Assembly: GCF_010682065.1 (NCBI RefSeq)
Contig: NZ_JAAGWG010000002.1
Coordinates: 310,001-374,000 of the forward strand
From: Blastococcus saxobsidens
GTDB taxonomy: Bacteria; Actinomycetota; Actinomycetes; Mycobacteriales; Geodermatophilaceae
Direction of reading: 5' to 3'
DNA length: 64,000 bases
In this document: positions 1 to 64,000 of the stretch, piece by piece
Numbering within the stretch: the stretch's first letter is position 1
Layout of the letters: each line of letters starts with the position of its first letter
Position numbers and translations under genes: made by a program
The notes under the pieces: model-generated
Seen by the model: the letters and a program-made list of their open reading frames with translations, nothing else
Told to the model about the DNA's origin: nothing
The model's database searches: none

Positions 1-367
<367 letters not shown>

Positions 368-461
368 GGGACGGGCCTCTTTCGGGAGGAAGGGGTGGGC
401 TGGGGAGCGCACGGACGCGCTGCGGGACGGCGCCTCGCGGGGCGCCGCTGGAGGCCGGCCG

Positions 462-1367
462 TCATCCCTTGACCGCGCCCTGCATGATCCCGCCGACGAT
501 CTGCTTGCCGAGGATCGTGAAGACGACGAGCACGGGCAGGGTGCCGAGCAGGGTGCCGGCCATGATCACCGACTGCTGCGGCACGTAACCGGAGCCGAGG
601 CCGGCCAGCGCCACCTGCACCGTCGGGTTGGCGGTGGTCAGGGCGATGAGCGGCCAGAAGAACTCGTTCCAGGCGGTCAGGAACGTCAGCATCGCCAGGA
701 CGGCCATCGCCGGCCGGGCGACCGGGACGACGATGGACCAGAAGATCCGGAACGTGGAGGCGCCGTCCACGCGCCCGGCCTCGAGCAGCTCGTTCGGCAG
801 GGCGCTGATCAGGTACTGCCGCATGAAGAAGACGCCGAAGGCGCTGACCAGCGTCGGCAGGATGACCGCCTGCAGCTGGTTCACCCACTGCAGGTCGGCG
901 ATCATCATGAACAGCGGGATCACCGACAGCTGGGTCGGCACCATCATCGTGCCGATGACCAGCGCGAGGAGCACTCCCCGGCCGCGGAACTGCAGCTTGG
1001 CGAAGGCGAAACCGGCCAGCGTGCAGAACAGCACGGTGCCGACGGTGATCGCCCCGGAGACCAGCACCGAGTTGAGGATCGCCTTGCCGATGGGCGCCTG
1101 CTCCAGCGCCGCGGCGAAGTTGTCGAAGAGGCTGGCGCTGGGCAGGAACGGCGGCGGCGTGGCGGCGAGCTCGGCGTTGGTGTGCGATCCGGCCACCACC
1201 GTCCAGTACAGCGGGAAGATCGACACCAGCGCGGTGAGGGTGAGCAGCGTGTAGGTCACCGGCCCGGCCTTGCCGGACCTGGTGCCCCTCCCCCTGCGGG
1301 GGCGGCCGCCGCGCGCGGTGACGGGCCGGACGTCGGTGGTGCGGGTGCCGGGCAGCGTGATGGTCAT
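462..1367 (-). CDS. Carbohydrate ABC transporter permease (MalG-like)
   Basis: This 301-residue inner-membrane protein has about six predicted helices, the first after a basic N-terminus (around residue 38). The EAA loop that docks on the ATPase is visible near residue 197 ([17 protein letters not shown]), and the C-terminal domain matches MalG-type permeases. It begins 9 bp after the stop of the MalF-like permease, so the two are co-transcribed and should form the heterodimeric channel. Family membership is clear; the sugar is not. Confidence 0.92.
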
Positions 1368-1376
1368 GTCCGGCCC

Positions 1377-2363
1377 CTACCGGTCGGCCCGGGCGCGGAG
1401 GCGGCCGATGACGGCGTTCAGCCCCACGACGAGCAGGATGATCATGAACATCGCCCAGGCCGTGGTGGCCGCCTGACCGATGTGGAAGTTGCTCCAGCCC
1501 TGCTGGTACATCAGCAGGCCGAGCGTCTGGTACTGCCCCGAGGAGCCACCTGACGTCGTGCCGTTGCCGGCGAACAGCAGCGGCTCGCCGAACAGCTGCA
1601 CCGCCCCGATCGTCGAGACGACGATCGTGAACAGGATCGTGGGCCGCAGCGACGGGACCGTGACGTGGAGGAACTGCTTCCACCGGCTGGCCCCGTCGAT
1701 CTCGGCGGCCTCGTAGAGCTCACCGGGGATGGACTGCATGGCCGCCAGGTAGATCAGCGCGTTGTAGCCCGTCCAGCGCCAGGTGACGATCACCGCGATG
1801 GCGAACTGGCTGCTCCAGGTGCCGCTCTCCCAGTCGATCCGCTCCAGCCCCACCGCCTCCAGCGCGGTGTTGATCAGCCCGTAGTCCCGGCCGAAGAGCT
1901 GGGCGAACACCAGCGTCGCGGCGGCGATGCTCGTGGCGTAGGGCATGAGCATCACGGTCCGGAAGAAGGTCCGGCCGCGGAGCTTGTAGTTCAGCAGGTG
2001 CGCCAGGCCCACGGCCATGCACAGCTGCGGCACCGTGGCGAGGATGCCGATCGTGAGGGTGTTCCGGGCGGCGTTCCAGAAGAACTCGCTCTGCAACAGG
2101 TTGCGGTAGTTCTCCAGGCCCACCCAGGTGCCGCCGTCGATGTTCGACAGGCTGGTGCGGTGCAGGGACACCCAGGCGGTGTAGAGGAACGGATAGAGGC
2201 TGAAGGCCCCGAAGACGAGGAAGAACGGCGCGACGTAGGCGTAGCCCCACCGGTTCTGGCTGAGCCGCCGGCGGCGGCGGGCCGGGGGGCGCTGGGCGGG
2301 AGGGGTGGCGGGAGCGGGGGCTGCGACGAGCGCCTGGGTGGGGCTCTGGCTCGCGATGGTCAT
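1377..2363 (-). CDS. Carbohydrate ABC transporter permease (MalF-like)
   Basis: About 328 residues with a Pro/Arg-rich cytoplasmic N-terminus, a first membrane segment near residue 42, and an EAA loop (ELYEAAEIDGASRWKQF) facing the ATPase. The start was set at the ATG at 2363; the open frame extends upstream to 2465 but that part is low-complexity Pro/Arg sequence and runs into an intergenic hairpin. It pairs with the adjacent MalG-like permease. The 133-bp gap to the upstream binding-protein gene carries a strong stem-loop, so this gene is probably made at a lower level than the binding protein. Confidence 0.9.
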   Translation of the reverse strand: MTIASQSPTQALVAAPAPATPPAQRPPARRRRRLSQNRWGYAYVAPFFLVFGAFSLYPFLYTAWVSLHRTSLSNIDGGTWVGLENYRNLLQSEFFWNAARNTLTIGILATVPQLCMAVGLAHLLNYKLRGRTFFRTVMLMPYATSIAAATLVFAQLFGRDYGLINTALEAVGLERIDWESGTWSSQFAIAVIVTWRWTGYNALIYLAAMQSIPGELYEAAEIDGASRWKQFLHVTVPSLRPTILFTIVVSTIGAVQLFGEPLLFAGNGTTSGGSSGQYQTLGLLMYQQGWSNFHIGQAATTAWAMFMIILLVVGLNAVIGRLRARADR

Positions 2364-2434
2364 GCGGGGCCTCGGGCTCTTCGGGTACGGGCGGACCGGG
2401 GGTCCCCGGGGTCGGCCGGGGGCGGCGGGGTGCA

Positions 2435-2466
2435 GGTGCCCGGGAGCGGGATCTCTCCCGGGCACC
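2435..2466 (-). terminator. Intercistronic stem-loop between binding-protein and permease genes
   Basis: A perfect 12-bp inverted repeat (GGTGCCCGGGAG, 8-nt loop, CTCCCGGGCACC) lies 31 bp past the binding-protein stop codon and 72 bp before the permease start. No T-run follows. The position matches the mRNA-stabilising or attenuating hairpins known after binding-protein genes such as malE. That role is inferred. Confidence 0.6.
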
Positions 2467-2496
2467 GCGTCCGGTGGGCGTGCGCCGAGCCGGAGC

Positions 2497-3822
2497 TCAG
2501 CCGCCGATGGCCTGCTGCGAGGCCTTGAGCGCGTCCTGGAAGGCCTCGTCGGGATCGGTCCTGCTCGACGCGACGTCGGTCAGCGCCGTGGTGAACGCCT
2601 CCTGGATCTGGGTGTCGTACGGGCCGATCGGCGTCCGCTTGATGGCCGCCGCCGACTCGCCGAAGATCTCGCCGGTCGGCGCACCGCTGAAGTAGTCGTC
2701 GACGTGCCCGACGACGGCCGGGTCCTCGGCCGCCTGCGGGCTGGACGGGAAGTGCCCGGTGCGGGTGAAGAGCTTGACCTGCTGCTCGGGGGCGGTCAGC
2801 CACTCGACGAGGTCCTTGGCGGCCTCGACGTTCGGGCCGTCGGCCGGGACCCCGAGCCAGGCCCCGCCCCAGTTCGCGGCGGACTCGCTGGAGCCGGGCA
2901 GCGGCGCGACGTCCCACAGGCCGGCGCCCTCGTCACCCATCTGCGACTTGATGTAGCCGAGCATCCAGGCCGGGCAGGCGAGCGTGGCGAACGCGTTGTT
3001 CGGGAAGGCCGCGACCCACTCGTCCCCGAACTGCGACAGGTTGGCGGTCAGGCCCTCCTCGGCCGCCTGGCTGGCGTAGCTCCAGGCCGACTCGACGCCG
3101 TCGCTCTCCTCCGGGATCGGGTTGCCGTCCTCGTCGTTGTAGGCCGTCCCGCCCTGGTACACCGAGGCGGAGAAGATGCTCGCCGGGCTGTCGACGAAGG
3201 AGCTGTTCGCGGGCTTGGTCGGCGAGGCCTGGTACCGGCGGGCGACGTCGAGGTACTCGTCCCACGTCGACCACAGCTCGCCGAGCTCGGCGCGGTCGGT
3301 GGGCAGGCCGGCCTGCTCCAGCATGTCCCTGCGGAAGCACATGGCCTCCGGGCCGGCGTCGGTGCCCAGACCCACGACCTTGCCGTCCTGGCTGCTCGCC
3401 TGACCCCACTTCCAGTCGTAGAAGTTGGCCTCGAGCTCGTCGGCGTTCTCCTCGGCCCCGAAGTCGACGAAGGCGTCGGCGTGGTTGGCCACGACGTCGG
3501 CGATGAAGCCGATCTCCAGCCCCTGGATGTCGTCGAGGCCGGAGCCCGCGGCCAGGCGGGTCTGCAGCGACTTGTAGTAGGGGGCGGACTGGGCGACGGT
3601 GTTCTGCTTGATGGTGACGTTCGGGTGGAGCTCCATGTACTCCTCGTAGAGCCCCGCGTTGTCGAAGTCGAACGTGCCGAACAGGCCGAGCGTGAGCGTG
3701 ACCGGTGCGTCCGGGTCGTACGGCTCATCGCTGGCGTCGGCACCGCCGCCGCACGCGGCGGTCATCAGGACGACGGCCAGCGTCGCCGCCGACACCGCCC
3801 TGCCCTTCCCGGACACAGACAT
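2497..3822 (-). CDS. Extracellular sugar-binding lipoprotein of ABC transporter
   Basis: This 441-residue protein begins with a lipoprotein signal (basic start, hydrophobic stretch to residue 22, lipobox MTAAC with Cys24), so it should be anchored outside the membrane and deliver ligand to the two permeases. The rest looks like a family 1 solute-binding protein, with the conserved C-terminal WLTAPEQQVKLF segment. The ATG at 3822 has an AGGAGG six bases upstream. It is the first gene of the operon and is divergent from a LacI regulator across a region with two operator-like palindromes. The sugar is unknown. Confidence 0.93.
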   Translation of the reverse strand: MSVSGKGRAVSAATLAVVLMTAACGGGADASDEPYDPDAPVTLTLGLFGTFDFDNAGLYEEYMELHPNVTIKQNTVAQSAPYYKSLQTRLAAGSGLDDIQGLEIGFIADVVANHADAFVDFGAEENADELEANFYDWKWGQASSQDGKVVGLGTDAGPEAMCFRRDMLEQAGLPTDRAELGELWSTWDEYLDVARRYQASPTKPANSSFVDSPASIFSASVYQGGTAYNDEDGNPIPEESDGVESAWSYASQAAEEGLTANLSQFGDEWVAAFPNNAFATLACPAWMLGYIKSQMGDEGAGLWDVAPLPGSSESAANWGGAWLGVPADGPNVEAAKDLVEWLTAPEQQVKLFTRTGHFPSSPQAAEDPAVVGHVDDYFSGAPTGEIFGESAAAIKRTPIGPYDTQIQEAFTTALTDVASSRTDPDEAFQDALKASQQAIGG

Positions 3823-3876
3823 CGCAGACCTCCTGGGGTCGTCGGCCGCACCCGGGGGCTGGGTGCCGGCGTCACC

Positions 3877-3892
3877 GTGAGAACGCTCTCAC
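3877..3892. promoter_or_regulatory. LacI-type operator 1
   Basis: The palindrome GTGAGAACGCTCTCAC has the central CG and flanking symmetry of LacI/GalR-family operators. It lies 55 bp upstream of the binding-protein start, downstream of the inferred promoter, so a bound repressor would block transcription of the transporter. The divergent lacI-family gene is the likely binder. Confidence 0.7.
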
Positions 3893-3929
3893 GACGTTGC
3901 CCGGAAGAGTGGCCCGAGTCACAAACCAC

Positions 3930-3957
3930 TGTCAAGGGGGTCGTGGAAACGTTTTCA
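3930..3957. promoter_or_regulatory. LacI-type operator 2 and minus-strand -35 box
   Basis: TGGAAACGTTTTCA at 3944-3957 is a classic LacI-family palindrome with central CG. Just beside it, the minus strand reads TTGACA (3935 to 3930), a perfect -35 box for the transporter operon; the matching -10 (CACTCT at about 18 bp) is weak. The two operators are about 66 bp apart centre to centre, close enough for looping or cooperative binding, and would also allow autoregulation of the divergent regulator. Confidence 0.65.
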
Positions 3958-4032
3958 TGGCGCTAGCGTGGGGACAACGGAGGACGCGTCGGCGCCCTCC
4001 CCGCCGTCGGCGTCCGACGAGAGGAGGTGGCG

Positions 4033-5061
4033 GTGACCACCACCGGAGCGCGCACGTCCACGCCGACCCTGGGCGAGGTGGCCGACCTCGCCGGCGTCTC
4101 CCGGGCGACGGTCTCCCGGGTCATCAACGACTCACCCCGGGTCAGCCCCGAGGCCCGCGTCGCCGTGCAGGCCGCTGTCGAGGCGCTGCGCTACGTGCCC
4201 AACCGGATGGCCCGCAGCCTGGTCACCCGCCGCACGGACACCATCGCCCTGGTGCTCTCCGAGGCCGACACCCAGGTCTTCTCCGACCCGTTCTTCGCCA
4301 GCATCGTCCGTGGGTTGTCCGCCCGGCTGGCCGACACCGACCTGAACCTGGTGCTGCTGGCGGCCCGGGGTGAGCGGGAGCAGGAGAAGATCGGCCGCTA
4401 CGTGCGGCAGGGCCACGTCGACGGCGTGATCCTCATGTCGCTGCACAACGACGACCTGCTGCCCGACATCCTCACCGGGGGCCACGTCCCGGTGGTCCTC
4501 TCCGGGCGCCCGCTGGACGGCCGGCCGGTCGCCTACGTCGACGCCGACAACGCCGGCGGGGCCGCCGCGGCCACCCGGCACCTGCTGTCCCTGGGCCGCC
4601 GCCGCATCGCCACGATCTCCGGGCCGACGGACATGGTGGCCGGGCTGGACCGGCTCGCCGGGTACCGCGCCGCGCTCGCCGAGGCCGGGCGGACCCCGGC
4701 GCCGGAACTGGTCGCCGAGGGGGACTTCACCGAGGCCGGTGGCGTGCGCGCCATGACCCGGCTGCTGGCCGACGCACCCGACCTGGACGCCGTCTTCGTC
4801 GCCTCCGACCCGATGGCCGTCGGGGCGCTCCAGGCGTTGCGGGCGGCCGGCCGCCGGGTGCCCGAGGACGTCGCCGTGGTCGGGTTCGACGACGCGGCGG
4901 TGGCCGCCGTGTGCGATCCGCCGCTGACGACGGTGGCGCAGCCCCTCGACGAGATGACCGGCCTGATGGTGGAGCTGCTGCTCGACCAGATCGAGAGCGG
5001 TGAACGCACGGCCGAGACGCGGGTCTGCGCGACCTCGCTGGTCCGGCGCGCCTCGGCCTGA
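4033..5061 (+). CDS. LacI-family transcriptional regulator
   Basis: About 342 residues: an N-terminal helix-turn-helix (TLGEVADLAGVSRATVSRV), the hinge region, then a periplasmic-binding-protein-like effector domain running to the end. The GTG at 4033 was preferred because GAGGAGG lies five bases upstream; a GTG at 4027 overlaps that site. Divergent from the sugar transporter and next to two LacI-type palindromes, it is almost certainly the local sugar-responsive repressor. The inducer is presumably the transported sugar or a derivative, which is inference. Confidence 0.92.
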   Translation: MTTTGARTSTPTLGEVADLAGVSRATVSRVINDSPRVSPEARVAVQAAVEALRYVPNRMARSLVTRRTDTIALVLSEADTQVFSDPFFASIVRGLSARLADTDLNLVLLAARGEREQEKIGRYVRQGHVDGVILMSLHNDDLLPDILTGGHVPVVLSGRPLDGRPVAYVDADNAGGAAAATRHLLSLGRRRIATISGPTDMVAGLDRLAGYRAALAEAGRTPAPELVAEGDFTEAGGVRAMTRLLADAPDLDAVFVASDPMAVGALQALRAAGRRVPEDVAVVGFDDAAVAAVCDPPLTTVAQPLDEMTGLMVELLLDQIESGERTAETRVCATSLVRRASA

Positions 5062-5065
5062 GCGG

Positions 5066-6286
5066 TCAGCCCGACAGGGCCTGCAGTGCCATCTGCGCGT
5101 AGAGGGCGACGCCGGCCGGCAGCGGCTCCTCGTCGAAGACGACCAGGTTGGAGTGGTTGGCCGGCGCCGTCGCGGGGTCCAGCCCCGGGGGGCACGCACC
5201 CAGGAACGCCATGACGCCGGGCACCGCCTGCAGCACGTAGGAGAAGTCCTCCGCGCCCATGAGCGGGGCGGGCATCAGCACGCTGGCCTGCCGGCCCAGC
5301 AGCGCGGCGGCGGTCTCGAGCACCTGCGCCGCCGCCCCCGGGTCGTTGCGCGTGACCGGGTAGCCCTCGAAGTGCTCCCAGTGCAGCTCCATCTCGTGGG
5401 CCGCCGCGACGTGGGTGGACACCCGCTGCACCGACGCGACGACGTCGGCCCGGCGCTCGGCCGAGAGCGTCCGGATGGTGCCCTCGAGCACCGCGGTGTC
5501 GGGGATGACGTTGTTCGTCGAGCCGGCCTCGATGTGCGCGACGGTGACCACGGCGGGGTCGAAGACGTCGACCCGGCGGGTCACCATCGCCTGCAGCGCC
5601 AGCACGATCTCGGCCGCGACGGGGATCGGGTCGGCGGCGGCGTGCGGCTCGGAGGCGTGCCCGCCCCGGCCGCGCAGCGTCATCCGCCACTGGTCGGCCG
5701 CGGCCATCATCGGCCCGGGGCGCAGGTTGATCGTCCCGCTGGTCATGGTCGAGGAGATGTGCAGCGCGAACGCACCGCTCACCGGCGCCTCGGGCACGAC
5801 CTCGAGCAGCCCCTCGTCGAGCATGTAGCGGGCGCCGTGGAAGCCCTCCTCCCCCGGCTGGACCATGAACACGACCTGGCCGGCCAGCTCCTCGCGCCGC
5901 CGGGCCAGCAGCCGCGCGGCCCCGACCAGCATCGCCACGTGGGTGTCGTGCCCGCAGGCGTGCATCGCGCCGGGCACCTCGGAGGCGAACGGCAGGCCGC
6001 TGTCCTCGTGCACCGGCAGCGCGTCCATGTCACCGCGCAGCAGGTAGGTGGGGCCGGGCCGCGCGCCGTGCAGCACGCCCACCACCGAACTGGTCGAGGA
6101 CCCGGTGGTCACCTCGATCGGCAGCTCCGCGAACGCCTCCAGGACCGCTGCCTGCGTGCGCGGCAGGTGCAGACCGATCTCCGGGTGCCGGTGCAGCTGC
6201 CGGCGCAGCTCGATGGTGCGGTCGGCATCGGAGTAGGCGGCGTTGAGCAGGTCGGAGGGGCTGGTCGGCATGCCCTCCACTGTCAC
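5066..6286 (-). CDS. M20-family amidohydrolase (peptidase M20D-like)
   Basis: This 406-residue cytoplasmic metallohydrolase has the di-metal motifs of the M20D/IAA-amino-acid-hydrolase group: HRHPEIG near residue 32, MHACGHDTH near residue 108 and the GEEG motif around residue 145. Such enzymes cleave N-acyl amino acids, hippurate-like amides or related conjugates; the substrate is not determinable here. The start may be the GTG at 6286 or the ATG at 6271. Its stop is 4 bp from the convergent lacI gene, so the two transcripts meet tail to tail. Confidence 0.9.
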   Translation of the reverse strand: MTVEGMPTSPSDLLNAAYSDADRTIELRRQLHRHPEIGLHLPRTQAAVLEAFAELPIEVTTGSSTSSVVGVLHGARPGPTYLLRGDMDALPVHEDSGLPFASEVPGAMHACGHDTHVAMLVGAARLLARRREELAGQVVFMVQPGEEGFHGARYMLDEGLLEVVPEAPVSGAFALHISSTMTSGTINLRPGPMMAAADQWRMTLRGRGGHASEPHAAADPIPVAAEIVLALQAMVTRRVDVFDPAVVTVAHIEAGSTNNVIPDTAVLEGTIRTLSAERRADVVASVQRVSTHVAAAHEMELHWEHFEGYPVTRNDPGAAAQVLETAAALLGRQASVLMPAPLMGAEDFSYVLQAVPGVMAFLGACPPGLDPATAPANHSNLVVFDEEPLPAGVALYAQMALQALSG

Positions 6287-6305
6287 ACGAGCGGGTGAAC
6301 GCAGG

Positions 6306-6851
6306 TCAGTCCGCCCAGGCCGGCCGGCCGGCGTCCAGCTGCCACACGACCACCACGGACGGCTCGTCGACCCGCACCGGACCGGCCTCCTGCGTCAGCG
6401 TCCCCGCCGGACCGGCCACGAGCGCCAGGCCGGGCGGCGTCTCCAGCGCAGCCGCCGGCACCGCGCGGCCCAGCCAGAGGCGGGCGTCCGTGCGACCCAG
6501 GTCCAGCCACCCGTCGACGCCGCGGTGCACGACGTGGGACACGGGGGCGCCCGGGTCGGCGCTGCGCAGGTAGCACTGCAGCACCCGGGCACCGTCGTCG
6601 CCGGCGACCTCGTCGTGGGCCAGTCCCCGGCCGGCCCGCAGCACGGCGACGTCGCCGGCGGCCATCGCGGCACCGTCGCCCCAGCGGTGGGTCAGCCCGC
6701 CGGCCAGGACGACGGCGACGACGTCGACCGCCCGGTGCTCGTGCCGCCCGTAGCCGGCAGAGGGCGCCAGCCGGTCGTCGGCGACGCGCAGCAGCGGGCC
6801 GCGGGATCCGTCGTCGGGGGCGAGCACCACCCGCGGGTCGAGGCCGCTCAT
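6306..6851 (-). CDS. Pirin-like cupin protein
   Basis: A 181-residue bicupin-type protein. The N-terminal cupin carries the pirin metal ligands: His37 and His39 (GRHEHR) and His79 with Glu81 (GLAHDE), plus the LAGGLTHRWG strand typical of the family. Some pirins have quercetin 2,3-dioxygenase activity and others act as redox-linked regulators; which applies is unknown. The ATG overlaps the stop of the PAP2 gene (ATGA), so it is translationally coupled to it. It is somewhat shorter than most pirins (about 230-300 residues), with a reduced C-terminal half. Confidence 0.75.
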   Translation of the reverse strand: MSGLDPRVVLAPDDGSRGPLLRVADDRLAPSAGYGRHEHRAVDVVAVVLAGGLTHRWGDGAAMAAGDVAVLRAGRGLAHDEVAGDDGARVLQCYLRSADPGAPVSHVVHRGVDGWLDLGRTDARLWLGRAVPAAALETPPGLALVAGPAGTLTQEAGPVRVDEPSVVVVWQLDAGRPAWAD

Positions 6852-7546
6852 CGCGGCGGGAGGGCGGCACGGCCGCCGGGCAGGGCGTCGAGGAGCACGG
6901 CCACCAGCAGACACCACGCCAGGCCGAGCGACCAGCCGCCGAGCACGTCGGACAGGTAGTGCACGCCCAGCCAGATGCGGGTCAGCCCGACCACGAGCAC
7001 CAGCACGGCGCCGACGGCGGACCACACCCGCCGGGCCGCCGGTGACAGCCGGGGCCAGGCGAGCACCAGGCACACCGTCACCAACGCGACGATGCCCGAC
7101 GAGTGCCCGCTGGGATAGCTGAGCGACTCGTAGCGCAGACCGCCGTCGGCGAACGGCGGGCGGACCCGGCCGAAGAACTCCTTGAGCACGGTGGTCACCG
7201 GGCCGACCAGCCCGGCGGCCAGCACCACCCACGCCGCCGTCCGCCACCGCCGGCGGGCGGCCAGCCAGGCGACCACCGGGAGCAGCACCAGCAGCCGCAC
7301 CCAGAAGAGCCCCAGGGCGGTGACGACCTCGAGCAGCCCGTCGAGCGCGGCGGCCCTCCCGTCCCCGGCGTACAGCGCCTCGCTGACCGCCGCGTCCAGC
7401 CGCAGCTGGGGCGCCAAGCCGGTGCGCACACCGGCGCCCAGCAGCGCCACCACGACAGCCGCCGCGACCGCGGTCACGGCCGGCCGCGCCGGGGACCCGG
7501 CACGCGCGCGGGTGACATCGGGGTGGCCGACCGGGGGAAAGCTCAC
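6848..7546 (-). CDS. PAP2-family membrane phosphatase
   Basis: About 232 residues with five or six membrane helices. The three phosphatase motifs are present: KEFFGRVRP, YPSGHSSG and TRIWLGVHYLSDV, giving the catalytic His pair and phosphate-binding Arg/Lys residues. It probably removes phosphate from a lipid phosphate (undecaprenyl-PP or phosphatidate type) at the membrane. The GTG start at 7546 was chosen because upstream sequence becomes intergenic, only 45 bp from the divergent fasR. Its stop overlaps the start of the pirin-like gene. Confidence 0.9.
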   Translation of the reverse strand: MSFPPVGHPDVTRARAGSPARPAVTAVAAAVVVALLGAGVRTGLAPQLRLDAAVSEALYAGDGRAAALDGLLEVVTALGLFWVRLLVLLPVVAWLAARRRWRTAAWVVLAAGLVGPVTTVLKEFFGRVRPPFADGGLRYESLSYPSGHSSGIVALVTVCLVLAWPRLSPAARRVWSAVGAVLVLVVGLTRIWLGVHYLSDVLGGWSLGLAWCLLVAVLLDALPGGRAALPPR

Positions 7547-7591
7547 CGGTCCACTGTCCCTCGGCACGGTCCGGCGTGACACGCTGGCCGG

Positions 7592-8770
7592 GTGAGCCGG
7601 GTGAGCAGCCGCCCACCGTCGGAGGCCACCCTCCGGCGGCTGGAGCGCGCGTCCGGGTCGTTGGCCACCCAGGCCGTCGCCCGGATGGACGAGGACCTGT
7701 CGTGGTTCCGCGCCATGCCCGCCGACCAGCGCTCGTGGGTGACCCTGGTGGCCCAGGCCGGCATCGCCTCGCTGGTCGAGTGGTGCCGCAGCCCCGGCCG
7801 CCCCCCGCGGCTGACCGGCGAGGTGTTCGGCGCCGCTCCGCGCGAGCTGGTGCGCGCGGTGGCCCTGAAGCAGACCGTCGACCTGGTCAAGGTCACCGTC
7901 GAGGTGATGGAGGAGCACGTCGCCTCGGTGGCCGAGCCCGGCGACGAGGACGCGCTGCGCCTGGCGGTGCTCCAGTACAGCCGCGAGGTCGCCTTCGCCA
8001 CCGCGCACGTCTACGCCAGCTTCGCCGAGAACCGCGGCGCCTGGGACGCCCGGCTGGAGGCGCTGGCGGTCGATGCACTGGTGCGCGGCGAGCGGTCCGA
8101 CGAGCTCTCCGGGCGGGCGGCGGCGCTCGGCTGGGCGGCGACCACCCCGGCGCTGGTCGTCGTGGGGGCCGCGCCGAAGGGCGTGGAGGACCCGCACGCC
8201 GCGGTGCGCCGGGCGGCGCGGGCGCTGCGCTGCGACGTGCTGGTGGGCGTGCACGCCGAGCAGCTCGTCGTCGTGCTGGGCAGCGTGCAGGACCTGGAGT
8301 TCGCCGCCGAGCGGATCAGCGACGAGTTCGGCGAGGGACCGGTGGTCACCGGTCCCGTCGTCGACGGCCTCGGCCGGGCCGCCGTGTCCGCCGCGACGGC
8401 GCTGGCCGGGCTGCGGGCCGCGCGGGCCTGGCCCGAGGCGCCCCGCCCGGTCCCCGCCGACGCCCTGCTCGCCGAGCGTGCGCTGGACGGCGACCCGCTG
8501 GCCCGCGCGGCCCTGCAGGAGCGGGTGGCCGCACCCCTGCGGGCGGCCGGTGGCGGGGTGCTGGAGACCGTGCGCGCGGTGCTCACCAGCGGCGGCAACC
8601 TGGAGGCCAGCGCCCGGGCCATCTTCGTGCACCCCAACACCGTGCGGTACCGCCTCAAGCGGGCGGCCGAGCTCACCGGGCTGTCGGCCACCGACCCCCG
8701 GGGCAGCTGGACGCTGCAGGTCGCCCTGGCCCTCGCCGCCCTGGACGACGACCGCTCCCTCTGGCACTGA
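7592..8770 (+). CDS. fasR: PucR-family regulator FasR, activator of fatty-acid synthesis
   Basis: A 392-residue protein with a C-terminal PucR-type helix-turn-helix (GGNLEASARAIFVHPNTVRYR near residue 335) and an N-terminal helical region; a signal-sensing domain is less clear. In Streptomyces coelicolor the homologous regulator FasR sits directly upstream of fabD-fabH-acpP-fabF and activates that operon. The same order here makes the assignment strong. It is probably an acyl or malonyl-CoA-responsive activator, though the ligand is not evident. The 150-bp gap to fabD holds an inverted repeat that is a good candidate for its binding site. Confidence 0.9.
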   Translation: MSRVSSRPPSEATLRRLERASGSLATQAVARMDEDLSWFRAMPADQRSWVTLVAQAGIASLVEWCRSPGRPPRLTGEVFGAAPRELVRAVALKQTVDLVKVTVEVMEEHVASVAEPGDEDALRLAVLQYSREVAFATAHVYASFAENRGAWDARLEALAVDALVRGERSDELSGRAAALGWAATTPALVVVGAAPKGVEDPHAAVRRAARALRCDVLVGVHAEQLVVVLGSVQDLEFAAERISDEFGEGPVVTGPVVDGLGRAAVSAATALAGLRAARAWPEAPRPVPADALLAERALDGDPLARAALQERVAAPLRAAGGGVLETVRAVLTSGGNLEASARAIFVHPNTVRYRLKRAAELTGLSATDPRGSWTLQVALALAALDDDRSLWH

Positions 8771-8821
8771 TCGGCTCGGGAGCCGTCCGGATCCCACCAG
8801 TTCCGGGCTACTTGGAGCCCC

Positions 8822-8848
8822 GGAACCCTGCATGTGTTGGAGGGTTCC
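8822..8848. promoter_or_regulatory. Inverted repeat upstream of fabD, candidate FasR site
   Basis: A perfect inverted repeat with 8-bp arms (GGAACCCT, 11-bp spacer, AGGGTTCC) lies 73 bp upstream of the fabD start and 52 bp past the fasR stop. The centre-to-centre spacing of the arms (19 bp) is near two helical turns, as expected for a dimeric activator. Assignment to FasR is inferred from position. Confidence 0.55.
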
Positions 8849-8920
8849 TACAAAGATCACCGCGGGGCTTTCGTACCGGAGCCCACCGCGCGCGACGACG
8901 ATCACTGGCACGGTGAGGAG

Positions 8921-10123
8921 GTGCTCGCCGTCCTCGCCCCGGGTCAGGGTGCTCAGAAGCCCGGGATGCTGACCGACTGGCTCGACCTCCCTGGCGCGGA
9001 GCCGTTCTTCCGCTGGGCCGGGGCGATCGCCGGTGCCGACCTGCTCTCGCTGGGCACGACCGGCGACGCCGAGGCGATCAAGGACACCGCGGTCACCCAG
9101 CCCCTCGTGGTGGCGATGAGCCTCTTCGTCGCCCGCGAGCTGGGCGGGCTGCCCGGCCCGGTGGCGCACTCCCCGCACGCCGGCCGCGACGTCGTCATCA
9201 CCGGGCACAGCGTCGGCGAGCTCACCGCCGCCGCGCTGGCCGGGGTGCTCTCGGTCGAGGCGGCCATCGCCCTCACCGCCGTCCGCGGCCGCGCCATGGC
9301 CGCCGCCTGCGCGCAGACGCCGACCGGCATGTCCGCCGTCCTCGGTGGCGACCCGGCCGAGGTGCTCGCCGCGATCGAGCAGCACGGCCTGTCGCCGGCC
9401 AATCTGAACGGCGCCGGGCAGATCGTCGCCGCCGGTCCGGTCGACGGTCTGGAGGCGCTTCGGGCGCAGCCCCCGGCCAAGGCCCGGGTGATGCCGCTGT
9501 CGGTCGCCGGCGCCTTCCACACCTCCTACATGGCCTCCGCCCGCGAGGAGCTCGAGGGCCTGGTCGGCGGGCTGCGGCCGGCCGACCCGAGCCGGCTGCT
9601 GCTCTCCAACGCCGAAGGCGCTGCGGTGGACTCCGGGGCCCAGGCGCTGACCCGGCTGGTCAGCCAGGTGACCAGCCCGGTGCGCTTCGACTCCTGCCTG
9701 GCCACGATGCGCCAGCTCGGCGTCACCGCCGTGCTCGAGCTGCCCCCGGCCGGTGCCCTCGCCGGCCTGGCGAAGCGGGAGTGGAAGGGCGCCGGGATCG
9801 AGATCCTGGCGGTCAGCAGCCCCGCCGATCTCGACCGGGCCCGCGAGCTGATCGCCGCCGAGCGGGGCCGCACCGAGGCCGAGCACTTCCCCGACTGGCG
9901 CATGGTCGTCGCCCCCGCCCGCGGCACGGTCAGCCCCGCGGAGATCGCCGAGGGCACGCACCTGCCCGCCGGCACCCCCCTGGGCTGCATCCGCGGCCGC
10001 CGCGAGGAGGTCAACGTGTCCGCCGGTTACGACGGCGTGCTGGCCGAGTGGCTGGTGCACGACGGCGACCTCGTGGACGCCGGTGACCCGATCGCCCGTC
10101 TCTACCCGGAGGTGCCGGCATGA
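8921..10123 (+). CDS. fabD: Malonyl-CoA:ACP transacylase with extra C-terminal biotinyl-like domain
   Basis: Residues 1-315 are a standard FabD: GQGAQ near residue 9, GHSVGE with nucleophile Ser97 and GAFHTSYM with catalytic His200. It moves malonyl from CoA to ACP. Residues 328-397 add a hammerhead domain like BCCP/lipoyl domains (VVAPARGTV at the start, DGVLAEWLVHDGDLVDAGDPI at the end), but the lysine motif (EAMKM) is replaced by RGRREEV, so it cannot be biotinylated. The GTG at 8921 gives the usual FabD N-terminus (MLAVLAPGQG) though its GAGGAG box is immediately adjacent. It overlaps fabH by ATGA. At 400 residues it is about 85 longer than typical FabD. Confidence 0.93.
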   Translation: MLAVLAPGQGAQKPGMLTDWLDLPGAEPFFRWAGAIAGADLLSLGTTGDAEAIKDTAVTQPLVVAMSLFVARELGGLPGPVAHSPHAGRDVVITGHSVGELTAAALAGVLSVEAAIALTAVRGRAMAAACAQTPTGMSAVLGGDPAEVLAAIEQHGLSPANLNGAGQIVAAGPVDGLEALRAQPPAKARVMPLSVAGAFHTSYMASAREELEGLVGGLRPADPSRLLLSNAEGAAVDSGAQALTRLVSQVTSPVRFDSCLATMRQLGVTAVLELPPAGALAGLAKREWKGAGIEILAVSSPADLDRARELIAAERGRTEAEHFPDWRMVVAPARGTVSPAEIAEGTHLPAGTPLGCIRGRREEVNVSAGYDGVLAEWLVHDGDLVDAGDPIARLYPEVPA

Positions 10124-11088
10124 CCGCCATCCAGCTGCCCGGAGGATCGCCGGGCGCCCGCATCCTCGGGTTCGGCAGCTACCGGCCCCGCAACCGGGTG
10201 ACCAACGACGACCTGGCGCAGCGGATGGACACCAACGACGAGTGGATCCAGGCGCGGGTCGGGATCGCCGAGCGCCGGTGGGCCGAGCCCGACGAGACCC
10301 TCGTGGAGATGTCGGTCGCCGCGGGCGGGAAGGCGCTGGCCGCCAGCGGCCTCGACGCCGGCGACATCGACCTCGTGCTCCTGGCCACGACCAGCCCGCC
10401 GAAGGCCATCCCCGGTCTGGCACCACGGATCGCCCACCAGATCGGGGTGCCCCGCCCCGGCGCCTTCGACGTCAACGCCGGCTGCGCCGGCTGGTGCTAC
10501 GCGCTCAGCGCGGCGTCCGACGCGATCCGCAGCGGCACGGCCCGCAACGTCCTCGTCATCGGTGGGGAGCGACTCACCGACTACACGAACCTGGACGACC
10601 GGGCCACCGCGGTGATCTTCGCCGACGGCGCGGGAGCGGCGGTCGTGGGACCGGCCGACGAGCCGGCCATCGGCCCGGCGGTGTGGGGCAGCGACGGCGA
10701 CCTGCACGAGGCGATCGCCATCCCCGAGAACGAGACCGGCATGAGCATGGCCGGCCAGGCGGTGTACCGCTGGGCCACGACCAAGCTCACCGACACGCTC
10801 CAGGAGGCCATGCGCCGTGCCGGCGTCGGCCCCGACGACATCGACGTCTTCGCGCCGCACCAGGCCAACCTGCGGATCATCGAGCTCATGGCGAAGCGGC
10901 TGAAGCTGCCCGAGCGCACCGTGATCGCCCGCGACATCGTCCGTTCCGGCAACACGTCGTCGGCCTCCGTGCCGCTGGCGCTGTCCGCCCTGCTCGAGAC
11001 CGGCGAGGCCAAGAGCGGCGACCTCGCCCTGCTGCTCGGCTACGGAGCGGGCCTGACCTTCGCGGGCCAGGTCGTCGTCCTCCCGTGA
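10120..11088 (+). CDS. fabH: Beta-ketoacyl-ACP synthase III
   Basis: A 322-residue thiolase-fold enzyme that starts fatty-acid chains by condensing an acyl-CoA primer with malonyl-ACP. The catalytic triad is visible: Cys122 (NAGCAGW), His247 (FAPHQANLRI) and Asn278 (SGNTSSAS). Length is typical. It overlaps fabD by four bases. In actinobacteria FabH often prefers branched primers; specificity cannot be read from the sequence with confidence. Confidence 0.95.
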   Translation: MTAIQLPGGSPGARILGFGSYRPRNRVTNDDLAQRMDTNDEWIQARVGIAERRWAEPDETLVEMSVAAGGKALAASGLDAGDIDLVLLATTSPPKAIPGLAPRIAHQIGVPRPGAFDVNAGCAGWCYALSAASDAIRSGTARNVLVIGGERLTDYTNLDDRATAVIFADGAGAAVVGPADEPAIGPAVWGSDGDLHEAIAIPENETGMSMAGQAVYRWATTKLTDTLQEAMRRAGVGPDDIDVFAPHQANLRIIELMAKRLKLPERTVIARDIVRSGNTSSASVPLALSALLETGEAKSGDLALLLGYGAGLTFAGQVVVLP

Positions 11089-11100
11089 GAGCCACCACCT

Positions 11101-11159
11101 CCGGAGTCGACCACTCCGGGCACAGCCCCACCCCAGTTCGCCGGGACACCGTGTCCCGG
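11101..11159 (+). promoter_or_regulatory. Two stem-loops between fabH and acpP
   Basis: The 118-bp gap holds CCGGAGT/ACTCCGG (11101-11119) and an almost perfect palindrome CCGGGACAC-C-GTGTCCCGG (11141-11159). AcpP must be made in large molar excess over the enzymes, so these may end or stabilise mRNA and mark a separate acpP transcript. No convincing promoter was identified. Confidence 0.45.
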
Positions 11160-11206
11160 ACGTCGGCGGGCACCGCCCGCCCCATCCGAGAGAGAGGACC
11201 CGCCGC

Positions 11207-11449
11207 GTGAGCAGCACCCAGGAGATCCAGTCCGGTCTGGCCGAGATCCTGGAGGAGGTCGCCGGGGTCACCCCGGCCGACGCCACCCCGGAGAAGTCCT
11301 TCACCGACGACCTCGACGTCGACTCGCTGTCGATGGTGGAGATCGCCACGGCCGTCGAGGACAAGTTCGGCGTCGCCATCCCGGACGACCAGCTCGCCAA
11401 CATCAAGACCGTCGGCGACGCGATCAGCTTCATCGAGAAGAACCAGTAG
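11207..11449 (+). CDS. acpP: Acyl carrier protein
   Basis: An 80-residue acidic protein with the phosphopantetheine site DVDSLSMVE (Ser40). It carries growing acyl chains between the fatty-acid synthase enzymes. The GTG at 11207 is preceded by GAGAGAGGA about nine bases upstream. It is flanked by stem-loops on both sides, consistent with a separate, abundant transcript within the fab locus. Confidence 0.96.
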   Translation: MSSTQEIQSGLAEILEEVAGVTPADATPEKSFTDDLDVDSLSMVEIATAVEDKFGVAIPDDQLANIKTVGDAISFIEKNQ

Positions 11450-11454
11450 AAACA

Positions 11455-11539
11455 CCCCCTGCCCCCCACGCCTCGCACGCGCAGGCGGAGGGGCCCTGCA
11501 GGGGGCTCGGGTCCCGCCGGCCGACCGCCGGCGGGACCC
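11455..11539 (+). terminator. Tandem hairpins after acpP
   Basis: Two structures follow the acpP stop: CCCCCTGC (11455-11462) pairing with GCAGGGGG (11498-11505), and a perfect 13-bp stem with 5-nt loop (GGGTCCCGCCGGC / GCCGGCGGGACCC, 11509-11539). There is no T-run, as is usual for high-GC actinobacteria. The first element recurs after accD. Partial termination would raise acpP relative to fabF. Confidence 0.65.
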
Positions 11540-11593
11540 GGCCGCCCACCGATCCGGCCGTGACCCGGCCGTCGTCCCGTACGAGGAGTACCC

Positions 11594-12835
11594 ATGAGCG
11601 CGTCCACCTCCGACGTCGTCGTCACCGGCCTCGGTGCCACCACGCCGCTCGGCGGTGACGTGACCAGCACCTGGGAGGCCCTCCTCGCGGGCCGCTCGGG
11701 CGTCAGCCGGATCACCGACGAGTGGGTGCAGGAGTTCCCCGCCCAGCTCGTCGCCCGCCTGTCCACCGATCCGGCCGACGCCATCGACCGGGTGCGTGCC
11801 CGCCGGCTGGACCGCAGCCAGCAGGTCGCGGTGATCGCCGCCGAGCAGGCCTGGGCGGAGTCCGGCGCCGCGGATGCCGGGGTGGCCCCCGAGCGCATCG
11901 CCGTCGTCTTCGGCACCGGCATTGGCGGGGCGCTCACGCTCCTCGGGCAGGACGACGTGCTGGAGGCCAAGGGCCCCAAGCGCGTCTCGCCCTTCACCAT
12001 CCCGATGCTCATGCCCAACGGCCCCGCGGCCGCGGTCGGCCTGGCGATCGGCGCCAAGGGCGGCGTGCACGCCCCGGTGAGCGCCTGCGCCTCCGGCGCC
12101 GAGGCGATCCGCTGGGGTCTGGACCTGCTGCGCTTCGACCGCGCCGACGTCGTCCTGGTCGGCGGCGCGGAGGCCTGCGTGCACCCGCTGCCCATGGCCG
12201 GCTTCGCCGCGATGCGGGCCATGTCCACCCGCAACGACGAGCCCGAGCGCGCCTCCCGCCCGTTCGACAAGGGCCGCGACGGCTTCGTGCTCGGCGAGGG
12301 CGCTGCGGCGCTGGTGCTGGAGCGCGCCGACTCGGCCGCCGCCCGCGGCGCACGGGTGCACGCGCGGCTCGCCGGAGCAGGCGCCACCGCCGACGGCTAC
12401 GACCTGGTCGCCCCGCACCCCGAGGGTGAGGGGGCCGGCCGGGCGATCACCGCCGCCCTGCGCGACGCCGACCTCTCCCCCGCCGACGTCGGGCACGTCA
12501 ACGCCCACGCCACCTCCACCCCGGTCGGCGACACGGCCGAGGCCGCGGCGATCCGCTCCTCCCTCGGCGAGCACGTGCTGGTGAGCGCCACCAAGAGCCA
12601 GACCGGCCACCTGCTGGGTGCCGCCGGCGCCCTGGAGTCGGTCTTCGCGATCCTCGCCCTGCGCGAGCAGATCGTCCCCGCGACGGCGAACCTCGACGAC
12701 CCCGACGACAACGCCAACGTGCAGGCGCTGGACATCGTCCGGTCCGAACCCCGCCGCGCCACCTTGCGCGCGGCCGTCAACGACTCCTTCGGCTTCGGCG
12801 GCCACAACATCGCGCTCGTGTTCACCACCGCCTGA
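11594..12835 (+). CDS. fabF: Beta-ketoacyl-ACP synthase II
   Basis: A 413-residue elongating condensing enzyme. The active site is intact: Cys165 (SACASGAEA), His305 (NAHATSTPVGD), Lys334 and His339 (SATKSQTGHLLGA). It extends acyl-ACP by two carbons using malonyl-ACP. The ATG has a GAGGAG box eight bases upstream. It is the only FabF/KasA-type gene in the locus, unlike the kasA-kasB pair of mycobacteria. Confidence 0.95.
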   Translation: MSASTSDVVVTGLGATTPLGGDVTSTWEALLAGRSGVSRITDEWVQEFPAQLVARLSTDPADAIDRVRARRLDRSQQVAVIAAEQAWAESGAADAGVAPERIAVVFGTGIGGALTLLGQDDVLEAKGPKRVSPFTIPMLMPNGPAAAVGLAIGAKGGVHAPVSACASGAEAIRWGLDLLRFDRADVVLVGGAEACVHPLPMAGFAAMRAMSTRNDEPERASRPFDKGRDGFVLGEGAAALVLERADSAAARGARVHARLAGAGATADGYDLVAPHPEGEGAGRAITAALRDADLSPADVGHVNAHATSTPVGDTAEAAAIRSSLGEHVLVSATKSQTGHLLGAAGALESVFAILALREQIVPATANLDDPDDNANVQALDIVRSEPRRATLRAAVNDSFGFGGHNIALVFTTA

Positions 12836-12878
12836 GCGCCGCCCGACGCCCCGTCCCGCCAGCCACAGAGGAGACGCC

Positions 12879-14291
12879 GTGACGACCGCCCCGGCCGCAC
12901 CGACCCTGACCGCCCCGGACCCGCGGGACCCCGAGGACCGCATGCAGCGATTCCTCGACCCGGGCTCCCTGCAGCTCCTGGCCGGGCGGGACACCTCCGG
13001 TGTGCTGGCCGCCCGGGGCACGGTGTCCGGCAGCCCGGTGGTGGTGTTCTGCACCGACGCCACCGTCATGGGTGGCGCGATGGGGATCGACGGCTGCCGG
13101 CACATCGTCGACGCGATCGACACGGCCCTGCGCGAGCGGGTGCCGGTGGTCGGCATCTGGCACTCCGGGGGCGCCCGGCTGGCCGAGGGCGTCACCGCCC
13201 TGCACGCGGTCGGCGAGGTGTTCGCCGCCATGGTGCGGTCCTCGGGCCGGATCCCGCAGATCTCGGTGGTGCTCGGGCCCGCCGCCGGCGGCGCGGCCTA
13301 CGGTCCGGCCCTCACCGACCTGGTGATCATGGGCCCGGCCGGCCGGGTGTTCGTCACCGGACCCGAGGTGGTCCGCTCGGTCACCGGCGAGAACGTGGAC
13401 ATGGAGAGCCTGGGTGGCCCGGACACCCACGGCCGGCGCAGCGGCGTCGTGCACGTGGTCACCGACTCCGAGGCCGCCGCGCTGGAGACCGCGCGGCACG
13501 CCGTCGACCTGCTCGCCGCGCAGGGCACCTTCGCCCCGGCCGCCGACGAGCCCGCCGTCGACCTCGGGGCGCTGCTGCCCGAGCAGACCAACCGCGCCTA
13601 CGACGTGAAGCCGCTGGTGTCCTCGGTGCTCGACGAGCCCGGCCTGGAGCTGCACCCCCGCTTCGCACCGAACGTCGTCACCACGCTCGGCCGGCTCGCC
13701 GGTCGCACGGTCGGCGTCATCGCCAACAACCCGCTGCGGCTGGGCGGCTGCCTGGACTCCGCGTCGGCGGAGAAGGCGGCCCGGTTCGTCCGGATGTGCG
13801 ACGCGTTCGGCGTCCCGCTGGTCGTGCTGGTCGACGTGCCCGGCTACCTGCCCGGTGTCGGCCAGGAGTGGGACGGCGTCGTGCGTCGCGGCGCGAAGCT
13901 GCTGCACGCGTTCGCCGAGGCGGTGGTCCCCCGCGTGACGCTGGTGACCCGCAAGTCCTACGGCGGCGCCTACATCGCCATGAACGCCCGCTCGCTGGGG
14001 GCCACGAAGGTCTTCGCCTGGCCTGGCGCGGAGGTCGCCGTCATGGGCGCGAAGGCCGCCGTGGGCATCCTGCACCGCAAGAAGCTGGCCGCGGCCCCGC
14101 CCGGGGAGCGCGAGGCGCTGCACGCCCAGCTGGCCGAGGAGCACGAGCGGATCGCCGGCGGGGTGAACCGGGCGCTGCAGATCGGCGTCGTGGACGAGGT
14201 CGTGCAGCCCGCCGAGACGCGGCGGCGGCTGATCCAGGCGCTGGCCGAGGCGCCGCTCGGACGCGGAGCGCACGGCAACATCCCGCTCTGA
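12879..14291 (+). CDS. accD6: Acyl-CoA carboxylase carboxyltransferase beta subunit (AccD6-like)
   Basis: About 470 residues with the two crotonase-fold halves of the carboxyltransferase family. Oxyanion-hole regions are visible (LGPAAGGAAYGPAL in the N half, RKSYGGAYIAM in the C half). It transfers carboxyl from biotin-BCCP to acetyl- or propionyl-CoA, making malonyl-CoA for FabD. Length and position directly after the FAS-II genes match mycobacterial accD6 (fabD-acpM-kasA-kasB-accD6). The GTG at 12879 has an AGAGGAG box. The open frame runs upstream inside fabF but that part is a shadow. Confidence 0.92.
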   Translation: MTTAPAAPTLTAPDPRDPEDRMQRFLDPGSLQLLAGRDTSGVLAARGTVSGSPVVVFCTDATVMGGAMGIDGCRHIVDAIDTALRERVPVVGIWHSGGARLAEGVTALHAVGEVFAAMVRSSGRIPQISVVLGPAAGGAAYGPALTDLVIMGPAGRVFVTGPEVVRSVTGENVDMESLGGPDTHGRRSGVVHVVTDSEAAALETARHAVDLLAAQGTFAPAADEPAVDLGALLPEQTNRAYDVKPLVSSVLDEPGLELHPRFAPNVVTTLGRLAGRTVGVIANNPLRLGGCLDSASAEKAARFVRMCDAFGVPLVVLVDVPGYLPGVGQEWDGVVRRGAKLLHAFAEAVVPRVTLVTRKSYGGAYIAMNARSLGATKVFAWPGAEVAVMGAKAAVGILHRKKLAAAPPGEREALHAQLAEEHERIAGGVNRALQIGVVDEVVQPAETRRRLIQALAEAPLGRGAHGNIPL

Positions 14292-14298
14292 AGAAGGA

Positions 14299-14347
14299 CC
14301 CCCTGCCCCCCACCGCTCGCACGCTCGCGGCGGGCCCCCGCAGGGGG
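14299..14347 (+). terminator. Hairpin after accD6, related to the one after acpP
   Basis: CCCCCTGC (14299-14306) pairs with GCAGGGGG (14340-14347) just past the accD6 stop. Arms, the following CCCCCAC and the CTCGCACGC core are shared with the element at 11455-11505, so this is a repeated terminator-like unit. Confidence 0.6.
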
Positions 14348-14429
14348 CCGCTCCAGTACGTCACCACGAGAAAGGTCGTCCGGACGCCGCTTCCCCGACG
14401 GCGCCCGAACGACCTGGTCCCAGGCTACG

Positions 14430-14459
14430 ACGACTCCCCGCAGGTTCGCGGGGTGTCGT
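14430..14459. terminator. Bidirectional hairpin between accD6 and the DUF3145 gene
   Basis: ACGAC-T-CCCCGC pairs with GCGGGG-T-GTCGT around a 6-nt loop (11 pairs, one T-T mismatch). It sits 20 bp past the stop of the convergent minus-strand gene, well placed to stop transcription from either side. Confidence 0.6.
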
Positions 14460-14478
14460 GCTCGGATCGTGATGAAGG

Positions 14479-14979
14479 TCAGACGACCTGGTGCAGCCAG
14501 GTGGCCGGGCTGCCGTCGCCGGCGTGCCGGTAGACCTCGAGGTCGGAGTCCCAGGCCGCGCCGAGCAACTCGTCGACGCCGTGCCGGAAGGCCTCGATCG
14601 ACGACGTCGTCGCCGCGAGGTGCCGCAGCTGCTGCTCGCTGATCATGATGTCGCCGTTGGCGCTGGTGGGCGCACGGAAGACGCCCTTGCCTGGCACGTA
14701 GGACATGCGCTCGCCGTCGTTGCCGTGGCTGGCTTCCTCGGTGACCTCGAAGCGCAGCATCGGCCACGCGCGCAGCGCAGCGACGAGCTTGGCGCCGGTA
14801 CCGGGCGAACCCGTCCAGGCCACTTCGGCACGGTAGGAACCGTGCGCCGCGGGCTGCTCAGCCCACGACAGGGAGACCGGCGCGCCGACCACGCGCTCAA
14901 GCGCCCACTCGACGTGCTGGCAGAGCGCCTTCGGGCACGCGTGCACGAAGACGACACCCTGGGTTGACCGTCGCTGCAC
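14479..14979 (-). CDS. DUF3145 family protein
   Basis: About 166 residues, cytoplasmic, matching the actinobacterial DUF3145 family (GVVFVHACPKALCQHVEWAL near the start, a central YRAEVAWTG and FEVTEE). This family is found next to fabF in other actinobacteria, so it may be tied to lipid metabolism, but no activity is known to me. The GTG at 14979 has a GGAGG six bases upstream. It is convergent with accD6 and separated from it by a hairpin. Confidence 0.85.
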   Translation of the reverse strand: MQRRSTQGVVFVHACPKALCQHVEWALERVVGAPVSLSWAEQPAAHGSYRAEVAWTGSPGTGAKLVAALRAWPMLRFEVTEEASHGNDGERMSYVPGKGVFRAPTSANGDIMISEQQLRHLAATTSSIEAFRHGVDELLGAAWDSDLEVYRHAGDGSPATWLHQVV

Positions 14980-15422
14980 GGGGCACCTCCATCGACTCGA
15001 TCGGTCTCGTCTTCCCCTACGGACCCATCGATTCGGTGACGCGCTGTGTTCGGCAGTGACACCAGCCAGGTTGCTGCTCCAAGGATGCACGATGGTCCCC
15101 CCATCGCGCCAGCCCGAGTGCGACATCTGGGACGAAAGTGAAGGTTGATCACGCAACGAGCGTCTTGCCGCTGGTCAGGCCCCGATACCACGTCGCTCGG
15201 CCCGGCGTCCACCCCGCCGCCCACGTCGCACGCGACCGTCCTCGTGCCGCATTCGCGCTCAGCAGGGCCGACGGCGGCGATACCGCACTCCGGCATGACC
15301 CATCTCACTCTGCGTCACCGGTGGTGGCTGCGCGGAGGGCGCCCGGCCGCGCTGACCTGCACTGCCACGGTCGTCGTCGTCACCCAGCGTGCCGCTGGCG
15401 ACACGAACCGTCGAGCAGTGGG
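14980..15422. other. 443-bp intergenic region
   Basis: It lies between two minus-strand genes and must contain the DUF3145 promoter and the 3' end of the GGDEF transcript. The short frames that cross it lack ribosome-binding sites and coding character. I see no RNA gene, strong palindrome or mobile-element trace. Confidence 0.5.
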
Positions 15423-16568
15423 TCAGGCGTCCAGCACCCGGACGCGGTCGCCGCCCCCGGTCTTCGCCTGGTACATCGCCACGTCGGCCCGGTGCAGCAG
15501 GTCCTCGACGTCCTCGCCGGGGTCGATCTCGGCCACGCCCACGCTCGCCGTCACGCCGTACCGGGCGCCGGTGGTGGCCACCGCCTGGCGCAGCCGCTCG
15601 GCCAGCAACTCGGCCGAGGAACCCGCGGTGACGTCGGCCAGCACGCCGAACTCGTCGCCGCCGAGCCGGGCCACGGTGTCGGTCTCCCGCACCGCGGCGC
15701 CCAGGGCGACCCCGACCGCGGTCAGCAGCGCGTCGCCGGCCGCGTGCCCGTCGGCGTCGTTGACGGCCTTGAAGCCGTCCAGGTCGACCAGCACGACGAC
15801 GGACCGGTGCCCCCAGGCCGTGGCGTCCACGGCGCGGGACACCCGCTCGAGGAAGCGGCGCCGGTTCGGGATGCCGGTGAGCGGGTCGGTGGACGCCAGC
15901 ATCTCCTGGGTCCGGATGAGCAGCACCTGCCGGTCGTAGGAAGCCCACGAGTTGGCCGAGGCCATCGCGCAGACGATCGTGAAGACGCCCATGACGGTGA
16001 GGAAGAAGGCCCCGGTGTCGGTGAAGCCCGGGAGCTCCACGAACAGCAGGTAGCCGCTGGTCATCACCGTCCCCATCGCGACCACACCCTGCGGGGAGTA
16101 GGCGACGGCGGTGAACGTGAGGGTCAGGAACAGCAGCGCGTCCAGCGGGCTGGCCGAACCGCCGTCCAGCCGGGTGGCGACGATGACCACCGCCGCGGTG
16201 CCGATGGACCAGGCATAGAAGAACGCCGGGCCGCGCCAGTCACGCATCATCGCCGCCAACGGCAGCAGGAACATCGCCGGCGCCGCCACGGCCACGGCCG
16301 CGGCCAGGCCGAGCAGCCACACGTTGTGGTGGCTGGGCCCGTCGGTCAGGAGGGCGTAACCGGCGACGGCGAACGCGGAGATCTCGGTGATGAGGACGCC
16401 GATGCGCACGTGACGCACCCAGTAGGAGGCCCGGTCGTCGTCGTCGGCGAGCGTCCGGAACAGCCCGGCCCGCACCGTGGCGAGCGCCTGCCGGACCCGC
16501 CCGACGGGCATCCCGTCGAACGGTGTCGCACCGCTCGCTCGGCGGTCTCCTGCGGGTAGCTGGCTCAC
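15423..16568 (-). CDS. Membrane GGDEF protein (probable diguanylate cyclase)
   Basis: About 381 residues: roughly five to six membrane helices (residues 60-215, MASE-like), then a GGDEF domain. The motif RLGGDEFGV is intact, and DPLTGIPNRRRF and the DLDGFKAVND metal-binding stretch are present, so it should make c-di-GMP from two GTP. No allosteric I-site RxxD is obvious just upstream of GGDEF (RETD is present, which does fit RxxD). The start is uncertain: GTG at 16568 is weakly supported, and an ATG at 16511 sits in a hairpin loop, so the first 19 codons may instead be leader RNA. Confidence 0.85.
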   Translation of the reverse strand: MSQLPAGDRRASGATPFDGMPVGRVRQALATVRAGLFRTLADDDDRASYWVRHVRIGVLITEISAFAVAGYALLTDGPSHHNVWLLGLAAAVAVAAPAMFLLPLAAMMRDWRGPAFFYAWSIGTAAVVIVATRLDGGSASPLDALLFLTLTFTAVAYSPQGVVAMGTVMTSGYLLFVELPGFTDTGAFFLTVMGVFTIVCAMASANSWASYDRQVLLIRTQEMLASTDPLTGIPNRRRFLERVSRAVDATAWGHRSVVVLVDLDGFKAVNDADGHAAGDALLTAVGVALGAAVRETDTVARLGGDEFGVLADVTAGSSAELLAERLRQAVATTGARYGVTASVGVAEIDPGEDVEDLLHRADVAMYQAKTGGGDRVRVLDA

Positions 16569-16630
16569 GCCTTGTCGATCGTCCGCGCGGGGCCCCTCCT
16601 TGAGGCCCCACCTCCCCCATCGGGGGGAAG
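16502..16630 (-). promoter_or_regulatory. Structured leader of the GGDEF gene
   Basis: Three stems in series: CCCCC/GGGGG with a 3-nt loop (16614-16626), GGGGCC/GGCCCC (16589-16609) and a perfect 7-bp stem CGACGGG-ATG-CCCGTCG (16502-16518) that holds an in-frame ATG in its loop. Such an arrangement could hide or expose a start codon. No known riboswitch consensus was recognised. Confidence 0.4.
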
Positions 16631-16717
16631 CCGTGTTCCTGACCCGGCGCGGATGTGCGGTGCGGTGTGCCGGAGGTCGCATGCCTGGTCAGGGGCTCGC
16701 CCGGGTAGGGGCGCGGG

Positions 16718-17611
16718 ATGGGACGACACCAGGGCATGGCCGACGCAGGCCGCGACGAGGTCGCCGGGATGGTGCTCGGCGCCTGGGACGGTTTCATCCG
16801 GCAGGCGGAGGCCGTCGACCTCGACCGGGACTCCCGGCTCCCCGGCTGGCGCGCCCACGAGATCTGCGTCCACCTGGGTCAGTGGGAGGACCATCAGGCG
16901 CTGCGCGACCTGATCGCCTCGGCCCGGGCCGGCGGACCCGGCACCCCACCCGACCCCGACGCGGTCAACGCCCGGATCACGGCCGCCCACCGGGGCGCCT
17001 CGCGCGAGGAGGTGCTGGCGGCGCTGCGCCGCAACCGGGAGGCGACCGCCCGCTACCTGGCCGAGGAGCCTGCTGAGCTGGACACCGCCCCCGCGGTCTC
17101 CGTCGTCGGGCGGATCCCGCTGCTCAGCGTCGTCCTGGGGCAGGCCTACGAGCTCGCGGTCCACTGGCTCGACCTGGTGTCCTGCGGCGCGGAGCCGCCC
17201 CCGGCCGACGTGCTGCAGGCCGGGCTCGCGGCGCTGACCGACGTCACCGGCGCCCTGGCGGCCGACACCCGGATCACCGGGCGGGTCATGCTGACGACCC
17301 CCGACGGCGGCTGGGGGTTCAACTCCGACGGAACCGGTTGGCAGGTGCGCCGGGTCGCCCCCGGCGTCGTCGACGGGCCGGCGGTGGAGGGCGAGGCCGA
17401 GCTGCTGCTCGACGCCGCGTCCGGCCGGATCAACCCGGTGCCCGCCGTCGCCCGCCGGAAGCTGAAGGTGCACGACGTCGGCGGCCTGCTGCAGCTGGCG
17501 CCGATCGTGCAGAAGGTGCCCGGCATCCCCGGGGGGCCGATCCTCCAGCTGGCCGCCCGGACGATGGGCGGGGCCGGCAGCGTGCTGGGCCGGTTCTTCG
17601 GTCGCGGCTGA
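16718..17611 (+). CDS. TIGR03083/maleylpyruvate-isomerase-type family protein
   Basis: 297 residues. The N-terminal DinB-like helical bundle has the family features RLPGWRAHEICVHLG with the metal-binding His residues and a later ELAVHWLDL; the C-terminal part resembles an SCP2-like domain (GRVMLTTPDGGWGF...). In actinobacteria this family includes mycothiol-dependent maleylpyruvate isomerase and many uncharacterised thiol-dependent proteins. The start could be ATG 16718 or ATG 16736. It stands alone between the GGDEF gene and a convergent membrane-protein gene, so context gives no substrate. Confidence 0.75.
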   Translation: MGRHQGMADAGRDEVAGMVLGAWDGFIRQAEAVDLDRDSRLPGWRAHEICVHLGQWEDHQALRDLIASARAGGPGTPPDPDAVNARITAAHRGASREEVLAALRRNREATARYLAEEPAELDTAPAVSVVGRIPLLSVVLGQAYELAVHWLDLVSCGAEPPPADVLQAGLAALTDVTGALAADTRITGRVMLTTPDGGWGFNSDGTGWQVRRVAPGVVDGPAVEGEAELLLDAASGRINPVPAVARRKLKVHDVGGLLQLAPIVQKVPGIPGGPILQLAARTMGGAGSVLGRFFGRG

Positions 17612-17617
17612 GCCGGC

Positions 17618-18310
17618 TCAGACCCGCCCTGGCTCCCCCGCCGTCGCACGGCGGGCCCTGCGCCGGTACCACCAGACGCCGGCCGCCAGGAGGGCGAGTC
17701 CGATGACCAGCGCCGGGACGACGGTGAGCGTGGTCAGGTGTTGCTCGACGACGAACCCGGTCGAGGCCCCGACGCCGACCTGCACCACCGTGCTCGGCAC
17801 CAGCCCCACCGCGGTGGCGGCGAAGTACGGGCCGAGGCGGATGCCGCTGAGGCCGGCGCCGTAGCTCACGACCACGTGCGGCATCACCGGGATCATCCGG
17901 ACCGCGAGGACCGAGATAAAGCCGCGCTCGGTGAACAGCTGGTCGACGCGGTGCAGCCGTGGCCCGGCCAGGCGCTCCACCGTGGGGCGGCCGAGCGCCC
18001 GGCTCAGCCCGAAGGCCACGAGCCCGGCCAGCAGCCCTCCGATGACCGACACGATCAGCCCGGCGGTGAACCCGAGCACCAGCCCGGACAGCACCGCCAG
18101 CACCGATCGAGGCACGGGGGCCAGCAGCACCAGCGCCAGCCCGCCGACGAGGAGCACCCAGGCGGTGGGGCCACCACCGTCCAGCCACGCACGCAGCTGT
18201 CCGGGGTCGGGCAGGTCGAGGACGAGGGCGGCGATGCCCCCGGCGACGATCAGTGCACCGAGCACTCCGGTCCGCAGCCAGATGCCCTGCCCCGTCCGCA
18301 CGCCGTCCAT
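17618..18310 (-). CDS. VTT/DedA-like membrane protein (TVP38/TMEM64 family)
   Basis: 230 residues with about five membrane helices and the family core (SRALGRPTVERL, then FISVLAVRMIPVMPHVVVSYGAGLSGI, with the re-entrant loop region GLVPSTVV). Members are linked to lipid scrambling or export; the exact substrate is unknown. Ends in a basic cytoplasmic tail (YRRRARRA). It is 26 bp downstream of the M23 peptidase gene on the same strand, and could be co-transcribed with it under the c-di-AMP riboswitch. Confidence 0.82.
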   Translation of the reverse strand: MDGVRTGQGIWLRTGVLGALIVAGGIAALVLDLPDPGQLRAWLDGGGPTAWVLLVGGLALVLLAPVPRSVLAVLSGLVLGFTAGLIVSVIGGLLAGLVAFGLSRALGRPTVERLAGPRLHRVDQLFTERGFISVLAVRMIPVMPHVVVSYGAGLSGIRLGPYFAATAVGLVPSTVVQVGVGASTGFVVEQHLTTLTVVPALVIGLALLAAGVWWYRRRARRATAGEPGRV

Positions 18311-18335
18311 CTTCCGCTACGGCGCGGTCGGGAGA

Positions 18336-19529
18336 TCAGCCGCAGCTGCCGCCGAGGTTGATCCCGCGCCGGGCCAGCCACGGCACCGGGTTGCTCCGGT
18401 CGGCGTAGAGACCGCCCTGGTGCACCTCGAAGTGCAGGTGCGGGCCGGTGGACTGGCCGCGGTTGCCGACCTCGGCGATCCGCTCGCCGCCGGCCACGAC
18501 CTGGCCCGGGGAGACGAAGAACGCGTTCACGTGGCCGTACACGGTGATGGCGCCGTCGGGGTGCTGGACGGCGACGGCGAGGCCGAACCCGCTGGCCGGA
18601 CCGGCCTGCAGGACGACGCCGGGCTCCGGCGTGTGGACCGGGGTGCCGATCGGTGCGGCGATGTCCACGCCGAGGTGCATGGCGCCCCAGCGGCTGCCGT
18701 AGCAGGAGGTGACCCGGCCGATGGTCGGCGGAACGGCGCCACCGGTGGCGGTCAGCCGGCCGACGGCCTCCTCGGCGGCCTGGACCTGGGACCAGGCGGC
18801 CTCCGGGTCGGCGTTGCCCTGGAGGCTCAGCAGGCGGATCTCCGCGCCCCGCAGCTCCTCGTCGAGGGCGCTCTTCTCCGCGGAGAGGCGGTCGAAGTCG
18901 GCCTGGGCGGCGGACAGCTGGGCGGCGGCCGCGGCCTGCGCCTCCTGCGCCGTCCGGGCGGCCGCGTCGCGCTCGGCGACGGCGGCGCGGGCCTCGCTGT
19001 CCAGGCGGGCCTCGCGGACCTCGCTCTGCTCGAGCTCCTCGAGGACAGCGGAGCGCTCCTGGCCGAGCAGGTCCAGGGTCGCGGCCTGCTGCAGCAGCTC
19101 CCCCGGGCCCTGGGCGTCCAGCACCATCCGCATCTGGCTGGAGGCCTCGTCGCCGCCCATGTAGGCCTCGCGGCCGATGGCGGCGACGTCGTCCTCGGTG
19201 CGGTCCACGGCGGCGCGCACCTCGGCGAGCTGGGCCGCCGTCTGCTCTGCGCGCTCCTGGGCGCTGGCCAGCGCCGCCTCGGCGGCCAGTGCGACGCCGC
19301 TGGCCGCCTCGGCCTCCACGGTCATGCGCTGGAGGGTCTCCTCGGCCTCGCGGACCCGCTGCTCGATCTCGGCGACCTGGGCGGTCACGCGGTCGTGCTC
19401 CGACCGGGGGTCACCCGGAGCCGCCGTGGCGGTCGGCGCCGCGAGGAGGGACGCCGCGAGGATCGTGGTGGCGACCGCTGCCCGTCGGAGGCCGCGGGCA
19501 GGGATGTGCTGGTGGCGCAGGGTCGCCAA
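18336..19529 (-). CDS. Secreted M23 (LytM) peptidase with coiled coil
   Basis: 397 residues. A signal peptide ends at ATAAP near residue 37. Residues 45-240 are a long Ala/Glu-rich coiled coil, like NlpC/EnvC-type cell-wall regulators. The C-terminal LytM domain retains the zinc motifs HLGVD and HLHFE, plus YGHVN, so it should cleave peptidoglycan cross-links. The start is TTG 19529, supported by GGAGAAAG and by the riboswitch ending just upstream. Control by c-di-AMP fits known actinobacterial cell-wall hydrolase genes. Possible operon with the VTT gene. Confidence 0.92.
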   Translation of the reverse strand: MATLRHQHIPARGLRRAAVATTILAASLLAAPTATAAPGDPRSEHDRVTAQVAEIEQRVREAEETLQRMTVEAEAASGVALAAEAALASAQERAEQTAAQLAEVRAAVDRTEDDVAAIGREAYMGGDEASSQMRMVLDAQGPGELLQQAATLDLLGQERSAVLEELEQSEVREARLDSEARAAVAERDAAARTAQEAQAAAAAQLSAAQADFDRLSAEKSALDEELRGAEIRLLSLQGNADPEAAWSQVQAAEEAVGRLTATGGAVPPTIGRVTSCYGSRWGAMHLGVDIAAPIGTPVHTPEPGVVLQAGPASGFGLAVAVQHPDGAITVYGHVNAFFVSPGQVVAGGERIAEVGNRGQSTGPHLHFEVHQGGLYADRSNPVPWLARRGINLGGSCG

Positions 19530-19535
19530 GGCGAC
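19522..19535 (-). promoter_or_regulatory. Palindrome holding the TTG start of the M23 gene
   Basis: GTCGCC-TT-GGCGAC is a perfect palindrome with the TTG start codon across its centre, right after the riboswitch. It could act in the expression platform by hiding the start, though a 2-nt loop would have to open by a base pair. Confidence 0.35.
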
Positions 19536-19544
19536 TTTCTCCGT

Positions 19545-19690
19545 TCCTCGGTCCGCCTACCAGGTCAGCTGACGGGTTCGGGCCGGAACTTGCCCTACCA
19601 GCCTGCCCGTGGAGGCGCAGGCCGGATTCACCCCAGGAACATGGGTCCCCGGTCCCCGTGGCGGTGAGACCACGGAGTTCGGCGGGGCCC
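19545..19690 (-). ncRNA. ydaO/yuaA (cyclic di-AMP) riboswitch
   Basis: On the minus strand the leader contains the conserved ydaO blocks in order: GCCGAACUCCG, GGGGACCCAUG, GGGGUGAAUCC, then GGGCAAGUUCC, AACCCGUCAGCU and GACCUGGUAGGCGG. The terminal P1 stem can be seen (19681-19685 with 19553-19557). In actinobacteria this RNA precedes cell-wall hydrolase genes and turns them off when c-di-AMP is high. Only about 16 nt separate it from the TTG start of the M23 gene. Confidence 0.88.
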
Positions 19691-19853
19691 GCCCGAGCCC
19701 CCGGGTTCGGGGGCGGCATCGAGTGGGCCGCGAGAGACGGTACAAGCGAAACCTGTAGATGTCACAGGGTGGTAACGAACCATCTCGGTCCGCCCCACGG
19801 GAACCGGGCCGCGACGCAGGTGGCGCGGAGGCCTCTGGCAGGCTGCTGGGTCC

Positions 19854-19927
19854 GGGGCGGTAGCTCAGCCGGTCAGAGCATGGGACTCATAATCCCTGGG
19901 TCGTGGGTTCGAGCCCCACCCGCCCCA
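19854..19927 (+). tRNA. tRNA-Met (CAT anticodon)
   Basis: A 74-nt cloverleaf: acceptor GGGGCGG/CCGCCCC, D arm GCTC...GAGC, anticodon loop CTCATAA, T arm GTGGG-TTCGAGC-CCCAC and discriminator A. CCA is not encoded. The ACTCATAATC loop context fits elongator Met; tRNA-Ile2 with modified CAU is the alternative. One anticodon-stem pair (27-43) is U-U. It is not an initiator (no GGG/CCC anticodon stem with C1-A72 features). Confidence 0.92.
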
Positions 19928-19974
19928 CCGGCCGACCAGCGGCTGCCCGCGGGTCCGATGGCTAGGGTCGCGGG

Positions 19975-21069
19975 GTGCCCGGATCCGCCGTGGGAGACGC
20001 CGCACCGGCGAGCAGGAACCGGTCGCTCGCCGCGGTCTACCTGCGCTTCGCCGAGGTCGACGCCGCCGGGACCTCGCCGCTGCACGAGCGCGTCGCCCTC
20101 GCCCTGAGCGGGTCCGAGGCGGCGCTGGACGCCCTCGGGGCGCTACCGGCACGGCAGCGGCGCCCGCCAGTGGTCCTCGCCGCGCTGCACGACCTCGCCC
20201 TTGCCGGCCGCGCCCCCGCGCTGGCCGCGGCCTACGCCGCCCGCGACGGCGACGCCGCCGCACGCGCGGCGCTCGACACCGTCGTGCAGATGACCGATGC
20301 CCTCGCGGCGGTCGCCGGCCGGCGACCGCGCACCTTCGACACCGACCGCTGCGCGGTGCTGTACCCGGCGGTCGCCGAGGCCGCGCGACGGGTCGGCGCC
20401 ACAGCCGTCGGGCTGATCGACGTCGACGGCACCGCCGGCCTCAACGCCCACCTCGACCACGTGGGCATCGCCTACAGCGACGGACGCACGCTGGGCGACA
20501 CCTCGTCGCCCGTGCAGCTGTCGTCGTCGGTCGTGGGCGACCACCCCGTGCCGGACCTGGCGGTGCCCGAGGTCGCCGCGCGCATCGCCGTCGGCCGCGA
20601 TCCGGCCGACGTCACCGACCCGGACGACGTCCGGTGGCTGCTCGCCTGCGTGCCGCCGGACCAGCCGGAATGGATCGCCGCGCTCCAGGCGCAGCTGGCC
20701 CTCGCGGCGGCGTCCCCTCCCCTGCTGCTGCGCGGGGACGTCGTCGATCTGCTGCCCGACGCCGTCGCCCGGGTGCCCGCGCACGCGCTGCCCGTCGTCA
20801 CCACGACCTGGGCCCTGTCGCGCCTGCCGCTCGAGGCCCGCCTGCGCTTCCTGCACCGGCTGGAAGAAGCGGCGGCCGGGCGCGTGGTCGCGTGGGTGTC
20901 CCTGGAGGGCGTCGGCGTCGCACCGGCGATACCGACGTTCGGCGACCGGCCCGCCTCCGGGCACAGCATCATCGGGCTGGCGCTGGCCGATGCATCAGGT
21001 GTGCGAGCGGAGGCCGTCGGGCGCTGCTGGTCACGCGGCCGGCTGCTGGCGTGGCTCGCGGACGCCTGA
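19975..21069 (+). CDS. DUF2332 family protein
   Basis: 364 residues, cytoplasmic. Family hallmarks include the N-terminal YLRFAEVDAAGTSPLHERVALAL, TDRCAVLYPAVAEAARR, and the GLIDVDGTAGLNAHLD and VVTTTWALSRL blocks. DUF2332 proteins have no known function; the central block resembles a degenerate SAM-binding fold, which is only an impression. The GTG start gives a conserved N-terminus. It begins 47 bp after the tRNA and is convergent with the lipoprotein gene. Confidence 0.8.
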   Translation: MPGSAVGDAAPASRNRSLAAVYLRFAEVDAAGTSPLHERVALALSGSEAALDALGALPARQRRPPVVLAALHDLALAGRAPALAAAYAARDGDAAARAALDTVVQMTDALAAVAGRRPRTFDTDRCAVLYPAVAEAARRVGATAVGLIDVDGTAGLNAHLDHVGIAYSDGRTLGDTSSPVQLSSSVVGDHPVPDLAVPEVAARIAVGRDPADVTDPDDVRWLLACVPPDQPEWIAALQAQLALAAASPPLLLRGDVVDLLPDAVARVPAHALPVVTTTWALSRLPLEARLRFLHRLEEAAAGRVVAWVSLEGVGVAPAIPTFGDRPASGHSIIGLALADASGVRAEAVGRCWSRGRLLAWLADA

Positions 21070-21087
21070 CGACCGGAGCCGGCCGGG

Positions 21088-21552
21088 CTACTCCGGGCGG
21101 GGACCGTACTGGCTCTCGATCGCCTCGCGCTGCGCGTCGTCGGACAGGCTGACGATCCGGGACAGACCGGGCGGGTCCTGCGGATCACCGATCTCGATGG
21201 TGATGGTGTTCACCGGCTCGATCGGGCTCGTCCACACCAGCCGCACGATCTCCTCGGCGACCACCTCGCGGTCCCCACCGGGCGCCAGCGTCACGTCCAC
21301 GGCGACCGACCCGGGCACGGTGACGTCGTCGCGGTAGAGCACCTCGGCCTCGGCGACGTCGTCCCGGCCGGTCAGCTGCCGCTCGATGTCCTCGCGGGCC
21401 GGCGCGGTCGGGTCCTCCGGGGCGCTGCTGCTCGGTGACGCCGAACTCCCGCCCGCGAAGGCGCAGCCGGCCAGCAGCAGGACTCCGAGCGGGAGGACGA
21501 GCACGCGGACTGCCGGCCGCACGCGACCGCGGAGGGGAGGCACGGGGTTCAC
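21088..21552 (-). CDS. Small lipoprotein
   Basis: 154 residues with a lipoprotein signal (hydrophobic stretch then LLLAGCAF, Cys30), a Ser/Pro linker, and a small mature domain of about 100 residues. I do not recognise the family. Its GTG overlaps the stop of the alpha/beta hydrolase (GTGA), so it is the last gene of the WXG-like operon and should be made together with it. The mature part is acidic, with a repeated D-x-V strand pattern, suggesting a small alpha/beta fold at the outer membrane-proximal face. Confidence 0.7.
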   Translation of the reverse strand: MNPVPPLRGRVRPAVRVLVLPLGVLLLAGCAFAGGSSASPSSSAPEDPTAPAREDIERQLTGRDDVAEAEVLYRDDVTVPGSVAVDVTLAPGGDREVVAEEIVRLVWTSPIEPVNTITIEIGDPQDPPGLSRIVSLSDDAQREAIESQYGPRPE

Positions 21553-22949
21553 TTCCTGCCGATCTCGTAGACGTGGGCGACCACGGTGGCCTTCTCGCCG
21601 GGACGGGCGAAGAAGGGCGCGGAGTGGGCGCGGAAGGCGGCGATCGACGGGTCGTCACTGCGGTCGACGGCCTCCGCACCGTACTGGTACGCGTCACCGA
21701 TGCCGTGGTTCTCCCCGATGCTGCCGAGCTGGCGGTCGAAGACGACCGTGGTGACGTTCGGGTCGTCGTCGTTCTCGCGGGAGTCCAGGTGCGGGACGAT
21801 GTCGTGCGCGTTCTCCAGCGCCAGCACCTGCACCGACGGCGGCACGTCGGCCCGGGCGATCGGCGACCCGGCGGTGACCACGCTCTGCACGTTGAAGTCG
21901 AAGGCGGGTGTGCGGGCGTCGTGAGCCGCCTGCGCGGCGACCATGCCGCCCTGGCTGTGGCCGACCAGCATGACCGGGTCGCTGGAGCTGGCACCGGCCC
22001 GGCGCAGCGCCTCGGCGATCGCCTCCTGCCGGGTGGTCACGTCACCGCCGAGCACCCGCACGTTGGTGCCCAGGTCGTGCGTCTGCGGGTTCACCGAGCC
22101 GCCGGGCAGGTTCCAGTCGGCCGTGCCGGGGATGTCGACGATGTAGGCGCGGGTGCCGTCGGCGTGGGTGAGCACCCGGACATCGATCTGGTCCTGCTCC
22201 CCGCTGGACCGGGTGGCCCGGCGGTTGAGCGCGACCATCAGGTCGGAGACCGACTGCGGCGGCGTCACCGCACCGGCCTTGTCGTCGTCGGGCAGGTTGG
22301 TCACCACCGGCGTGCCGTCGGGCCACAACTGCCCGAGCCGGCGGGCCGCGGCGCGGACGTCGCCCCCGCCCAGCCAGGGCGCGGTCAGCTCGCCGGTGAG
22401 CACACTGACCAGGCTGCCCACGCCCGGCAGCGAACCCATGAGCTCGTCGACCACGCCGGGGTGCTCGGTGAGCCAGCGCTGCGGGTCGTCGATCAGGGCC
22501 GCGATGTCGACCGCCGTGCCCACGGGGTCGGTGAGCAACCGGCCGGCGCCCTCCAGCACCAGACCGCCCACCGTGACCGGCCAGAAGAAGCCCTGGGCCC
22601 AGTCGATGGTGTCGGCCATCTCCGCGAGCGCGGCGTCGGCGGCCTCGTAGGCGGCGGCCGCACCCTGCAGCGCCAGCGCCCGGGCGGCGAAGGTGGCCGC
22701 CAGGACCGTGAGCCCGCGCGGCCCGTCCAGGGCGTCGAGCAGCGCCGCGTCGAACCGGGCCACGCCGGCGGGGTTCAGCACGGCCGAGGCGAGCAGGTCG
22801 CCGTCGGCCAGCATCCCGTGGCAGACCAGGCTGGTCGAGGCCAGCTTCTCCGCCAGCTCGCTGCTGCTCCGGGCGAGGGTGACGAGGTCGGCCAGCTCCG
22901 CCTCGATGCCACCGGCCCCGCCGCTCACCTGGATCTCAGGGCTGCTCAT
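21549..22949 (-). CDS. Alpha/beta hydrolase with N-terminal ESX-like helical domain
   Basis: 466 residues. Residues 10-110 form long Ala-rich helices like ESX substrates, with a YEAAD sequence at 101-105 fitting the type VII YxxxD/E export motif. Residues 255-466 are an alpha/beta hydrolase with nucleophile elbow GHSQGG (Ser332), HDIVPHLD and a late His region. There is no Sec signal, so type VII export is plausible but unproven. The ATG has GGAGGGG upstream and overlaps the EspG-like gene by 14 bp. Substrate unknown; lipase/esterase-like activity is the best guess. Confidence 0.8.
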   Translation of the reverse strand: MSSPEIQVSGGAGGIEAELADLVTLARSSSELAEKLASTSLVCHGMLADGDLLASAVLNPAGVARFDAALLDALDGPRGLTVLAATFAARALALQGAAAAYEAADAALAEMADTIDWAQGFFWPVTVGGLVLEGAGRLLTDPVGTAVDIAALIDDPQRWLTEHPGVVDELMGSLPGVGSLVSVLTGELTAPWLGGGDVRAAARRLGQLWPDGTPVVTNLPDDDKAGAVTPPQSVSDLMVALNRRATRSSGEQDQIDVRVLTHADGTRAYIVDIPGTADWNLPGGSVNPQTHDLGTNVRVLGGDVTTRQEAIAEALRRAGASSSDPVMLVGHSQGGMVAAQAAHDARTPAFDFNVQSVVTAGSPIARADVPPSVQVLALENAHDIVPHLDSRENDDDPNVTTVVFDRQLGSIGENHGIGDAYQYGAEAVDRSDDPSIAAFRAHSAPFFARPGEKATVVAHVYEIGRK

Positions 22950-23706
22950 CGGTCCCCTCCAGCAGTGCGGCGACGGTCGGGGCGACCCAGGTGCCGAGGT
23001 CGGCCGGTTCCACCGGCACCAGGTCGACCGGGCGGCGGGCCGAGCCGTCCGGCCGCGGGCGCAGCCCGAGCCAGCCGGCATCGGTGGCCAGCCAGGACAC
23101 CTGCCCGGCCCCGAGGCCGGCACCGGCGCGGCCGAGCACCAGGCAGCTGAGCGAGCCCGCCGTCCGACGCTCCAGCTCCTGCGCCAGGGCCAGTTCCTCC
23201 GGCGTGCTGCCCGGCGCCGGCCGGTCCTCCAGCAGCGCGAGCGGCAGCTGCCCGGTGAGCGGAACGCCGTCGCCGGGCTCCTGGTCGGCGGGCCACGGCC
23301 CGGTGACCTCCGCGGCCCCGGGCACGGCGCGCGCCAGCTCCGCGCCCAGCCGCACCTCCGGAGCCAGCGACAGCTCCACCCGGCCGCCGGCCAGCGTCAG
23401 CACGCCGGCCACCATCCCGGACCCGACGGCGAACCAGCCCTGGCGGGCCCCGGCGCGGCCGCCGATCTCCAGCCGCAGGGTGAGCAGCGGCCGGCGGAGC
23501 ACCTCCAGCTGTGCGGCCACCGCAGGCACCGGCGCACCGCCGTCGGTGACCACCCGCCGGCCGGCCAGCGAGGCGACCGCGCCGTCCCGCTCCTGTGGGG
23601 TGGTCGCCACCGGTGCGAACGCGCCCGGGGCCGTGCCCAGCCGGCCGTCGGTCAGCACCGCCCACTCCCCCGCGGTCAGGGTCAGCCGCCGCGGCGCCGC
23701 GCTCAC
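22936..23706 (-). CDS. EspG-like protein (ESX secretion-associated family)
   Basis: About 256 residues resembling EspG: RRLTLTAGEWAVL at the start, a PQERDGAVASL helix, then PVPAVAAQLEVLRRPLLTLRLEI and a GWFAVGSGMVAGV strand pair. EspG proteins are cytosolic chaperones that bind PE/PPE-type substrates and hand them to the ESX machinery. Here it sits between a WXG-like gene and a hydrolase with an ESX-like N-domain, making it a candidate chaperone for these. The GTG start overlaps the upstream stop (GTGA). Similarity is judged by eye. Confidence 0.6.
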   Translation of the reverse strand: MSAAPRRLTLTAGEWAVLTDGRLGTAPGAFAPVATTPQERDGAVASLAGRRVVTDGGAPVPAVAAQLEVLRRPLLTLRLEIGGRAGARQGWFAVGSGMVAGVLTLAGGRVELSLAPEVRLGAELARAVPGAAEVTGPWPADQEPGDGVPLTGQLPLALLEDRPAPGSTPEELALAQELERRTAGSLSCLVLGRAGAGLGAGQVSWLATDAGWLGLRPRPDGSARRPVDLVPVEPADLGTWVAPTVAALLEGTDEQP

Positions 23707-24125
23707 CACAGGCCCAGCCTGCTCAGCTGGCCCGACACCGAACGCCAGGCGTCCGCGCCGGCCTCCGGCAGTGCCCCGAGAACGTCGCCGACGTCGTCGA
23801 GCAGCTCGCCGCCACGGGCCGCCTGGTCGGCCAGCCACGAGCGGACCGCCTGCTCCGCCCGGGCGATCGCCGCCAGCCGGTCGCGCACCTCGTCGGCGTG
23901 CCGGCGGAGCTCGTCGGCGGCCTGCTCCATCTCGTCGGCCGCGGCGTCGACCGCGGCGCAGTCCTGGGCGAGCTGCCGGCGGTAGGCCGACGCGGCCTCG
24001 GAGACCCAGTGCGCACGGTCGCCCTCGCGGCGGTGCTCCTCCCCCGCCGCCCGCACCTCGCGGGCGCGCTGGGTGAGCTCGGCCGCCAGCGCGTCCAGGG
24101 CGTCGGGGTCCCCGTACATGCCCAC
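23703..24125 (-). CDS. WXG100/EspC-like small helical protein
   Basis: 140 residues, almost all helix: DPDALDALAAELTQRAREVR, a turn with HWVSEAASAYRRQL in place of WXG, then a second long Glu/Ala-rich helix. This is the helical hairpin of ESX-type secreted proteins. No clear YxxxD/E follows the hairpin. It is first in the four-gene operon and has GGAGGG before the GTG at 24125 (ATG 24119 is an alternative). The C-terminal 45 residues are longer than in classic WXG100 proteins. Confidence 0.65.
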   Translation of the reverse strand: MGMYGDPDALDALAAELTQRAREVRAAGEEHRREGDRAHWVSEAASAYRRQLAQDCAAVDAAADEMEQAADELRRHADEVRDRLAAIARAEQAVRSWLADQAARGGELLDDVGDVLGALPEAGADAWRSVSGQLSRLGLW

Positions 24126-24318
24126 GGCCGCCCTCCCCGGTTGCTGAACTGGATCGTCAGCCTAGGTCCCGGCGCCAGGCACCGCCCGGAACCCGATCAC
24201 CCGTGTGGACGTCGGCCGCGCCTGTGGACGGCGACGGGCGACGGTCCGGCGGCCACCCGGCAGGTCGTCGCACCCTGCGTGCGAGGCTGCCGGGACACCC
24301 CGACGAGAGGCGGCGACC

Positions 24319-24735
24319 GTGCCTTCCGACCGAGCACCCGACGCGCACGTGCAGGCCGTGCTGGACATCCCGCTGCACCGGTTCCTCGGCGTGGAGCTGC
24401 GCGACGACGACGATCCCTCGGCCGGCATCCGGTTCCCGGTCGGCACCGCCGCGCAGAACCCGGCGGGGATGCTGCACGGCGGCGTCGTCTACGCCCTGCT
24501 CGACGTCGCGTCGTTCCTGGCGCTGCTGCCCTCCCTCGGCGACGGCGAGCACGCGGTCACCCACGACGTGTCGGCATCCCTGCTGCGGCCGGTCCGGGCC
24601 GGCGCCACCGTCGACGTCACCGCCACGGTGCTGCGCCGCGGCCGGGCCGTGGCGTTCATGCGCGCGGAAGCCACCGTCGACGGCCAGCTGGTGGCCACCG
24701 GCCAGGTGACCAAGACCGTCATCGCGCCGCGCTGA
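24319..24735 (+). CDS. PaaI-type hotdog thioesterase
   Basis: 138 residues with the hotdog-fold signature NPAGMLHGGVVYALLDVAS and a C-terminal strand pattern (AVAFMRAEATVDGQLVATGQVTK). Such enzymes hydrolyse aryl- or acyl-CoA thioesters. The GTG at 24319 has GAGAGG nine bases upstream; the frame continues upstream in intergenic sequence. It is 55 bp upstream of a luciferase-like oxidoreductase and may be co-transcribed with it. Confidence 0.88.
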   Translation: MPSDRAPDAHVQAVLDIPLHRFLGVELRDDDDPSAGIRFPVGTAAQNPAGMLHGGVVYALLDVASFLALLPSLGDGEHAVTHDVSASLLRPVRAGATVDVTATVLRRGRAVAFMRAEATVDGQLVATGQVTKTVIAPR

Positions 24736-24790
24736 CCCTTCCCCGGCGCGGGCCAGGAACAGCTCCGGTGCCTCCGGCGCTGGCAGGTGC

Positions 24791-25789
24791 GTGATCCAAC
24801 CGAGCCGGCTCTCCCTCCTCGACCGGTCCCGCACGCGCGAGGGCGAGCCGGACGACGCGGCGCTCGTCGCCGCCGTGGCCCGCGGGGCCCTTGCCGAGCA
24901 GCTCGGGTTCGACCGGTTCTGGGTCGCCGAGCACCACGGGGTCCCCGGCATCGCCGGTGCCGCGCCGGCGGTGCTGCTGGCCGCCGTCGCCGCCCGGACG
25001 ACGACCATCCGGCTCGGCTCGGCCGGCGTGATGCTGCCGCACCACCAGCCGCTCGTCGTCGCCGAGCAGTTCGCCACCCTCTCGGCCTTCGCGCCCGGCC
25101 GGATCGACCTCGGTCTGGGCCGGTCCCGTGGCTTCACCGCGCCGGTGCGCCGCGCGCTGCGGGAGACCGAGCACGACTTCGCCGCCGACCTCGCCGAGCT
25201 GCGCGCCTTCCTCACCGGCACCGCGGAGATCACGCTGCACCCGCAGCCGGCCGGCGCCGTGCCGCTGCACGTGCTCGCCACCGGCAGCGGCCTGCAGGTC
25301 GCCGCCGAGCTCGGGCTGCCGGTGATCGTCGGCGGCCCGGTACTGGGCGTGGCCGGCGACCCCGGACCGGGGCTCGAGGCGCTGGCCGGTTACCGGCGCG
25401 CCTTCCGCCCGTCGGAGCAGCAGCCGGAGCCGCGGGTGTCGATCAGCCTGGACGTGCTGGTCGCCGACACCGCCGCCGAGGCCGCCGACCTGCTGCTGCC
25501 CGAGGCGTGGGCCATGGCGCGGTCACGGACGGAGGGGGCCTTCCCCGCGCTCGAGCCGGTGTCCGCCGTCCGCGCCGCCTCCCGCACGCCCCGCCAGCAG
25601 CAGTACCTGGAGCAGACCGCCGCCGCGGCGATCGCCGGCACCCCGGCCCAGGTGGAAGGCCGACTGGCCCAGCTCCTCGAGCGCACCGGCGCCGCCGAGC
25701 TGGTCGCCAGCAGCAGCACGTTCGACCGCGACGCCCTGGCCGCCTCCGACGCCGCACTCGCCGTGATCTTCGGCGCGCGGCTCAGCTGA
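24791..25789 (+). CDS. Luciferase-like (LLM) flavin-dependent oxidoreductase
   Basis: 332 residues, TIM-barrel bacterial-luciferase family of the MsnO8 type: WVAEHHGVPGIAG near residue 46, LGSAGVMLPHHQPLVVAEQFATL, and GRIDLGLGRS. It should use FMN or F420; the short family is usually FMN-linked. Substrate unknown. The GTG at 24791 is the only start that keeps the barrel's first strand. Convergent with the transhydrogenase gene (6-bp gap). Confidence 0.88.
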   Translation: MIQPSRLSLLDRSRTREGEPDDAALVAAVARGALAEQLGFDRFWVAEHHGVPGIAGAAPAVLLAAVAARTTTIRLGSAGVMLPHHQPLVVAEQFATLSAFAPGRIDLGLGRSRGFTAPVRRALRETEHDFAADLAELRAFLTGTAEITLHPQPAGAVPLHVLATGSGLQVAAELGLPVIVGGPVLGVAGDPGPGLEALAGYRRAFRPSEQQPEPRVSISLDVLVADTAAEAADLLLPEAWAMARSRTEGAFPALEPVSAVRAASRTPRQQQYLEQTAAAAIAGTPAQVEGRLAQLLERTGAAELVASSSTFDRDALAASDAALAVIFGARLS

Positions 25790-25795
25790 GGCCGA

Positions 25796-27085
25796 TCACC
25801 ACATCGACATCGACCGGCGGAAGATGCCGGCCAGGTCGTCCTCGGTGACCGCCTTGGGTGAGGTGGCCAGCAGCCGCTGCTGCTTCATCGTGCCGTCGAC
25901 CAGGTCGGGGATGTCGCCCTCGTCGAACCCGACGGCGCCGATCCCGTTCGGCATGTCGATGTCGCGCATGAGGTCGGCCAGCACCGTGGGCAGGAACTCG
26001 GCGAGGTCGGACGGGCGGTCGGCGCCCGGGGCCAGCAGCTCGGCGGCCCGGACGTGCCGCTCGGGCGAGGCGTCGAAGGTGAACCGGAAGGCCTCCGGCG
26101 CGGTGAGCGACACCGACATCCCGTGCGGGACCATCGCCTCCCCGCCCGGGTAGTCCTTGGGGTGGAAGTCCTTCACCTGCCCGGCGATCGGATAGGCGTT
26201 GGCGTGCGGGATGTGCACTCCGGCGTTGCCGAACCCCATGCCGGCGAACGTCGCCGCGATCGCCATGTCCGAGCGCGCCTGGGCGTCCTCGCCGTTGCGG
26301 ACGGCGGTGCGGAAGGAGCCGGCCAGCAGCGACAGCGCCTTCTCCGACCACATGTCCGATATCGGGTTGGAGCCGCAGTAGGGCACCCGCTGGTCCGGCG
26401 TCCGGTGGTCGTAGGTCGTGTACCAGCGCGCGGTGTAGCTCTCCAGCGCGTGGCAGAGGATGTCCATGCCCGAGGCGGCGGTGACGCCGGCCGGCTGGGT
26501 GAACGTCAGGTCCGGGTCGATGACGGCGAGGGTCGGCCGCAACCGGGCGTGGCTGATCCCGGTCTTCACCCGGGCCGAGATCACGTCCATCACGCAGATC
26601 GTCGTGCTCTCCGAGCCGGTGCCCGTCGTCGTCGGCACCGCCACCAGCGGCTTGAGCTGCTCCGACGGGGCCTGCCCCTTCCCCACCGGCACGTTGACGT
26701 AGTCCATGAGCTCACCCGGGTTCGTGGTGAGCAGGTTGATCGCCTTGGCGGTGTCGATGCTCGACCCGCCGCCGACGGCGACGAACGCGTCCCACGGCCC
26801 GCTCGAGCGCGCCTCCTCGATGGCGGCGACCAGGCTGACGTCGGTCGGCTCGACGTGCACCCCGTCGAAGACCCGCGCCTCGATGCCGAACTGGGCCATC
26901 TGGTCGGCCACCCGCTGCGGGTGACCGGTGGCCGCCACCCCCGGATCGGTCACCACCAGGACCCGCTTCACCCCGTACCGGCTGAGGTCGTAGCCGATCT
27001 CGTCGGACGCCCCGTTGCCGAACTTCAGCTGCGGTGCGCCGTAGGTGAAGACGGTCTCAGGAGTACCGCTGACGGTGCTGGTCAT
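25796..27085 (-). CDS. Iron-containing alcohol dehydrogenase, hydroxyacid-oxoacid transhydrogenase type
   Basis: 429 residues. The Rossmann part has AVGGGSSIDTAKAINLL, followed by the group III ADH metal-binding region (SGMDILCHALESYTARW, AGVHIPHANAYPIAG, PHGMSVSL). The long form, with YVNVPVGKG, YCGSNPISD and the late EDDLAGIF, matches ADHFE1-like transhydrogenases that pass hydride from 4-hydroxybutyrate-type acids to 2-oxoglutarate. Assignment to this subgroup is by pattern. Divergent from a cyclase/acyl-CoA ligase operon across an inverted repeat, which suggests one pathway under one regulator. Confidence 0.85.
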   Translation of the reverse strand: MTSTVSGTPETVFTYGAPQLKFGNGASDEIGYDLSRYGVKRVLVVTDPGVAATGHPQRVADQMAQFGIEARVFDGVHVEPTDVSLVAAIEEARSSGPWDAFVAVGGGSSIDTAKAINLLTTNPGELMDYVNVPVGKGQAPSEQLKPLVAVPTTTGTGSESTTICVMDVISARVKTGISHARLRPTLAVIDPDLTFTQPAGVTAASGMDILCHALESYTARWYTTYDHRTPDQRVPYCGSNPISDMWSEKALSLLAGSFRTAVRNGEDAQARSDMAIAATFAGMGFGNAGVHIPHANAYPIAGQVKDFHPKDYPGGEAMVPHGMSVSLTAPEAFRFTFDASPERHVRAAELLAPGADRPSDLAEFLPTVLADLMRDIDMPNGIGAVGFDEGDIPDLVDGTMKQQRLLATSPKAVTEDDLAGIFRRSMSMW

Positions 27086-27147
27086 GACTTCCCCCGGGGC
27101 TGGGTGGGCCGACGTCGGACTGCCCCGAACCTTTCAGATTCCCGTGA

Positions 27148-27177
27148 TTGACACCACAGGGGGGTCGTGGTGGTGTC
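27148..27177. promoter_or_regulatory. Inverted repeat and -35 box in the divergent promoter region
   Basis: GACACCAC (27150-27157) and GTGGTGTC (27170-27177) form an 8-bp inverted repeat. The left arm overlaps a perfect TTGACA (27148-27153) reading toward the cyclase gene. The -10 at 17 bp (TGGTGT) is poor. A regulator binding here could control both directions; none is encoded nearby. Confidence 0.45.
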
Positions 27178-27216
27178 GGTGCACCCCGTCCGCGCTCCCA
27201 GCCCCTGGAGGCCCCC

Positions 27217-28182
27217 GTGACCGACACCCCCGCCGCCCCCTACCTCGGCGACCTGCTCAAGGACTCGCCGACCAACTGGGGCAAGTGGGGTCCGGACGAC
27301 GAGGTCGGGGCGCTGAACTACCTCGGGCCGGAGCAGGTCCTCGCCGCGGTGAAGCTGGTGAGCTCGGGCAAGGTCTTCACGCTGCAGCGACTCATCGGCG
27401 ACCCCAAGGGCGACCCGGTGTGGCCGGGCCGCACCCCCGCCGTCCGCACCCAGGTGCTCGACGAGAGCGACTGGGACGAGGGCGGCAAGGGCGCGGAGTA
27501 CCCGGGCGGGCTGCACTACGCCGACGACAAGATCGACGCCTACCTGCAGGGCTCCACGCAGTACGACGCCCTCGGCCACCTCTGGTACGACGGCAAGATC
27601 TGGAACGGCTTCGACGCCCGCACCACCGTGGGCGGTCTGGAGAAGGCCAGCGTCGAGCCGATCGCGCAGCGCGGCGTCGTCGGCCGGGCGGTGCTGCTGG
27701 ACATGGCCCGCTTCCGCGGCAAGGCCACCCTCGACAAGGGCGAGACGTTCACCCACGAGGACCTCGTCGCCTGCGCCGAGGCCCAGGGCACCCCGATCCA
27801 GAAGCGCGACATCCTCGTCGTCCGGACGAACTTCCTGCAGCTGTTCCACGAGCAGGGCGAGGCGTTCTACGAGGGCTTCAACGAGCCGGGCCTGGTCTAC
27901 AGCCCGGAGCTGGTGCAGTGGTTCCAGGACATGGAGATCCCCAACCTGGTCACCGACACCATCGCCAACGAGGTCACCTTCGACCCGAACAACGGCGTCG
28001 CCCTGGTGCTGCACAACGCGCTGATGCGCAACCTCGGCGTCACCCTCACCGAGATCGCCGACCTGGAGAAGCTGGCCGCCGACTGCGCCGAGGACGGCCA
28101 GTACGCCTTCCTCTACGTCGCCGCCCCGCTGAAGGTCGCCAAGGCCGCCGGCACCCCGGTCAACCCCGTCGTCATCAAGTAG
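27217..28182 (+). CDS. Cyclase-family hydrolase
   Basis: About 321 residues of the metal-dependent cyclase/kynurenine-formamidase-like family. The metal motif normally HxGTHxDxxxH reads QGSTQYDALGHLW here, so the first His is Gln while Asp and the last His stay; this variant is common in the longer plant/actinobacterial-type branch. It probably hydrolyses an amide or lactone. The GTG start (TDTPAAPYL) has GGAG seven bases upstream. It is followed after 9 bp by an acyl-CoA ligase, so both should act in one pathway. Confidence 0.82.
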   Translation: MTDTPAAPYLGDLLKDSPTNWGKWGPDDEVGALNYLGPEQVLAAVKLVSSGKVFTLQRLIGDPKGDPVWPGRTPAVRTQVLDESDWDEGGKGAEYPGGLHYADDKIDAYLQGSTQYDALGHLWYDGKIWNGFDARTTVGGLEKASVEPIAQRGVVGRAVLLDMARFRGKATLDKGETFTHEDLVACAEAQGTPIQKRDILVVRTNFLQLFHEQGEAFYEGFNEPGLVYSPELVQWFQDMEIPNLVTDTIANEVTFDPNNGVALVLHNALMRNLGVTLTEIADLEKLAADCAEDGQYAFLYVAAPLKVAKAAGTPVNPVVIK

Positions 28183-28191
28183 CCCCGGCTC

Positions 28192-29844
28192 ATGAGTGCC
28201 TACGACGAGCGCCCCTGGCTGGCGCTCTACGGCGAGCAGCCAGCCGACTACGACGTCGAATTCGGCAACGCGCTGGAGATGTTCCGCGCCGGGGTCGCCC
28301 GCGACCCCGGCGCGGTGGCGCTGCGCTACTTCGACGGCGTCGTCACCCGGGCCGAGCTCGACGAGCTCAGCGACGGCCTCGCCGCCGGCCTGCTCGCGAA
28401 CGGCTTCTCACCGGGCGACCGGCTGGCGGTCTACCTGCAGAACGTGCCGCAGTTCGTCATCGCGATGGTCGCCGCCTGGAAGGCCGGCGGGGTCATGGTG
28501 TCGATCAACCCGATGAGCCGGCAGCGGGAGCTGGACTACCTGCTCAAGGACTCCGGCGCGACGGTGCTCGTCTCGCTGGAGGCGCTGTACGACTCGGTGG
28601 CCCGGGAGGTGGTCCCGGGCACCGATGTGCGCCTGGTCCTCACCACCAGCGAGCTGGAGTTCCAGACGCGGAACGACGAACGGCTCTTCGCCGGGATGAG
28701 CCGGCAGCGGCACGAGGGGACGACGGACTTCTCGGAGTTCATCGCCACCCACCGCGGCACGACCCCGCCCCCGGTGGAGCTGGGCGCGGACGACGTCGCC
28801 TTCCTGACCTACACGTCGGGGACGACGGGCGTGCCCAAGGGCGCGATGAACACCCACCGCAACGTCGTCTTCACCGCGCAGGTCTACCGCGACTGGGTGC
28901 ACGCCGGACGCGACGGCGGGGCGATCTTCGGCATCGCCCCGCTGTTCCACATCACCGGGCTGATCGGGCACATCGCGGTCAGCATGCTGGTGCCGGCACC
29001 CCTGGTGCTGGCCTACCGGTTCGAACCGCAGGTGGTGCTCGACGCGTTCGCCGAGCACCGGCCGACGTTCACCATCGGCGCGATCACCGCCTTCACCGCC
29101 CTGCTCAACGCGCCGGGCTTCGCCCGGGACCACTTCGCGTCGTTCGAGTCGATCTACTCCGGCGGGGCGGCCATCTCCCCCACCGCCGAGCAGAACTTCA
29201 AGGCCGCGACGGGCAAGCAGGTGCACAACGCCTACGGCCTGACGGAGACGACGTCGCCGATGACGGTGACGCCGTTCGGCTCCCCCTCCCCGGTCGACCC
29301 GACGTCGGGCGCGCTGTCGGTGGGCGTGCCGGCGCCCAACACGGTCGTCCGCATCCAGGACGACGACGGCAACGACCTGCCCCTGGGCGAGGTGGGCGAG
29401 ATCGTCGCCGCCGGTCCGCAGGTGGTGGCGGGTTACTGGGGCAAGCCGGACGAGACCGCCGCGAACCTGCCGGGCGGGGCGCTGAAGAGCGGTGACGTCG
29501 GCTTCATGAACGCCGAGGGCTGGGTGTTCATCGTCGACCGCAAGAAGGACATGATCAACGCCTCGGGCTACAAGGTCTGGCCGCGCGAGGTCGAGGACGT
29601 GCTGGCCGAGCACCCGGCGGTGCGCGAGTCCGCGGTGGTCGGCGTCCCGGACGAGAAGCGCGGCGAGACGGTGAAGGCCTTCGTCAGCCTGAAGCCGGGG
29701 GCGACGGTGACCGAGGGCGACCTCATCGCGCACTGCAAGGAGCGGATGGCCGCCTACAAGTACCCGCGCAGCGTCGTGCTGGTGGACGAGCTGCCCAAGA
29801 CCGTCACCGGCAAGATCCTGCGCCGGGAGCTGCGCGACCGGTAG
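28192..29844 (+). CDS. Acyl-CoA synthetase (AMP-forming)
   Basis: 550 residues of the ANL superfamily. The motifs are complete: FLTYTSGTTGVPKGAM (P-loop), NAYGLTETTS, GDVGFMNAEGWVFIVDRKKD with the hinge Asp, and the catalytic Lys in PKTVTGKILRREL. It activates a carboxylic acid to its CoA thioester via acyl-AMP. It is coupled to the cyclase-family gene and faces the transhydrogenase, suggesting a carboxylate released by the cyclase is its substrate, which is inference. Confidence 0.93.
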   Translation: MSAYDERPWLALYGEQPADYDVEFGNALEMFRAGVARDPGAVALRYFDGVVTRAELDELSDGLAAGLLANGFSPGDRLAVYLQNVPQFVIAMVAAWKAGGVMVSINPMSRQRELDYLLKDSGATVLVSLEALYDSVAREVVPGTDVRLVLTTSELEFQTRNDERLFAGMSRQRHEGTTDFSEFIATHRGTTPPPVELGADDVAFLTYTSGTTGVPKGAMNTHRNVVFTAQVYRDWVHAGRDGGAIFGIAPLFHITGLIGHIAVSMLVPAPLVLAYRFEPQVVLDAFAEHRPTFTIGAITAFTALLNAPGFARDHFASFESIYSGGAAISPTAEQNFKAATGKQVHNAYGLTETTSPMTVTPFGSPSPVDPTSGALSVGVPAPNTVVRIQDDDGNDLPLGEVGEIVAAGPQVVAGYWGKPDETAANLPGGALKSGDVGFMNAEGWVFIVDRKKDMINASGYKVWPREVEDVLAEHPAVRESAVVGVPDEKRGETVKAFVSLKPGATVTEGDLIAHCKERMAAYKYPRSVVLVDELPKTVTGKILRRELRDR

Positions 29845-29874
29845 GGCGACCGTCGAGGGGGTAGGAAGGCCTCC

Positions 29875-31101
29875 GTGAGCGCCGACACCGGACCCCGCAC
29901 CCGGATCATCGCGGGCCGCTACGCGCTCGGCGACATGCTCGGGCAGGGCGGGATGGGGACCGTCTGGCTGGCGACCGACCTGGTCCTCGAACGCCGGGTG
30001 GCGCTCAAGGAGGTCACCTTCTCGCTGCACGTCACCGAGGAGGAGCGCGCCGTCCTCCGCGAGCGCACGATGCGCGAGGCGCGGGCCGCCGGCCGGCTGG
30101 AGCACCCGCACGTCACCACGGTCTACGACGTGGTCGAGGAGAGCGGCAAGCCCTGGCTCGTCATGAAGCACGTCGACGCCCGCAGCCTGCAGGAGATCCT
30201 GGAGGAGCAGGGGCCGCTGCCGCCCGCCGCAGCTGCCCGCATCGGGCTGGACGTGCTCGACGCGCTGGAGGCCGCGCACGAGATCGGCATCGTGCACCGG
30301 GACGTCAAGCCGGCCAACGTGCTGGTGGGCGAGGACGGCTCCGGCTGCCTCACCGACTTCGGGATCGCCACCACCACCGGGGACTCCAGCCTGACCACCC
30401 ACGGCGCGCTGATCGGTTCGCCGTCCTACATGGCACCGGAACGCGCCTACGGCGACGAGCCGCGCCCGCCCGTCGACCTGTGGTCGCTGGGCGCCACGCT
30501 CTACGCCGCGGTGGAGGGCCGCCCACCCTTCGACCGGGGCGAGGCCATGGCCACGCTGATGAGCGTCGTGTCCGAGCACCCGGCCCCGATGCTCCGGGCC
30601 GGGCCCCTGGAGCCGGCCCTCCAGGGGCTGCTCACCAAGGACCCCGCCCAGCGGAGCACCGCCGCCACCGCCCGGTCGCAGCTCGCCGCGGTGGCCAGGG
30701 GGCGGGCGCCCGCAGCCGCGCCGTCGTCCCCGCCGTCCTCCCCACCGCCGTCGGCACCGTCGTCCCCGCCCCCGCCGGCACCGCCCGGACCGGTCCGGGG
30801 CAACTCGGTGGAGCGCATCGACGCGGCGGACCTCCTGGCGCTGGCGTCCGCCTCCCGCGCCCTCCTCGGCTCCGTGGCCCGCGACGCCCGTGATCAGGCC
30901 CGGCACATGGCCGACCGCCGGCGCGAACGCAAGGGCGGCCCGCCCCCGGTGGCCGAGCCGCGCCCCGCGCCTCCCCCGGCCCGCCGCAGGAGGCGGTTCA
31001 AGCGCCGCTGGGTGGTCGTGCCGGTCCTCACCACCGTGCTGGTCCTGCTGGTCCTGCTCATCGGCGCGGCGCTCGCCCTCGGCGCCTTCATCGACCTGTG
31101 A
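29875..31101 (+). CDS. Membrane Ser/Thr protein kinase
   Basis: 408 residues. An intact Hanks-type kinase domain (about 15-275) has GQGGMGTVW, Lys45 in VALK, HRDVKPANV (Asp143), DFG 161-163 and SPSYMAPE. A Ser/Pro-rich linker follows, then a very basic juxtamembrane stretch and one membrane helix near 381-404. Only a few residues extend outside, so unlike PASTA kinases it has no sensor domain of its own. It starts 30 bp after the acyl-CoA ligase but is probably unrelated in function. Confidence 0.93.
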   Translation: MSADTGPRTRIIAGRYALGDMLGQGGMGTVWLATDLVLERRVALKEVTFSLHVTEEERAVLRERTMREARAAGRLEHPHVTTVYDVVEESGKPWLVMKHVDARSLQEILEEQGPLPPAAAARIGLDVLDALEAAHEIGIVHRDVKPANVLVGEDGSGCLTDFGIATTTGDSSLTTHGALIGSPSYMAPERAYGDEPRPPVDLWSLGATLYAAVEGRPPFDRGEAMATLMSVVSEHPAPMLRAGPLEPALQGLLTKDPAQRSTAATARSQLAAVARGRAPAAAPSSPPSSPPPSAPSSPPPPAPPGPVRGNSVERIDAADLLALASASRALLGSVARDARDQARHMADRRRERKGGPPPVAEPRPAPPPARRRRRFKRRWVVVPVLTTVLVLLVLLIGAALALGAFIDL

Positions 31102-31142
31102 CCGCCCGCGCGGATCGCCGCGGACTGCGGCAGGGTGGAGGC

Positions 31143-31280
31143 ATGACCGAGACGCCGCAGCCCCGCGACATCGCGCTCGAGCAGGAGACGCCGGAGATGG
31201 CCGCCGACCTCGAGGCGCAGAGCGACACCTCCCAGGCACCGCAGGGCGACGAGGCGGACGTCGAGGGCCACCCCTCCTAG
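31143..31280 (+). CDS. Small acidic protein of 45 residues
   Basis: The ATG at 31143 has GGTGGAGG immediately upstream. The product is 45 residues, strongly acidic (many Glu/Asp, almost no Lys/Arg), Gln-rich, probably disordered. No family recognised. It follows the kinase stop by 41 bp on the same strand and could be its partner or substrate (several Thr/Ser), but that is speculation. Confidence 0.5.
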   Translation: MTETPQPRDIALEQETPEMAADLEAQSDTSQAPQGDEADVEGHPS

Positions 31281-31327
31281 GCTCCGGCGTTCCTGGGCCC
31301 GGCTCGCCGAGGGCTCGGCCCGGCTCG

Positions 31328-32356
31328 TCAGCGCCCGGCGAGCTGCCTGGCGGGGATCCGCTGCCCGGCGACGTAGTAGAGCGTCGAGCCCTCCGGCACC
31401 GGGGTGTCCCAGGCCGGGCTGACCCGCAGGCCGTCGGGCCCCCGCAGCGCCAGCACGGTGGCACCGAAGGTCTGCCCGAACCAGATCTGGCAGTCACCGA
31501 AGGTGCGGTGCGCGAAACCGGCCGGCACGGTCGAGGAGTAGGTGTTGCCGTGCCCGTGGCTGCTCATCAGGTCCGCGTAGACCTGGGTGATGCCCGGGTC
31601 GGTCGCCTCCTCGGTGAGCAGGAACGGCATGTGCCACTGCACCGCCTGCACGCCGGGGCTGACGTAGCGCAGCGTGTCCCGCCGCTCCAGGTCGCGCAGC
31701 GCCGCCACGAGGTGCACCCCCGGGTGCGCGTGGTCGACGGCGACCGCCACCGCGAGCGTCTCGTTGTCGTCCCGGACATCGATCACCACGGTGCGCGCGG
31801 ACGGCACGCACGCCCGCTCCATGACGTCCACGTCGGTGAGGTCGCCGCGGACGAAGTGCACCGCCGGCTGGTCGGGCATCGGGTTCTCCAGGACGTCGTC
31901 CCAGGCGCACAGCGCCACCTCGGCGCGGCCCTCCGCGGTGAGCTCGGCGACGATCCGCTCGGTGCGCCCGGGCCAGTAGCCCAGCAGCACGACGTGGTCG
32001 GACAGGTCCAGGGGAACCACACCTCTCAGGCGCCGGCCCCGCAGTGACTGCAGGGCGTCGGACAGCCGGCTGAACAGCAGGGTCAGGGTGACGATGCCGC
32101 CCACGATCACGTAGGCGCCGACGACCCGTCCGCCGACCGAGCCGGGGAACACGTCGCCGTAGCCGACGGTCGCGGCCGTGACCAGGAAGTACCACCAGTA
32201 GGTGCCCACGGCGACGATGTCGCTGCCGGCCGGCTCCACCAGGGTCATCGCCAGCCAGCTGGTCAGGTAGACGAAGACGGCCACCGCCAGGGGCAGCCGC
32301 CAGCCGGTCAGGCGCCGCCGGAAGAACCGCGAGAAGCGGTGGAGCAGGAAGGGCAA
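31328..32356 (-). CDS. K+ channel protein with TrkA-N/RCK-type domain
   Basis: About 342 residues. Two membrane helices flank a pore loop with the K+ selectivity filter TVGYGD. A cytoplasmic RCK-like region follows, starting HVVLLGYWPGRTERIV, with a nucleotide-binding-like ERACVPSARTVVIDVRDDNETL. This makes a gated K+ channel. TTG at 32356 was chosen because AGGAGG lies four bases before it; an upstream TTG at 32389 adds 11 Pro-rich residues. It starts 35 bp downstream of the glycerate kinase gene on the same strand. Confidence 0.88.
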   Translation of the reverse strand: MPFLLHRFSRFFRRRLTGWRLPLAVAVFVYLTSWLAMTLVEPAGSDIVAVGTYWWYFLVTAATVGYGDVFPGSVGGRVVGAYVIVGGIVTLTLLFSRLSDALQSLRGRRLRGVVPLDLSDHVVLLGYWPGRTERIVAELTAEGRAEVALCAWDDVLENPMPDQPAVHFVRGDLTDVDVMERACVPSARTVVIDVRDDNETLAVAVAVDHAHPGVHLVAALRDLERRDTLRYVSPGVQAVQWHMPFLLTEEATDPGITQVYADLMSSHGHGNTYSSTVPAGFAHRTFGDCQIWFGQTFGATVLALRGPDGLRVSPAWDTPVPEGSTLYYVAGQRIPARQLAGR

Positions 32357-32390
32357 CGGACCTCCTGGGGCGGGATCGGGACGACGCAAG

Positions 32391-33527
32391 CTACCGCGGG
32401 CGGGCGGGCGGTGCAGCCATGATCACGCGCTCGGCGAGGTCCGCGAGCACCGCTGCGGGCTCGGCCAGGCACCGGTCGAGGTCGGGTTCCACGTCGGTGA
32501 GCGCGGAGGCGGCGGCGAAACCGGCCGCCTCCAGCCGGTCGGCAGGCAGCCGCACGGCACCGGCCAGCGCCACGCAGCGGACGCCGGCTGCCGCGGCCCG
32601 CCGCGCCACCTCGGCCGGCGCCTTGCCCCGCAGCGTCTGCTCGTCGAGCGTGCCCTCACCGGTGAGCACCAGGTCGGCGCCGCCCAGGGCCTCGTCCAGA
32701 CGGATCAGGTCGCAGACCAGCTCGGCGCCGGAGACGACCCGGGCGCCGAGCAGCGCCATGGCCCCGGCGGCCGTGCCGCCCGCCGCCCCGGCCCCCGGAC
32801 GGCGTTCCACCCACGCGCCGCTGGTGCGGGCCAGCAGCGACGCGTACCGGGCCAGGGCGGCGTCGAGGAGCTCGACGTCGTCCGGCGTCGCACCCTTCTG
32901 CGGGCCGAACACCGCCGCCGCCCCGGCCGGGCCGGTCAGCGGGTTGTCCACGTCGGTGGCGACGACGACCTCGGTCTCCCGGAGCCGGGGGTCGAGCCCG
33001 GCCGCGTCGATCCGCACCAGCGTCGCCAGCCCTCCGCCGCCGGGGCCGATCTCCGCGCCGGCGCCGTCCAGCAGCCGCGCCCCCAGGGCCTGCAACATCC
33101 CGGCGCCGCCGTCCGTGGTGGCGCTGCCGCCCAGACCGAGCACGATCCGCCGTGCGCCGTCGTCCAGGGCGGCGAGCACCAGCTCGCCCACTCCGCGGGT
33201 GCCGGCGGTGAGCGGCGCGGGCCGGGGAAGCAGGCCCAGCCCCGCCGCCGAGGCGAGCTCGAGCACCGCCGTCCCGCCGTCCACGGCGAACGTGGCCTCG
33301 ACCCTCCGCCCGTCCGGTCCGCCGACCTGCGCCGTCCGGGGGTGCCAGCCGGCCCGCAGGGCGGCCGCCACCGTGCCCTCTCCCCCGTCGGCCACCGGAC
33401 GCAGCACCAGCTCCGCGCCGGGCAGCACGCGACGGATGCCGGCGGCGATGGCTGCGGCGGCCTCGTCGGCCGGCAGGCTGCCCTTGAAGGAGTCCGGGGC
33501 GATGACGATGCGCACGCCGCGCAGCAT
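32391..33527 (-). CDS. Glycerate kinase (GarK/GlxK type)
   Basis: 378 residues of the glycerate kinase type 1 family: VRIVIAPDSFKGSLPADEAA at the start, ADGGEGTVAA, GLGGSATTDGGAGML, and TGEGTLDEQTLRGKAPAEVARRA near the end. It phosphorylates glycerate to 2-phosphoglycerate, as in glyoxylate/glycerate catabolism. The ATG at 33527 has GAGGGG upstream. No glyoxylate-pathway partner is adjacent. It is divergent from an acyl-CoA dehydrogenase with only 27 bp between starts. Confidence 0.92.
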   Translation of the reverse strand: MLRGVRIVIAPDSFKGSLPADEAAAAIAAGIRRVLPGAELVLRPVADGGEGTVAAALRAGWHPRTAQVGGPDGRRVEATFAVDGGTAVLELASAAGLGLLPRPAPLTAGTRGVGELVLAALDDGARRIVLGLGGSATTDGGAGMLQALGARLLDGAGAEIGPGGGGLATLVRIDAAGLDPRLRETEVVVATDVDNPLTGPAGAAAVFGPQKGATPDDVELLDAALARYASLLARTSGAWVERRPGAGAAGGTAAGAMALLGARVVSGAELVCDLIRLDEALGGADLVLTGEGTLDEQTLRGKAPAEVARRAAAAGVRCVALAGAVRLPADRLEAAGFAAASALTDVEPDLDRCLAEPAAVLADLAERVIMAAPPARPR

Positions 33528-33554
33528 GCCCCTCGTCGTCGTACTTTCGGGTGC

Positions 33555-34742
33555 GTGACTGCCGAGAGCCCAGACTTCTACGCCTTCGAGGACCTGCTCG
33601 AGCCCGCCGAGATCGAGATCCGCGACCGGGTGCGCGCCTTCGGCGAGAAGGAGGTCGTGCCCCGCATCAACGAGTACTGGGAGCGGGCGGAGTTCCCGTT
33701 CGAACTGGTGCCCCTGCTGGCCGAGACCGGCATCGTCGGCGGCACGATCGAGGGCTACGGCTGCCCGGGCATGAGCAACGTCGCCGCCGGGCTCGTCGCC
33801 GCCGAGCTGGCCCGCGCCGACGGCAGCGTCGGCACGTTCAACGGCGTGCACAGCTTCCTCGCCATGCAGTCGATCGCGCTGCTGGGCGACGAGGAGCAGC
33901 GCGAGCGGTTCCTGCCGCCCATGGCGCGGCTGGAGAAGATCGGCGCCTTCGGTCTCACCGAGCCCCAGCACGGGTCCGACGCCGTCGGCCTGGAGACCTC
34001 GGCCCGCCAGGACGGCGACTCCTTCGTCCTCAACGGTCAGAAGAAGTGGATCGGCAACGGCTCCATCGCCGACTTCGTGATCATCTGGGCGCGCGGTGAG
34101 GACGGCAAGGTCGGCGGCTACATCGTGGAGAAGGGGACGCCCGGCTACGAGGCCACCGTGATGACCGGCAAGACGGCGCTGCGCGCGGTGTGGCAGGCCG
34201 AGATCACGCTGACCGACGTCCGGGTGCCGGCGGAGAACAGGCTGGCCAACTGCCACTCGTTCAAGGACGTCTCCCAGGTGCTCGACCGCACCCGGTACAC
34301 CGTGGCCTGGCGGGCCCTGGGGCTGGCGACCGCCTCCTACGAGCTGGCCCTGGCCCACGCGCTGGAGCGCGAGCAGTTCGGTCAGCCGATCGCCGGCTTC
34401 CAGCTGGTGCAGGACAAGCTCGCGCGGATGCTGGCCGAGATCACCTCGATGCAGCTGATGTGCTGGCGGCTGTCCAAGCTCGCCGACGAGGGCCGGATGA
34501 CCGCGGCGATGGCCTCGCTGGCCAAGATGAACCACGCGGCCAAGGCGCGGGCCATCGTCGCCGACGCTCGCGACATCCTGGGCGGCGACGGGATCCTGAT
34601 CGACCACCACGTCGCCCGGCACTTCGCCGACATGGAGGCGGTCTTCACGTTCGAGGGCACCGACTCGGTGCAGGCGCTGATCGTGGGGCGCGCGATCACC
34701 GGGCTGTCGGCGATCAGCGGGCGCAAGCCCGAGCAGCGCTGA
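33555..34742 (+). CDS. Acyl-CoA dehydrogenase, glutaryl-CoA dehydrogenase-like
   Basis: About 395 residues, FAD enzyme. GAFGLTEPQHGSDA, NGQKKWIGNGSIAD and the C-terminal TFEGTDSVQALIVGRAITG match glutaryl-CoA dehydrogenase, with the catalytic Glu in EGT. GCDH-type members oxidise and decarboxylate glutaryl-CoA to crotonyl-CoA in lysine/tryptophan breakdown; some relatives are simple short-chain dehydrogenases. The GTG at 33555 gives a 395-residue protein of the usual size. No electron-transfer or pathway partner is beside it. Confidence 0.85.
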   Translation: MTAESPDFYAFEDLLEPAEIEIRDRVRAFGEKEVVPRINEYWERAEFPFELVPLLAETGIVGGTIEGYGCPGMSNVAAGLVAAELARADGSVGTFNGVHSFLAMQSIALLGDEEQRERFLPPMARLEKIGAFGLTEPQHGSDAVGLETSARQDGDSFVLNGQKKWIGNGSIADFVIIWARGEDGKVGGYIVEKGTPGYEATVMTGKTALRAVWQAEITLTDVRVPAENRLANCHSFKDVSQVLDRTRYTVAWRALGLATASYELALAHALEREQFGQPIAGFQLVQDKLARMLAEITSMQLMCWRLSKLADEGRMTAAMASLAKMNHAAKARAIVADARDILGGDGILIDHHVARHFADMEAVFTFEGTDSVQALIVGRAITGLSAISGRKPEQR

Positions 34743-34795
34743 ACGTCATGGCGGTGGGGCCGGGGGCTCCACCGCCGTGACGCTCGGAGCGACGG

Positions 34796-35068
34796 TCAGC
34801 GGGCGCTGGTGAGCCGGTTGTCGACGGCGGTGATGCGGGCGCACTCCGGGCAGCCGGTGCGGCCGATGCCGACCCGCTCCCACTTCTGCGAGCCCCACAC
34901 CTGCACGATCGCCCCGCACACGGCCAGCTCCACCTCGCCGTCCAGCTCCACCGGCGGACGGTGTGCCTCGACGGCGTGCCACGGGTAGGTCTGCTGGGCC
35001 TTCTCCGTGCCCGACCAGCGGTCGGGCCGGGCGAACCCCACGGCGTACGTGTTCACGGACACATCCAT
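34796..35068 (-). CDS. Small hypothetical protein (90 residues)
   Basis: The ATG at 35068 opens a 90-residue frame with good codon bias. It has a Trp-rich middle (DRWSGTEKAQQTYPWHAVEAH, VQVWGSQKWERVGIG) and a CPEC pair near the end with a second Cys upstream (AVCG), a possible metal-binding site. No family recognised. It faces away from the small Cys-rich protein gene that starts 161 bp away. Confidence 0.55.
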   Translation of the reverse strand: MDVSVNTYAVGFARPDRWSGTEKAQQTYPWHAVEAHRPPVELDGEVELAVCGAIVQVWGSQKWERVGIGRTGCPECARITAVDNRLTSAR

Positions 35069-35234
35069 GCCCGCGCGCCCCGCCGGCCAATCCCCACGAT
35101 CGGGCGAACACCCACGACCCGGACGCCGGACACCCGCCACGCTCCGCAGTCGGGATCGCCGCCGGGGGCCGGGCCGCCACCCGACCGGTGGAGCGCCCGG
35201 GCGCGCTACCGTCGAGGGCCGGAGGTGCATGCGG

Positions 35235-35540
35235 ATGGATCCGGTCAGCCTGCTGGTGGGCGCCGCCCTGCTCGGCGCCGGCTTCGTCGCCGGGCGGCTG
35301 GGCCGCGGTCGGCGCACGTCCCCACCGCCACAGGTGACGCCGTTGTGCGGGTGCGGCCACACGCTGAGCCAGCACGACACGGAGAGCAACACCTGCTACG
35401 CCGAGCTCCGCCGCGACACCTACGACAAGCGTGGCCGCTGGTCGGGCCACAGCTGGGTGCCGTGCACGTGCCGGCGGTACGTCGGACCGCGGCCGATCGA
35501 CGAGGTGTTCGTCCCGCGGGTGCTGCCGCCGGCCGACTGA
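35235..35540 (+). CDS. Small membrane-anchored Cys-rich protein
   Basis: About 101 residues: one N-terminal membrane helix (SLLVGAALLGAGFVAGRL), a basic stretch, then a domain with CGCGHTLSQHD, CYAE and CTCRRYVGP. The five Cys and two His suggest a zinc site, facing the cytoplasm if the basic stretch stays inside. GGAGG lies nine bases before the ATG (35229 is an alternative). I know of no function; the helix plus zinc-ribbon layout resembles small actinobacterial proteins of unknown role. Confidence 0.65.
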   Translation: MDPVSLLVGAALLGAGFVAGRLGRGRRTSPPPQVTPLCGCGHTLSQHDTESNTCYAELRRDTYDKRGRWSGHSWVPCTCRRYVGPRPIDEVFVPRVLPPAD

Positions 35541-35581
35541 GCCCACGACTGATCCGCAGCCCGCGCGGGCATCGAGAGCAC

Positions 35582-36355
35582 GTGAGCCCTCGCCCCGCAC
35601 CGCCCCGCGGCGCCCGCGCCGACAACCTGCTGGCCGTCACCGAGCCCGCCCGCGCCCTGGTCAGCGCCGGTGCGCTCGCCGCCGGCCTCCCGCTGCTGCG
35701 GCTGGCTCCCCGGGGTGACGGGCACCCGGTGCTGGTGCTCCCGGGCTGGCTGGCGTCCGACGCCTCCACCCGCACGCTGCGCCGCTGGCTCGGCGGCCTC
35801 GGCCATCCCACCGTGGGCTGGGACCTCGGCCGCAACCGGGGCCCACGACCGGAGGTGGTCGACGGCGTGCGGACCCTCGTCGAGCGGCTGGCCGACCGGC
35901 ACGGCACCCGGGTGAGCATCGTGGGCCAGAGCCTGGGCGGGGTCTTCGCCCGCCGGCTGGCCGAGCGCAGCCCGCACCTGGTCCGCCAGGTCGTCTCGCT
36001 CGGCTCCCCGTTCGCCGGGGTCGCGCCCCGGAAGCGGCCGCCGTCGGGCGCCGGGATGTACCAGGCCTACCGCGAGCTGCGCGCCGTCGAGAAGGTGCGC
36101 CCGGCGCGGCCGCTCCCGGTGCCCAGCACCTCGGTCTACTCCCGGTGGGACGGGGTCGTCGACTGGCGGACCTGCCTGCAGCAGGAGGGGCCGACCAGCG
36201 AGAACGTGGCCGTGCACGCCAGCCACCTCGGCATGGGCATCGACCCGGCCGTGCTCTGGGTCGTCGCCGACCGGCTCGCCCAGCCCGAGGACGCCTGGCG
36301 CCCGTTCCGGCGCCCCACCCGCTTCGGCCTGCGCTCCCTCTTCCCGGAGGAGTGA
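35582..36355 (+). CDS. Alpha/beta hydrolase, lipase-like
   Basis: About 257 residues with VLVLPGWLASDASTRTLRRWL (lid and oxyanion region), the nucleophile elbow GQSLGG, YSRWDGVVDW with the catalytic Asp and NVAVHASHLGMG with the catalytic His. This arrangement fits the PGAP1/triacylglycerol-lipase-like branch. No signal peptide is evident. It starts 42 bp after the Cys-rich protein gene on the same strand; a link is not evident. Convergent with cobS (10-bp gap). Confidence 0.82.
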   Translation: MSPRPAPPRGARADNLLAVTEPARALVSAGALAAGLPLLRLAPRGDGHPVLVLPGWLASDASTRTLRRWLGGLGHPTVGWDLGRNRGPRPEVVDGVRTLVERLADRHGTRVSIVGQSLGGVFARRLAERSPHLVRQVVSLGSPFAGVAPRKRPPSGAGMYQAYRELRAVEKVRPARPLPVPSTSVYSRWDGVVDWRTCLQQEGPTSENVAVHASHLGMGIDPAVLWVVADRLAQPEDAWRPFRRPTRFGLRSLFPEE

Positions 36356-36365
36356 CCGCCCGCAG

Positions 36366-37145
36366 TCAGGTCCAGGTGGTCCCGGCGGCGAGCACGACGA
36401 GGGCCACGGTCGTCCCCGTCTCGACCACTGCACCGAAGACGTCGCCGTTCACGCCACCCAGCCGACGGGCCGCGTGCGCCGTGAGCGCCGCCGCGGCGGC
36501 CAGTGCGAGCAGCACCGCGGCGACGGCCCACCCGGCGTCGGCCGCCGAACCGCCGGCCAGCAGCCGCAGCCCGGCCGCCGCGACGACCAGCAGCACGGTG
36601 GCGGTCCAGCGCACCCCCGGCGAGCCGGCCCCGGCCACGAGCACCCCCAGCGAGGAGCCGGCCGCGGGCGGGCGCGCCGCGGCGTGCAGCACCGCGACCC
36701 GGCCGGTGGTCGTCGCCAGCAGCACGACGACGAGCCCCGCTCCCGGGGAGGACTCCCCGAGCACGGCCGCCAGCGCCCCGCCCTGCACGAGCAGACCGCA
36801 GACCAGCGCCGCGACCCCGAACGCGCCCACGTCGGGCCGCCGCATGATCGCCAGCGCCTGCTCGGCGGGACGTCCGCTGCCCAGCCCGTCGGCGAGGTCG
36901 GCCGCGCCGTCGAGGTGCAGGCCCCGGGTGAGCAGGGCGAGCGCGCCGACCACGAGCGCGGCGGCCAGCAGCGGCGCTCCCTGCTCCGCTCCCCGCCAGA
37001 CGGCGAGCGCCGGCACGAACGCGAGCGCACCGAGGACGACCCCCACCACCGGCAGCCAGCGGAGCACCCCGGGGCCGGGCGTGCGGGCGGAGGCCGGCAC
37101 CGGCAGCACGCTGAACACGCCGAGCGCCGCGAGCAGGCCGGTCAC
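36366..37145 (-). CDS. cobS: Adenosylcobinamide-GDP ribazoletransferase
   Basis: 259 residues with about six to seven membrane helices. The CobS signature is clear: LHLDGAADLADGLGSG followed by ALAIMRRPDVGAFG. It joins adenosylcobinamide-GDP with alpha-ribazole, the last assembly step of cobalamin, at the membrane. Its ATG overlaps the cobU stop. Third gene of the cobT-cobU-cobS set. Confidence 0.93.
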   Translation of the reverse strand: MTGLLAALGVFSVLPVPASARTPGPGVLRWLPVVGVVLGALAFVPALAVWRGAEQGAPLLAAALVVGALALLTRGLHLDGAADLADGLGSGRPAEQALAIMRRPDVGAFGVAALVCGLLVQGGALAAVLGESSPGAGLVVVLLATTTGRVAVLHAAARPPAAGSSLGVLVAGAGSPGVRWTATVLLVVAAAGLRLLAGGSAADAGWAVAAVLLALAAAAALTAHAARRLGGVNGDVFGAVVETGTTVALVVLAAGTTWT

Positions 37146-37684
37146 CGCAGCCGCTGCGGCAGTCCGGCGGTGAGCAGCCAGACGCGCTGCGAGGCCGCGG
37201 CGATGCGCGCGTTGAGGATGCCGAGCTCGTCGCGGTAGCGGCGTCCGGACGCGGTGGCCGGCACGACGCCGGAGCCCACCTCGTTGCTCACCGCCACGAC
37301 CCTGCGCCGGGTGTCCACCCAGGCGGCGACGACGTCGTCGACGGCCCGCGCCAGCCGGGCGTCGGCGCCCTCGGCGTCGGTCCAGACGCCGCAGTCGTCC
37401 ATGACCCGGGCCAGCCAGGTGGACAGGCAGTCGACCAGCACCGGCGGGCCGGCCTCACCGAGCACGCGCACCAGGTCGACGGTCTCCACGGTCCGCCAGT
37501 CCTCGGGCCGGCGGTCGCGGTGCAGCGCCACCCGCGCCGCCCACTCCGGGTCGCCGTCGTCCGCGGGCAGGCCGCAGGCGACGTAGTCGACCCGCCCCCG
37601 GGCCAGCAGTTGCTCGGCGTACCGCGACTTGCCCGAGCGAGCGCCACCGAGCACCAGGGTGCGGCGCGGACGGCGCAGGTTCAC
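37142..37684 (-). CDS. cobU: Adenosylcobinamide kinase / guanylyltransferase
   Basis: 180 residues: P-loop LVLGGARSGKSRYAE at the N-terminus, the nucleotide-binding DCLSTWLARVM, and VAVSNEVGSGVVPATASGRRYRDELG typical of CobU. It phosphorylates adenosylcobinamide and adds GMP, activating it for CobS. The conserved His that takes GMP is within ARVALHRDRRP. GTG start overlaps the upstream stop (GTGA). Confidence 0.94.
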   Translation of the reverse strand: MNLRRPRRTLVLGGARSGKSRYAEQLLARGRVDYVACGLPADDGDPEWAARVALHRDRRPEDWRTVETVDLVRVLGEAGPPVLVDCLSTWLARVMDDCGVWTDAEGADARLARAVDDVVAAWVDTRRRVVAVSNEVGSGVVPATASGRRYRDELGILNARIAAASQRVWLLTAGLPQRLR

Positions 37685-39381
37685 GACACCCGCCCGGCGG
37701 TGCGGCGGGCGCGCAGCGCGGTGAGCAGCAGCTGGGCGGCCAGCGCCGCGCCGACGCCCTCACCGGCGCGCAGCCGCAGGTCCAGCAGCGGCTCCAGCCC
37801 CAGCTCGGTGAGCACCTCGGCGTGCGCGCGCTCCCGGCTCCGCTGCCCGGCGACCAGCGCCGTCTGCGCGGCCGGTTCCAGCCGGACGGCGACGGCGGCC
37901 GCCACGGAGGTCACCAGGCCGTCGAGCACCACCGGCACGCCCGCCGCGGCGGCGCCGAGCGTGACGCCGGCCAGCACCGCGATCTCGGGGCCGCCCAGGG
38001 CGGCGAGGACGGTCAGCGGCTCGGCCAGCGCCGCACCGTGCTCACCGCGCGCACGGTCCAGGGCGGAGCGCACCACGGCGCGCTTGCGCTCCAGCATCGC
38101 GGCGTCGGCCCCGGCGCCGAGGCCGACGGCGTCGTCGGGGCGCAGGTCCAGCAGCCCGCAGGCCAGCGCGGCAGCCACCGTGGTGTTGCCGATGCCGACC
38201 TCGCCCAGACAGACCAGCCCGTGCCCGGCGAGCTCCCGGCCGAGCATCCGGCCCTCCTCCACCAGCGCCGCGGCAGCGGCGGGGGTGAGCGCGTCGGCGG
38301 TGACGAGGTCGCCCTGCGGATCGGGTGAGACGGCGGCGTGCGCCAGCACCCGCAGGCCGGCCTGGCGCGCGGTGGACGCCCCGAGGGACTCCCCCGTGCC
38401 GGTGGCGGCGAGGACGTCGGCGGTGACCGAGGCCGGATAGGCCGAGACGGCGTGCGCCGCGGCGACGGGATGGTCACCGGCGACCACGAGCAGCGTGCCA
38501 CCGGCGGGCTCGGCGCCCGGCAGTGCGAGCACCCGGTCGACGGCGCGGTCCAGCACGCCCAGCGATCCCGGTACGGCCAGCAGGTCGTCACCGGTGTCGC
38601 GCGCCGCCACCACGGCCTCGGGCTGCGGGCCGGCCAGGTGCGACACGGGCGCCTCGGGGCTCCCGTCGGCCGGCCAGCGCTCGGCGAGCACGACGTCCTC
38701 CAGCGGCGCGCGGCTGGACCACCCGTGCCGCATCAGCCCCGGCTCCGGCGGGCGCTCGTCCGGCCAGCCCAGGCACAGCCAGCCGAGGGTCTCCACGCCC
38801 TCGGGCAGGTGCAGCAGCTCGGCGAGGTCGGCCGGCTGGAACAGCGTCACCCAGCCCATACCCAGGCCCGAGGCGCGGGCGGCCAGCCACATGTTCTGGA
38901 TCGCGCAGGCGCAGCTCCACAGGTCCGCGTCCGGGAACGTCGCCCGGCCGAGCACGCCAGTGGCGTGCGTGCGGCGGTCGCAGGCGACGACGACGCCGAC
39001 CGGGGCCTCGCGGATGCCCTCGAGCTGGAGGTCGAGCAGCCGGGCCCGCCGGTCGGGGGTGAGCTGCTCGGCCTGGCGCAGCCGTTCCCGGTCCGCGAGC
39101 ACCGCGGCGCGGTCGCGGGTCTCCTGCCCGGTGACGACGACGAACCGCCACGGCTGCGAGTGCCCCACCGACGGTGCGCGGTGACCGGCCTCCAGGACGC
39201 CGCGCAGCACCTCGGGCGGCACCGGGTCGGGCCGGTAGCGGCGGATGTCGCGGCGGGCGCCGATCACGGTGTGCAGCGCCTCGACCGTCGCCGGGTCGAA
39301 CGCCCAGCCCGACGGGTCGGCGGCCCGCTGGGCGGCGTGGGTCTGGTCACCGATCACCGGGACCGGCCGGGGCCAGGTCAT
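37681..39381 (-). CDS. cobT: BluB-CobT fusion: dimethylbenzimidazole synthase and phosphoribosyltransferase
   Basis: About 566 residues. Residues 25-215 are BluB-like nitroreductase fold (RRDIRRYRPDPVPPEVL, GHRAPSVGHSQPWRF, IQNMWLAARASGLGMGWVTLF), which makes 5,6-dimethylbenzimidazole from FMNH2 and oxygen. Residues 240-560 are CobT (GEVGIGNTTVAAAL, GLGAGADAAMLERKR), which ribosylates it to alpha-ribazole phosphate. The fusion makes synthesis and use of the lower ligand one polypeptide. ATG 39381 has GAGGAGG. This gene set does lower-ligand assembly only; no corrin genes are in the window, so this may be salvage or the remote part of a de novo path. Confidence 0.92.
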   Translation of the reverse strand: MTWPRPVPVIGDQTHAAQRAADPSGWAFDPATVEALHTVIGARRDIRRYRPDPVPPEVLRGVLEAGHRAPSVGHSQPWRFVVVTGQETRDRAAVLADRERLRQAEQLTPDRRARLLDLQLEGIREAPVGVVVACDRRTHATGVLGRATFPDADLWSCACAIQNMWLAARASGLGMGWVTLFQPADLAELLHLPEGVETLGWLCLGWPDERPPEPGLMRHGWSSRAPLEDVVLAERWPADGSPEAPVSHLAGPQPEAVVAARDTGDDLLAVPGSLGVLDRAVDRVLALPGAEPAGGTLLVVAGDHPVAAAHAVSAYPASVTADVLAATGTGESLGASTARQAGLRVLAHAAVSPDPQGDLVTADALTPAAAAALVEEGRMLGRELAGHGLVCLGEVGIGNTTVAAALACGLLDLRPDDAVGLGAGADAAMLERKRAVVRSALDRARGEHGAALAEPLTVLAALGGPEIAVLAGVTLGAAAAGVPVVLDGLVTSVAAAVAVRLEPAAQTALVAGQRSRERAHAEVLTELGLEPLLDLRLRAGEGVGAALAAQLLLTALRARRTAGRVS

Positions 39382-39521
39382 GCCACCTCCTCGTCGCGTC
39401 TGGCGGAAACCCTCGCACGGCGGGCCGCGCGTGCGGGTGCCGGTTCCCCCCGCAGTGGAGGGTTCCACCCCCGCCGAGTGCGGCAGCAACGGTCCCGCGG
39501 CGCCGTGCCGCCATGCGGGTC

Positions 39522-39583
39522 GAGCCGCGCCACCGGACGTCGAGCCGCGCCGTGACGCGGCCTCAGGGCCGGTGGCGCGGCTC
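39522..39583. repeat. 15-bp perfect inverted repeat between the MarR gene and bluB-cobT
   Basis: GAGCCGCGCCACCGG (39522-39536) pairs with CCGGTGGCGCGGCTC (39569-39583). GAGCCGCGCC is repeated in the loop (39542-39551) and can pair with CGCGGC nearby, so alternative foldings are possible. It could terminate the MarR transcript or belong to the bluB-cobT leader. Confidence 0.5.
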
Positions 39584-39670
39584 CACCTCCCGGTGTCTCC
39601 CGCCCCGGGCGCCGGGCCCTGGCTCCCCTGGGGGGAGGTGAGCTCCGTGCGCAACACCTCGGTGCCGGGC

Positions 39671-40126
39671 TCAGCCCTCGGTGCCGCCGAGCTCGGTCAG
39701 GGCCTGGCGCAGCGCCGCCACCCGGTCGGCACCGAGCGTGGCGGCCAGCGCCGACTCGTGCGCGCGCACCAGCCCCTCCCACCGCCGCAGCCGGTGCCGG
39801 CCGGGGTCGGACAGGTGGACGACGACCTTGCGGCCGTCGTCGGCGTGCGGCAGCCGGTAGGCCAGCGTCTGGTCGACGGCGGCGTCGACGAGCCGGGTGC
39901 AGGTGGGGGCCGGCAGGTGCAGCGCGGCGACCAGCTCCCCCATGGTGCGGCCGCCACCGGCCAGCGCCCGGAGCAGCCGGTAGCCGTCGAGCGTGGCGCC
40001 GTCCTCGGCGAGCGCGGCGGCGACCCCGCCGGCCACCCGGCGCTGGGTGACCGTCAGCAGCTCGACCAGGTCGTCGGTGACGTGCTCCGCGCGCGCCCCG
40101 GCGGCGCCGCGACCTCCCGGAAACAT
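39671..40126 (-). CDS. MarR-family regulator of the amide locus
   Basis: 151 residues, winged helix: DGYRLLRALAGGGRTMGELVAAL with recognition helix APTCTRLVDAAV and wing LPHADDGRKVVVHLSD. Divergent from the AmiC-like gene by 21 bp, so it must control that promoter. In Mycobacterium smegmatis the inducible acetamidase operon is under AmiA, a repressor, together with AmiC; by position this is a counterpart, though homology to AmiA itself was not tested. Confidence 0.85.
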   Translation of the reverse strand: MFPGGRGAAGARAEHVTDDLVELLTVTQRRVAGGVAAALAEDGATLDGYRLLRALAGGGRTMGELVAALHLPAPTCTRLVDAAVDQTLAYRLPHADDGRKVVVHLSDPGRHRLRRWEGLVRAHESALAATLGADRVAALRQALTELGGTEG

Positions 40127-40147
40127 GGGGGCACCATACTTCTCTGC

Positions 40148-41191
40148 GTGTCCGGCTCCCCCCGCCCGCTGGACCCGTGGGAGCTCCTGCTCACGGGTCC
40201 CGAGACCGGCGTGCTGCACGTCGGGCTCGCGGTGCCGCTGTCGGGGCCGCTGGCGCTCACCGCGCCCTCGGCCCTGGACCTCGCGGGCCTGGCTGTCGAC
40301 GAGGTGAACGCCGTCGGCGGGGTGGACGGCCGCGAGGTGCGGCTGGTGGCCGTCGACTCCGGTCGCGCGCCGGCGGTCGTGGCGGCCGAGGCGGCGGCGC
40401 TGTTCGAGGCGGGCGCCTTCGACGTCCTGGTCGGCTTCCACACCAGCGACGTCCACCGGGCCCTGGAACGGGTGCTGCCGCCCGGTGCCCGCTACGTCTA
40501 CACCCCGCCGCACGAGGGCGGGCGGCAGCGGCCCGGGGTGCTCCGCACCGGCACCTCGCCGGGCGAGCAGCACGCCGCCGCGCTGGACTGGCTGGTGCGC
40601 CATCGCCGGGCCCGGCGCTGGGTGCTCCTGGGCACCGACTACGTCTGGCCGCGGGCCGTGCACCGGGCCGCGCACCGGGCGCTGGCCGGGACGGGAGCCG
40701 AGGTGGTCGGCGAGGCGCTGGTGCCCTTCGGGCCCACCGACATGGGGCCGCTGCTGGACCTCGTGCGGCGCACGCGTGCCGACGGCGTGCTGCTGAGCAT
40801 GGTCGGGCGCGACCTGGTCACGTTCAACCGCGAGTTCGTCCGCGCCGGGCTCGACCGGCGGGTGGTGCGGCTGTCGGGCGCGCTGGAGGAGAACGGCCTC
40901 TACGCCGTGGGCGGCGACGGCACCGGCGAGCTCTACGCCTGCATGCCCTCGTTCGCCTCCGGCGGCGAGGGGCCCGACGAGGCGCAGCTGGCACTGGAGG
41001 AGCGGCACGCCACCCGCTCCGGGCCGAGCGCGCCGGTGGTCTGCGCCTACGCCCGCGGGCTCTACGACGGCGTCCGGCTGGCCGTCTCCCCCGGCGGCAC
41101 GCGGCGCGGGTCGCGGCGCACCGCCCCCGCCCGGCTGGCCCTGGCCGAGGGTCTGACGCTGCGCGAGATCCCGGGTCTTCTCACCGCTTGA
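40148..41191 (+). CDS. AmiC-like amide-binding sensor (type I periplasmic-binding fold, no signal)
   Basis: About 347 residues matching the amide/urea-binding branch of Leu/Ile/Val-binding proteins (VGLAVPLSGPLALTAPSAL, NAVGGVDGREVRLVA, LVGFHTSDVHRAL). No signal peptide or lipobox is present, so it is cytosolic like AmiC of Pseudomonas, which senses amides and controls amidase expression. The GTG at 40148 may be leaderless: CATACT ends seven bases upstream. Downstream permease and acetamidase fit an amide-responsive role. Confidence 0.78.
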   Translation: MSGSPRPLDPWELLLTGPETGVLHVGLAVPLSGPLALTAPSALDLAGLAVDEVNAVGGVDGREVRLVAVDSGRAPAVVAAEAAALFEAGAFDVLVGFHTSDVHRALERVLPPGARYVYTPPHEGGRQRPGVLRTGTSPGEQHAAALDWLVRHRRARRWVLLGTDYVWPRAVHRAAHRALAGTGAEVVGEALVPFGPTDMGPLLDLVRRTRADGVLLSMVGRDLVTFNREFVRAGLDRRVVRLSGALEENGLYAVGGDGTGELYACMPSFASGGEGPDEAQLALEERHATRSGPSAPVVCAYARGLYDGVRLAVSPGGTRRGSRRTAPARLALAEGLTLREIPGLLTA

Positions 41192-41221
41192 GACGGTACT
41201 TCCAGATGGAAGGAAACCGTC
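41192..41221. promoter_or_regulatory. Nested palindrome upstream of the permease
   Basis: GACGGT...ACCGTC (41192-41197, 41216-41221) encloses CTTCC-AGAT-GGAAG (41199-41212). It lies directly after the sensor stop and 52 bp before the permease ATG. It could be an operator for a separate permease-acetamidase promoter or a small terminator. Confidence 0.45.
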
Positions 41222-41273
41222 CTACTCTGCTGGCGCCCGGCACCGCACCGGGATGACACGGAGGAAACCGCGC

Positions 41274-42704
41274 ATGAGCGAACCCCGCACCACCAACGGC
41301 CCCACCCTCGGCGGCGTGACGCCCGCCGCGAGCGAGCAGGGCGTGGAGTCCTTCGGCTACAAGCAGGAGCTGAAGCGCTCGCTGAGCTTCAGCGACCTGC
41401 TGGTCTACGGCCTGGTCTTCATGGTCCCGATCGCACCGTTCGGCATCTTCGGCGGCGTCTTCCAGGCCTCCGGCGGCATGGTGGCGCTGGCCTACGTCGT
41501 GGGCGGGCTGGCGATGGCCTTCACCGCCGCGTCCTACTCGCAGATGTCGCGCGCCTTCCCGATGGCCGGCTCCGTCTACACCTACGCCGGGCGCGGCATC
41601 GCCCGTCCGGTGGGCTTCATCGCCGGGTGGATGGTCCTGCTGGACTACCTGCTCATCCCTGGCCTGCTGTACCTGATCTCCGGCTTCGCGATGAACTCGA
41701 TCGTGCCCGGGGTGCCGGTCTGGATCTGGGTCGTGGCGTTCGTCGTCCTGAACACGATCGTCAACTACTTCGGCATCGAGTTCACCGCCCGGGTGAACAA
41801 GATCGTGCTCGTCGCCGAGCTGGTCGTGCTGGCCGTCTTCCTCGTCCTCGGCGTCGTCGCGCTCTCCTCCGGCGAGGGGCGCGGGTGGGACCTCTCGCCG
41901 ATCTACGACGCCGACACCTTCTCCCTGGAGCTGGTCTTCGGCGCGGTCTCCATCGCGGTGCTCAGCTTCCTGGGCTTCGACGCCATCTCCACCCTCGCCG
42001 AGGAGAACCGCGACTCCGCCCGCTCCCTCGGCAAGGCGATGATCGGCGCGCTGGTGCTCGCCGGGACGCTGTTCGTCGTCCAGACCTGGGTCGCCGCGCT
42101 GCTCGTGCCCGACCCGGACACCCTGATCGCCGAGGGCGACGCCGCCGGCACCGCCTTCTACGACGCCGCCGAGGTCGCCGGCGGCGCGTGGCTGGGCACG
42201 CTGACCGCCGTCGCCACCGCCATCGCGTGGGGCTTCGCCAACTCGCTGGTCGCCCAGGCCGCCACCTCGCGGCTGCTGTTCGCGATGGCCCGCGACCGCC
42301 AGCTGCCGAGCTTCCTCGCCACGGTGCACCCGGTCCGGCGCGTGCCGGTGAACGCCACGTTCCTGGTCGCCGCCATCTCCCTGGCGCTGGGCATCTACAT
42401 GAGCACCCGCGACGACGGAATCACCCTGCTGTCCACGCTGGTCAACTTCGGCGCCCTGTCGGCCTTCCTGCTGCTGCACGTGTCGGTGGTGGTCCACTAC
42501 GTCGGCCGGCTGGGCAGCCGGAACTGGTGGCTGCACCTGGTGGTGCCGGTCGTCGGGTTCGCGATCCTGGCCTACGTCGTCTACAACGCCCAGGTGGCCG
42601 CGCAGGAGCTCGGCTTCGTGTGGTTCGCCATCGGCATCGTGCTGCTGGTGTTCCTGCTGGCCACCGGACGCAAGCCCGAGCTCAAGACGGAGGAGAACCT
42701 GTGA
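41274..42704 (+). CDS. APC-superfamily amino acid/amide permease
   Basis: About 476 residues with twelve membrane helices. APC features include SLSFSDLLVYGLVFMVPIAPFGIFGG at the start and FLGFDAISTLAEENRD in the middle. The ATG 41274 has GGAGG ten bases upstream; an ATG at 41253 is an alternative. It lies directly before an acetamidase gene with overlapping stop/start, so it probably imports the amide or the related amine. Which substrate is unknown. Confidence 0.88.
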   Translation: MSEPRTTNGPTLGGVTPAASEQGVESFGYKQELKRSLSFSDLLVYGLVFMVPIAPFGIFGGVFQASGGMVALAYVVGGLAMAFTAASYSQMSRAFPMAGSVYTYAGRGIARPVGFIAGWMVLLDYLLIPGLLYLISGFAMNSIVPGVPVWIWVVAFVVLNTIVNYFGIEFTARVNKIVLVAELVVLAVFLVLGVVALSSGEGRGWDLSPIYDADTFSLELVFGAVSIAVLSFLGFDAISTLAEENRDSARSLGKAMIGALVLAGTLFVVQTWVAALLVPDPDTLIAEGDAAGTAFYDAAEVAGGAWLGTLTAVATAIAWGFANSLVAQAATSRLLFAMARDRQLPSFLATVHPVRRVPVNATFLVAAISLALGIYMSTRDDGITLLSTLVNFGALSAFLLLHVSVVVHYVGRLGSRNWWLHLVVPVVGFAILAYVVYNAQVAAQELGFVWFAIGIVLLVFLLATGRKPELKTEENL

Positions 42705-43726
42705 GCCTGGAGGTCGTCGCCCTCGACCCGACCCCCGAGCAGTACCGCTACGTCTTCGGCGGTGCGCCGGAACCGCTGCTGCGGGTCCGGCCGGGCACGG
42801 TCGTCGAGCTGACCACCGAGGACTGCTTCGGCGGCCGGGTGACCAGCACCGGCGACCTGCCGAGTGCGGTCTGCGACTTCTCGCAGCTGAACCCGGTCAC
42901 CGGCCCGATCCACGTCGAGGGCGCCGAGCCCGGCGACACGGTCGCGGTGCACTTCGTGGAGATCGCGCCGGCCCGCGACTGGGCGGTGTCCACGACGTTC
43001 CCGCACTTCGGGGCGCTCACCGCCACCCACAGCACGGCAATGCTGCACGACCCGCTCGAGGAGGTCGTGTGGGTCTACGAGGTGGACCGGGAGCGGGGCA
43101 CCTGCCTCTTCCGGCCGCGCCGCGGCGGCCCGGAGGTCGAGCTGCCGCTCGACCCGATGCACGGCACCGTGGGCGTCGCGCCGGCCGGCGGCGAGGTGTT
43201 CGCCACCATCACCCCGGGGGCGCACGGCGGGAACATGGACACCCCGGAGCTGCGTGCGGGGGCGACGGCGTACTTCGGCGTCAACGTGCCCGGCGCACAG
43301 CTGGCCATCGGCGACGGGCACTGCCGGCAGGGCGAGGGCGAGGTGTGCGGCACCGCGGTCGAGGCGGCCATGCGCACCGTCGTCGTCGTCGACCTGATCA
43401 AGGGCACGGGCACCCCCTGGCCGCGGCTGGAGACCGACGACTTCATCATGTCGACCGGCTCCACCCGCCCGCTGGAGGACGCCTACCGGGTGAGCCAGCA
43501 CGACCTGGTGACCTGGACCGCCGAGCTCACCGGATGGGACACGCTGGACGCCTACCAGCTGGTGAGCCAGGCCGGGCTCGCCCCGGTCGGCAACGTCGTG
43601 GACACGAACTACACGATGGTCGCGAAGCTGGCCAAGCAGTACCTGGGCCGCGAGGGCGTGACCGTCGCCGACGGCGTGCACGACCGGCTGCGGCAGACCG
43701 GGGCGGCCTACCTCGCCCAGCGCTGA
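42701..43726 (+). CDS. Acetamidase/formamidase (FmdA/AmdA family)
   Basis: About 341 residues of the FmdA_AmdA family: HGTVGVAPAGGEVFATITPGAHGGNMD, AYFGVNVPGAQLAIGDGHCRQGEGEVCGTA and DDFIMSTGSTRPLEDA. It hydrolyses short amides to ammonia and a carboxylate. The GTG overlaps the permease stop (GTGA) with GGAGGAG before it, so the two are translationally coupled. Shorter than the about 410 residues of the classic mycobacterial acetamidase but with all core blocks. Confidence 0.92.
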   Translation: MSLEVVALDPTPEQYRYVFGGAPEPLLRVRPGTVVELTTEDCFGGRVTSTGDLPSAVCDFSQLNPVTGPIHVEGAEPGDTVAVHFVEIAPARDWAVSTTFPHFGALTATHSTAMLHDPLEEVVWVYEVDRERGTCLFRPRRGGPEVELPLDPMHGTVGVAPAGGEVFATITPGAHGGNMDTPELRAGATAYFGVNVPGAQLAIGDGHCRQGEGEVCGTAVEAAMRTVVVVDLIKGTGTPWPRLETDDFIMSTGSTRPLEDAYRVSQHDLVTWTAELTGWDTLDAYQLVSQAGLAPVGNVVDTNYTMVAKLAKQYLGREGVTVADGVHDRLRQTGAAYLAQR

Positions 43727-43734
43727 GGCCGCCG

Positions 43735-43774
43735 GGGTCGTCGCCGTGTCGGCATGTCGACACGGCGACGACCC
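43735..43774. terminator. 17-bp hairpin between convergent genes
   Basis: A perfect 17-bp stem with 6-nt loop (GGTCGTCGCCGTGTCG core, loop GCATGT) lies 8 bp after the acetamidase stop and 41 bp from the stop of the convergent gene. A further half copy, CGACACGGCGAC, follows at 43775. A bidirectional terminator is the likely role. Confidence 0.78.
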
Positions 43775-43815
43775 GACACGGCGACTCCTCGACAGGGCCG
43801 CCCCGCGCCCGGTCG

Positions 43816-44409
43816 TCAGCGACGCAGCGCGCGCAGCAGCTTCCCGACCCCGAGCGCGGCCGCACCCGCACCGGCCACCCACGGCCCGACCACGATCACC
43901 GGGTCCAGCAGGTGGTGGCGGGCGTCGGACCGCCCCTTCCGGGAGCCGACGCCGCCGCGGGTGAACTCGGCGCGCACCCCGGTCGCCGGCACGTCCGGAC
44001 GCGTGGAGGCGAAGGACCGCAGGTGGCTGCCCCAGGCGTCCACCCGGTCGCCGGCGATGAGCAGCATCCAGTGCGCCAGCCGGCCCTCGCCGAAGCGGAC
44101 GTAGGCGAGCCGGCGGATGGCGCCGGAGACTCCGTGCAGCGGCTGGGCGGTGCCGAAGACCGGGGTGACGAACGCGTGCTCGATGGAACGCTCGCGCCCC
44201 TCGGCACCGGGCTGCCGCTCGGGGAAGTCCCAGTGCGCGCCGGAGGTGCCCGGGGCGTACTGCAGCTTGGGGTTCGACGGGCGGTCGGCCGGGTCGAGGT
44301 CGGCGCCCCAGCCGGGGATGCGGGCCCGCAGCTCCTCCCGGCTCGGCGGCGGGGTGCGCTTGTCGCTGACGTAGACGGTGGGGACGCCGTCCTCGTGGTT
44401 CTCGGTCAC
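43816..44409 (-). CDS. Hypothetical protein with C-terminal membrane helix
   Basis: 197 residues. The N-terminal part is polar and Pro-rich; the middle has a segment RSIEHAFVTPVFGTAQPLHGVSG followed by RLAYVRFGEGRLAHWMLLIAGDRVDAW; the C-terminus has a hydrophobic helix (VIVVGPWVAGAGAAALGVGKLL). I do not recognise the family. It is 14 bp downstream of the Zn-dehydrogenase gene and in the same orientation, so it is probably co-transcribed with it. The GTG has GAGGAG upstream. Confidence 0.65.
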   Translation of the reverse strand: MTENHEDGVPTVYVSDKRTPPPSREELRARIPGWGADLDPADRPSNPKLQYAPGTSGAHWDFPERQPGAEGRERSIEHAFVTPVFGTAQPLHGVSGAIRRLAYVRFGEGRLAHWMLLIAGDRVDAWGSHLRSFASTRPDVPATGVRAEFTRGGVGSRKGRSDARHHLLDPVIVVGPWVAGAGAAALGVGKLLRALRR

Positions 44410-44423
44410 GGTGGCTCCTCTCC

Positions 44424-45572
44424 TCAGGACGCGCTGGGCACGATGAGCGGCTTGATGCAGCCGTCGAGCTTGGCCGAGAACACGTGGTAGGCCTCGGCGA
44501 TGTCCTCCAGCGGGAAGCGGTGGGTCACCATCTCCCGCGGCGTCAGGTGGCCGTTGCGCACGTGCTCGAACATCCGCGGCCACTGCCGCTTGACCGGGGT
44601 CTGGTTCATCCGCAGCGTCAGCCCCTTGTTCAGCGCGTCGCCGAACTTCACCAGGTTCGGGATCGGCCCGTAGGCGCCGACCACCGAGACGGTGCCGCCC
44701 TTGCGCACGCCGTCGATCGCCCAGTTGAGCGCGACCGGCGAGCCGCCCTGCAGCTTGAGCTTGGTCCCGGTCACCTGCATGAGGAGGTTGCCGTCGGCCT
44801 CCGCCCCCACCGCGTCGATGACGACGTCGGCCCCCAGGAAGTCGGTCTGCCGCTTCATCTCGACGACGACGTCGTCGATCTCGTCGTAGTTCCACACCTC
44901 GGCGTGCGCCATCGTCCGGGCCTTCTCCAGGCGCTCCGGCAGGTGGTCGACGACGATCACCCGGCCGGCCCCCATCAGCCACGAGGACTGCGCGGCGATC
45001 AGCCCGACCGGGCCGGCGCCCAGGACGACCACCGTGTCGCCCTCGACGATCTCGCCGAGCTGGGCACCGAAGTAGCCGGTCGCCGCCGCGTCGGTCAGCA
45101 GCACGGCGTCCTCGTCGTGCATCCAGTCGGGGATCTTCACCGGGCCGACGTCGGCGAAGGGCACCCGCACGTACTCGGCCTGGCCGCCGTCGTAGCCGCC
45201 GGTGGTGTGCGAGTAGCCGTAGATGCCACCGACCGCCGTCGCGTTCGGGTTGACGTTGTGGCAGTTGGAGTACAGGCCGCGGGTGCAGAACCAGCAGCTG
45301 CCGCAGAAGATGTTGAACGGCACCATCACCCGGTCGCCGACCTGCAGGTTCTGCACCGAGGGGCCGACCTGCTCCACGACGCCGATGAACTCGTGGCCGA
45401 ACGTGTGCCCGACCCGGGTGTCCGGCATCAGGCCGTGGTAGAGGTGCAGGTCGGAGCCGCAGATCGCGGCCAGGGTGACCCGCACGATCGCGTCGTTCGG
45501 GTGCTCGATCGGGGGGATGTCCTTCTCCTCGACCCGGATCTTGTACGGGCCGCGGTACGTCATCGCTCGCAT
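44424..45572 (-). CDS. Zinc-dependent alcohol dehydrogenase
   Basis: 382 residues, medium-chain dehydrogenase. Catalytic zinc residues in AICGSDLHLYHG and GHEFIG; structural zinc Cys cluster CGSCWFCTRGLYSNC; Rossmann motif VVLGAGPVGLIAAQ. The extended C-terminal region and the long loop place it near the formaldehyde-dehydrogenase/FdhA-like group. Substrate unknown. The ATG at 45572 has AGGAG six bases upstream. First gene of a two-gene unit. Confidence 0.93.
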   Translation of the reverse strand: MRAMTYRGPYKIRVEEKDIPPIEHPNDAIVRVTLAAICGSDLHLYHGLMPDTRVGHTFGHEFIGVVEQVGPSVQNLQVGDRVMVPFNIFCGSCWFCTRGLYSNCHNVNPNATAVGGIYGYSHTTGGYDGGQAEYVRVPFADVGPVKIPDWMHDEDAVLLTDAAATGYFGAQLGEIVEGDTVVVLGAGPVGLIAAQSSWLMGAGRVIVVDHLPERLEKARTMAHAEVWNYDEIDDVVVEMKRQTDFLGADVVIDAVGAEADGNLLMQVTGTKLKLQGGSPVALNWAIDGVRKGGTVSVVGAYGPIPNLVKFGDALNKGLTLRMNQTPVKRQWPRMFEHVRNGHLTPREMVTHRFPLEDIAEAYHVFSAKLDGCIKPLIVPSAS

Positions 45573-45663
45573 GCAGACTCCTGGAGGGGTGGCGCTCCGG
45601 GAACCACCACGGAGCTGCCGGTGCCGCCCCCGCTGCTGGAGGCGTCGCTCCCCCGTGTCTGTC

Positions 45664-45718
45664 CCTCCGGCGGCCCGGCTAACCCCTCTCCGCCCACCCC
45701 GTGCGGCCCCGCCGGAGG
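45664..45718 (-). terminator. Inverted repeat after folP
   Basis: CCTCCGGCGG (45664-45673) and CCGCCGGAGG (45709-45718) form a 10-bp perfect repeat with a long loop, starting 10 bp past the folP stop. Likely terminator of folP. Confidence 0.45.
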
Positions 45719-45727
45719 CGGCCGGGG

Positions 45728-46606
45728 TCAGCCCAGCGGCGGGAGGGCGGCCAGCAGGCGCACCGCATCCGCGCTCGCCGCGGCGTCGTGCACCCGCACA
45801 CCCCAGGCACCGGCCCGTGCGGCCAGCACCGTCGTCGCCACCGTGGCGGCGTCGCGGCGGTCGGCCGGCCGGGGCCCGCCGTCGGCGTCGGCCAGGACCG
45901 CACCGAGGAAGCGCTTGCGGGAGGCGCCGACCAGCAGTGGGAACCCGAGACCGGTCAGCCGGTCCAGGGAGGCCAGCAGGGCCAGGTCGTGCGCCGGCAG
46001 CTTGGCGAACCCCAGCCCCGGGTCGAGCACCAGCCGCTGGGAGTCCACCCCGGCCGCCAGGGCGACGTCGACCCGCGCCAGCAGCTCCTCGCGCACCTGG
46101 TCCACGACGTCGCGGTACTCCGCGCCGGCGTACATCTGCCGGCTGGGGCCCCGCCAGTGCGTGAGCACCCACGGCACGCCCGTGGCCGCGACGACCTCGG
46201 CCATCGCCGGGTCCGCGAGCCCGCCGCTGACGTCGTTGACCAGCACCGCCCCGGCCTCGACCGCGGCCTCGGCGACCCGTGCGCGCATGGTGTCCACGCT
46301 GACCGCTACCCCGGCCGCGGCCAGCTCGGCGACGACCGGCCGCACCCGCCGGAGCTCCTCGTCCGCGTCCACCCGCCCGGCGCCCGGCCGGGTCGACTCG
46401 CCACCGACGTCGACGTAGTCGGCACCCGCCGCCGCGAGGGCCAGGCCGTGCTCGACGGCCACCCCGGTGGTCGACCAGAGCCCGCCGTCGGAGAACGAGT
46501 CGGGGGTGACGTTGAGGATGCCCACCACGACGCACCGGCCGTGCGGCGGGCGGACGATCGCCGGCGTCCGGGCGGCGGACGGTCGGGCGGCGGCCCTCAT
46601 CAGCAT
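45728..46606 (-). CDS. folP: Dihydropteroate synthase
   Basis: 292 residues, TIM barrel. All substrate motifs are intact: GILNVTPDSFSDGG, GGESTRPG, SVDTMRARVAEAA, LVNDVSGG, DPGLGFAK and GASRKRFLG, so it should be the active enzyme joining p-aminobenzoate with dihydropterin diphosphate, rather than the FolP2-like paralog. The ATG at 46606 has GGAGGAG six bases upstream. Unusually it is not in a folE-folB-folK cluster. Confidence 0.94.
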   Translation of the reverse strand: MLMRAAARPSAARTPAIVRPPHGRCVVVGILNVTPDSFSDGGLWSTTGVAVEHGLALAAAGADYVDVGGESTRPGAGRVDADEELRRVRPVVAELAAAGVAVSVDTMRARVAEAAVEAGAVLVNDVSGGLADPAMAEVVAATGVPWVLTHWRGPSRQMYAGAEYRDVVDQVREELLARVDVALAAGVDSQRLVLDPGLGFAKLPAHDLALLASLDRLTGLGFPLLVGASRKRFLGAVLADADGGPRPADRRDAATVATTVLAARAGAWGVRVHDAAASADAVRLLAALPPLG

Positions 46607-46762
46607 CCGTCCGCTCCTCCTCCGCCGGGCCGGCTCCGCACAGCCGGGCCGGACTGCGACGGTAGGTCGACCGGTGCGTGCGGTGGATCCCGCGGATGAC
46701 GTGCCCGGGGGCTCGTCCCCGTCGCGCCCGGGATGCGACGGATGACTCCCCCCGGACGTGCC

Positions 46763-46796
46763 CGTGGGGGTCCGCACCGCGGTGCGGACCCCCACG
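46763..46796 (-). terminator. 34-bp perfect palindrome after the aldehyde dehydrogenase gene
   Basis: CGTGGGGGTCCGCACC / GGTGCGGACCCCCACG with a GC centre is a perfect palindrome located 10 bp past the aldehyde dehydrogenase stop on the minus strand. Its strength and place point to a terminator; no T-run. Confidence 0.75.
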
Positions 46797-46806
46797 AGCC
46801 GACCGG

Positions 46807-48270
46807 TCAGGCCGGGAAGCCGACCGAGTGGGTGTCCATGAACTCCCGGAGACCCTCGATGCCCATCTCGCGGCCGAAGCCGCTGTGGTTGAACCCGCCG
46901 AAGGGCGCGCGCTCGTCGAGGAACGCCGCCCCGTGGCAGTTGACGAACGTGTACCCGGTGCGCAGCTGCGCGCCGATCTGCGCCGCCCGGTCCAGGTCCT
47001 CGGTCCACACCGACGAGCACAGGCCCGACCAGGTGTCGTTGGCGCGGGCCACCGCGTCCTCGACGTCGTCGAACGGCAGGATCGGCAGGGTCGGCCCGAA
47101 CTGCTCCTCCCCGACGACGCGGGCGTCGTCGGACGGGTCGAGCACCAGGCTCGGCTTGAGGAAGTTGCCGACCGAGATGTCGGCACCGTCCACCGCCTCG
47201 CCGAACTCGCGCACCTCCGCGCCGGACTCGCGCGCCTGCGCGAGCAGCTCCAGCACGTACTCCTTCTGCCGGGTCTGGTGCAGCGGGCCCATCGTGACGC
47301 CCTCGTCCAGGCCGTGGCCCAGCTTGGTGGCCGACAGCAGGCCCGAGAGCCCCTCCACGACCTCGTCGTACCGGGAGCGGTGCACGTAGAGCCGCTTGGT
47401 CGCCATGCAGATCTGGCCGGTGGAGTCGAAGGTGCCGCCGAACATCTTCTGCAGCGCCTCCGGGCCGAGGTCGGCGTCGGGCAGCACGATGGCCGGGTCG
47501 TTGCCGCCCAGCTCCAGCGCCACCCGGGTCAGCGACTCCGACGCCATGGCCATGATCCGCTTGCCGCCGCCCGGGCTGCCGGTGAAGCAGACCTTCTTCA
47601 CCCGGTCGTCCTGGATCAGCGCCGAGCCGATCTCGGCGTCGTGGCCGGTTACCACGTTCAGCACGCCGGGGGGCAGCAGCTCGGCCATCTTCTGCACCGT
47701 GCGGGTGGTGGCCAGCGGGGTGGTCGGCGGCGGCTTGACCACCACGGTGTTGCCGGCCACCAGGGCGTAGGGCAGGGACGCGCCGAGGATCGCCATCGGC
47801 CAGTTGAACGGCACGATGATCGTCACGACGCCCAGCGGCAGGTACGACACCTCCGTCCGCCACGGCGGCGCCGGCAGGGTGACCTTGTCCGCCACCCGCT
47901 CGGCCAGCCCTCCGGCGAGCTGGCAGCGGTGCGCGAACACGATCGAGTCGATGAACGACTCCATGCGGATCTTGCCGTTCTCGCGGGTCAGGATCTCCGC
48001 CGTCGCGTTCCGGTCGGCCTCGAGCGGGGCCAGCGCGGCGGTGATCATCTCCGCGCGCTCCTGCGGCGTGCGGGCGGCCCAGGCCGGGAAGGCGCGGTGC
48101 GCCGCGGCCACGGCCTCCTCGGCCTGCTTGGCGCTGGCGGCGCCGGCGTAGCCCACGACCGACCGGCCGTCGGACGGGTCGATCACCTGCAGGTGGTCAT
48201 CGGTGCTGCGCACCTCGCCGGCGATGAACAGCTCGGTCCTGATCTCCGGCAACTGATCCAGAGACACCAT
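46807..48270 (-). CDS. Aldehyde dehydrogenase
   Basis: About 487 residues, NAD(P)-dependent ALDH superfamily. Catalytic residues are in STGQICMATKR (Cys) and RVALELGGND (Glu); the cofactor-binding VIVPFNWPMAI and FTGSPGGGK are present. The pattern fits broad aromatic-aldehyde dehydrogenases such as vanillin or salicylaldehyde dehydrogenase, but this is not decisive. It lies just outside the aromatic operon and could oxidise a ring-cleavage semialdehyde. The ATG 48270 has GAGGAGAG upstream. Confidence 0.9.
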   Translation of the reverse strand: MVSLDQLPEIRTELFIAGEVRSTDDHLQVIDPSDGRSVVGYAGAASAKQAEEAVAAAHRAFPAWAARTPQERAEMITAALAPLEADRNATAEILTRENGKIRMESFIDSIVFAHRCQLAGGLAERVADKVTLPAPPWRTEVSYLPLGVVTIIVPFNWPMAILGASLPYALVAGNTVVVKPPPTTPLATTRTVQKMAELLPPGVLNVVTGHDAEIGSALIQDDRVKKVCFTGSPGGGKRIMAMASESLTRVALELGGNDPAIVLPDADLGPEALQKMFGGTFDSTGQICMATKRLYVHRSRYDEVVEGLSGLLSATKLGHGLDEGVTMGPLHQTRQKEYVLELLAQARESGAEVREFGEAVDGADISVGNFLKPSLVLDPSDDARVVGEEQFGPTLPILPFDDVEDAVARANDTWSGLCSSVWTEDLDRAAQIGAQLRTGYTFVNCHGAAFLDERAPFGGFNHSGFGREMGIEGLREFMDTHSVGFPA

Positions 48271-48363
48271 TGTTCTCTCCTCGGATAGGGATCGGGACCT
48301 GCGTCCGCAGGCCACGTGTGGGGGCGTCCCGGGAGGACGCGGCGACGGCCCGGGAGCGTGCGC

Positions 48364-48951
48364 TCACCGGGTCCGTCCGGGGAGGTCCAGCCAGCCCGAC
48401 GGCGTGACGACGGCGTCCACGGGCCGATCGTGCTCCTCGGCGGGCAGCTCGTCGACCACCTCGTCGTCGAACGCCAGCGTGACCAGCAGGGCGTCGGGGC
48501 GGGCGTGCACCAGCGCGCGGTCGTAGTAGCCGCCCCCGCGGCCGAGCCGGATCCCGGCGCGGTCCACCACCAGCGCCGGGACGACGACGACGTCGGCGGC
48601 ACCGATGGCGGTGGCGTCGAGGCGGGGCCCGTCGGGCTCCATCAGGCCGAAGCGCCCGGGCAGGTGCCGCCCGGTGTCGACCGCCCAGTCCAGCTGCCGG
48701 CCCGTCGCCGGGATGACCGGCAGCAGCACCCGGGCGCCGAGCTCGGCGAAGACCGCGGGGATCCGGCCGTGCCCGGGCTCGGTCGGATCGGGCACGAACG
48801 CCGCCAGGGTGGCGGTCCCGGCCAGCCGGCCGACCAGGAGCTCGGCGATCGCGTCGGCGGCCGCCTCGCGCTCGGGCACCGGCCGGGCCACCCGGCGCGC
48901 CAGGTAGCCGGCGCGCAGGGCGGCCTTGGCGGCGGCCGGGTCGTCGCTCAC
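48364..48951 (-). CDS. 5-formyltetrahydrofolate cyclo-ligase
   Basis: About 195 residues. MTHFS motifs: KAALRAGYLARRVARP at the N-terminus and GIRLGRGGGYYDRAL near the C-terminus. It converts 5-formyl-THF to 5,10-methenyl-THF using ATP, recycling inactive folate. GTG 48951 was chosen; ATG 48984 would add 11 residues. The gene is wedged between the aldehyde dehydrogenase and the aromatic operon, and a tetrahydrofolate-dependent demethylase lies 13 kb away, so its location may be meaningful. Confidence 0.88.
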   Translation of the reverse strand: MSDDPAAAKAALRAGYLARRVARPVPEREAAADAIAELLVGRLAGTATLAAFVPDPTEPGHGRIPAVFAELGARVLLPVIPATGRQLDWAVDTGRHLPGRFGLMEPDGPRLDATAIGAADVVVVPALVVDRAGIRLGRGGGYYDRALVHARPDALLVTLAFDDEVVDELPAEEHDRPVDAVVTPSGWLDLPGRTR

Positions 48952-48991
48952 CGGCTCCCCTGCCGCCCTCGGGTCGGCGGGCACGCCGGGC

Positions 48992-50023
48992 TCAGCGCCC
49001 CGCGCGGCTCAGCGCCGCGTCCAGCCGCGGGTACACCCGGCGGACGTTGCCCTCGAAGACCGCCGCGCGGCCGGCCTCGTCCAGCGCCCCGTTCGCGAAC
49101 GCGGTCTCCACGTAGCGGCGGGTGTCGTCGAAGTAGTGGCCGGTGCGCGGGTCGATGCCGCGCACCGCGCCGACCATCTCCGAGCCGAAGAGGACGTTCC
49201 CGGTGTCGATCACGTCGAGCAGGAGGTCCAACCCCGGCTGGTGGTAGACGCAGGTGTCGAAGAAGACGTTGCCCATGACGCCTGCCTCCACCGGCGGTCG
49301 GCCGAGCATGTCGGCCAGGCCGCGGTAGCGCCCCCAGTGGTAGGGCACCGCTCCCCCGCCGTGCGGGATGACCAGGCGCAGCCCGGGCAGGTCGGTGAAC
49401 AGGTCGCCCTGGATCAGCTGCATGAAGGCGGTGGTGTCGGCGTTGATGTAGTACGCGCCCGTGGCGTGGAAGACCGGGGTGGCCGACGCCGAGACGTGCA
49501 CCATCGCCGGCACGTCGAGGGCGACCATCGCCTCGTAGAAGGGGTACCAGCTCCGGTCGGTCAGCGCCGGCGACGTCCAGTGGCCACCGCTGGGGTCGGG
49601 GTTGAGGTTGCACCCCACCATCCCCAGCTCCTCGACGCAGCGGCGGAGCTCGCCGATCGAGCCGGTGATGTCCGCGCCGGGCGACTGGGGCAGCTGGGCC
49701 ACGCCGACGAACCGCTCGGGGAACAGCGTGGTGACCCGGTGGATCAGGTCGTTGCACCGGCGGGCCCACTCCAGGCTCACCGCGGCGTCACCGACGTGGT
49801 GGGCCATCGCCGAGGCACGGGGCGAGAAGAGCGTGACGTCGATGCCGCGCTCGTCCATCAGCCGCAGCTGGCTGCTCTCGATCGTCTCGCGGATCTCGTC
49901 GTCGCTGATCGACGGGTACGCGGGCGGGGCCGTGCCGGCCTGCCACGCCGCGACCTGCTCCTCCCGCCAGGCGGTGTGCGCGGCGGGCGCGGTCGTGTAG
50001 TGCCCGTGGCAGTCGATGATCAT
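48992..50023 (-). CDS. ligJ: 4-oxalomesaconate hydratase (LigJ/GalB type)
   Basis: 343 residues, amidohydrolase-fold zinc enzyme. The start MIIDCHGHYTT, then SPRASAMAHHVGD, LNPDPSGGHW, IPHGGGAVPYHWGR and LFGSEMVGAVRGIDP agree block by block with LigJ of Sphingobium as I remember it. It hydrates 4-oxalomesaconate to 4-carboxy-4-hydroxy-2-oxoadipate. ATG 50023 overlaps the upstream stop (ATGA), coupling it to the dehydrogenase gene. Last gene of the aromatic operon. Confidence 0.93.
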   Translation of the reverse strand: MIIDCHGHYTTAPAAHTAWREEQVAAWQAGTAPPAYPSISDDEIRETIESSQLRLMDERGIDVTLFSPRASAMAHHVGDAAVSLEWARRCNDLIHRVTTLFPERFVGVAQLPQSPGADITGSIGELRRCVEELGMVGCNLNPDPSGGHWTSPALTDRSWYPFYEAMVALDVPAMVHVSASATPVFHATGAYYINADTTAFMQLIQGDLFTDLPGLRLVIPHGGGAVPYHWGRYRGLADMLGRPPVEAGVMGNVFFDTCVYHQPGLDLLLDVIDTGNVLFGSEMVGAVRGIDPRTGHYFDDTRRYVETAFANGALDEAGRAAVFEGNVRRVYPRLDAALSRAGR

Positions 50024-50862
50024 GGCTGCTCCGTCCTCCCGGGGCCCGTCGCGGCGGCCGTCGTCTGCTGGGTGGCCGTCGTCCGCTGGGTGGCCGCGGC
50101 GTCGCGGAGCTCGATCAGGAGGTCGCGCGCGGCGGGGGCGACCCGCGCCGGCACGCCCAGCTCCTCCAGCTGCTCGGTCGCCGCGGTCATCTCGTCGGCC
50201 CGCCGGCGGGCGTGCGTGTGGGTGCCGTCCACGAGCCGGTCCACGGTGCGCTCGTCGAAGCCCGCCAGCTCCGCGGCGATGTTGCCGCGCAGCCAGTCCG
50301 CGCAGCCCGCCGCCTCCGCGCCGCGCAGCGCCTCCACCACGGCGGCGGCCAGTCCCTTGTAGAAGACGCTGCGCAGCAGCTTGCGCGAGATCGCCGTCCC
50401 GGCCGGGCCGGGCTGCAGGGTGACGTCGGCGCCGAGGCCGGAGAACACCTCGAGGAACCGGTCGGCGCCGTCCCCGGACACGAGCATCGGCGTGCGCAGA
50501 CCCTTGCCCGGCACCGGGGACATCAGGGCGACGTCGACCACGGGGACGTCGTGCGGCGCGGCCCGCTCCGCGAGCGCCACCTTGACCCCCGGGCTGGCGG
50601 TGTTGAGGTCGGCCCAGAGCGTGCCCGGGCGCAGCCCGGCGAGCGCGTTCTCCAGCGCGGTCATGGCGTCGTGCGAGCTGTTGACGCTGAGCACGATGTC
50701 GGCGCCGGCGACCGCGTCGGCCTCCGAGCCGCACGGCGCGACGCCGTCCACGGTCAGGCCCAGCGGGTCGTAGCCGCGCACGTCGGCGCCCGCGGCGACC
50801 AGGTCCCGGGCGATCTCCGAACCGGCCTCACCCAGGCCGAGCACCGCGACGGCCGCAGTCAC
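50020..50862 (-). CDS. NAD(P)-dependent oxidoreductase with DUF1932 C-terminal domain
   Basis: About 280 residues: a Rossmann start AAVAVLGLGEAGSEIARDLVAAG, a central VDVALMSPVPGKG, and a helical C-terminal half of the 6-phosphogluconate-dehydrogenase-like/DUF1932 type with RKLLRSVFYKGLAAAVVEAL. It should oxidise or reduce a hydroxy acid. It is translationally coupled on both sides within the ring-cleavage operon, so a role in the pathway is very likely, yet it is not one of the standard Lig enzymes. Confidence 0.82.
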   Translation of the reverse strand: MTAAVAVLGLGEAGSEIARDLVAAGADVRGYDPLGLTVDGVAPCGSEADAVAGADIVLSVNSSHDAMTALENALAGLRPGTLWADLNTASPGVKVALAERAAPHDVPVVDVALMSPVPGKGLRTPMLVSGDGADRFLEVFSGLGADVTLQPGPAGTAISRKLLRSVFYKGLAAAVVEALRGAEAAGCADWLRGNIAAELAGFDERTVDRLVDGTHTHARRRADEMTAATEQLEELGVPARVAPAARDLLIELRDAAATQRTTATQQTTAAATGPGRTEQP

Positions 50863-51815
50863 TCCCGGACCTCGACCGGCGGCGTGCCGTGGGTGTGGAA
50901 CGTGGAGATGGTCTGCAGACCCCACGCCTGCCCCTTCGCCCGCTCGGCCTCCGACCAGTCGACCGGCTGCCAGTCCGGCGCGAGCACCAGCCGGGCGGCG
51001 GGGTTGTCCAGCTCGATCCGGTTGCCGGCCGGCTCCCAGACGTAGAGGAAGAAGCTCTGCTGGATGGTGTGCTTGTGGGGCCCGGTCTCGATGTGCACGC
51101 CGTGCTCCAGCGCCAGGTCGGCGGCCCGGATGATGTCGTCGCGGCTGTCGACGGCGAAGGAGATGTGGTGCAGCCGGCCCGACGTGCCGGTCCGGTCCTT
51201 CGTCCAGACCGCGTTGTAGCCCTGGTTGGTGAAGGTGGTCCAGGTGCCGGCGATCTCACCGCTGTCCAGCACGATCTGCTCGGTGGTCATGGCGCCGAGG
51301 GTGTCGACGAAGAAGTCGCGGTTCTCCTGCGGGTTCACCCCGAGGTAGTTGATGTGGTCGATCCGCCGGACGCTGACACCGCGGCCGGGATAGGCCTGCG
51401 CCTGGTTCTTGAGCGCCGGCTTCAGGTCCCCCTCGGGCCGGTACCACTCGGTCTCGTAGTAGACGCCCATCTCGTGGCCGTCCGGGTCGGTGAAGACGTA
51501 GACCGGCCCGTAGCCCGGGTCGCCGTCCTGCCAGCCCTTGCCGAGACCGGTCCGCTCGATGGCCTCGACGCGGCGCTGCAGCGCCTCCGGCGTGCTGGCC
51601 CGGAAGTTCGTCCGGCCCACGCCCGGCTGCGGGGCGGCGGTCAGCTTGATGGTGGTGTTCTCGTAGTCGTCCCAGGCGCGCAGGAACACCGAGTCGCCGG
51701 AGGAGCCGTTCTCGGTCATCCCCAGGTACCGCACGAAGAAGTCCAGGCTCTCCTCCGGCTTGTGGGTCAGCAGCTCGATGTGGGCGAGGTGCGCGATGTC
51801 GTGCAGGGGTGGCAT
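50859..51815 (-). CDS. VOC-family extradiol ring-cleavage dioxygenase
   Basis: 318 residues, two vicinal-oxygen-chelate modules. The C-terminal one carries the Fe(II) triad: His154 (RRIDHINYLG), His216/217 (GRLHHISF) and Glu268 (GNRIELDN), spaced as in catechol 2,3-dioxygenase. It should open a catechol-type ring next to the hydroxyls using oxygen. Gallate and protocatechuate 4,5-dioxygenases of the known pathways belong to the unrelated LigAB class, so this is a different enzyme in the same place. ATG 51815 has AGGAG upstream. Confidence 0.9.
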   Translation of the reverse strand: MPPLHDIAHLAHIELLTHKPEESLDFFVRYLGMTENGSSGDSVFLRAWDDYENTTIKLTAAPQPGVGRTNFRASTPEALQRRVEAIERTGLGKGWQDGDPGYGPVYVFTDPDGHEMGVYYETEWYRPEGDLKPALKNQAQAYPGRGVSVRRIDHINYLGVNPQENRDFFVDTLGAMTTEQIVLDSGEIAGTWTTFTNQGYNAVWTKDRTGTSGRLHHISFAVDSRDDIIRAADLALEHGVHIETGPHKHTIQQSFFLYVWEPAGNRIELDNPAARLVLAPDWQPVDWSEAERAKGQAWGLQTISTFHTHGTPPVEVRE

Positions 51816-51854
51816 GGGAGCTCCTGGGAGTCGGGGCGTGCGAGAGATCGAGGG

Positions 51855-52934
51855 TCAGGCGCGCGGGAAGGCCGTCCCGTCGAAGAGCTTGCGGGCGGTG
51901 CGCACGACCGCGGACCGCTCGGCCCGCGGCGGGGTCCCGGAGGCGTCGACCACGACGTCGACGAGCAGGTGCCCCGTCGGGTGCTCCACGTCCACCTGCG
52001 AGGTGTCGGTCGGCCACGACCGGGTCAGCTCGTGGCCGACGGCGCCGGGCAGCCGCATGCCGGTGACCACGCTGACCGCCCCGAGCACGCCGATCGAGGA
52101 GTGCGGCTGGACGGGGATGAACGAGCGGGTGCACACCTGTCCGCCGTCGCGCGGCGGGGCCAGCAGGACCGTCTTGGGCACCGATGCGGTGGCGACGTCC
52201 CCCATGCCCATCAGCTGTGCGGCCTTGCGCCGGAAGGTGTCCACGCGCTCGAGCAGGCCTGTGTCGGCGGCGAGCTCCTCGTGCGACTCGTAGCCGGTCA
52301 GGCCGAACGCCTCGGCGAGGGCCAGGACGACCGGCATCCCGTTGTCGACGCAGGTGACCTCGATGCCCTCGACGGTGTCGCGGACGTGCCCGGTGGGCAG
52401 CAGCGCGCCGGTCGAGGAGCCCTCGGTGTCGGTGAAGGCGAGCACCACCGGCGCGGCCGTGCCGGGCACGCCGGCGATCGCGACCTCGCCGCGGTACTCC
52501 ACCCGGCCGCCCGGCGTCGGGAAGGTGGCCACGGCGATGCTGCCGGAGTTCACCATCCGGATGCGCACGGTCGTCTCGTCGTCCGCGGCCGGGACCAGGC
52601 CGCGCTCGACGGCGAAGGGCCCCACGCCGGCGAGGATGTTGCCGCAGTTCTGCCGGTCGCTGACGGTCGCCTCGTCCACGCCGAGCTGCAGGAACAGGTA
52701 GTCGACGTCCACGTCCGGGTCCGCCGACCTCGAGACCACCGCGACCTTGCTGGTGAGCGTCGTCCCGCCGCCCAGGCCGTCGATCTGCCGCGGGTCGGGG
52801 GTGCCCATGAGCCGGAGCAGCAGGTCGTCGCGCTGCGCCGGGTCGGCCGGCAGGTGCTCGGCCTCGAAGTAGAGGCCGCGGGAGGTGCCGGCGCGCAGCA
52901 TCGTGCAGCGGACACCTGAGTCGTCGTAGCTCAC
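51855..52934 (-). CDS. galD: 4-oxalomesaconate tautomerase (GalD/PrpF family)
   Basis: About 359 residues, PrpF/diaminopimelate-epimerase-like fold. MLRAGTSRGLYFEAEHLP at the start, DGLGGGTTLTSKVAVVSRS, SDRQNCGNILAGVGPFAVERG with the catalytic-type Cys, and CVDNGMPVVLA match the family. GalD-type members interconvert keto and enol forms of 4-oxalomesaconate, the step before LigJ. Its GTG overlaps the aldolase stop. PrpF (aconitate isomerase) is the alternative, but the neighbours favour GalD. Confidence 0.88.
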   Translation of the reverse strand: MSYDDSGVRCTMLRAGTSRGLYFEAEHLPADPAQRDDLLLRLMGTPDPRQIDGLGGGTTLTSKVAVVSRSADPDVDVDYLFLQLGVDEATVSDRQNCGNILAGVGPFAVERGLVPAADDETTVRIRMVNSGSIAVATFPTPGGRVEYRGEVAIAGVPGTAAPVVLAFTDTEGSSTGALLPTGHVRDTVEGIEVTCVDNGMPVVLALAEAFGLTGYESHEELAADTGLLERVDTFRRKAAQLMGMGDVATASVPKTVLLAPPRDGGQVCTRSFIPVQPHSSIGVLGAVSVVTGMRLPGAVGHELTRSWPTDTSQVDVEHPTGHLLVDVVVDASGTPPRAERSAVVRTARKLFDGTAFPRA

Positions 52935-53635
52935 CTCTGGTCCTCCGCGTACTTCTCGTACGGGACGTACTCGATGCCGAAGTCCGCCAGCCGGTCGCGC
53001 AGGCCGTAGCGGTCCAGCCCGAGCTCCCCCTGCTGGAAGGCGGCGCGGCTGGCGGCCTCCTTGTCCAGCCGGGCCTGCGACGAGGTGAGCGCCCGGGGCA
53101 CGTCGGCGCGGGGCACCACCATCACGCCGTCGTCGTCGGCCACCACGACGTCGCCCGGGTGGACGGTCTGCCCGCCGATGACGACCGGCACGTTGACCGC
53201 GCCGGCCGTGGCCTTCACCGAGCCCTGCGCGCTGACCGCCCGGGACCAGGCCGGGAAGCCCATCTCGCGCAGCTCGGCGACGTCGCGGACCCCGCTGGCC
53301 AGCACCACGCCCCGGACACCGCGCTGGGCGAGCGCCGTGGCGAACAGCTCGCCGAACAGCCCGTCGGTGGACGGCGAGTTGGTGGCGACGACGAGCACGT
53401 CGCCGGGGCGGCACTGCTCGACCGCCACGTGGATCATCAGGTTGTCCCCGGGCCAGCAGAGGACGGTGACGGCGGTGCCGCCGATCCGCGCGCCGGACCA
53501 GGCCGGGCGGAACTCGGGGCCCAGGTAGCCGACCCGGCCGAGCGCCTCGTGCACGGTGGCCACGCCGAACTCGCCGAGCTGCTGGGCATCCCCGGCGTCG
53601 GCGCGCGGCGGATCGGTGACGACGACGTTCCTCAT
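52931..53635 (-). CDS. ligK: 4-carboxy-4-hydroxy-2-oxoadipate aldolase (LigK/GalC, RraA-like)
   Basis: 234 residues. RraA-fold features: GVATVHEALGRVGYLGPEFRP, VEQCRPGDVLVVATNS, GVVLASGVRDVAELREMGFPAWSRAVS, VHPGDVVVADDDGVMVVPRADV and the C-terminal LDRYGLRDRLADFGIEY typical of CHA aldolases. It splits 4-carboxy-4-hydroxy-2-oxoadipate into pyruvate and oxaloacetate. The ATG overlaps the GntR stop (ATGA) with GGAGGA upstream. Confidence 0.92.
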   Translation of the reverse strand: MRNVVVTDPPRADAGDAQQLGEFGVATVHEALGRVGYLGPEFRPAWSGARIGGTAVTVLCWPGDNLMIHVAVEQCRPGDVLVVATNSPSTDGLFGELFATALAQRGVRGVVLASGVRDVAELREMGFPAWSRAVSAQGSVKATAGAVNVPVVIGGQTVHPGDVVVADDDGVMVVPRADVPRALTSSQARLDKEAASRAAFQQGELGLDRYGLRDRLADFGIEYVPYEKYAEDQR

Positions 53636-54282
53636 GCTGTTCCTCCGGACGGGCTGGGCTCGGACAACGCGGTGATGACGCCGCGGAGGTGGGTGGTCGC
53701 CGCTGCCTCGGCGCGCTCGGGGTCGCGGGCGGTGATCGCGTCCACCAGCGCGGTGAGCCCGCTGAGGCTCACGCGGGGGCGGCCGGGCCGCAGCGAGAGC
53801 CGGAACTGGTGGCGCACCAGCTGGGCCTGCAGCCGGCCGACCAGGTCCGCCGCGATCGGGTGGCGGGCGGCCTCGGCGACCATGCCGTACAGCTGCTGGA
53901 TGAGCTCCGAGTACTTCTGGACGTCGCCGGAGTCCACCGTCGCGGTCATGGTGCCCAGGTGGGCGCGCAACCGATCGGCCTCGGCGTCGGTGATCAGCTC
54001 CGCCGCCTTGCGGGCGAGCAGGCCCTCGAGCGGCACCCGGCACTCGGTGATGGCGATGGCCTCCTCGGTGGAGACCATCCGGACGCGGGCGCCCTTGTTC
54101 GGGATCCGCTCCACGAGCCCCTCGGCGGCCAGCGCGTCGATCGCCATGCGCGCGGCGCTGCGGCTCACCCCGGTCCGGCTGACCAGCTCGGCCTCGACCA
54201 GCCGGTACCCCGGCGGCATGTCACCGCGGGAGATCGCGACCCGAAGGGCGCGCTCCGCCATTTCCTGAGCCGCGGACGCCAT
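53632..54282 (-). CDS. GntR-family (FCD) regulator of the aromatic operon
   Basis: 216 residues: winged helix (ALRVAISRGDMPPGYRLVEAELVSRTGVSRSAARMAIDALAAEGLVERIPNKGARV region, residues 8-65) and an FCD effector domain with metal-type His residues (EAARHPIAADLV, LVRHQF). It is the first gene of the operon and overlaps ligK, so it controls its own level. The mRNA appears leaderless: the -10 TAACGT ends seven bases before the ATG. Confidence 0.92.
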   Translation of the reverse strand: MASAAQEMAERALRVAISRGDMPPGYRLVEAELVSRTGVSRSAARMAIDALAAEGLVERIPNKGARVRMVSTEEAIAITECRVPLEGLLARKAAELITDAEADRLRAHLGTMTATVDSGDVQKYSELIQQLYGMVAEAARHPIAADLVGRLQAQLVRHQFRLSLRPGRPRVSLSGLTALVDAITARDPERAEAAATTHLRGVITALSEPSPSGGTA

Positions 54283-54288
54283 GGCCGC

Positions 54289-54336
54289 ACGTTAATCCAC
54301 CGGAGCGGGATTGCCAACGATTCTGTACGCAATCGT
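54289..54336 (-). promoter_or_regulatory. Promoter and putative operator of the aromatic operon
   Basis: On the minus strand: -35 TTGGCA (54317-54312), 17-bp spacer, -10 TAACGT (54294-54289), which places the transcript start at or next to the ATG at 54282. The -35 lies in CGGGATTGCCAACGATTCTG (54306-54325, plus strand), 18/20 identical to an element at the Liv operon promoter. ACGATT/AATCGT (54317-54322, 54331-54336) adds an inverted repeat. Confidence 0.65.
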
Positions 54337-54394
54337 CCGAACGCCGGTCCGCCGGGACCGGACGGCCCTCCGACAGCACCCCTGGGAGGAGCGA

Positions 54395-55072
54395 CTAGGC
54401 CCGGACGGGCTCCGGGAGCAGCGCGTCGACGAGCTCCTGCACGTGGGCCCTGGCGGCAGCCTCGGCGGCCTCGGCCCGTCGCTCTCCGACGGCGTCGACC
54501 ACCCGCGCCAGCCCGGCGACCGATCGCCCGGCCTGCCCGGGACGGAGCAGCAGCTGGAACTCGTGCCGCACGATCCGTCCCTCCAGCTGCGCCACCAGCG
54601 ACGAGGCCATGGGGTGGTCCGCCAGCTCCCGCAGCAGCCGGTGGTGCTCCCGGACCAGCGTCGAGCACTCGAGCAGCTCCTGGTCGGCCACGGCTCGCTG
54701 CATCCGCAGGAGGTTGTCCCGCAGGTCGTCGGCCCGGCCACCCGTCGCGTTCTGCGCCGCCTTGTGCGCCAGGAGGCCGTCGAGGACCTGCCGGCACTCC
54801 AGGACGGCCACCGCCTCGGCCGTGGAGACGACCCGCACCCGCGCCCCGCGGTGGGGGATCCGCTCGACCAGCCCCTCGGCGATGAGCACGTCCAGGGCCA
54901 GCCGGGCGCTGTTGCGCGTCACCCCGTAGCGCTCCCCCAGCTCCGGCTCGACGAGCCACTGGCCCGGGGCGACGGCGCCGCGCACGATCTCGGCTCGGAG
55001 CCCCTGCTCGGCGATGCGCTTGGCGCGCACACCGCGGAGCAGGTGCGCGCCCTCGCCGGTCGAGTGGGCCAC
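54395..55072 (-). CDS. Second GntR-family (FCD) regulator
   Basis: About 225 residues, paralogous to the neighbouring GntR protein by architecture and many shared blocks (LVEPELGERYGVTRNSARLALDVLIAEGLVERIPHRGARVRVVST region versus its neighbour). FCD domain with HHRLLRELADHPMASSLV and IVRHEF. The GTG at 55072 was chosen; the open frame extends to 55192 through a hairpin, so the longer form is unlikely. It lies between the Liv operon and the aromatic operon, possibly the product of a local duplication. Confidence 0.88.
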   Translation of the reverse strand: MAHSTGEGAHLLRGVRAKRIAEQGLRAEIVRGAVAPGQWLVEPELGERYGVTRNSARLALDVLIAEGLVERIPHRGARVRVVSTAEAVAVLECRQVLDGLLAHKAAQNATGGRADDLRDNLLRMQRAVADQELLECSTLVREHHRLLRELADHPMASSLVAQLEGRIVRHEFQLLLRPGQAGRSVAGLARVVDAVGERRAEAAEAAARAHVQELVDALLPEPVRA

Positions 55073-55172
55073 CGGCTCACCGTAGGGACCGCGGACGGGA
55101 GATCTCAAGGGATGGCCCGTTCCGATACGTCGCCGTCCCCCCCAGGGGGGCGCGACGAGCCGCCCCGGACGA

Positions 55173-55209
55173 CGGAGGGGCGGCCCGTCCACGACGAACC
55201 GCCCCTCCG
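55173..55209 (-). terminator. Hairpin after the Liv binding-protein gene
   Basis: CGGAGGGGCGG (55173-55183) and CCGCCCCTCCG (55199-55209) form an 11-bp perfect stem, 13 bp past the stop of the binding-protein gene. Likely end of the Liv operon. Confidence 0.7.
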
Positions 55210-55222
55210 CATCACGCCGGGA

Positions 55223-56476
55223 TCACCCGAAGGACTCGACCGTGTCGTAGCCCTTGCCGTTGAACTTCTGCACGTTCAGCGTCGAGACCGCGGGCTGACC
55301 GTCCTCGCTGGTGGTCACGGACGTGCCCTCCAGCATGAGCGGCGCCTGGAAGCCCTCGATGCCGCGCAGCGCCTCCATGAAGTTCTCACGGGTCGGCTCG
55401 GTCATCTCCGCGAACGCCTGCTCGAGGGTCGCGCCGACCATCCAGCTCCACTGGCAGTGCGGGAACGCCGGCGGGTCCTGGTAGTCGCCGTGCTCCTTGA
55501 GGGCCGCCAGGTAGGCCTGAACGTCCTCGTCCTGGGCGAAGGCCGGGCTGGCCGGCGCCTTCGCGAAGGAGACCGAGTAGATGCCGGGGTAGGCAGCGGC
55601 GCCGCCGGGCTCCAGGATCGCGCCGGGGCTGGAGGTGTTGGACGGCAGGAACCAGCTGGGCTTCCAGTTGAGCTGCTGCGCCTTCTGCAGCGCAGAGATC
55701 ATCAGCGGGGTCACCGACATCGCGTTGAAGAAGACGTCGGCACCGCTGTTGGCGAGCTCGGTGAGCTGCGCGTCGACGGAGGTGTCGGTCGCCTCGTAGG
55801 TGAGCTCCTCGACGACCTCGATGTTGTCCGCACCCTCGATGGCCGACTTGAAGCCCTCGACGTAGCCCTCGCCGTAGTCGTCGTTCTGCGACAGGATCGC
55901 GACCTTGTGCTCCTCGGTCGAGGAGGCGAGCAGCTCGCCGAAGGCCTCGCCCTCGTTCTGGTAGATCGGCACGAAGCCGAGCTGCCAGGGGCTCTCGTCG
56001 GTGTCGCTGAACAGCGGGTCGCCGGTCATGACCAGCACCTGCGGCACCTCGTCGGCGATGGCCGCGTCACGCCAGGCGCGGTTCGTCGGCGTGCCCAGGC
56101 CCGCGGTCATCGCGAAGACCTCGTTCTTGAGCTGGTCGTAGTTGGCCTTGGCCTGCTGCGGGTCGTAGGTGTCGTCCAGCGCCCGGATGTCGACCGTGCG
56201 GGTCTTCCCGTCGCCGAACTCGACGCCGCCCTCGGCGTTCTTCGCACCGAAGTACGCCTTGACGCCGGCGACCGTGCAGGTGCCCGGACCGGCGGTGGCG
56301 CCGCTCAGCGGGGTGGTGATGCCGAGCGTGACCGACTCGTCGGTGATGCCGGGGCTGGCCGAGGCGCCGCCCTCGCCGCCGCCGTCGCCTTCACGACCAC
56401 AGGCCGTGAGGGTCAGCGCGAGCGCCGAGACGACAGCGACACCGCGGGCAGTACGCGATCGAAAGTGCGTGTTCAT
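55223..56476 (-). CDS. Liv-type ABC transporter substrate-binding lipoprotein
   Basis: 417 residues. Lipoprotein signal with LTLTACGREG (Cys26), a Gly/Ser-rich linker, then a type I binding-protein domain (ITDESVTLGITTPLSGATAG, KVAILSQNDDYGEGYVEGF, ADVFFNAMS). It catches substrate outside the membrane. In this neighbourhood an aromatic acid is likelier than a branched amino acid. It is last in the operon (ATGA overlap with livM), an unusual place, since binding proteins usually come first. Confidence 0.9.
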   Translation of the reverse strand: MNTHFRSRTARGVAVVSALALTLTACGREGDGGGEGGASASPGITDESVTLGITTPLSGATAGPGTCTVAGVKAYFGAKNAEGGVEFGDGKTRTVDIRALDDTYDPQQAKANYDQLKNEVFAMTAGLGTPTNRAWRDAAIADEVPQVLVMTGDPLFSDTDESPWQLGFVPIYQNEGEAFGELLASSTEEHKVAILSQNDDYGEGYVEGFKSAIEGADNIEVVEELTYEATDTSVDAQLTELANSGADVFFNAMSVTPLMISALQKAQQLNWKPSWFLPSNTSSPGAILEPGGAAAYPGIYSVSFAKAPASPAFAQDEDVQAYLAALKEHGDYQDPPAFPHCQWSWMVGATLEQAFAEMTEPTRENFMEALRGIEGFQAPLMLEGTSVTTSEDGQPAVSTLNVQKFNGKGYDTVESFG

Positions 56477-57585
56477 GCGAGACCTTGCCTCTCTCTCTCA
56501 GATCCCTCCGCCGCGGTGCCCGACCCTGCGGTGGACGACGGAGTGGTTGGTGGGGCGCCCGGACCGCGGTCGGCGCCGGAGCGCCGGCGGCCGCGGGCCA
56601 GTACGCGGGGCAGCGACGCGAGGCCGCCGGGGAGGACGAAGAGGACGATCAGCAGGACCGCTCCCTGCAGCAGCGCCGTGAGGCTGGCGTCGACCGCGTT
56701 CGTCAGCTGCGGGACCAGCACGTACCAGGCCCCACCGAGGATCGAGCCCACGATGCTGCCGGCGCCGCCGATGACCATCGCGGCGAGCAGCTCGATGGAG
56801 TGCCCGAAGCTCATGGTCTCCGGCGAGGTGTACTGGATGACGAGCATGTAGAGGAAGCCGCTCACGCCGCCGATCAGCGAGGCGATCGTGAACGCCAGCA
56901 CCTTGTACCGGTACGGCGAGATGCCCATCGAGGAGGCGACGTTCTCGTTGCCCTTGACGATCGCGAAGGCCCGGCCGTACTTGCCGCGCACGAGGTAGCG
57001 GGTCAGCAGGAAGACCACGCCGCCGATGACCAGCACGAGGTACAGCTGCCACTGGTCGTCGTAGAGCCCGGTCCACTCCGGCGTCTCGGCGAACCTCGCC
57101 GACAGCCCCTGGGAGCCGCCGGTGAACTCGCTCAGCCGCTTGGCGAGCGGCACGCCGACGATCGGCAGCGCGACGGTGACCATCGCGATCGCCAGCCCGC
57201 CCAGACGCGCCGCGGCGAGCGCCACGATCAGCCCGGCCACCGCGGGGATCAGGCAGGCCAGCACGAAGACCAGAACGATGTTCCAGTCGTTCTGGACGCC
57301 GTACGCCGTGACGTACGCGCCGACGCCGAGGAAGAAGATCTGCCCGAGCGAGACCTGGCCGGTGTAGCCCATCACGACGTTGAGCCCCAGCACGGCGACG
57401 GCGAAGACGCCGATGCGGGCGACCGTCTCGTTGGCGAACTCCGGCAGCACCAGGGGCAGGACGGCGAGCACGACGGCGACCACCAGCGGGAACGCCATGC
57501 GCACCCACGGGCGCTGCCGGAAGGACTGGCCGGCCGGGGACGGGGTGGACGGGGACGAGGTGGAGAGGGACGAGGCGGAGGCCAT
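56473..57585 (-). CDS. livM: Liv-type ABC permease (LivM)
   Basis: About 370 residues with about ten membrane helices. LivM features: LNVVMGYTGQVSLGQIFFLGVGAY, then GKYGRAFAIVKGNENVASSMGISPYRYKVLAF near residue 215 (the ATPase-contact loop), and SIELLAAMVIGGAGSIVGSILG. The C-terminus adds a 35-residue Pro/Ser/Thr-rich cytoplasmic tail. ATG 57585 overlaps the livH stop by one base. Confidence 0.93.
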   Translation of the reverse strand: MASASSLSTSSPSTPSPAGQSFRQRPWVRMAFPLVVAVVLAVLPLVLPEFANETVARIGVFAVAVLGLNVVMGYTGQVSLGQIFFLGVGAYVTAYGVQNDWNIVLVFVLACLIPAVAGLIVALAAARLGGLAIAMVTVALPIVGVPLAKRLSEFTGGSQGLSARFAETPEWTGLYDDQWQLYLVLVIGGVVFLLTRYLVRGKYGRAFAIVKGNENVASSMGISPYRYKVLAFTIASLIGGVSGFLYMLVIQYTSPETMSFGHSIELLAAMVIGGAGSIVGSILGGAWYVLVPQLTNAVDASLTALLQGAVLLIVLFVLPGGLASLPRVLARGRRRSGADRGPGAPPTTPSSTAGSGTAAEGSERERQGLA

Positions 57586-58466
57586 CACACACGCACCACG
57601 GTTTTCCGGCCGAACAGGCCCTGAGGTCGGACGATGAGCACGACGAAGAGGAGGATGAACGGCACCGCGACCTTGAGGTCGTAGCCGATGAACGGGACGT
57701 AGACCGCCGCCAGGTTCTCCAGGACGCCGATGATCCAGGCCGCGACGACGACGCCGACCGGGCTGGTGAGACCGCCGAGGATGACCGCGGCCAGCGCGTA
57801 CACGAGGGCGTTGTCGAGCATCCCCGGCGTCAGCGTGAGCTGCGGCGCCACGAGCGCGCCGGCCACGGCGCCCAGCACCGCCGCCAGGCCCCACCCGACC
57901 ATGAGCAGGCGTCCGACGGGGAGCCCGGAGAACGCCGCCGACTGCGGGTTGATCGCGACCGCCCGCAGCGCCAGGCCCAGCTTGGTGCCGACGAAGAGGG
58001 CCTGCAGCAGGATCATCGCCACGACGATGACGGCCGTGGTGCCGATCGAGCGGATGCTCACCGAGACACCCAGGAACGACACCGTGTCGAGCGGGAAGAG
58101 CGACGGGAACTGCTGGTTGTTGTACGTCCAGAGCCACCCGGCGATACCCGTGATCAGGGTGAGCAGGCCGATCGTGGCCACGACGGCGGTGTCGGGGTCA
58201 CCCCGCTCGAACCGCCGCATCAGCCACCGCTCGACGACCGCGCCGAGGGCGAAGGAGAAGACGATCGACAGCAGGATGGCGACGATCAGCGGGAGGCCCT
58301 GGTTCGTCAGCCACCAGGCGAAGTACGCCGCGAGCACGGCCATGCCGCCCTGGGCGAAGTTGATCAGGCCGGTCGCCTGGTGGACGAGCACGATCGCGAG
58401 GGCGATCGCCGCGTAGACGGAGCCGGTGGACAGGCCGTCGACGACGAGTTGGATGAAGGTCCCCAT
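57585..58466 (-). CDS. livH: Liv-type ABC permease (LivH)
   Basis: 293 residues with about eight membrane helices: STGSVYAAIALAIVLVHQATGLINFAQGGMAVLAAY at the start, the GLALRAVAINPQSAAFSG loop, and ILGGLTSPVGVVVAAWIIGVLE. Together with LivM it forms the channel. Starts one base past the livF stop and is translationally linked to livM. Confidence 0.94.
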   Translation of the reverse strand: MGTFIQLVVDGLSTGSVYAAIALAIVLVHQATGLINFAQGGMAVLAAYFAWWLTNQGLPLIVAILLSIVFSFALGAVVERWLMRRFERGDPDTAVVATIGLLTLITGIAGWLWTYNNQQFPSLFPLDTVSFLGVSVSIRSIGTTAVIVVAMILLQALFVGTKLGLALRAVAINPQSAAFSGLPVGRLLMVGWGLAAVLGAVAGALVAPQLTLTPGMLDNALVYALAAVILGGLTSPVGVVVAAWIIGVLENLAAVYVPFIGYDLKVAVPFILLFVVLIVRPQGLFGRKTVVRV

Positions 58467-58467
58467 G

Positions 58468-59178
58468 TCACCCTCCCAGGTAGGCGCGACGGATCTCGTC
58501 CATGCCCTTGAGCTCGGCGGACGTGCCGGTGAGCACGCTCCGTCCGGTCTCCAGGACCGTGGCGCCGTCGACGAGGTTCAGGGCGAGGTTGGCGTTCTGC
58601 TCGACCACGAGCATCGCGATGCCCGATTCGGTGCGCAGGCGCCGGATGGCGTCGTACACGTTCTTCGCGGTGCTCGGCGCGAGACCGAGCGAGGCCTCGT
58701 CGAGGAGCATCAGCCGCGGCTTGGACATGATCGCCCGCCCCACGGCGAGCATCTGCTGCTCACCGCCGGACAGCGCCGAGGCGTTCGACGTGATGCGCTC
58801 CTGCAGGTTCGGGAACAGGTCGAGGCAGTAGTCGATGTCCTGGTCGACGCCCTTGCGGTCCTTGCGCAGGTACGCGCCGACCCGCAGGTTGTCCCGGACG
58901 GTGAGGTCACCGAACGTGCCGCGCCCCTCGGGCACGTGCGCGATCCCGAGGGCGGCGACCTGGTCGGGCCGCAGGCCGCGGATGTCCTTGCCGTCGAAGA
59001 CGATGCGGCCGCCGGTGCGGACGGTGGCGCTGATCGCGCGCAGGGTCGTCGTCTTCCCGGCGCCGTTGGCCCCGAGGATGCCGAACGCGCCGCCCTCCGG
59101 AACGCTCAGCGACACCCCCTCCAGCACCTGGACGGGGCCGTAGGACGCGGTGACGTCCTCCAGCTCAAGCAGCGTCAT
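58468..59178 (-). CDS. livF: Liv-type ABC ATPase (LivF)
   Basis: 236 residues. Walker A GANGAGKTT, signature LSGGEQQMLAVGRAI, Walker B LMLLDEASLGLAP and the switch His region EQNANLAL. It powers the transporter with LivG. Overlaps livG by 14 bp. Confidence 0.95.
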   Translation of the reverse strand: MTLLELEDVTASYGPVQVLEGVSLSVPEGGAFGILGANGAGKTTTLRAISATVRTGGRIVFDGKDIRGLRPDQVAALGIAHVPEGRGTFGDLTVRDNLRVGAYLRKDRKGVDQDIDYCLDLFPNLQERITSNASALSGGEQQMLAVGRAIMSKPRLMLLDEASLGLAPSTAKNVYDAIRRLRTESGIAMLVVEQNANLALNLVDGATVLETGRSVLTGTSAELKGMDEIRRAYLGG

Positions 59179-59947
59179 CGTCGGCGTCCTTCCCGATGTA
59201 GGCCTCGATGACCCGGGGGTCGGACTGCGCTTCGGCGGCCGTGCCCTCCATGAGCTTCGCGCCGTGGTCGAGCACGACGACCCGGTCGGTGAGGGCGGCG
59301 ATCAGACCCATGTGGTGCTCGACGATGACGACGGTGATGTCGTCCTCGGAGCGCAGCCGCCGGACGGTGGCGATCAGCGTCTCCACCTCGGTGTGCGGCA
59401 GGCCGGCGGCGGGCTCGTCGAGCAGCAGCAGCTGCGGCTTCATGAGCAGCGCGCGGCAGAGCTCGATGCCCTTGTGCAGGCCGTGGGACAGCTCGTCGGC
59501 GGGCAGGTGCGCGGCCCAGCCGAGGCCGTTGCGCTCGAGGAGCTCGAGCGCCTCGGCGCGCAGCTCCTTCTCCGCACGCCGGGTGCGGGGGGTGCGCAGC
59601 GACCACTCCAGCGCTCCACCGGGGAGCCGGGTGTGCGCGCCGAGCAGCACGTTCTCCAGCACCGTCTCGTGCAGCTGCAGCGCCGGGTGCTGGAACGTCC
59701 GCGCCAGGCCGTGCCCGGCCAGCGTCGCGGGACGGGCACCCTGGACCTCCGCGCCGTCGATCCGCACGCTGCCCGAGGTGGGCTTGTAGTGCCCGCTGAT
59801 GCAGTTGAACAACGAGGTCTTGCCTGCGCCGTTGGGCCCGACCAGGCCGAAGATCTGGCCCGGCTCGACGGTGAAGCTCACCTCCTGCAGCACCTTGATG
59901 CCGCCAAACTGCAGGCTCACGTCCTGCAGCACCAGCTCAGCCGCCAT
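59165..59947 (-). CDS. livG: Liv-type ABC ATPase (LivG)
   Basis: About 260 residues. Walker A GPNGAGKTS, Q-loop region LARTFQHPALQLHETV, Walker B LLLLDEPAAGL and EHHM. The signature, usually LSYGQQR/LSGGQ, reads LSHGLHKGIE, lacking the Gln. ATG 59947 with AGGAGAAG upstream was preferred to GTG 59986, which would lie almost at the transcript start. First gene of the Liv operon. Confidence 0.92.
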   Translation of the reverse strand: MAAELVLQDVSLQFGGIKVLQEVSFTVEPGQIFGLVGPNGAGKTSLFNCISGHYKPTSGSVRIDGAEVQGARPATLAGHGLARTFQHPALQLHETVLENVLLGAHTRLPGGALEWSLRTPRTRRAEKELRAEALELLERNGLGWAAHLPADELSHGLHKGIELCRALLMKPQLLLLDEPAAGLPHTEVETLIATVRRLRSEDDITVVIVEHHMGLIAALTDRVVVLDHGAKLMEGTAAEAQSDPRVIEAYIGKDADDDAA

Positions 59948-60004
59948 CGAGCACTTCTCCTGCCGTTCGGGTGTTGCGTGGGTCACGGACGTCAGCCCGC
60001 CCGG

Positions 60005-60041
60005 AACCTACGGACCCCGCCCGGGATTGACAACGATTTTG
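60005..60041 (-). promoter_or_regulatory. Promoter and putative operator of the Liv operon
   Basis: Minus strand -35 TTGTCA (60033-60028), 17-bp spacer, -10 TAGGTT (60010-60005), giving a leader of about 50 nt. The -35 lies in CGGGATTGACAACGATTTTG (60022-60041, plus strand), which matches the aromatic-operon element at 18 of 20 positions and has the same spacing to the -10. Confidence 0.65.
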
Positions 60042-60130
60042 GTGGGAAAGTTGCCGGGCCGTCACCAACGCCCCCGGAGACCCGCCCGCCCCTCGCCCCT
60101 CGGCCACGCGCCGCCGCCCTCGACGCCGCA

Positions 60131-61375
60131 TCAGGCGATCCGCTCGCCGCGGGGCAGCGCCACGGCACCGACGGCGACGAGCGCGGCCAGGCCCACCAGC
60201 ACGGCCGACTGGGCCGCTCCCGGGGCGAGCGCGGTGCCCACCGCGACCACCAGCGGCGGGCCGAGCAGCTGGCCCACGCCCGACCCCTGGGTGACCAGGC
60301 CGATGGCCGCGCCGGCCGAGGCGGTGCCCGCCGAGACCGCGGCCAGGCCGGCGAAGAGCGCCGAGGGCACCAGCCCGGAGATGAACGAGAACGCCATCGC
60401 CGAGGCGATCCGCAGCCCCAGCGGGAGCGCCGGGTCGAGCACGCCCCACACGGTCACGGCCATCCCGGCGCACCCGGCGGGGATGACCCACCGCAGCGGC
60501 GCTCCGCGGTGCAGCAGGTAGGCCCCCAGGACGTTGGCCGGAGCGTTGACCAGGAAGACGACGGCGCCCACCAGGCCCGCGGCGGCGACCGACAACCCCG
60601 CGTCGGCGACCAGCGACGCCGGCAGCAGGCCCACCACGGCCAGGTACTGGGCCGAGTAGAGGGCGAAGGCGACGGCGATGACCACGACGGACGGCGAGCG
60701 GAGGGCACCCAGCAGCCCGCCGACCGACGCGCGCCCGCGGACCCCGGTGGGCGGGACCCGGCGCAGGACCGCCAGCAGGACGGCCGCCGCCAGGCAGGCG
60801 TCGACGACCGACGCCCCCCGCCAGCCCACGAGGCCGATCGCGGAGGGCACGAGCAGCGCCGCCAACCCCGAGCCCACCGGCATGTAGGCGCCCCAGCCGC
60901 CGGCGACGAGCCGCCGGTGCGCCGGTCCCGACACCTCGGCGAGCAGCGGGGGCGCCGCGAGGATCACCATGACCAGGCCCAGCCCCTCGCCGACCCGGGC
61001 GAGCAGCAGCCCCGTCAGGGAGTCGACCGCCGCACCGCCCAGGTCGGCGACGACGATCGCCAGCAGGCCGAGGCGGACCTGGCGGCCGAAGCCCAGCGTC
61101 TGCCCCAGCCAGCCGAGCAGGACCCCGCCGGCCGCGCTCAGGGCGCTGACCGTCGAGAGGTACCAGGCCGCGGTGGAGGGGCTGAGCCCGAACTCGTCCT
61201 GCAGGACCGGCAGCGCGGCCGCGGCCCCGCCGATCTGCGCGGCGGCGACGACGCCGGCGCCCATCAGGCAGGCCACGGCGCTCCAGGACGTGCGCTCGGC
61301 ACCGGTCGCGACCGGAGCCGGCCCCCCGGAGCGCCCACCCGACGCCGCGCCGCCTGCTGCCCCGGTGGTCCGCAC
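60131..61375 (-). CDS. MFS transporter
   Basis: 414 residues with about twelve membrane helices, of the CynX/NimT-like general type. After a Gly/Ala/Ser-rich N-terminus come AGVVAAAQIGGAAAALPVL and LLARVGEGLGLVMVILAAPPLL. The TM2-3 loop motif is GWLGQTLGFGRQVRLG. Ends just downstream of the Liv promoter and starts divergent from ligM, so it may move an aromatic acid. Substrate unknown. GTG 61375 has no clear ribosome-binding site. Confidence 0.85.
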   Translation of the reverse strand: MRTTGAAGGAASGGRSGGPAPVATGAERTSWSAVACLMGAGVVAAAQIGGAAAALPVLQDEFGLSPSTAAWYLSTVSALSAAGGVLLGWLGQTLGFGRQVRLGLLAIVVADLGGAAVDSLTGLLLARVGEGLGLVMVILAAPPLLAEVSGPAHRRLVAGGWGAYMPVGSGLAALLVPSAIGLVGWRGASVVDACLAAAVLLAVLRRVPPTGVRGRASVGGLLGALRSPSVVVIAVAFALYSAQYLAVVGLLPASLVADAGLSVAAAGLVGAVVFLVNAPANVLGAYLLHRGAPLRWVIPAGCAGMAVTVWGVLDPALPLGLRIASAMAFSFISGLVPSALFAGLAAVSAGTASAGAAIGLVTQGSGVGQLLGPPLVVAVGTALAPGAAQSAVLVGLAALVAVGAVALPRGERIA

Positions 61376-63140
<1,765 letters not shown>

Positions 63141-63151
63141 TCGCACGACCC

Positions 63152-63199
63152 GGGGCCGGGTCGCGACCGCAGGGAGTCCTGCGGTCGCGGCCCGGCCCT
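63152..63199 (+). terminator. Strong hairpin after ligM
   Basis: A 21-bp stem (one G-U pair inside) with a 4-nt GAGT loop starts 12 bp past the ligM stop: core CCGGGTCGCGACCGCAGG with CCTGCGGTCGCGGCCCGG. Clear terminator. Confidence 0.85.
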
Positions 63200-63316
63200 C
63201 GTCGTACCGGCCCCCTCCCGGGGGATGCGGCCCCGCCGCCGGGCCGACGGCGGTCGGACGGGGGCCACAATGACGACGCCGGGGAGGCCGGCCAGGGCGG
63301 AGAGGAAGGGGCGGGC

Positions 63317-64000
63317 ATGCAGCTGGACGTGCGGTCCGCCGCGGGGCAGCCCCCCGCGGGCGCCGCTCCCGGCGACGTGTTCGAGCACGCGCTGGAGGGA
63401 CTGGCGGTCATCGACGCCGACGCCCGGTTCGTCGAGGCGAACCCCGCCGCCCGCGCGCTGTGCGGGCTGCCGGCCGGCCCGGTCACCGGGGTCCGCTCGC
63501 CGTTCCCCGCCCCCGCCTCCCTCTCCGCGGCCGGGGCCGGCAGCGCCGGCGAGTCCACCGTCGAGTGGCGGACCGGACCGGGCGCGCGCCGCGAGTTCGC
63601 CTACCTGGTCAACCAGGTGCCCGGCCGGGAGGAGTGGGTGGTGTCCTTCCGGGACGTCACCCTCAGCCGGCAACGGCAGCGACGGCTGGCCGCCATCGCC
63701 AAGGCGGCGTCCAGCGTGGCGACCAAGCGGTCCCTCGTCGGCACGCTCGAGGCGCTGGCCCGCGAGGTGGCGCGGACCGACTCGCTGGCCGGCGTGCAGG
63801 TGCTCACCGTGAACTCGACCGGCGACCGGCTGCACGTGATGGGCGCGGCCGGGTTCGTGCGGACGCCGGACTTCTTCGACAAGCTCGTGGAGTGCCGGGC
63901 CCGCGGTGCACGGCTGGCCATGCTGGACGCGCTGCAGAGCCGCACGCCGCTGGTGCTGGCCGACCGGTACGACGCGGTGATGCAGGACCCGGCGTGGGCC
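63317..64000 (+). CDS. PAS-GAF signalling protein, N-terminal part (runs off window)
   Basis: The ATG at 63317 has GGAAGGGG upstream and the frame is open to the window edge (228 codons). Residues 20-118 are PAS-like (LEGLAVIDADARFVEANPAARALCG, then VVSFRDVTLSRQRQ). From residue 120 a GAF-like domain begins (AAIAKAASSVATKRSLVGTLEALAREVAR). Such proteins usually end in a histidine-kinase, phosphatase or DNA-binding output domain, which is outside the window. Being next to ligM it may sense aromatic compounds, but the terminator between them argues for an independent transcript. Confidence 0.85.
   Translation, partial: MQLDVRSAAGQPPAGAAPGDVFEHALEGLAVIDADARFVEANPAARALCGLPAGPVTGVRSPFPAPASLSAAGAGSAGESTVEWRTGPGARREFAYLVNQVPGREEWVVSFRDVTLSRQRQRRLAAIAKAASSVATKRSLVGTLEALAREVARTDSLAGVQVLTVNSTGDRLHVMGAAGFVRTPDFFDKLVECRARGARLAMLDALQSRTPLVLADRYDAVMQDPAWA

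Follow-up and report, generated by a model that had tools for sequence, protein, structure and literature searches.

A VOC-fold enzyme as a proposed gallate dioxygenase in a 4-oxalomesaconate operon of Blastococcus saxobsidens

Described gallate dioxygenases and class I extradiol enzymes

The gene product that we describe here resembles GalA of Pseudomonas putida KT2440 and DesB of Sphingobium SYK-6 in its proposed reaction, the conversion of gallate to 4-oxalomesaconate (OMA), and in the partners of its family, which include galB, galC, galD and an AAHS transporter. Unlike GalA and DesB, which belong to the LigB superfamily, it has an unrelated fold and consists of one VOC chain rather than LigB and LigA domains. 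In its available part, the AromaDeg paper assigns gallate dioxygenases to the LigB superfamily and gives a class I substrate list without gallate (PMC4250580), and the accessible portion of the open-access literature yielded no description of a VOC gallate dioxygenase. The available sections of another report state that DesB is strict for gallate, and that SYK-6 requires this dedicated enzyme, the gallate activity of LigAB and DesZ being too low for growth on syringate (PMC3962378). LigAB-type enzymes are nevertheless able to open gallate to OMA, according to the excerpts available from two papers (PMC8431788, PMC8091115); in the first of these, gallate turnover to OMA by an actinobacterial protocatechuate 4,5-dioxygenase reaches 44% of the enzyme's rate with protocatechuate.

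By structure, the closest described enzymes are of a different kind. Catechol 2,3-dioxygenase XylE (1mpy), like the Rhodococcus enzymes 3lm4/7q2a (AphC), shares with the VOC protein the fold, the metal triad and the equivalents of H248 and Y257 of homoprotocatechuate 2,3-dioxygenase (HPCD), but the VOC protein has Tyr200 in place of the catalytic His, carries a set of residues particular to its clade and is encoded in a gal operon rather than a catechol meta operon. HPCD (1f1x) is likewise a class I enzyme, and its substrate, a 3,4-diol, has a carboxylate side chain. Its R243 and R293, which we take to be the carboxylate ligands, align with T244 and G295 of the VOC protein, and its H200, presumably the catalytic second-sphere His, aligns with Tyr200. 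This catalytic His is thought to be central to class I extradiol cleavage. The nearest solved sequence is PDB 9wgj (360 bits), which also has Tyr at position 200 and lacks the clade residues H247, Q252, R275 and H309. Its title, 'Catechol 1,2-dioxygenase', is either a misnomer for a VOC-family sequence or a sign of an unusual cleavage mode; no paper on this entry was found in the open-access literature.

The VOC gene, its operon and LigAB in the same genome

The window, by which we mean the whole stretch of 64,000 nucleotides that was analysed, contains on its minus strand an operon that reads, in the downstream direction, GntR regulator, LigK aldolase, OMA tautomerase, VOC dioxygenase, DUF1932 dehydrogenase and LigJ hydratase (Table 1). 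Adjacent genes overlap by 4 bases, save for a spacing of 39 bases between the tautomerase and VOC genes. The same order is conserved in all nine loci of the genus (the window and eight others), so the arrangement is not due to chance. OMA tautomerase, OMA hydratase and CHA aldolase are thus present together, in agreement with the original prediction that the downstream genes handle OMA (NF033377, NF006731 and the LigJ match to 6dxq), and no dioxygenase besides the class I VOC enzyme was found in the operon, as had also been claimed. The DUF1932 dehydrogenase accompanies the VOC gene in 48 of 96 loci, some of which are repeats; we know of no established role for it in this module.

Several genes around the operon may be connected with the supply of aromatic acids. 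The branched-chain-amino-acid-type ABC transporter upstream of the operon is a candidate aromatic-acid uptake system, and Thermus oshimai, Agrobacterium and Roseomonas likewise have a system of this type beside the VOC gene. The LigM-type O-demethylase would supply gallate from 3-O-methylgallate. A folP-like gene and a 5-formyl-THF cyclo-ligase gene flank the operon and fit a link to folate-dependent O-demethylation, and an aldehyde dehydrogenase gene is also located nearby.

The VOC gene begins with ATG, and a Pfam search of its product returned only PF00903 (73.1 bits) and PF13669, with no match to the LigB domain PF02900. The protein scores 293.6 bits against the catechol 2,3-dioxygenase model TIGR03211, below the curated cut-off of 320.2, and a more distant clade member scores above it (361.6 bits, L131). 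Members of the clade are usually annotated as catechol 2,3-dioxygenase in databases. An AlphaFold2 model (mean pLDDT 89.3) has the two-domain VOC fold and superposes on 3lm4 with Z 43.5 and 1.8 Å over 312 residues, on XylE with Z 38.7 and on HPCD with Z about 34. Alignment to HPCD gives H154, H217 and E268 as metal ligands, which settles the earlier assignment of His154, His216/217 and Glu268 on H217, with H216 as its neighbour; the triad is invariant in 58 of 58 aligned sequences. Modelled fold and metal triad together confirm the assignment of the product as a class I (VOC-fold) extradiol dioxygenase, for which Fe(II)-dependent ring cleavage is the predicted activity.

Table 1. Positions of the features discussed (window numbering unless a locus is named)
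Feature	Position	Strand	Evidence or remark
folP-like gene	45728-46606		By sequence reading
Aldehyde dehydrogenase gene	46807-48270		
5-formyl-THF cyclo-ligase gene	48364-48951		
LigJ-type OMA hydratase (Amidohydro_2)	48992..50023	-	552 bits to 6dxq, 481 to 2gwg
NAD-binding DUF1932 dehydrogenase	50020..50862	-	PF09130 + PF03446; overlaps VOC gene
Proposed gallate dioxygenase, VOC-fold class I extradiol, 318 aa	50859..51815	-	Profile, structure and alignment evidence
OMA tautomerase, GalD/LigU type	51855..52934	-	NF033377 499.5 bits, cut-off 440
4-carboxy-4-hydroxy-2-oxoadipate (CHA) aldolase, LigK/GalC	52931..53635	-	NF006731 320.8 bits, cut-off 179
GntR/FCD regulator, first gene of conserved operon	53632..54261	-	PF07729 + PF00392; 9/9 genus loci
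Second GntR/FCD regulator	54395..55072	-	Not present at every genus locus
Branched-chain-amino-acid-type ABC transporter: binding protein, two permeases, two ATPases	55223..59947	-	
LigM-type vanillate/3-O-methylgallate O-demethylase	61740..63140	+	NF047885 896.3 bits, cut-off 580
Intact LigAB pair	71973-73245 (window-equivalent)		Beyond window end
Ferredoxin, IclR regulator, ferredoxin reductase, cytochrome P450	L003:1727-5142		Adjoins the O-demethylase genes
DesA-like O-demethylase, alpha/beta hydrolase, muconolactone-isomerase-family protein, LigA, LigB	L003:5329-9242		Same contig, beyond window end
LigA, LigB, VOC, PIG-L, LigK	L121:8774-12398		Proteobacterial MAG
Shortened VOC gene	L148:8875-9417		G342; 181-residue gene call
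VOC, GntR, DUF6282, PIG-L, LigK, DUF1932	L158:6965-11631		Thermus oshimai plasmid

An intact LigAB elsewhere in the genome had been named beforehand as one half of what would speak against the original prediction; it was looked for and found. The single LigB of the genome (PF02900) is on the same contig, about 8.4 kb past the window end and about 20 kb from the VOC gene, which rules out the reading that LigAB is missing here. LigA scores 119 bits against TIGR02792 (cut-off 108.6), and LigB scores 377.3 against NF009903 (cut-off 317), with 313 bits to LigB 1b4u and 262 to DesB 3wku. The VOC enzyme is therefore not the sole candidate source of OMA in this organism, and, since LigAB-type enzymes can open gallate, it is not required to explain OMA formation here. 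The gallate turnover described in the available text of PMC8431788 suggests that the LigAB of this genome may also take gallate.

One gene beside LigAB encodes a DesA-like O-demethylase, which at 572.9 bits stays below its model's cut-off of 800; two others encode an alpha/beta hydrolase and a protein of the muconolactone isomerase family, and folate genes are also present. As far as the accessible parts of the two reports go, this cluster is similar to the route for 3-O-methylgallate in Pseudomonas NGC7, which comprises MgaAB dioxygenase, MgaC CHMOD hydrolase and MgaD tautomerase (PMC12314914), and also the Novosphingobium LigAB/DesCD route (PMC8091115); the muconolactone-isomerase-family protein is at the place of the SnoaL-like MgaD. 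LigAB, the hydrolase and the isomerase-family protein thus probably serve a 3-O-methylgallate route that gives OMA by a parallel branch. The ferredoxin, regulator, reductase and P450 genes that adjoin the O-demethylase genes form a candidate P450 O-demethylation system. The genome also has an adjacent pair of intradiol dioxygenase genes that we read as PcaGH (the subunit names are our interpretation), which gives protocatechuate an ortho route, and its best LigI homolog is 33% identical at 98 bits.

Clade signature, distribution and gene context

In a FastTree phylogeny the 72 clade sequences are monophyletic (support 0.999), and 9wgj is their sister (support 0.97). All 72, like 9wgj, have Tyr at position 200, where the outgroup sequences (8 of 8), 3lm4 and HPCD have His; the second-sphere His of the catechol 2,3-dioxygenase/HPCD-type active site is thus missing from the clade, with Tyr200 instead. 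K136, H247, Q252, R275, R292 and Q296 are common to the 14 clade members on plasmids and occur in 57 or 58 of 58 sequences of a second alignment (A2). Among the sequences aligned, H247, Q252 and R275 are found in the clade only, R292 otherwise only in 9wgj, and K136 with Q296 in 9wgj and, of the outgroup, in L015. Among His-type relatives whose context is annotated, the nearest, from Thermus thermophilus (44%), has as neighbours a 4-hydroxyphenylacetate 3-hydroxylase-like gene, 4-hydroxy-2-oxovalerate aldolase and acetaldehyde dehydrogenase, which constitute a catechol meta pathway set.

Within the genus, 9 of 23 genomes, including the present one, have a LigAB-type LigB together with the tautomerase and the VOC ortholog, and the others have none of the three, so that the VOC gene looks here like an addition and not a simple replacement. 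For the order, the scans for VOC, LigA and tautomerase were taken as one sample of 397 genomes, as their handles agree. A VOC match at E 1e-60 or better is present in 45 genomes, 40 of which contain the focal clade (at least 54% identity; partial in G342); the other five have only relatives at 42% identity or less, and the tautomerase was absent from all five at E 1e-60. In 38 of the 40 clade genomes, no more than 5 kb separates the tautomerase gene from the VOC gene; the exceptions are G205, which has no tautomerase, and G364, where the distance is 19 kb. In G342, the shortened VOC gene adjoins tautomerase and LigK genes, and the genome has LigAB. When LigAB is called as LigA over 100 bits, it is found in 27 of the 40 clade genomes versus 15 of 357 others, so LigAB and the VOC gene tend to co-occur. 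The call leaves 13 clade genomes without LigAB, although in draft genomes gene absence may reflect incompleteness. Twelve of these 13 have the tautomerase near the VOC gene, with LigK near it as well in all 11 of the 12 that were fetched (G324 was left out).

Among at least 580 relatives in the contig scan of named genomes, 80 loci were kept. Counted with a simple gene caller, which fused tautomerase and VOC in L074 and gave nothing usable in L120 and L126, 62 of these 80 loci have both LigK and tautomerase with the VOC gene, 35 of them with PIG-L, 20 with LigJ and 7 with neither; none of the four partners was called in 9 of the 80. One PIG-L representative matches GalB (5cgz, 267 bits). Counts over 96 loci include repeats (L133/L065 and L143/L073). 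PF02900 was searched in 50 of the 80 named genomes, and an enzyme was termed LigAB-type above 200 bits, a line drawn in the score gaps of 158-205 (named genomes) and 158-218 (order). Of the 50, 10 have a LigAB-type enzyme and 40 do not. LigK, tautomerase and VOC are all present in 37 of these 40, whereas L067, L116 and L126 do not have the full set. Most genomes have PF02900 matches below 160 bits, so that other LigB-family gallate enzymes are excluded only where there is zero match, as in Streptacidiphilus jeojiense (L077), Actinomadura hibisca (L110) and Streptomyces hoynatensis (L111) among the 50 tested, and in G062 of the order. Altogether, the module occurs without a LigAB-type enzyme in 12 order genomes and 37 of 50 named genomes, and four genomes have no LigB-family match at all.

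Plasmids provide the layouts that are closest to described gallate operons. On a walnut Agrobacterium plasmid, galB, VOC, galC and galD are followed by a tannase gene (PF07519, 438 bits), and galB-VOC-galC-galD recurs in Thioclava, two Rhizobium, a Paracoccaceae bacterium and A. vitis; the order in Roseibium is VOC-galB-galC-galD, with an aldehyde dehydrogenase downstream of galD. Pantoea has LysR, a GalT-like AAHS transporter and VOC beside a divergent galBCD, a layout like galTAP/galBCD of KT2440 as given in the accessible part of PMC12314914, with VOC at galA's place. Of 15 plasmid records (14 bearing the clade and a T. thermophilus control), 14 have no PF02900 match, a count that applies to the plasmids and not to whole genomes; the sole positive is a Roseomonas plasmid with LigA-LigB-hydrolase-VOC. 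No galBCD set was seen within 6 kb on the Chimaeribacter, Methylobacterium and one Pantoea plasmid. The T. oshimai module has no annotated OMA tautomerase and is adjoined by aldehyde dehydrogenase and 4-hydroxybenzoate hydroxylase genes. In a proteobacterial MAG (L121), LigA, LigB, VOC, PIG-L and LigK form one run.

The idea of a non-homologous replacement is probably right for the clade, which in many genomes holds the galA position and occurs in modules without LigAB, and it does not hold in its simple form for this genome, where LigAB is intact. Likewise, the VOC gene stands where LigAB or GalA would be expected in many gallate operons, but in B. saxobsidens LigAB is only about 20 kb away.

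Gallate and the alternative substrates

We think it fairly probable that the VOC gene product is a non-homologous gallate dioxygenase that yields OMA, doing the job of GalA and DesB from an unrelated fold. Gallate as the main substrate, like the regiochemistry, is what we infer from comparative evidence: the proximity of VOC to the tautomerase in 38 of 40 genomes, the modules without LigAB and the gal layouts on plasmids. In the proposed mechanism, the enzyme would hold gallate via two hydroxyls, open the ring between two hydroxylated carbons and cut toward the third hydroxyl, giving OMA directly and without a dehydrogenase; the neighbouring tautomerase, hydratase and aldolase would then take OMA to pyruvate and oxaloacetate. 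By the geometry of class I sites, the third hydroxyl would come close to position 200, and this may explain the replacement of the catalytic His by Tyr200. That the whole clade, which spans Actinomycetota, Pseudomonadota, Deinococcota and probably Acidobacteriota, constitutes a second, independently evolved gallate dioxygenase, in which Tyr200 and the third hydroxyl replace the catalytic His and extradiol and intradiol cleavage coincide, has in our judgment an even chance of being correct. Loss of the catalytic His could instead mean altered or weak ring cleavage. The reading is also weighed down by clade members that do not have both the aldolase and the tautomerase near the VOC gene. These are L067, L070, L073, L119, L120, L124, L126, L128, L130 and L132, of which some are on short contigs, together with L147, L157, L158 (which has the aldolase), L160, L161 and L167.

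One alternative, which we regard as unlikely, is that the VOC enzyme opens 3-O-methylgallate to CHMOD, from which a methylesterase would give OMA or cyclisation PDC, and that gallate is left to LigAB or to no enzyme. The Amycolatopsis loci bear on both readings. In Amycolatopsis pithecellobii (L069), DesA, PurU, LigK, tautomerase, VOC and FolD are on one strand, with LigAB elsewhere in the genome, and in L067, L070 and L073 the VOC gene is beside a divergent DesA-PurU-FolD group. A DesA-type syringate demethylase next to VOC, at L069 along with LigK and tautomerase, supports gallate as the substrate, while adjacency to DesA, PurU and FolD also fits 3-O-methylgallate. Alpha/beta hydrolases beside VOC in Roseomonas, near it in Geodermatophilus sabuli (L055) and downstream on Agrobacterium plasmids would also suit the latter. 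In 9 of 96 loci the module comes with a LigI-like cluster (PDC hydrolase), which points to 3-O-methylgallate or protocatechuate there. However, homologs of the window hydrolase are labelled in few loci, and LigI-like ones in just those 9, with other esterase families being possible, and no annotated O-demethylase is in view at the tannase operon or the galTA-like layout. It is possible that an enzyme whose main substrate is gallate also opens 3-O-methylgallate.

Cleavage of protocatechuate, at the 4,5 or 2,3 position, followed by oxidation of the semialdehyde by an aldehyde dehydrogenase to feed the OMA enzymes, appears quite improbable. The aldehyde dehydrogenase gene near the operon in the window has a counterpart at one of the eight other genus loci (L043), and those in Roseibium and, with 4-hydroxybenzoate hydroxylase, in T. 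oshimai would fit such a route. Yet none was seen at the other seven genus loci, no cluster so labelled is among the frequent neighbours at the 96 loci (some clusters carry no label), and the PcaGH-like pair gives protocatechuate an ortho route. A search of the open-access literature for a protocatechuate 2,3-dioxygenase, in a single wording, returned no paper. We consider it very unlikely that all of the OMA comes from LigAB and that the VOC enzyme has another catechol as its substrate or was acquired with the operon as a bystander. The shared distribution of LigAB, VOC and tautomerase in the genus and the enrichment of LigAB in clade genomes of the order are in its favor, and the adjacency of LigAB and VOC in L121 and Roseomonas could mean that the two have different substrates. 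It is countered by the modules that occur without LigAB, including those in the four genomes without any LigB-family match, and by the VOC genes embedded between galB and galC.

If the gallate reading is true, the ability to open the gallate ring, which is a key step for tannins and syringyl lignin, arose on at least two occasions and from unrelated folds. Gallate degradation would then be present in many genomes scored as being without it, and a large clade would be misnamed in databases as catechol 2,3-dioxygenase. For the catalytic residue of class I extradiol enzymes, the clade would also offer a natural His-to-Tyr experiment.
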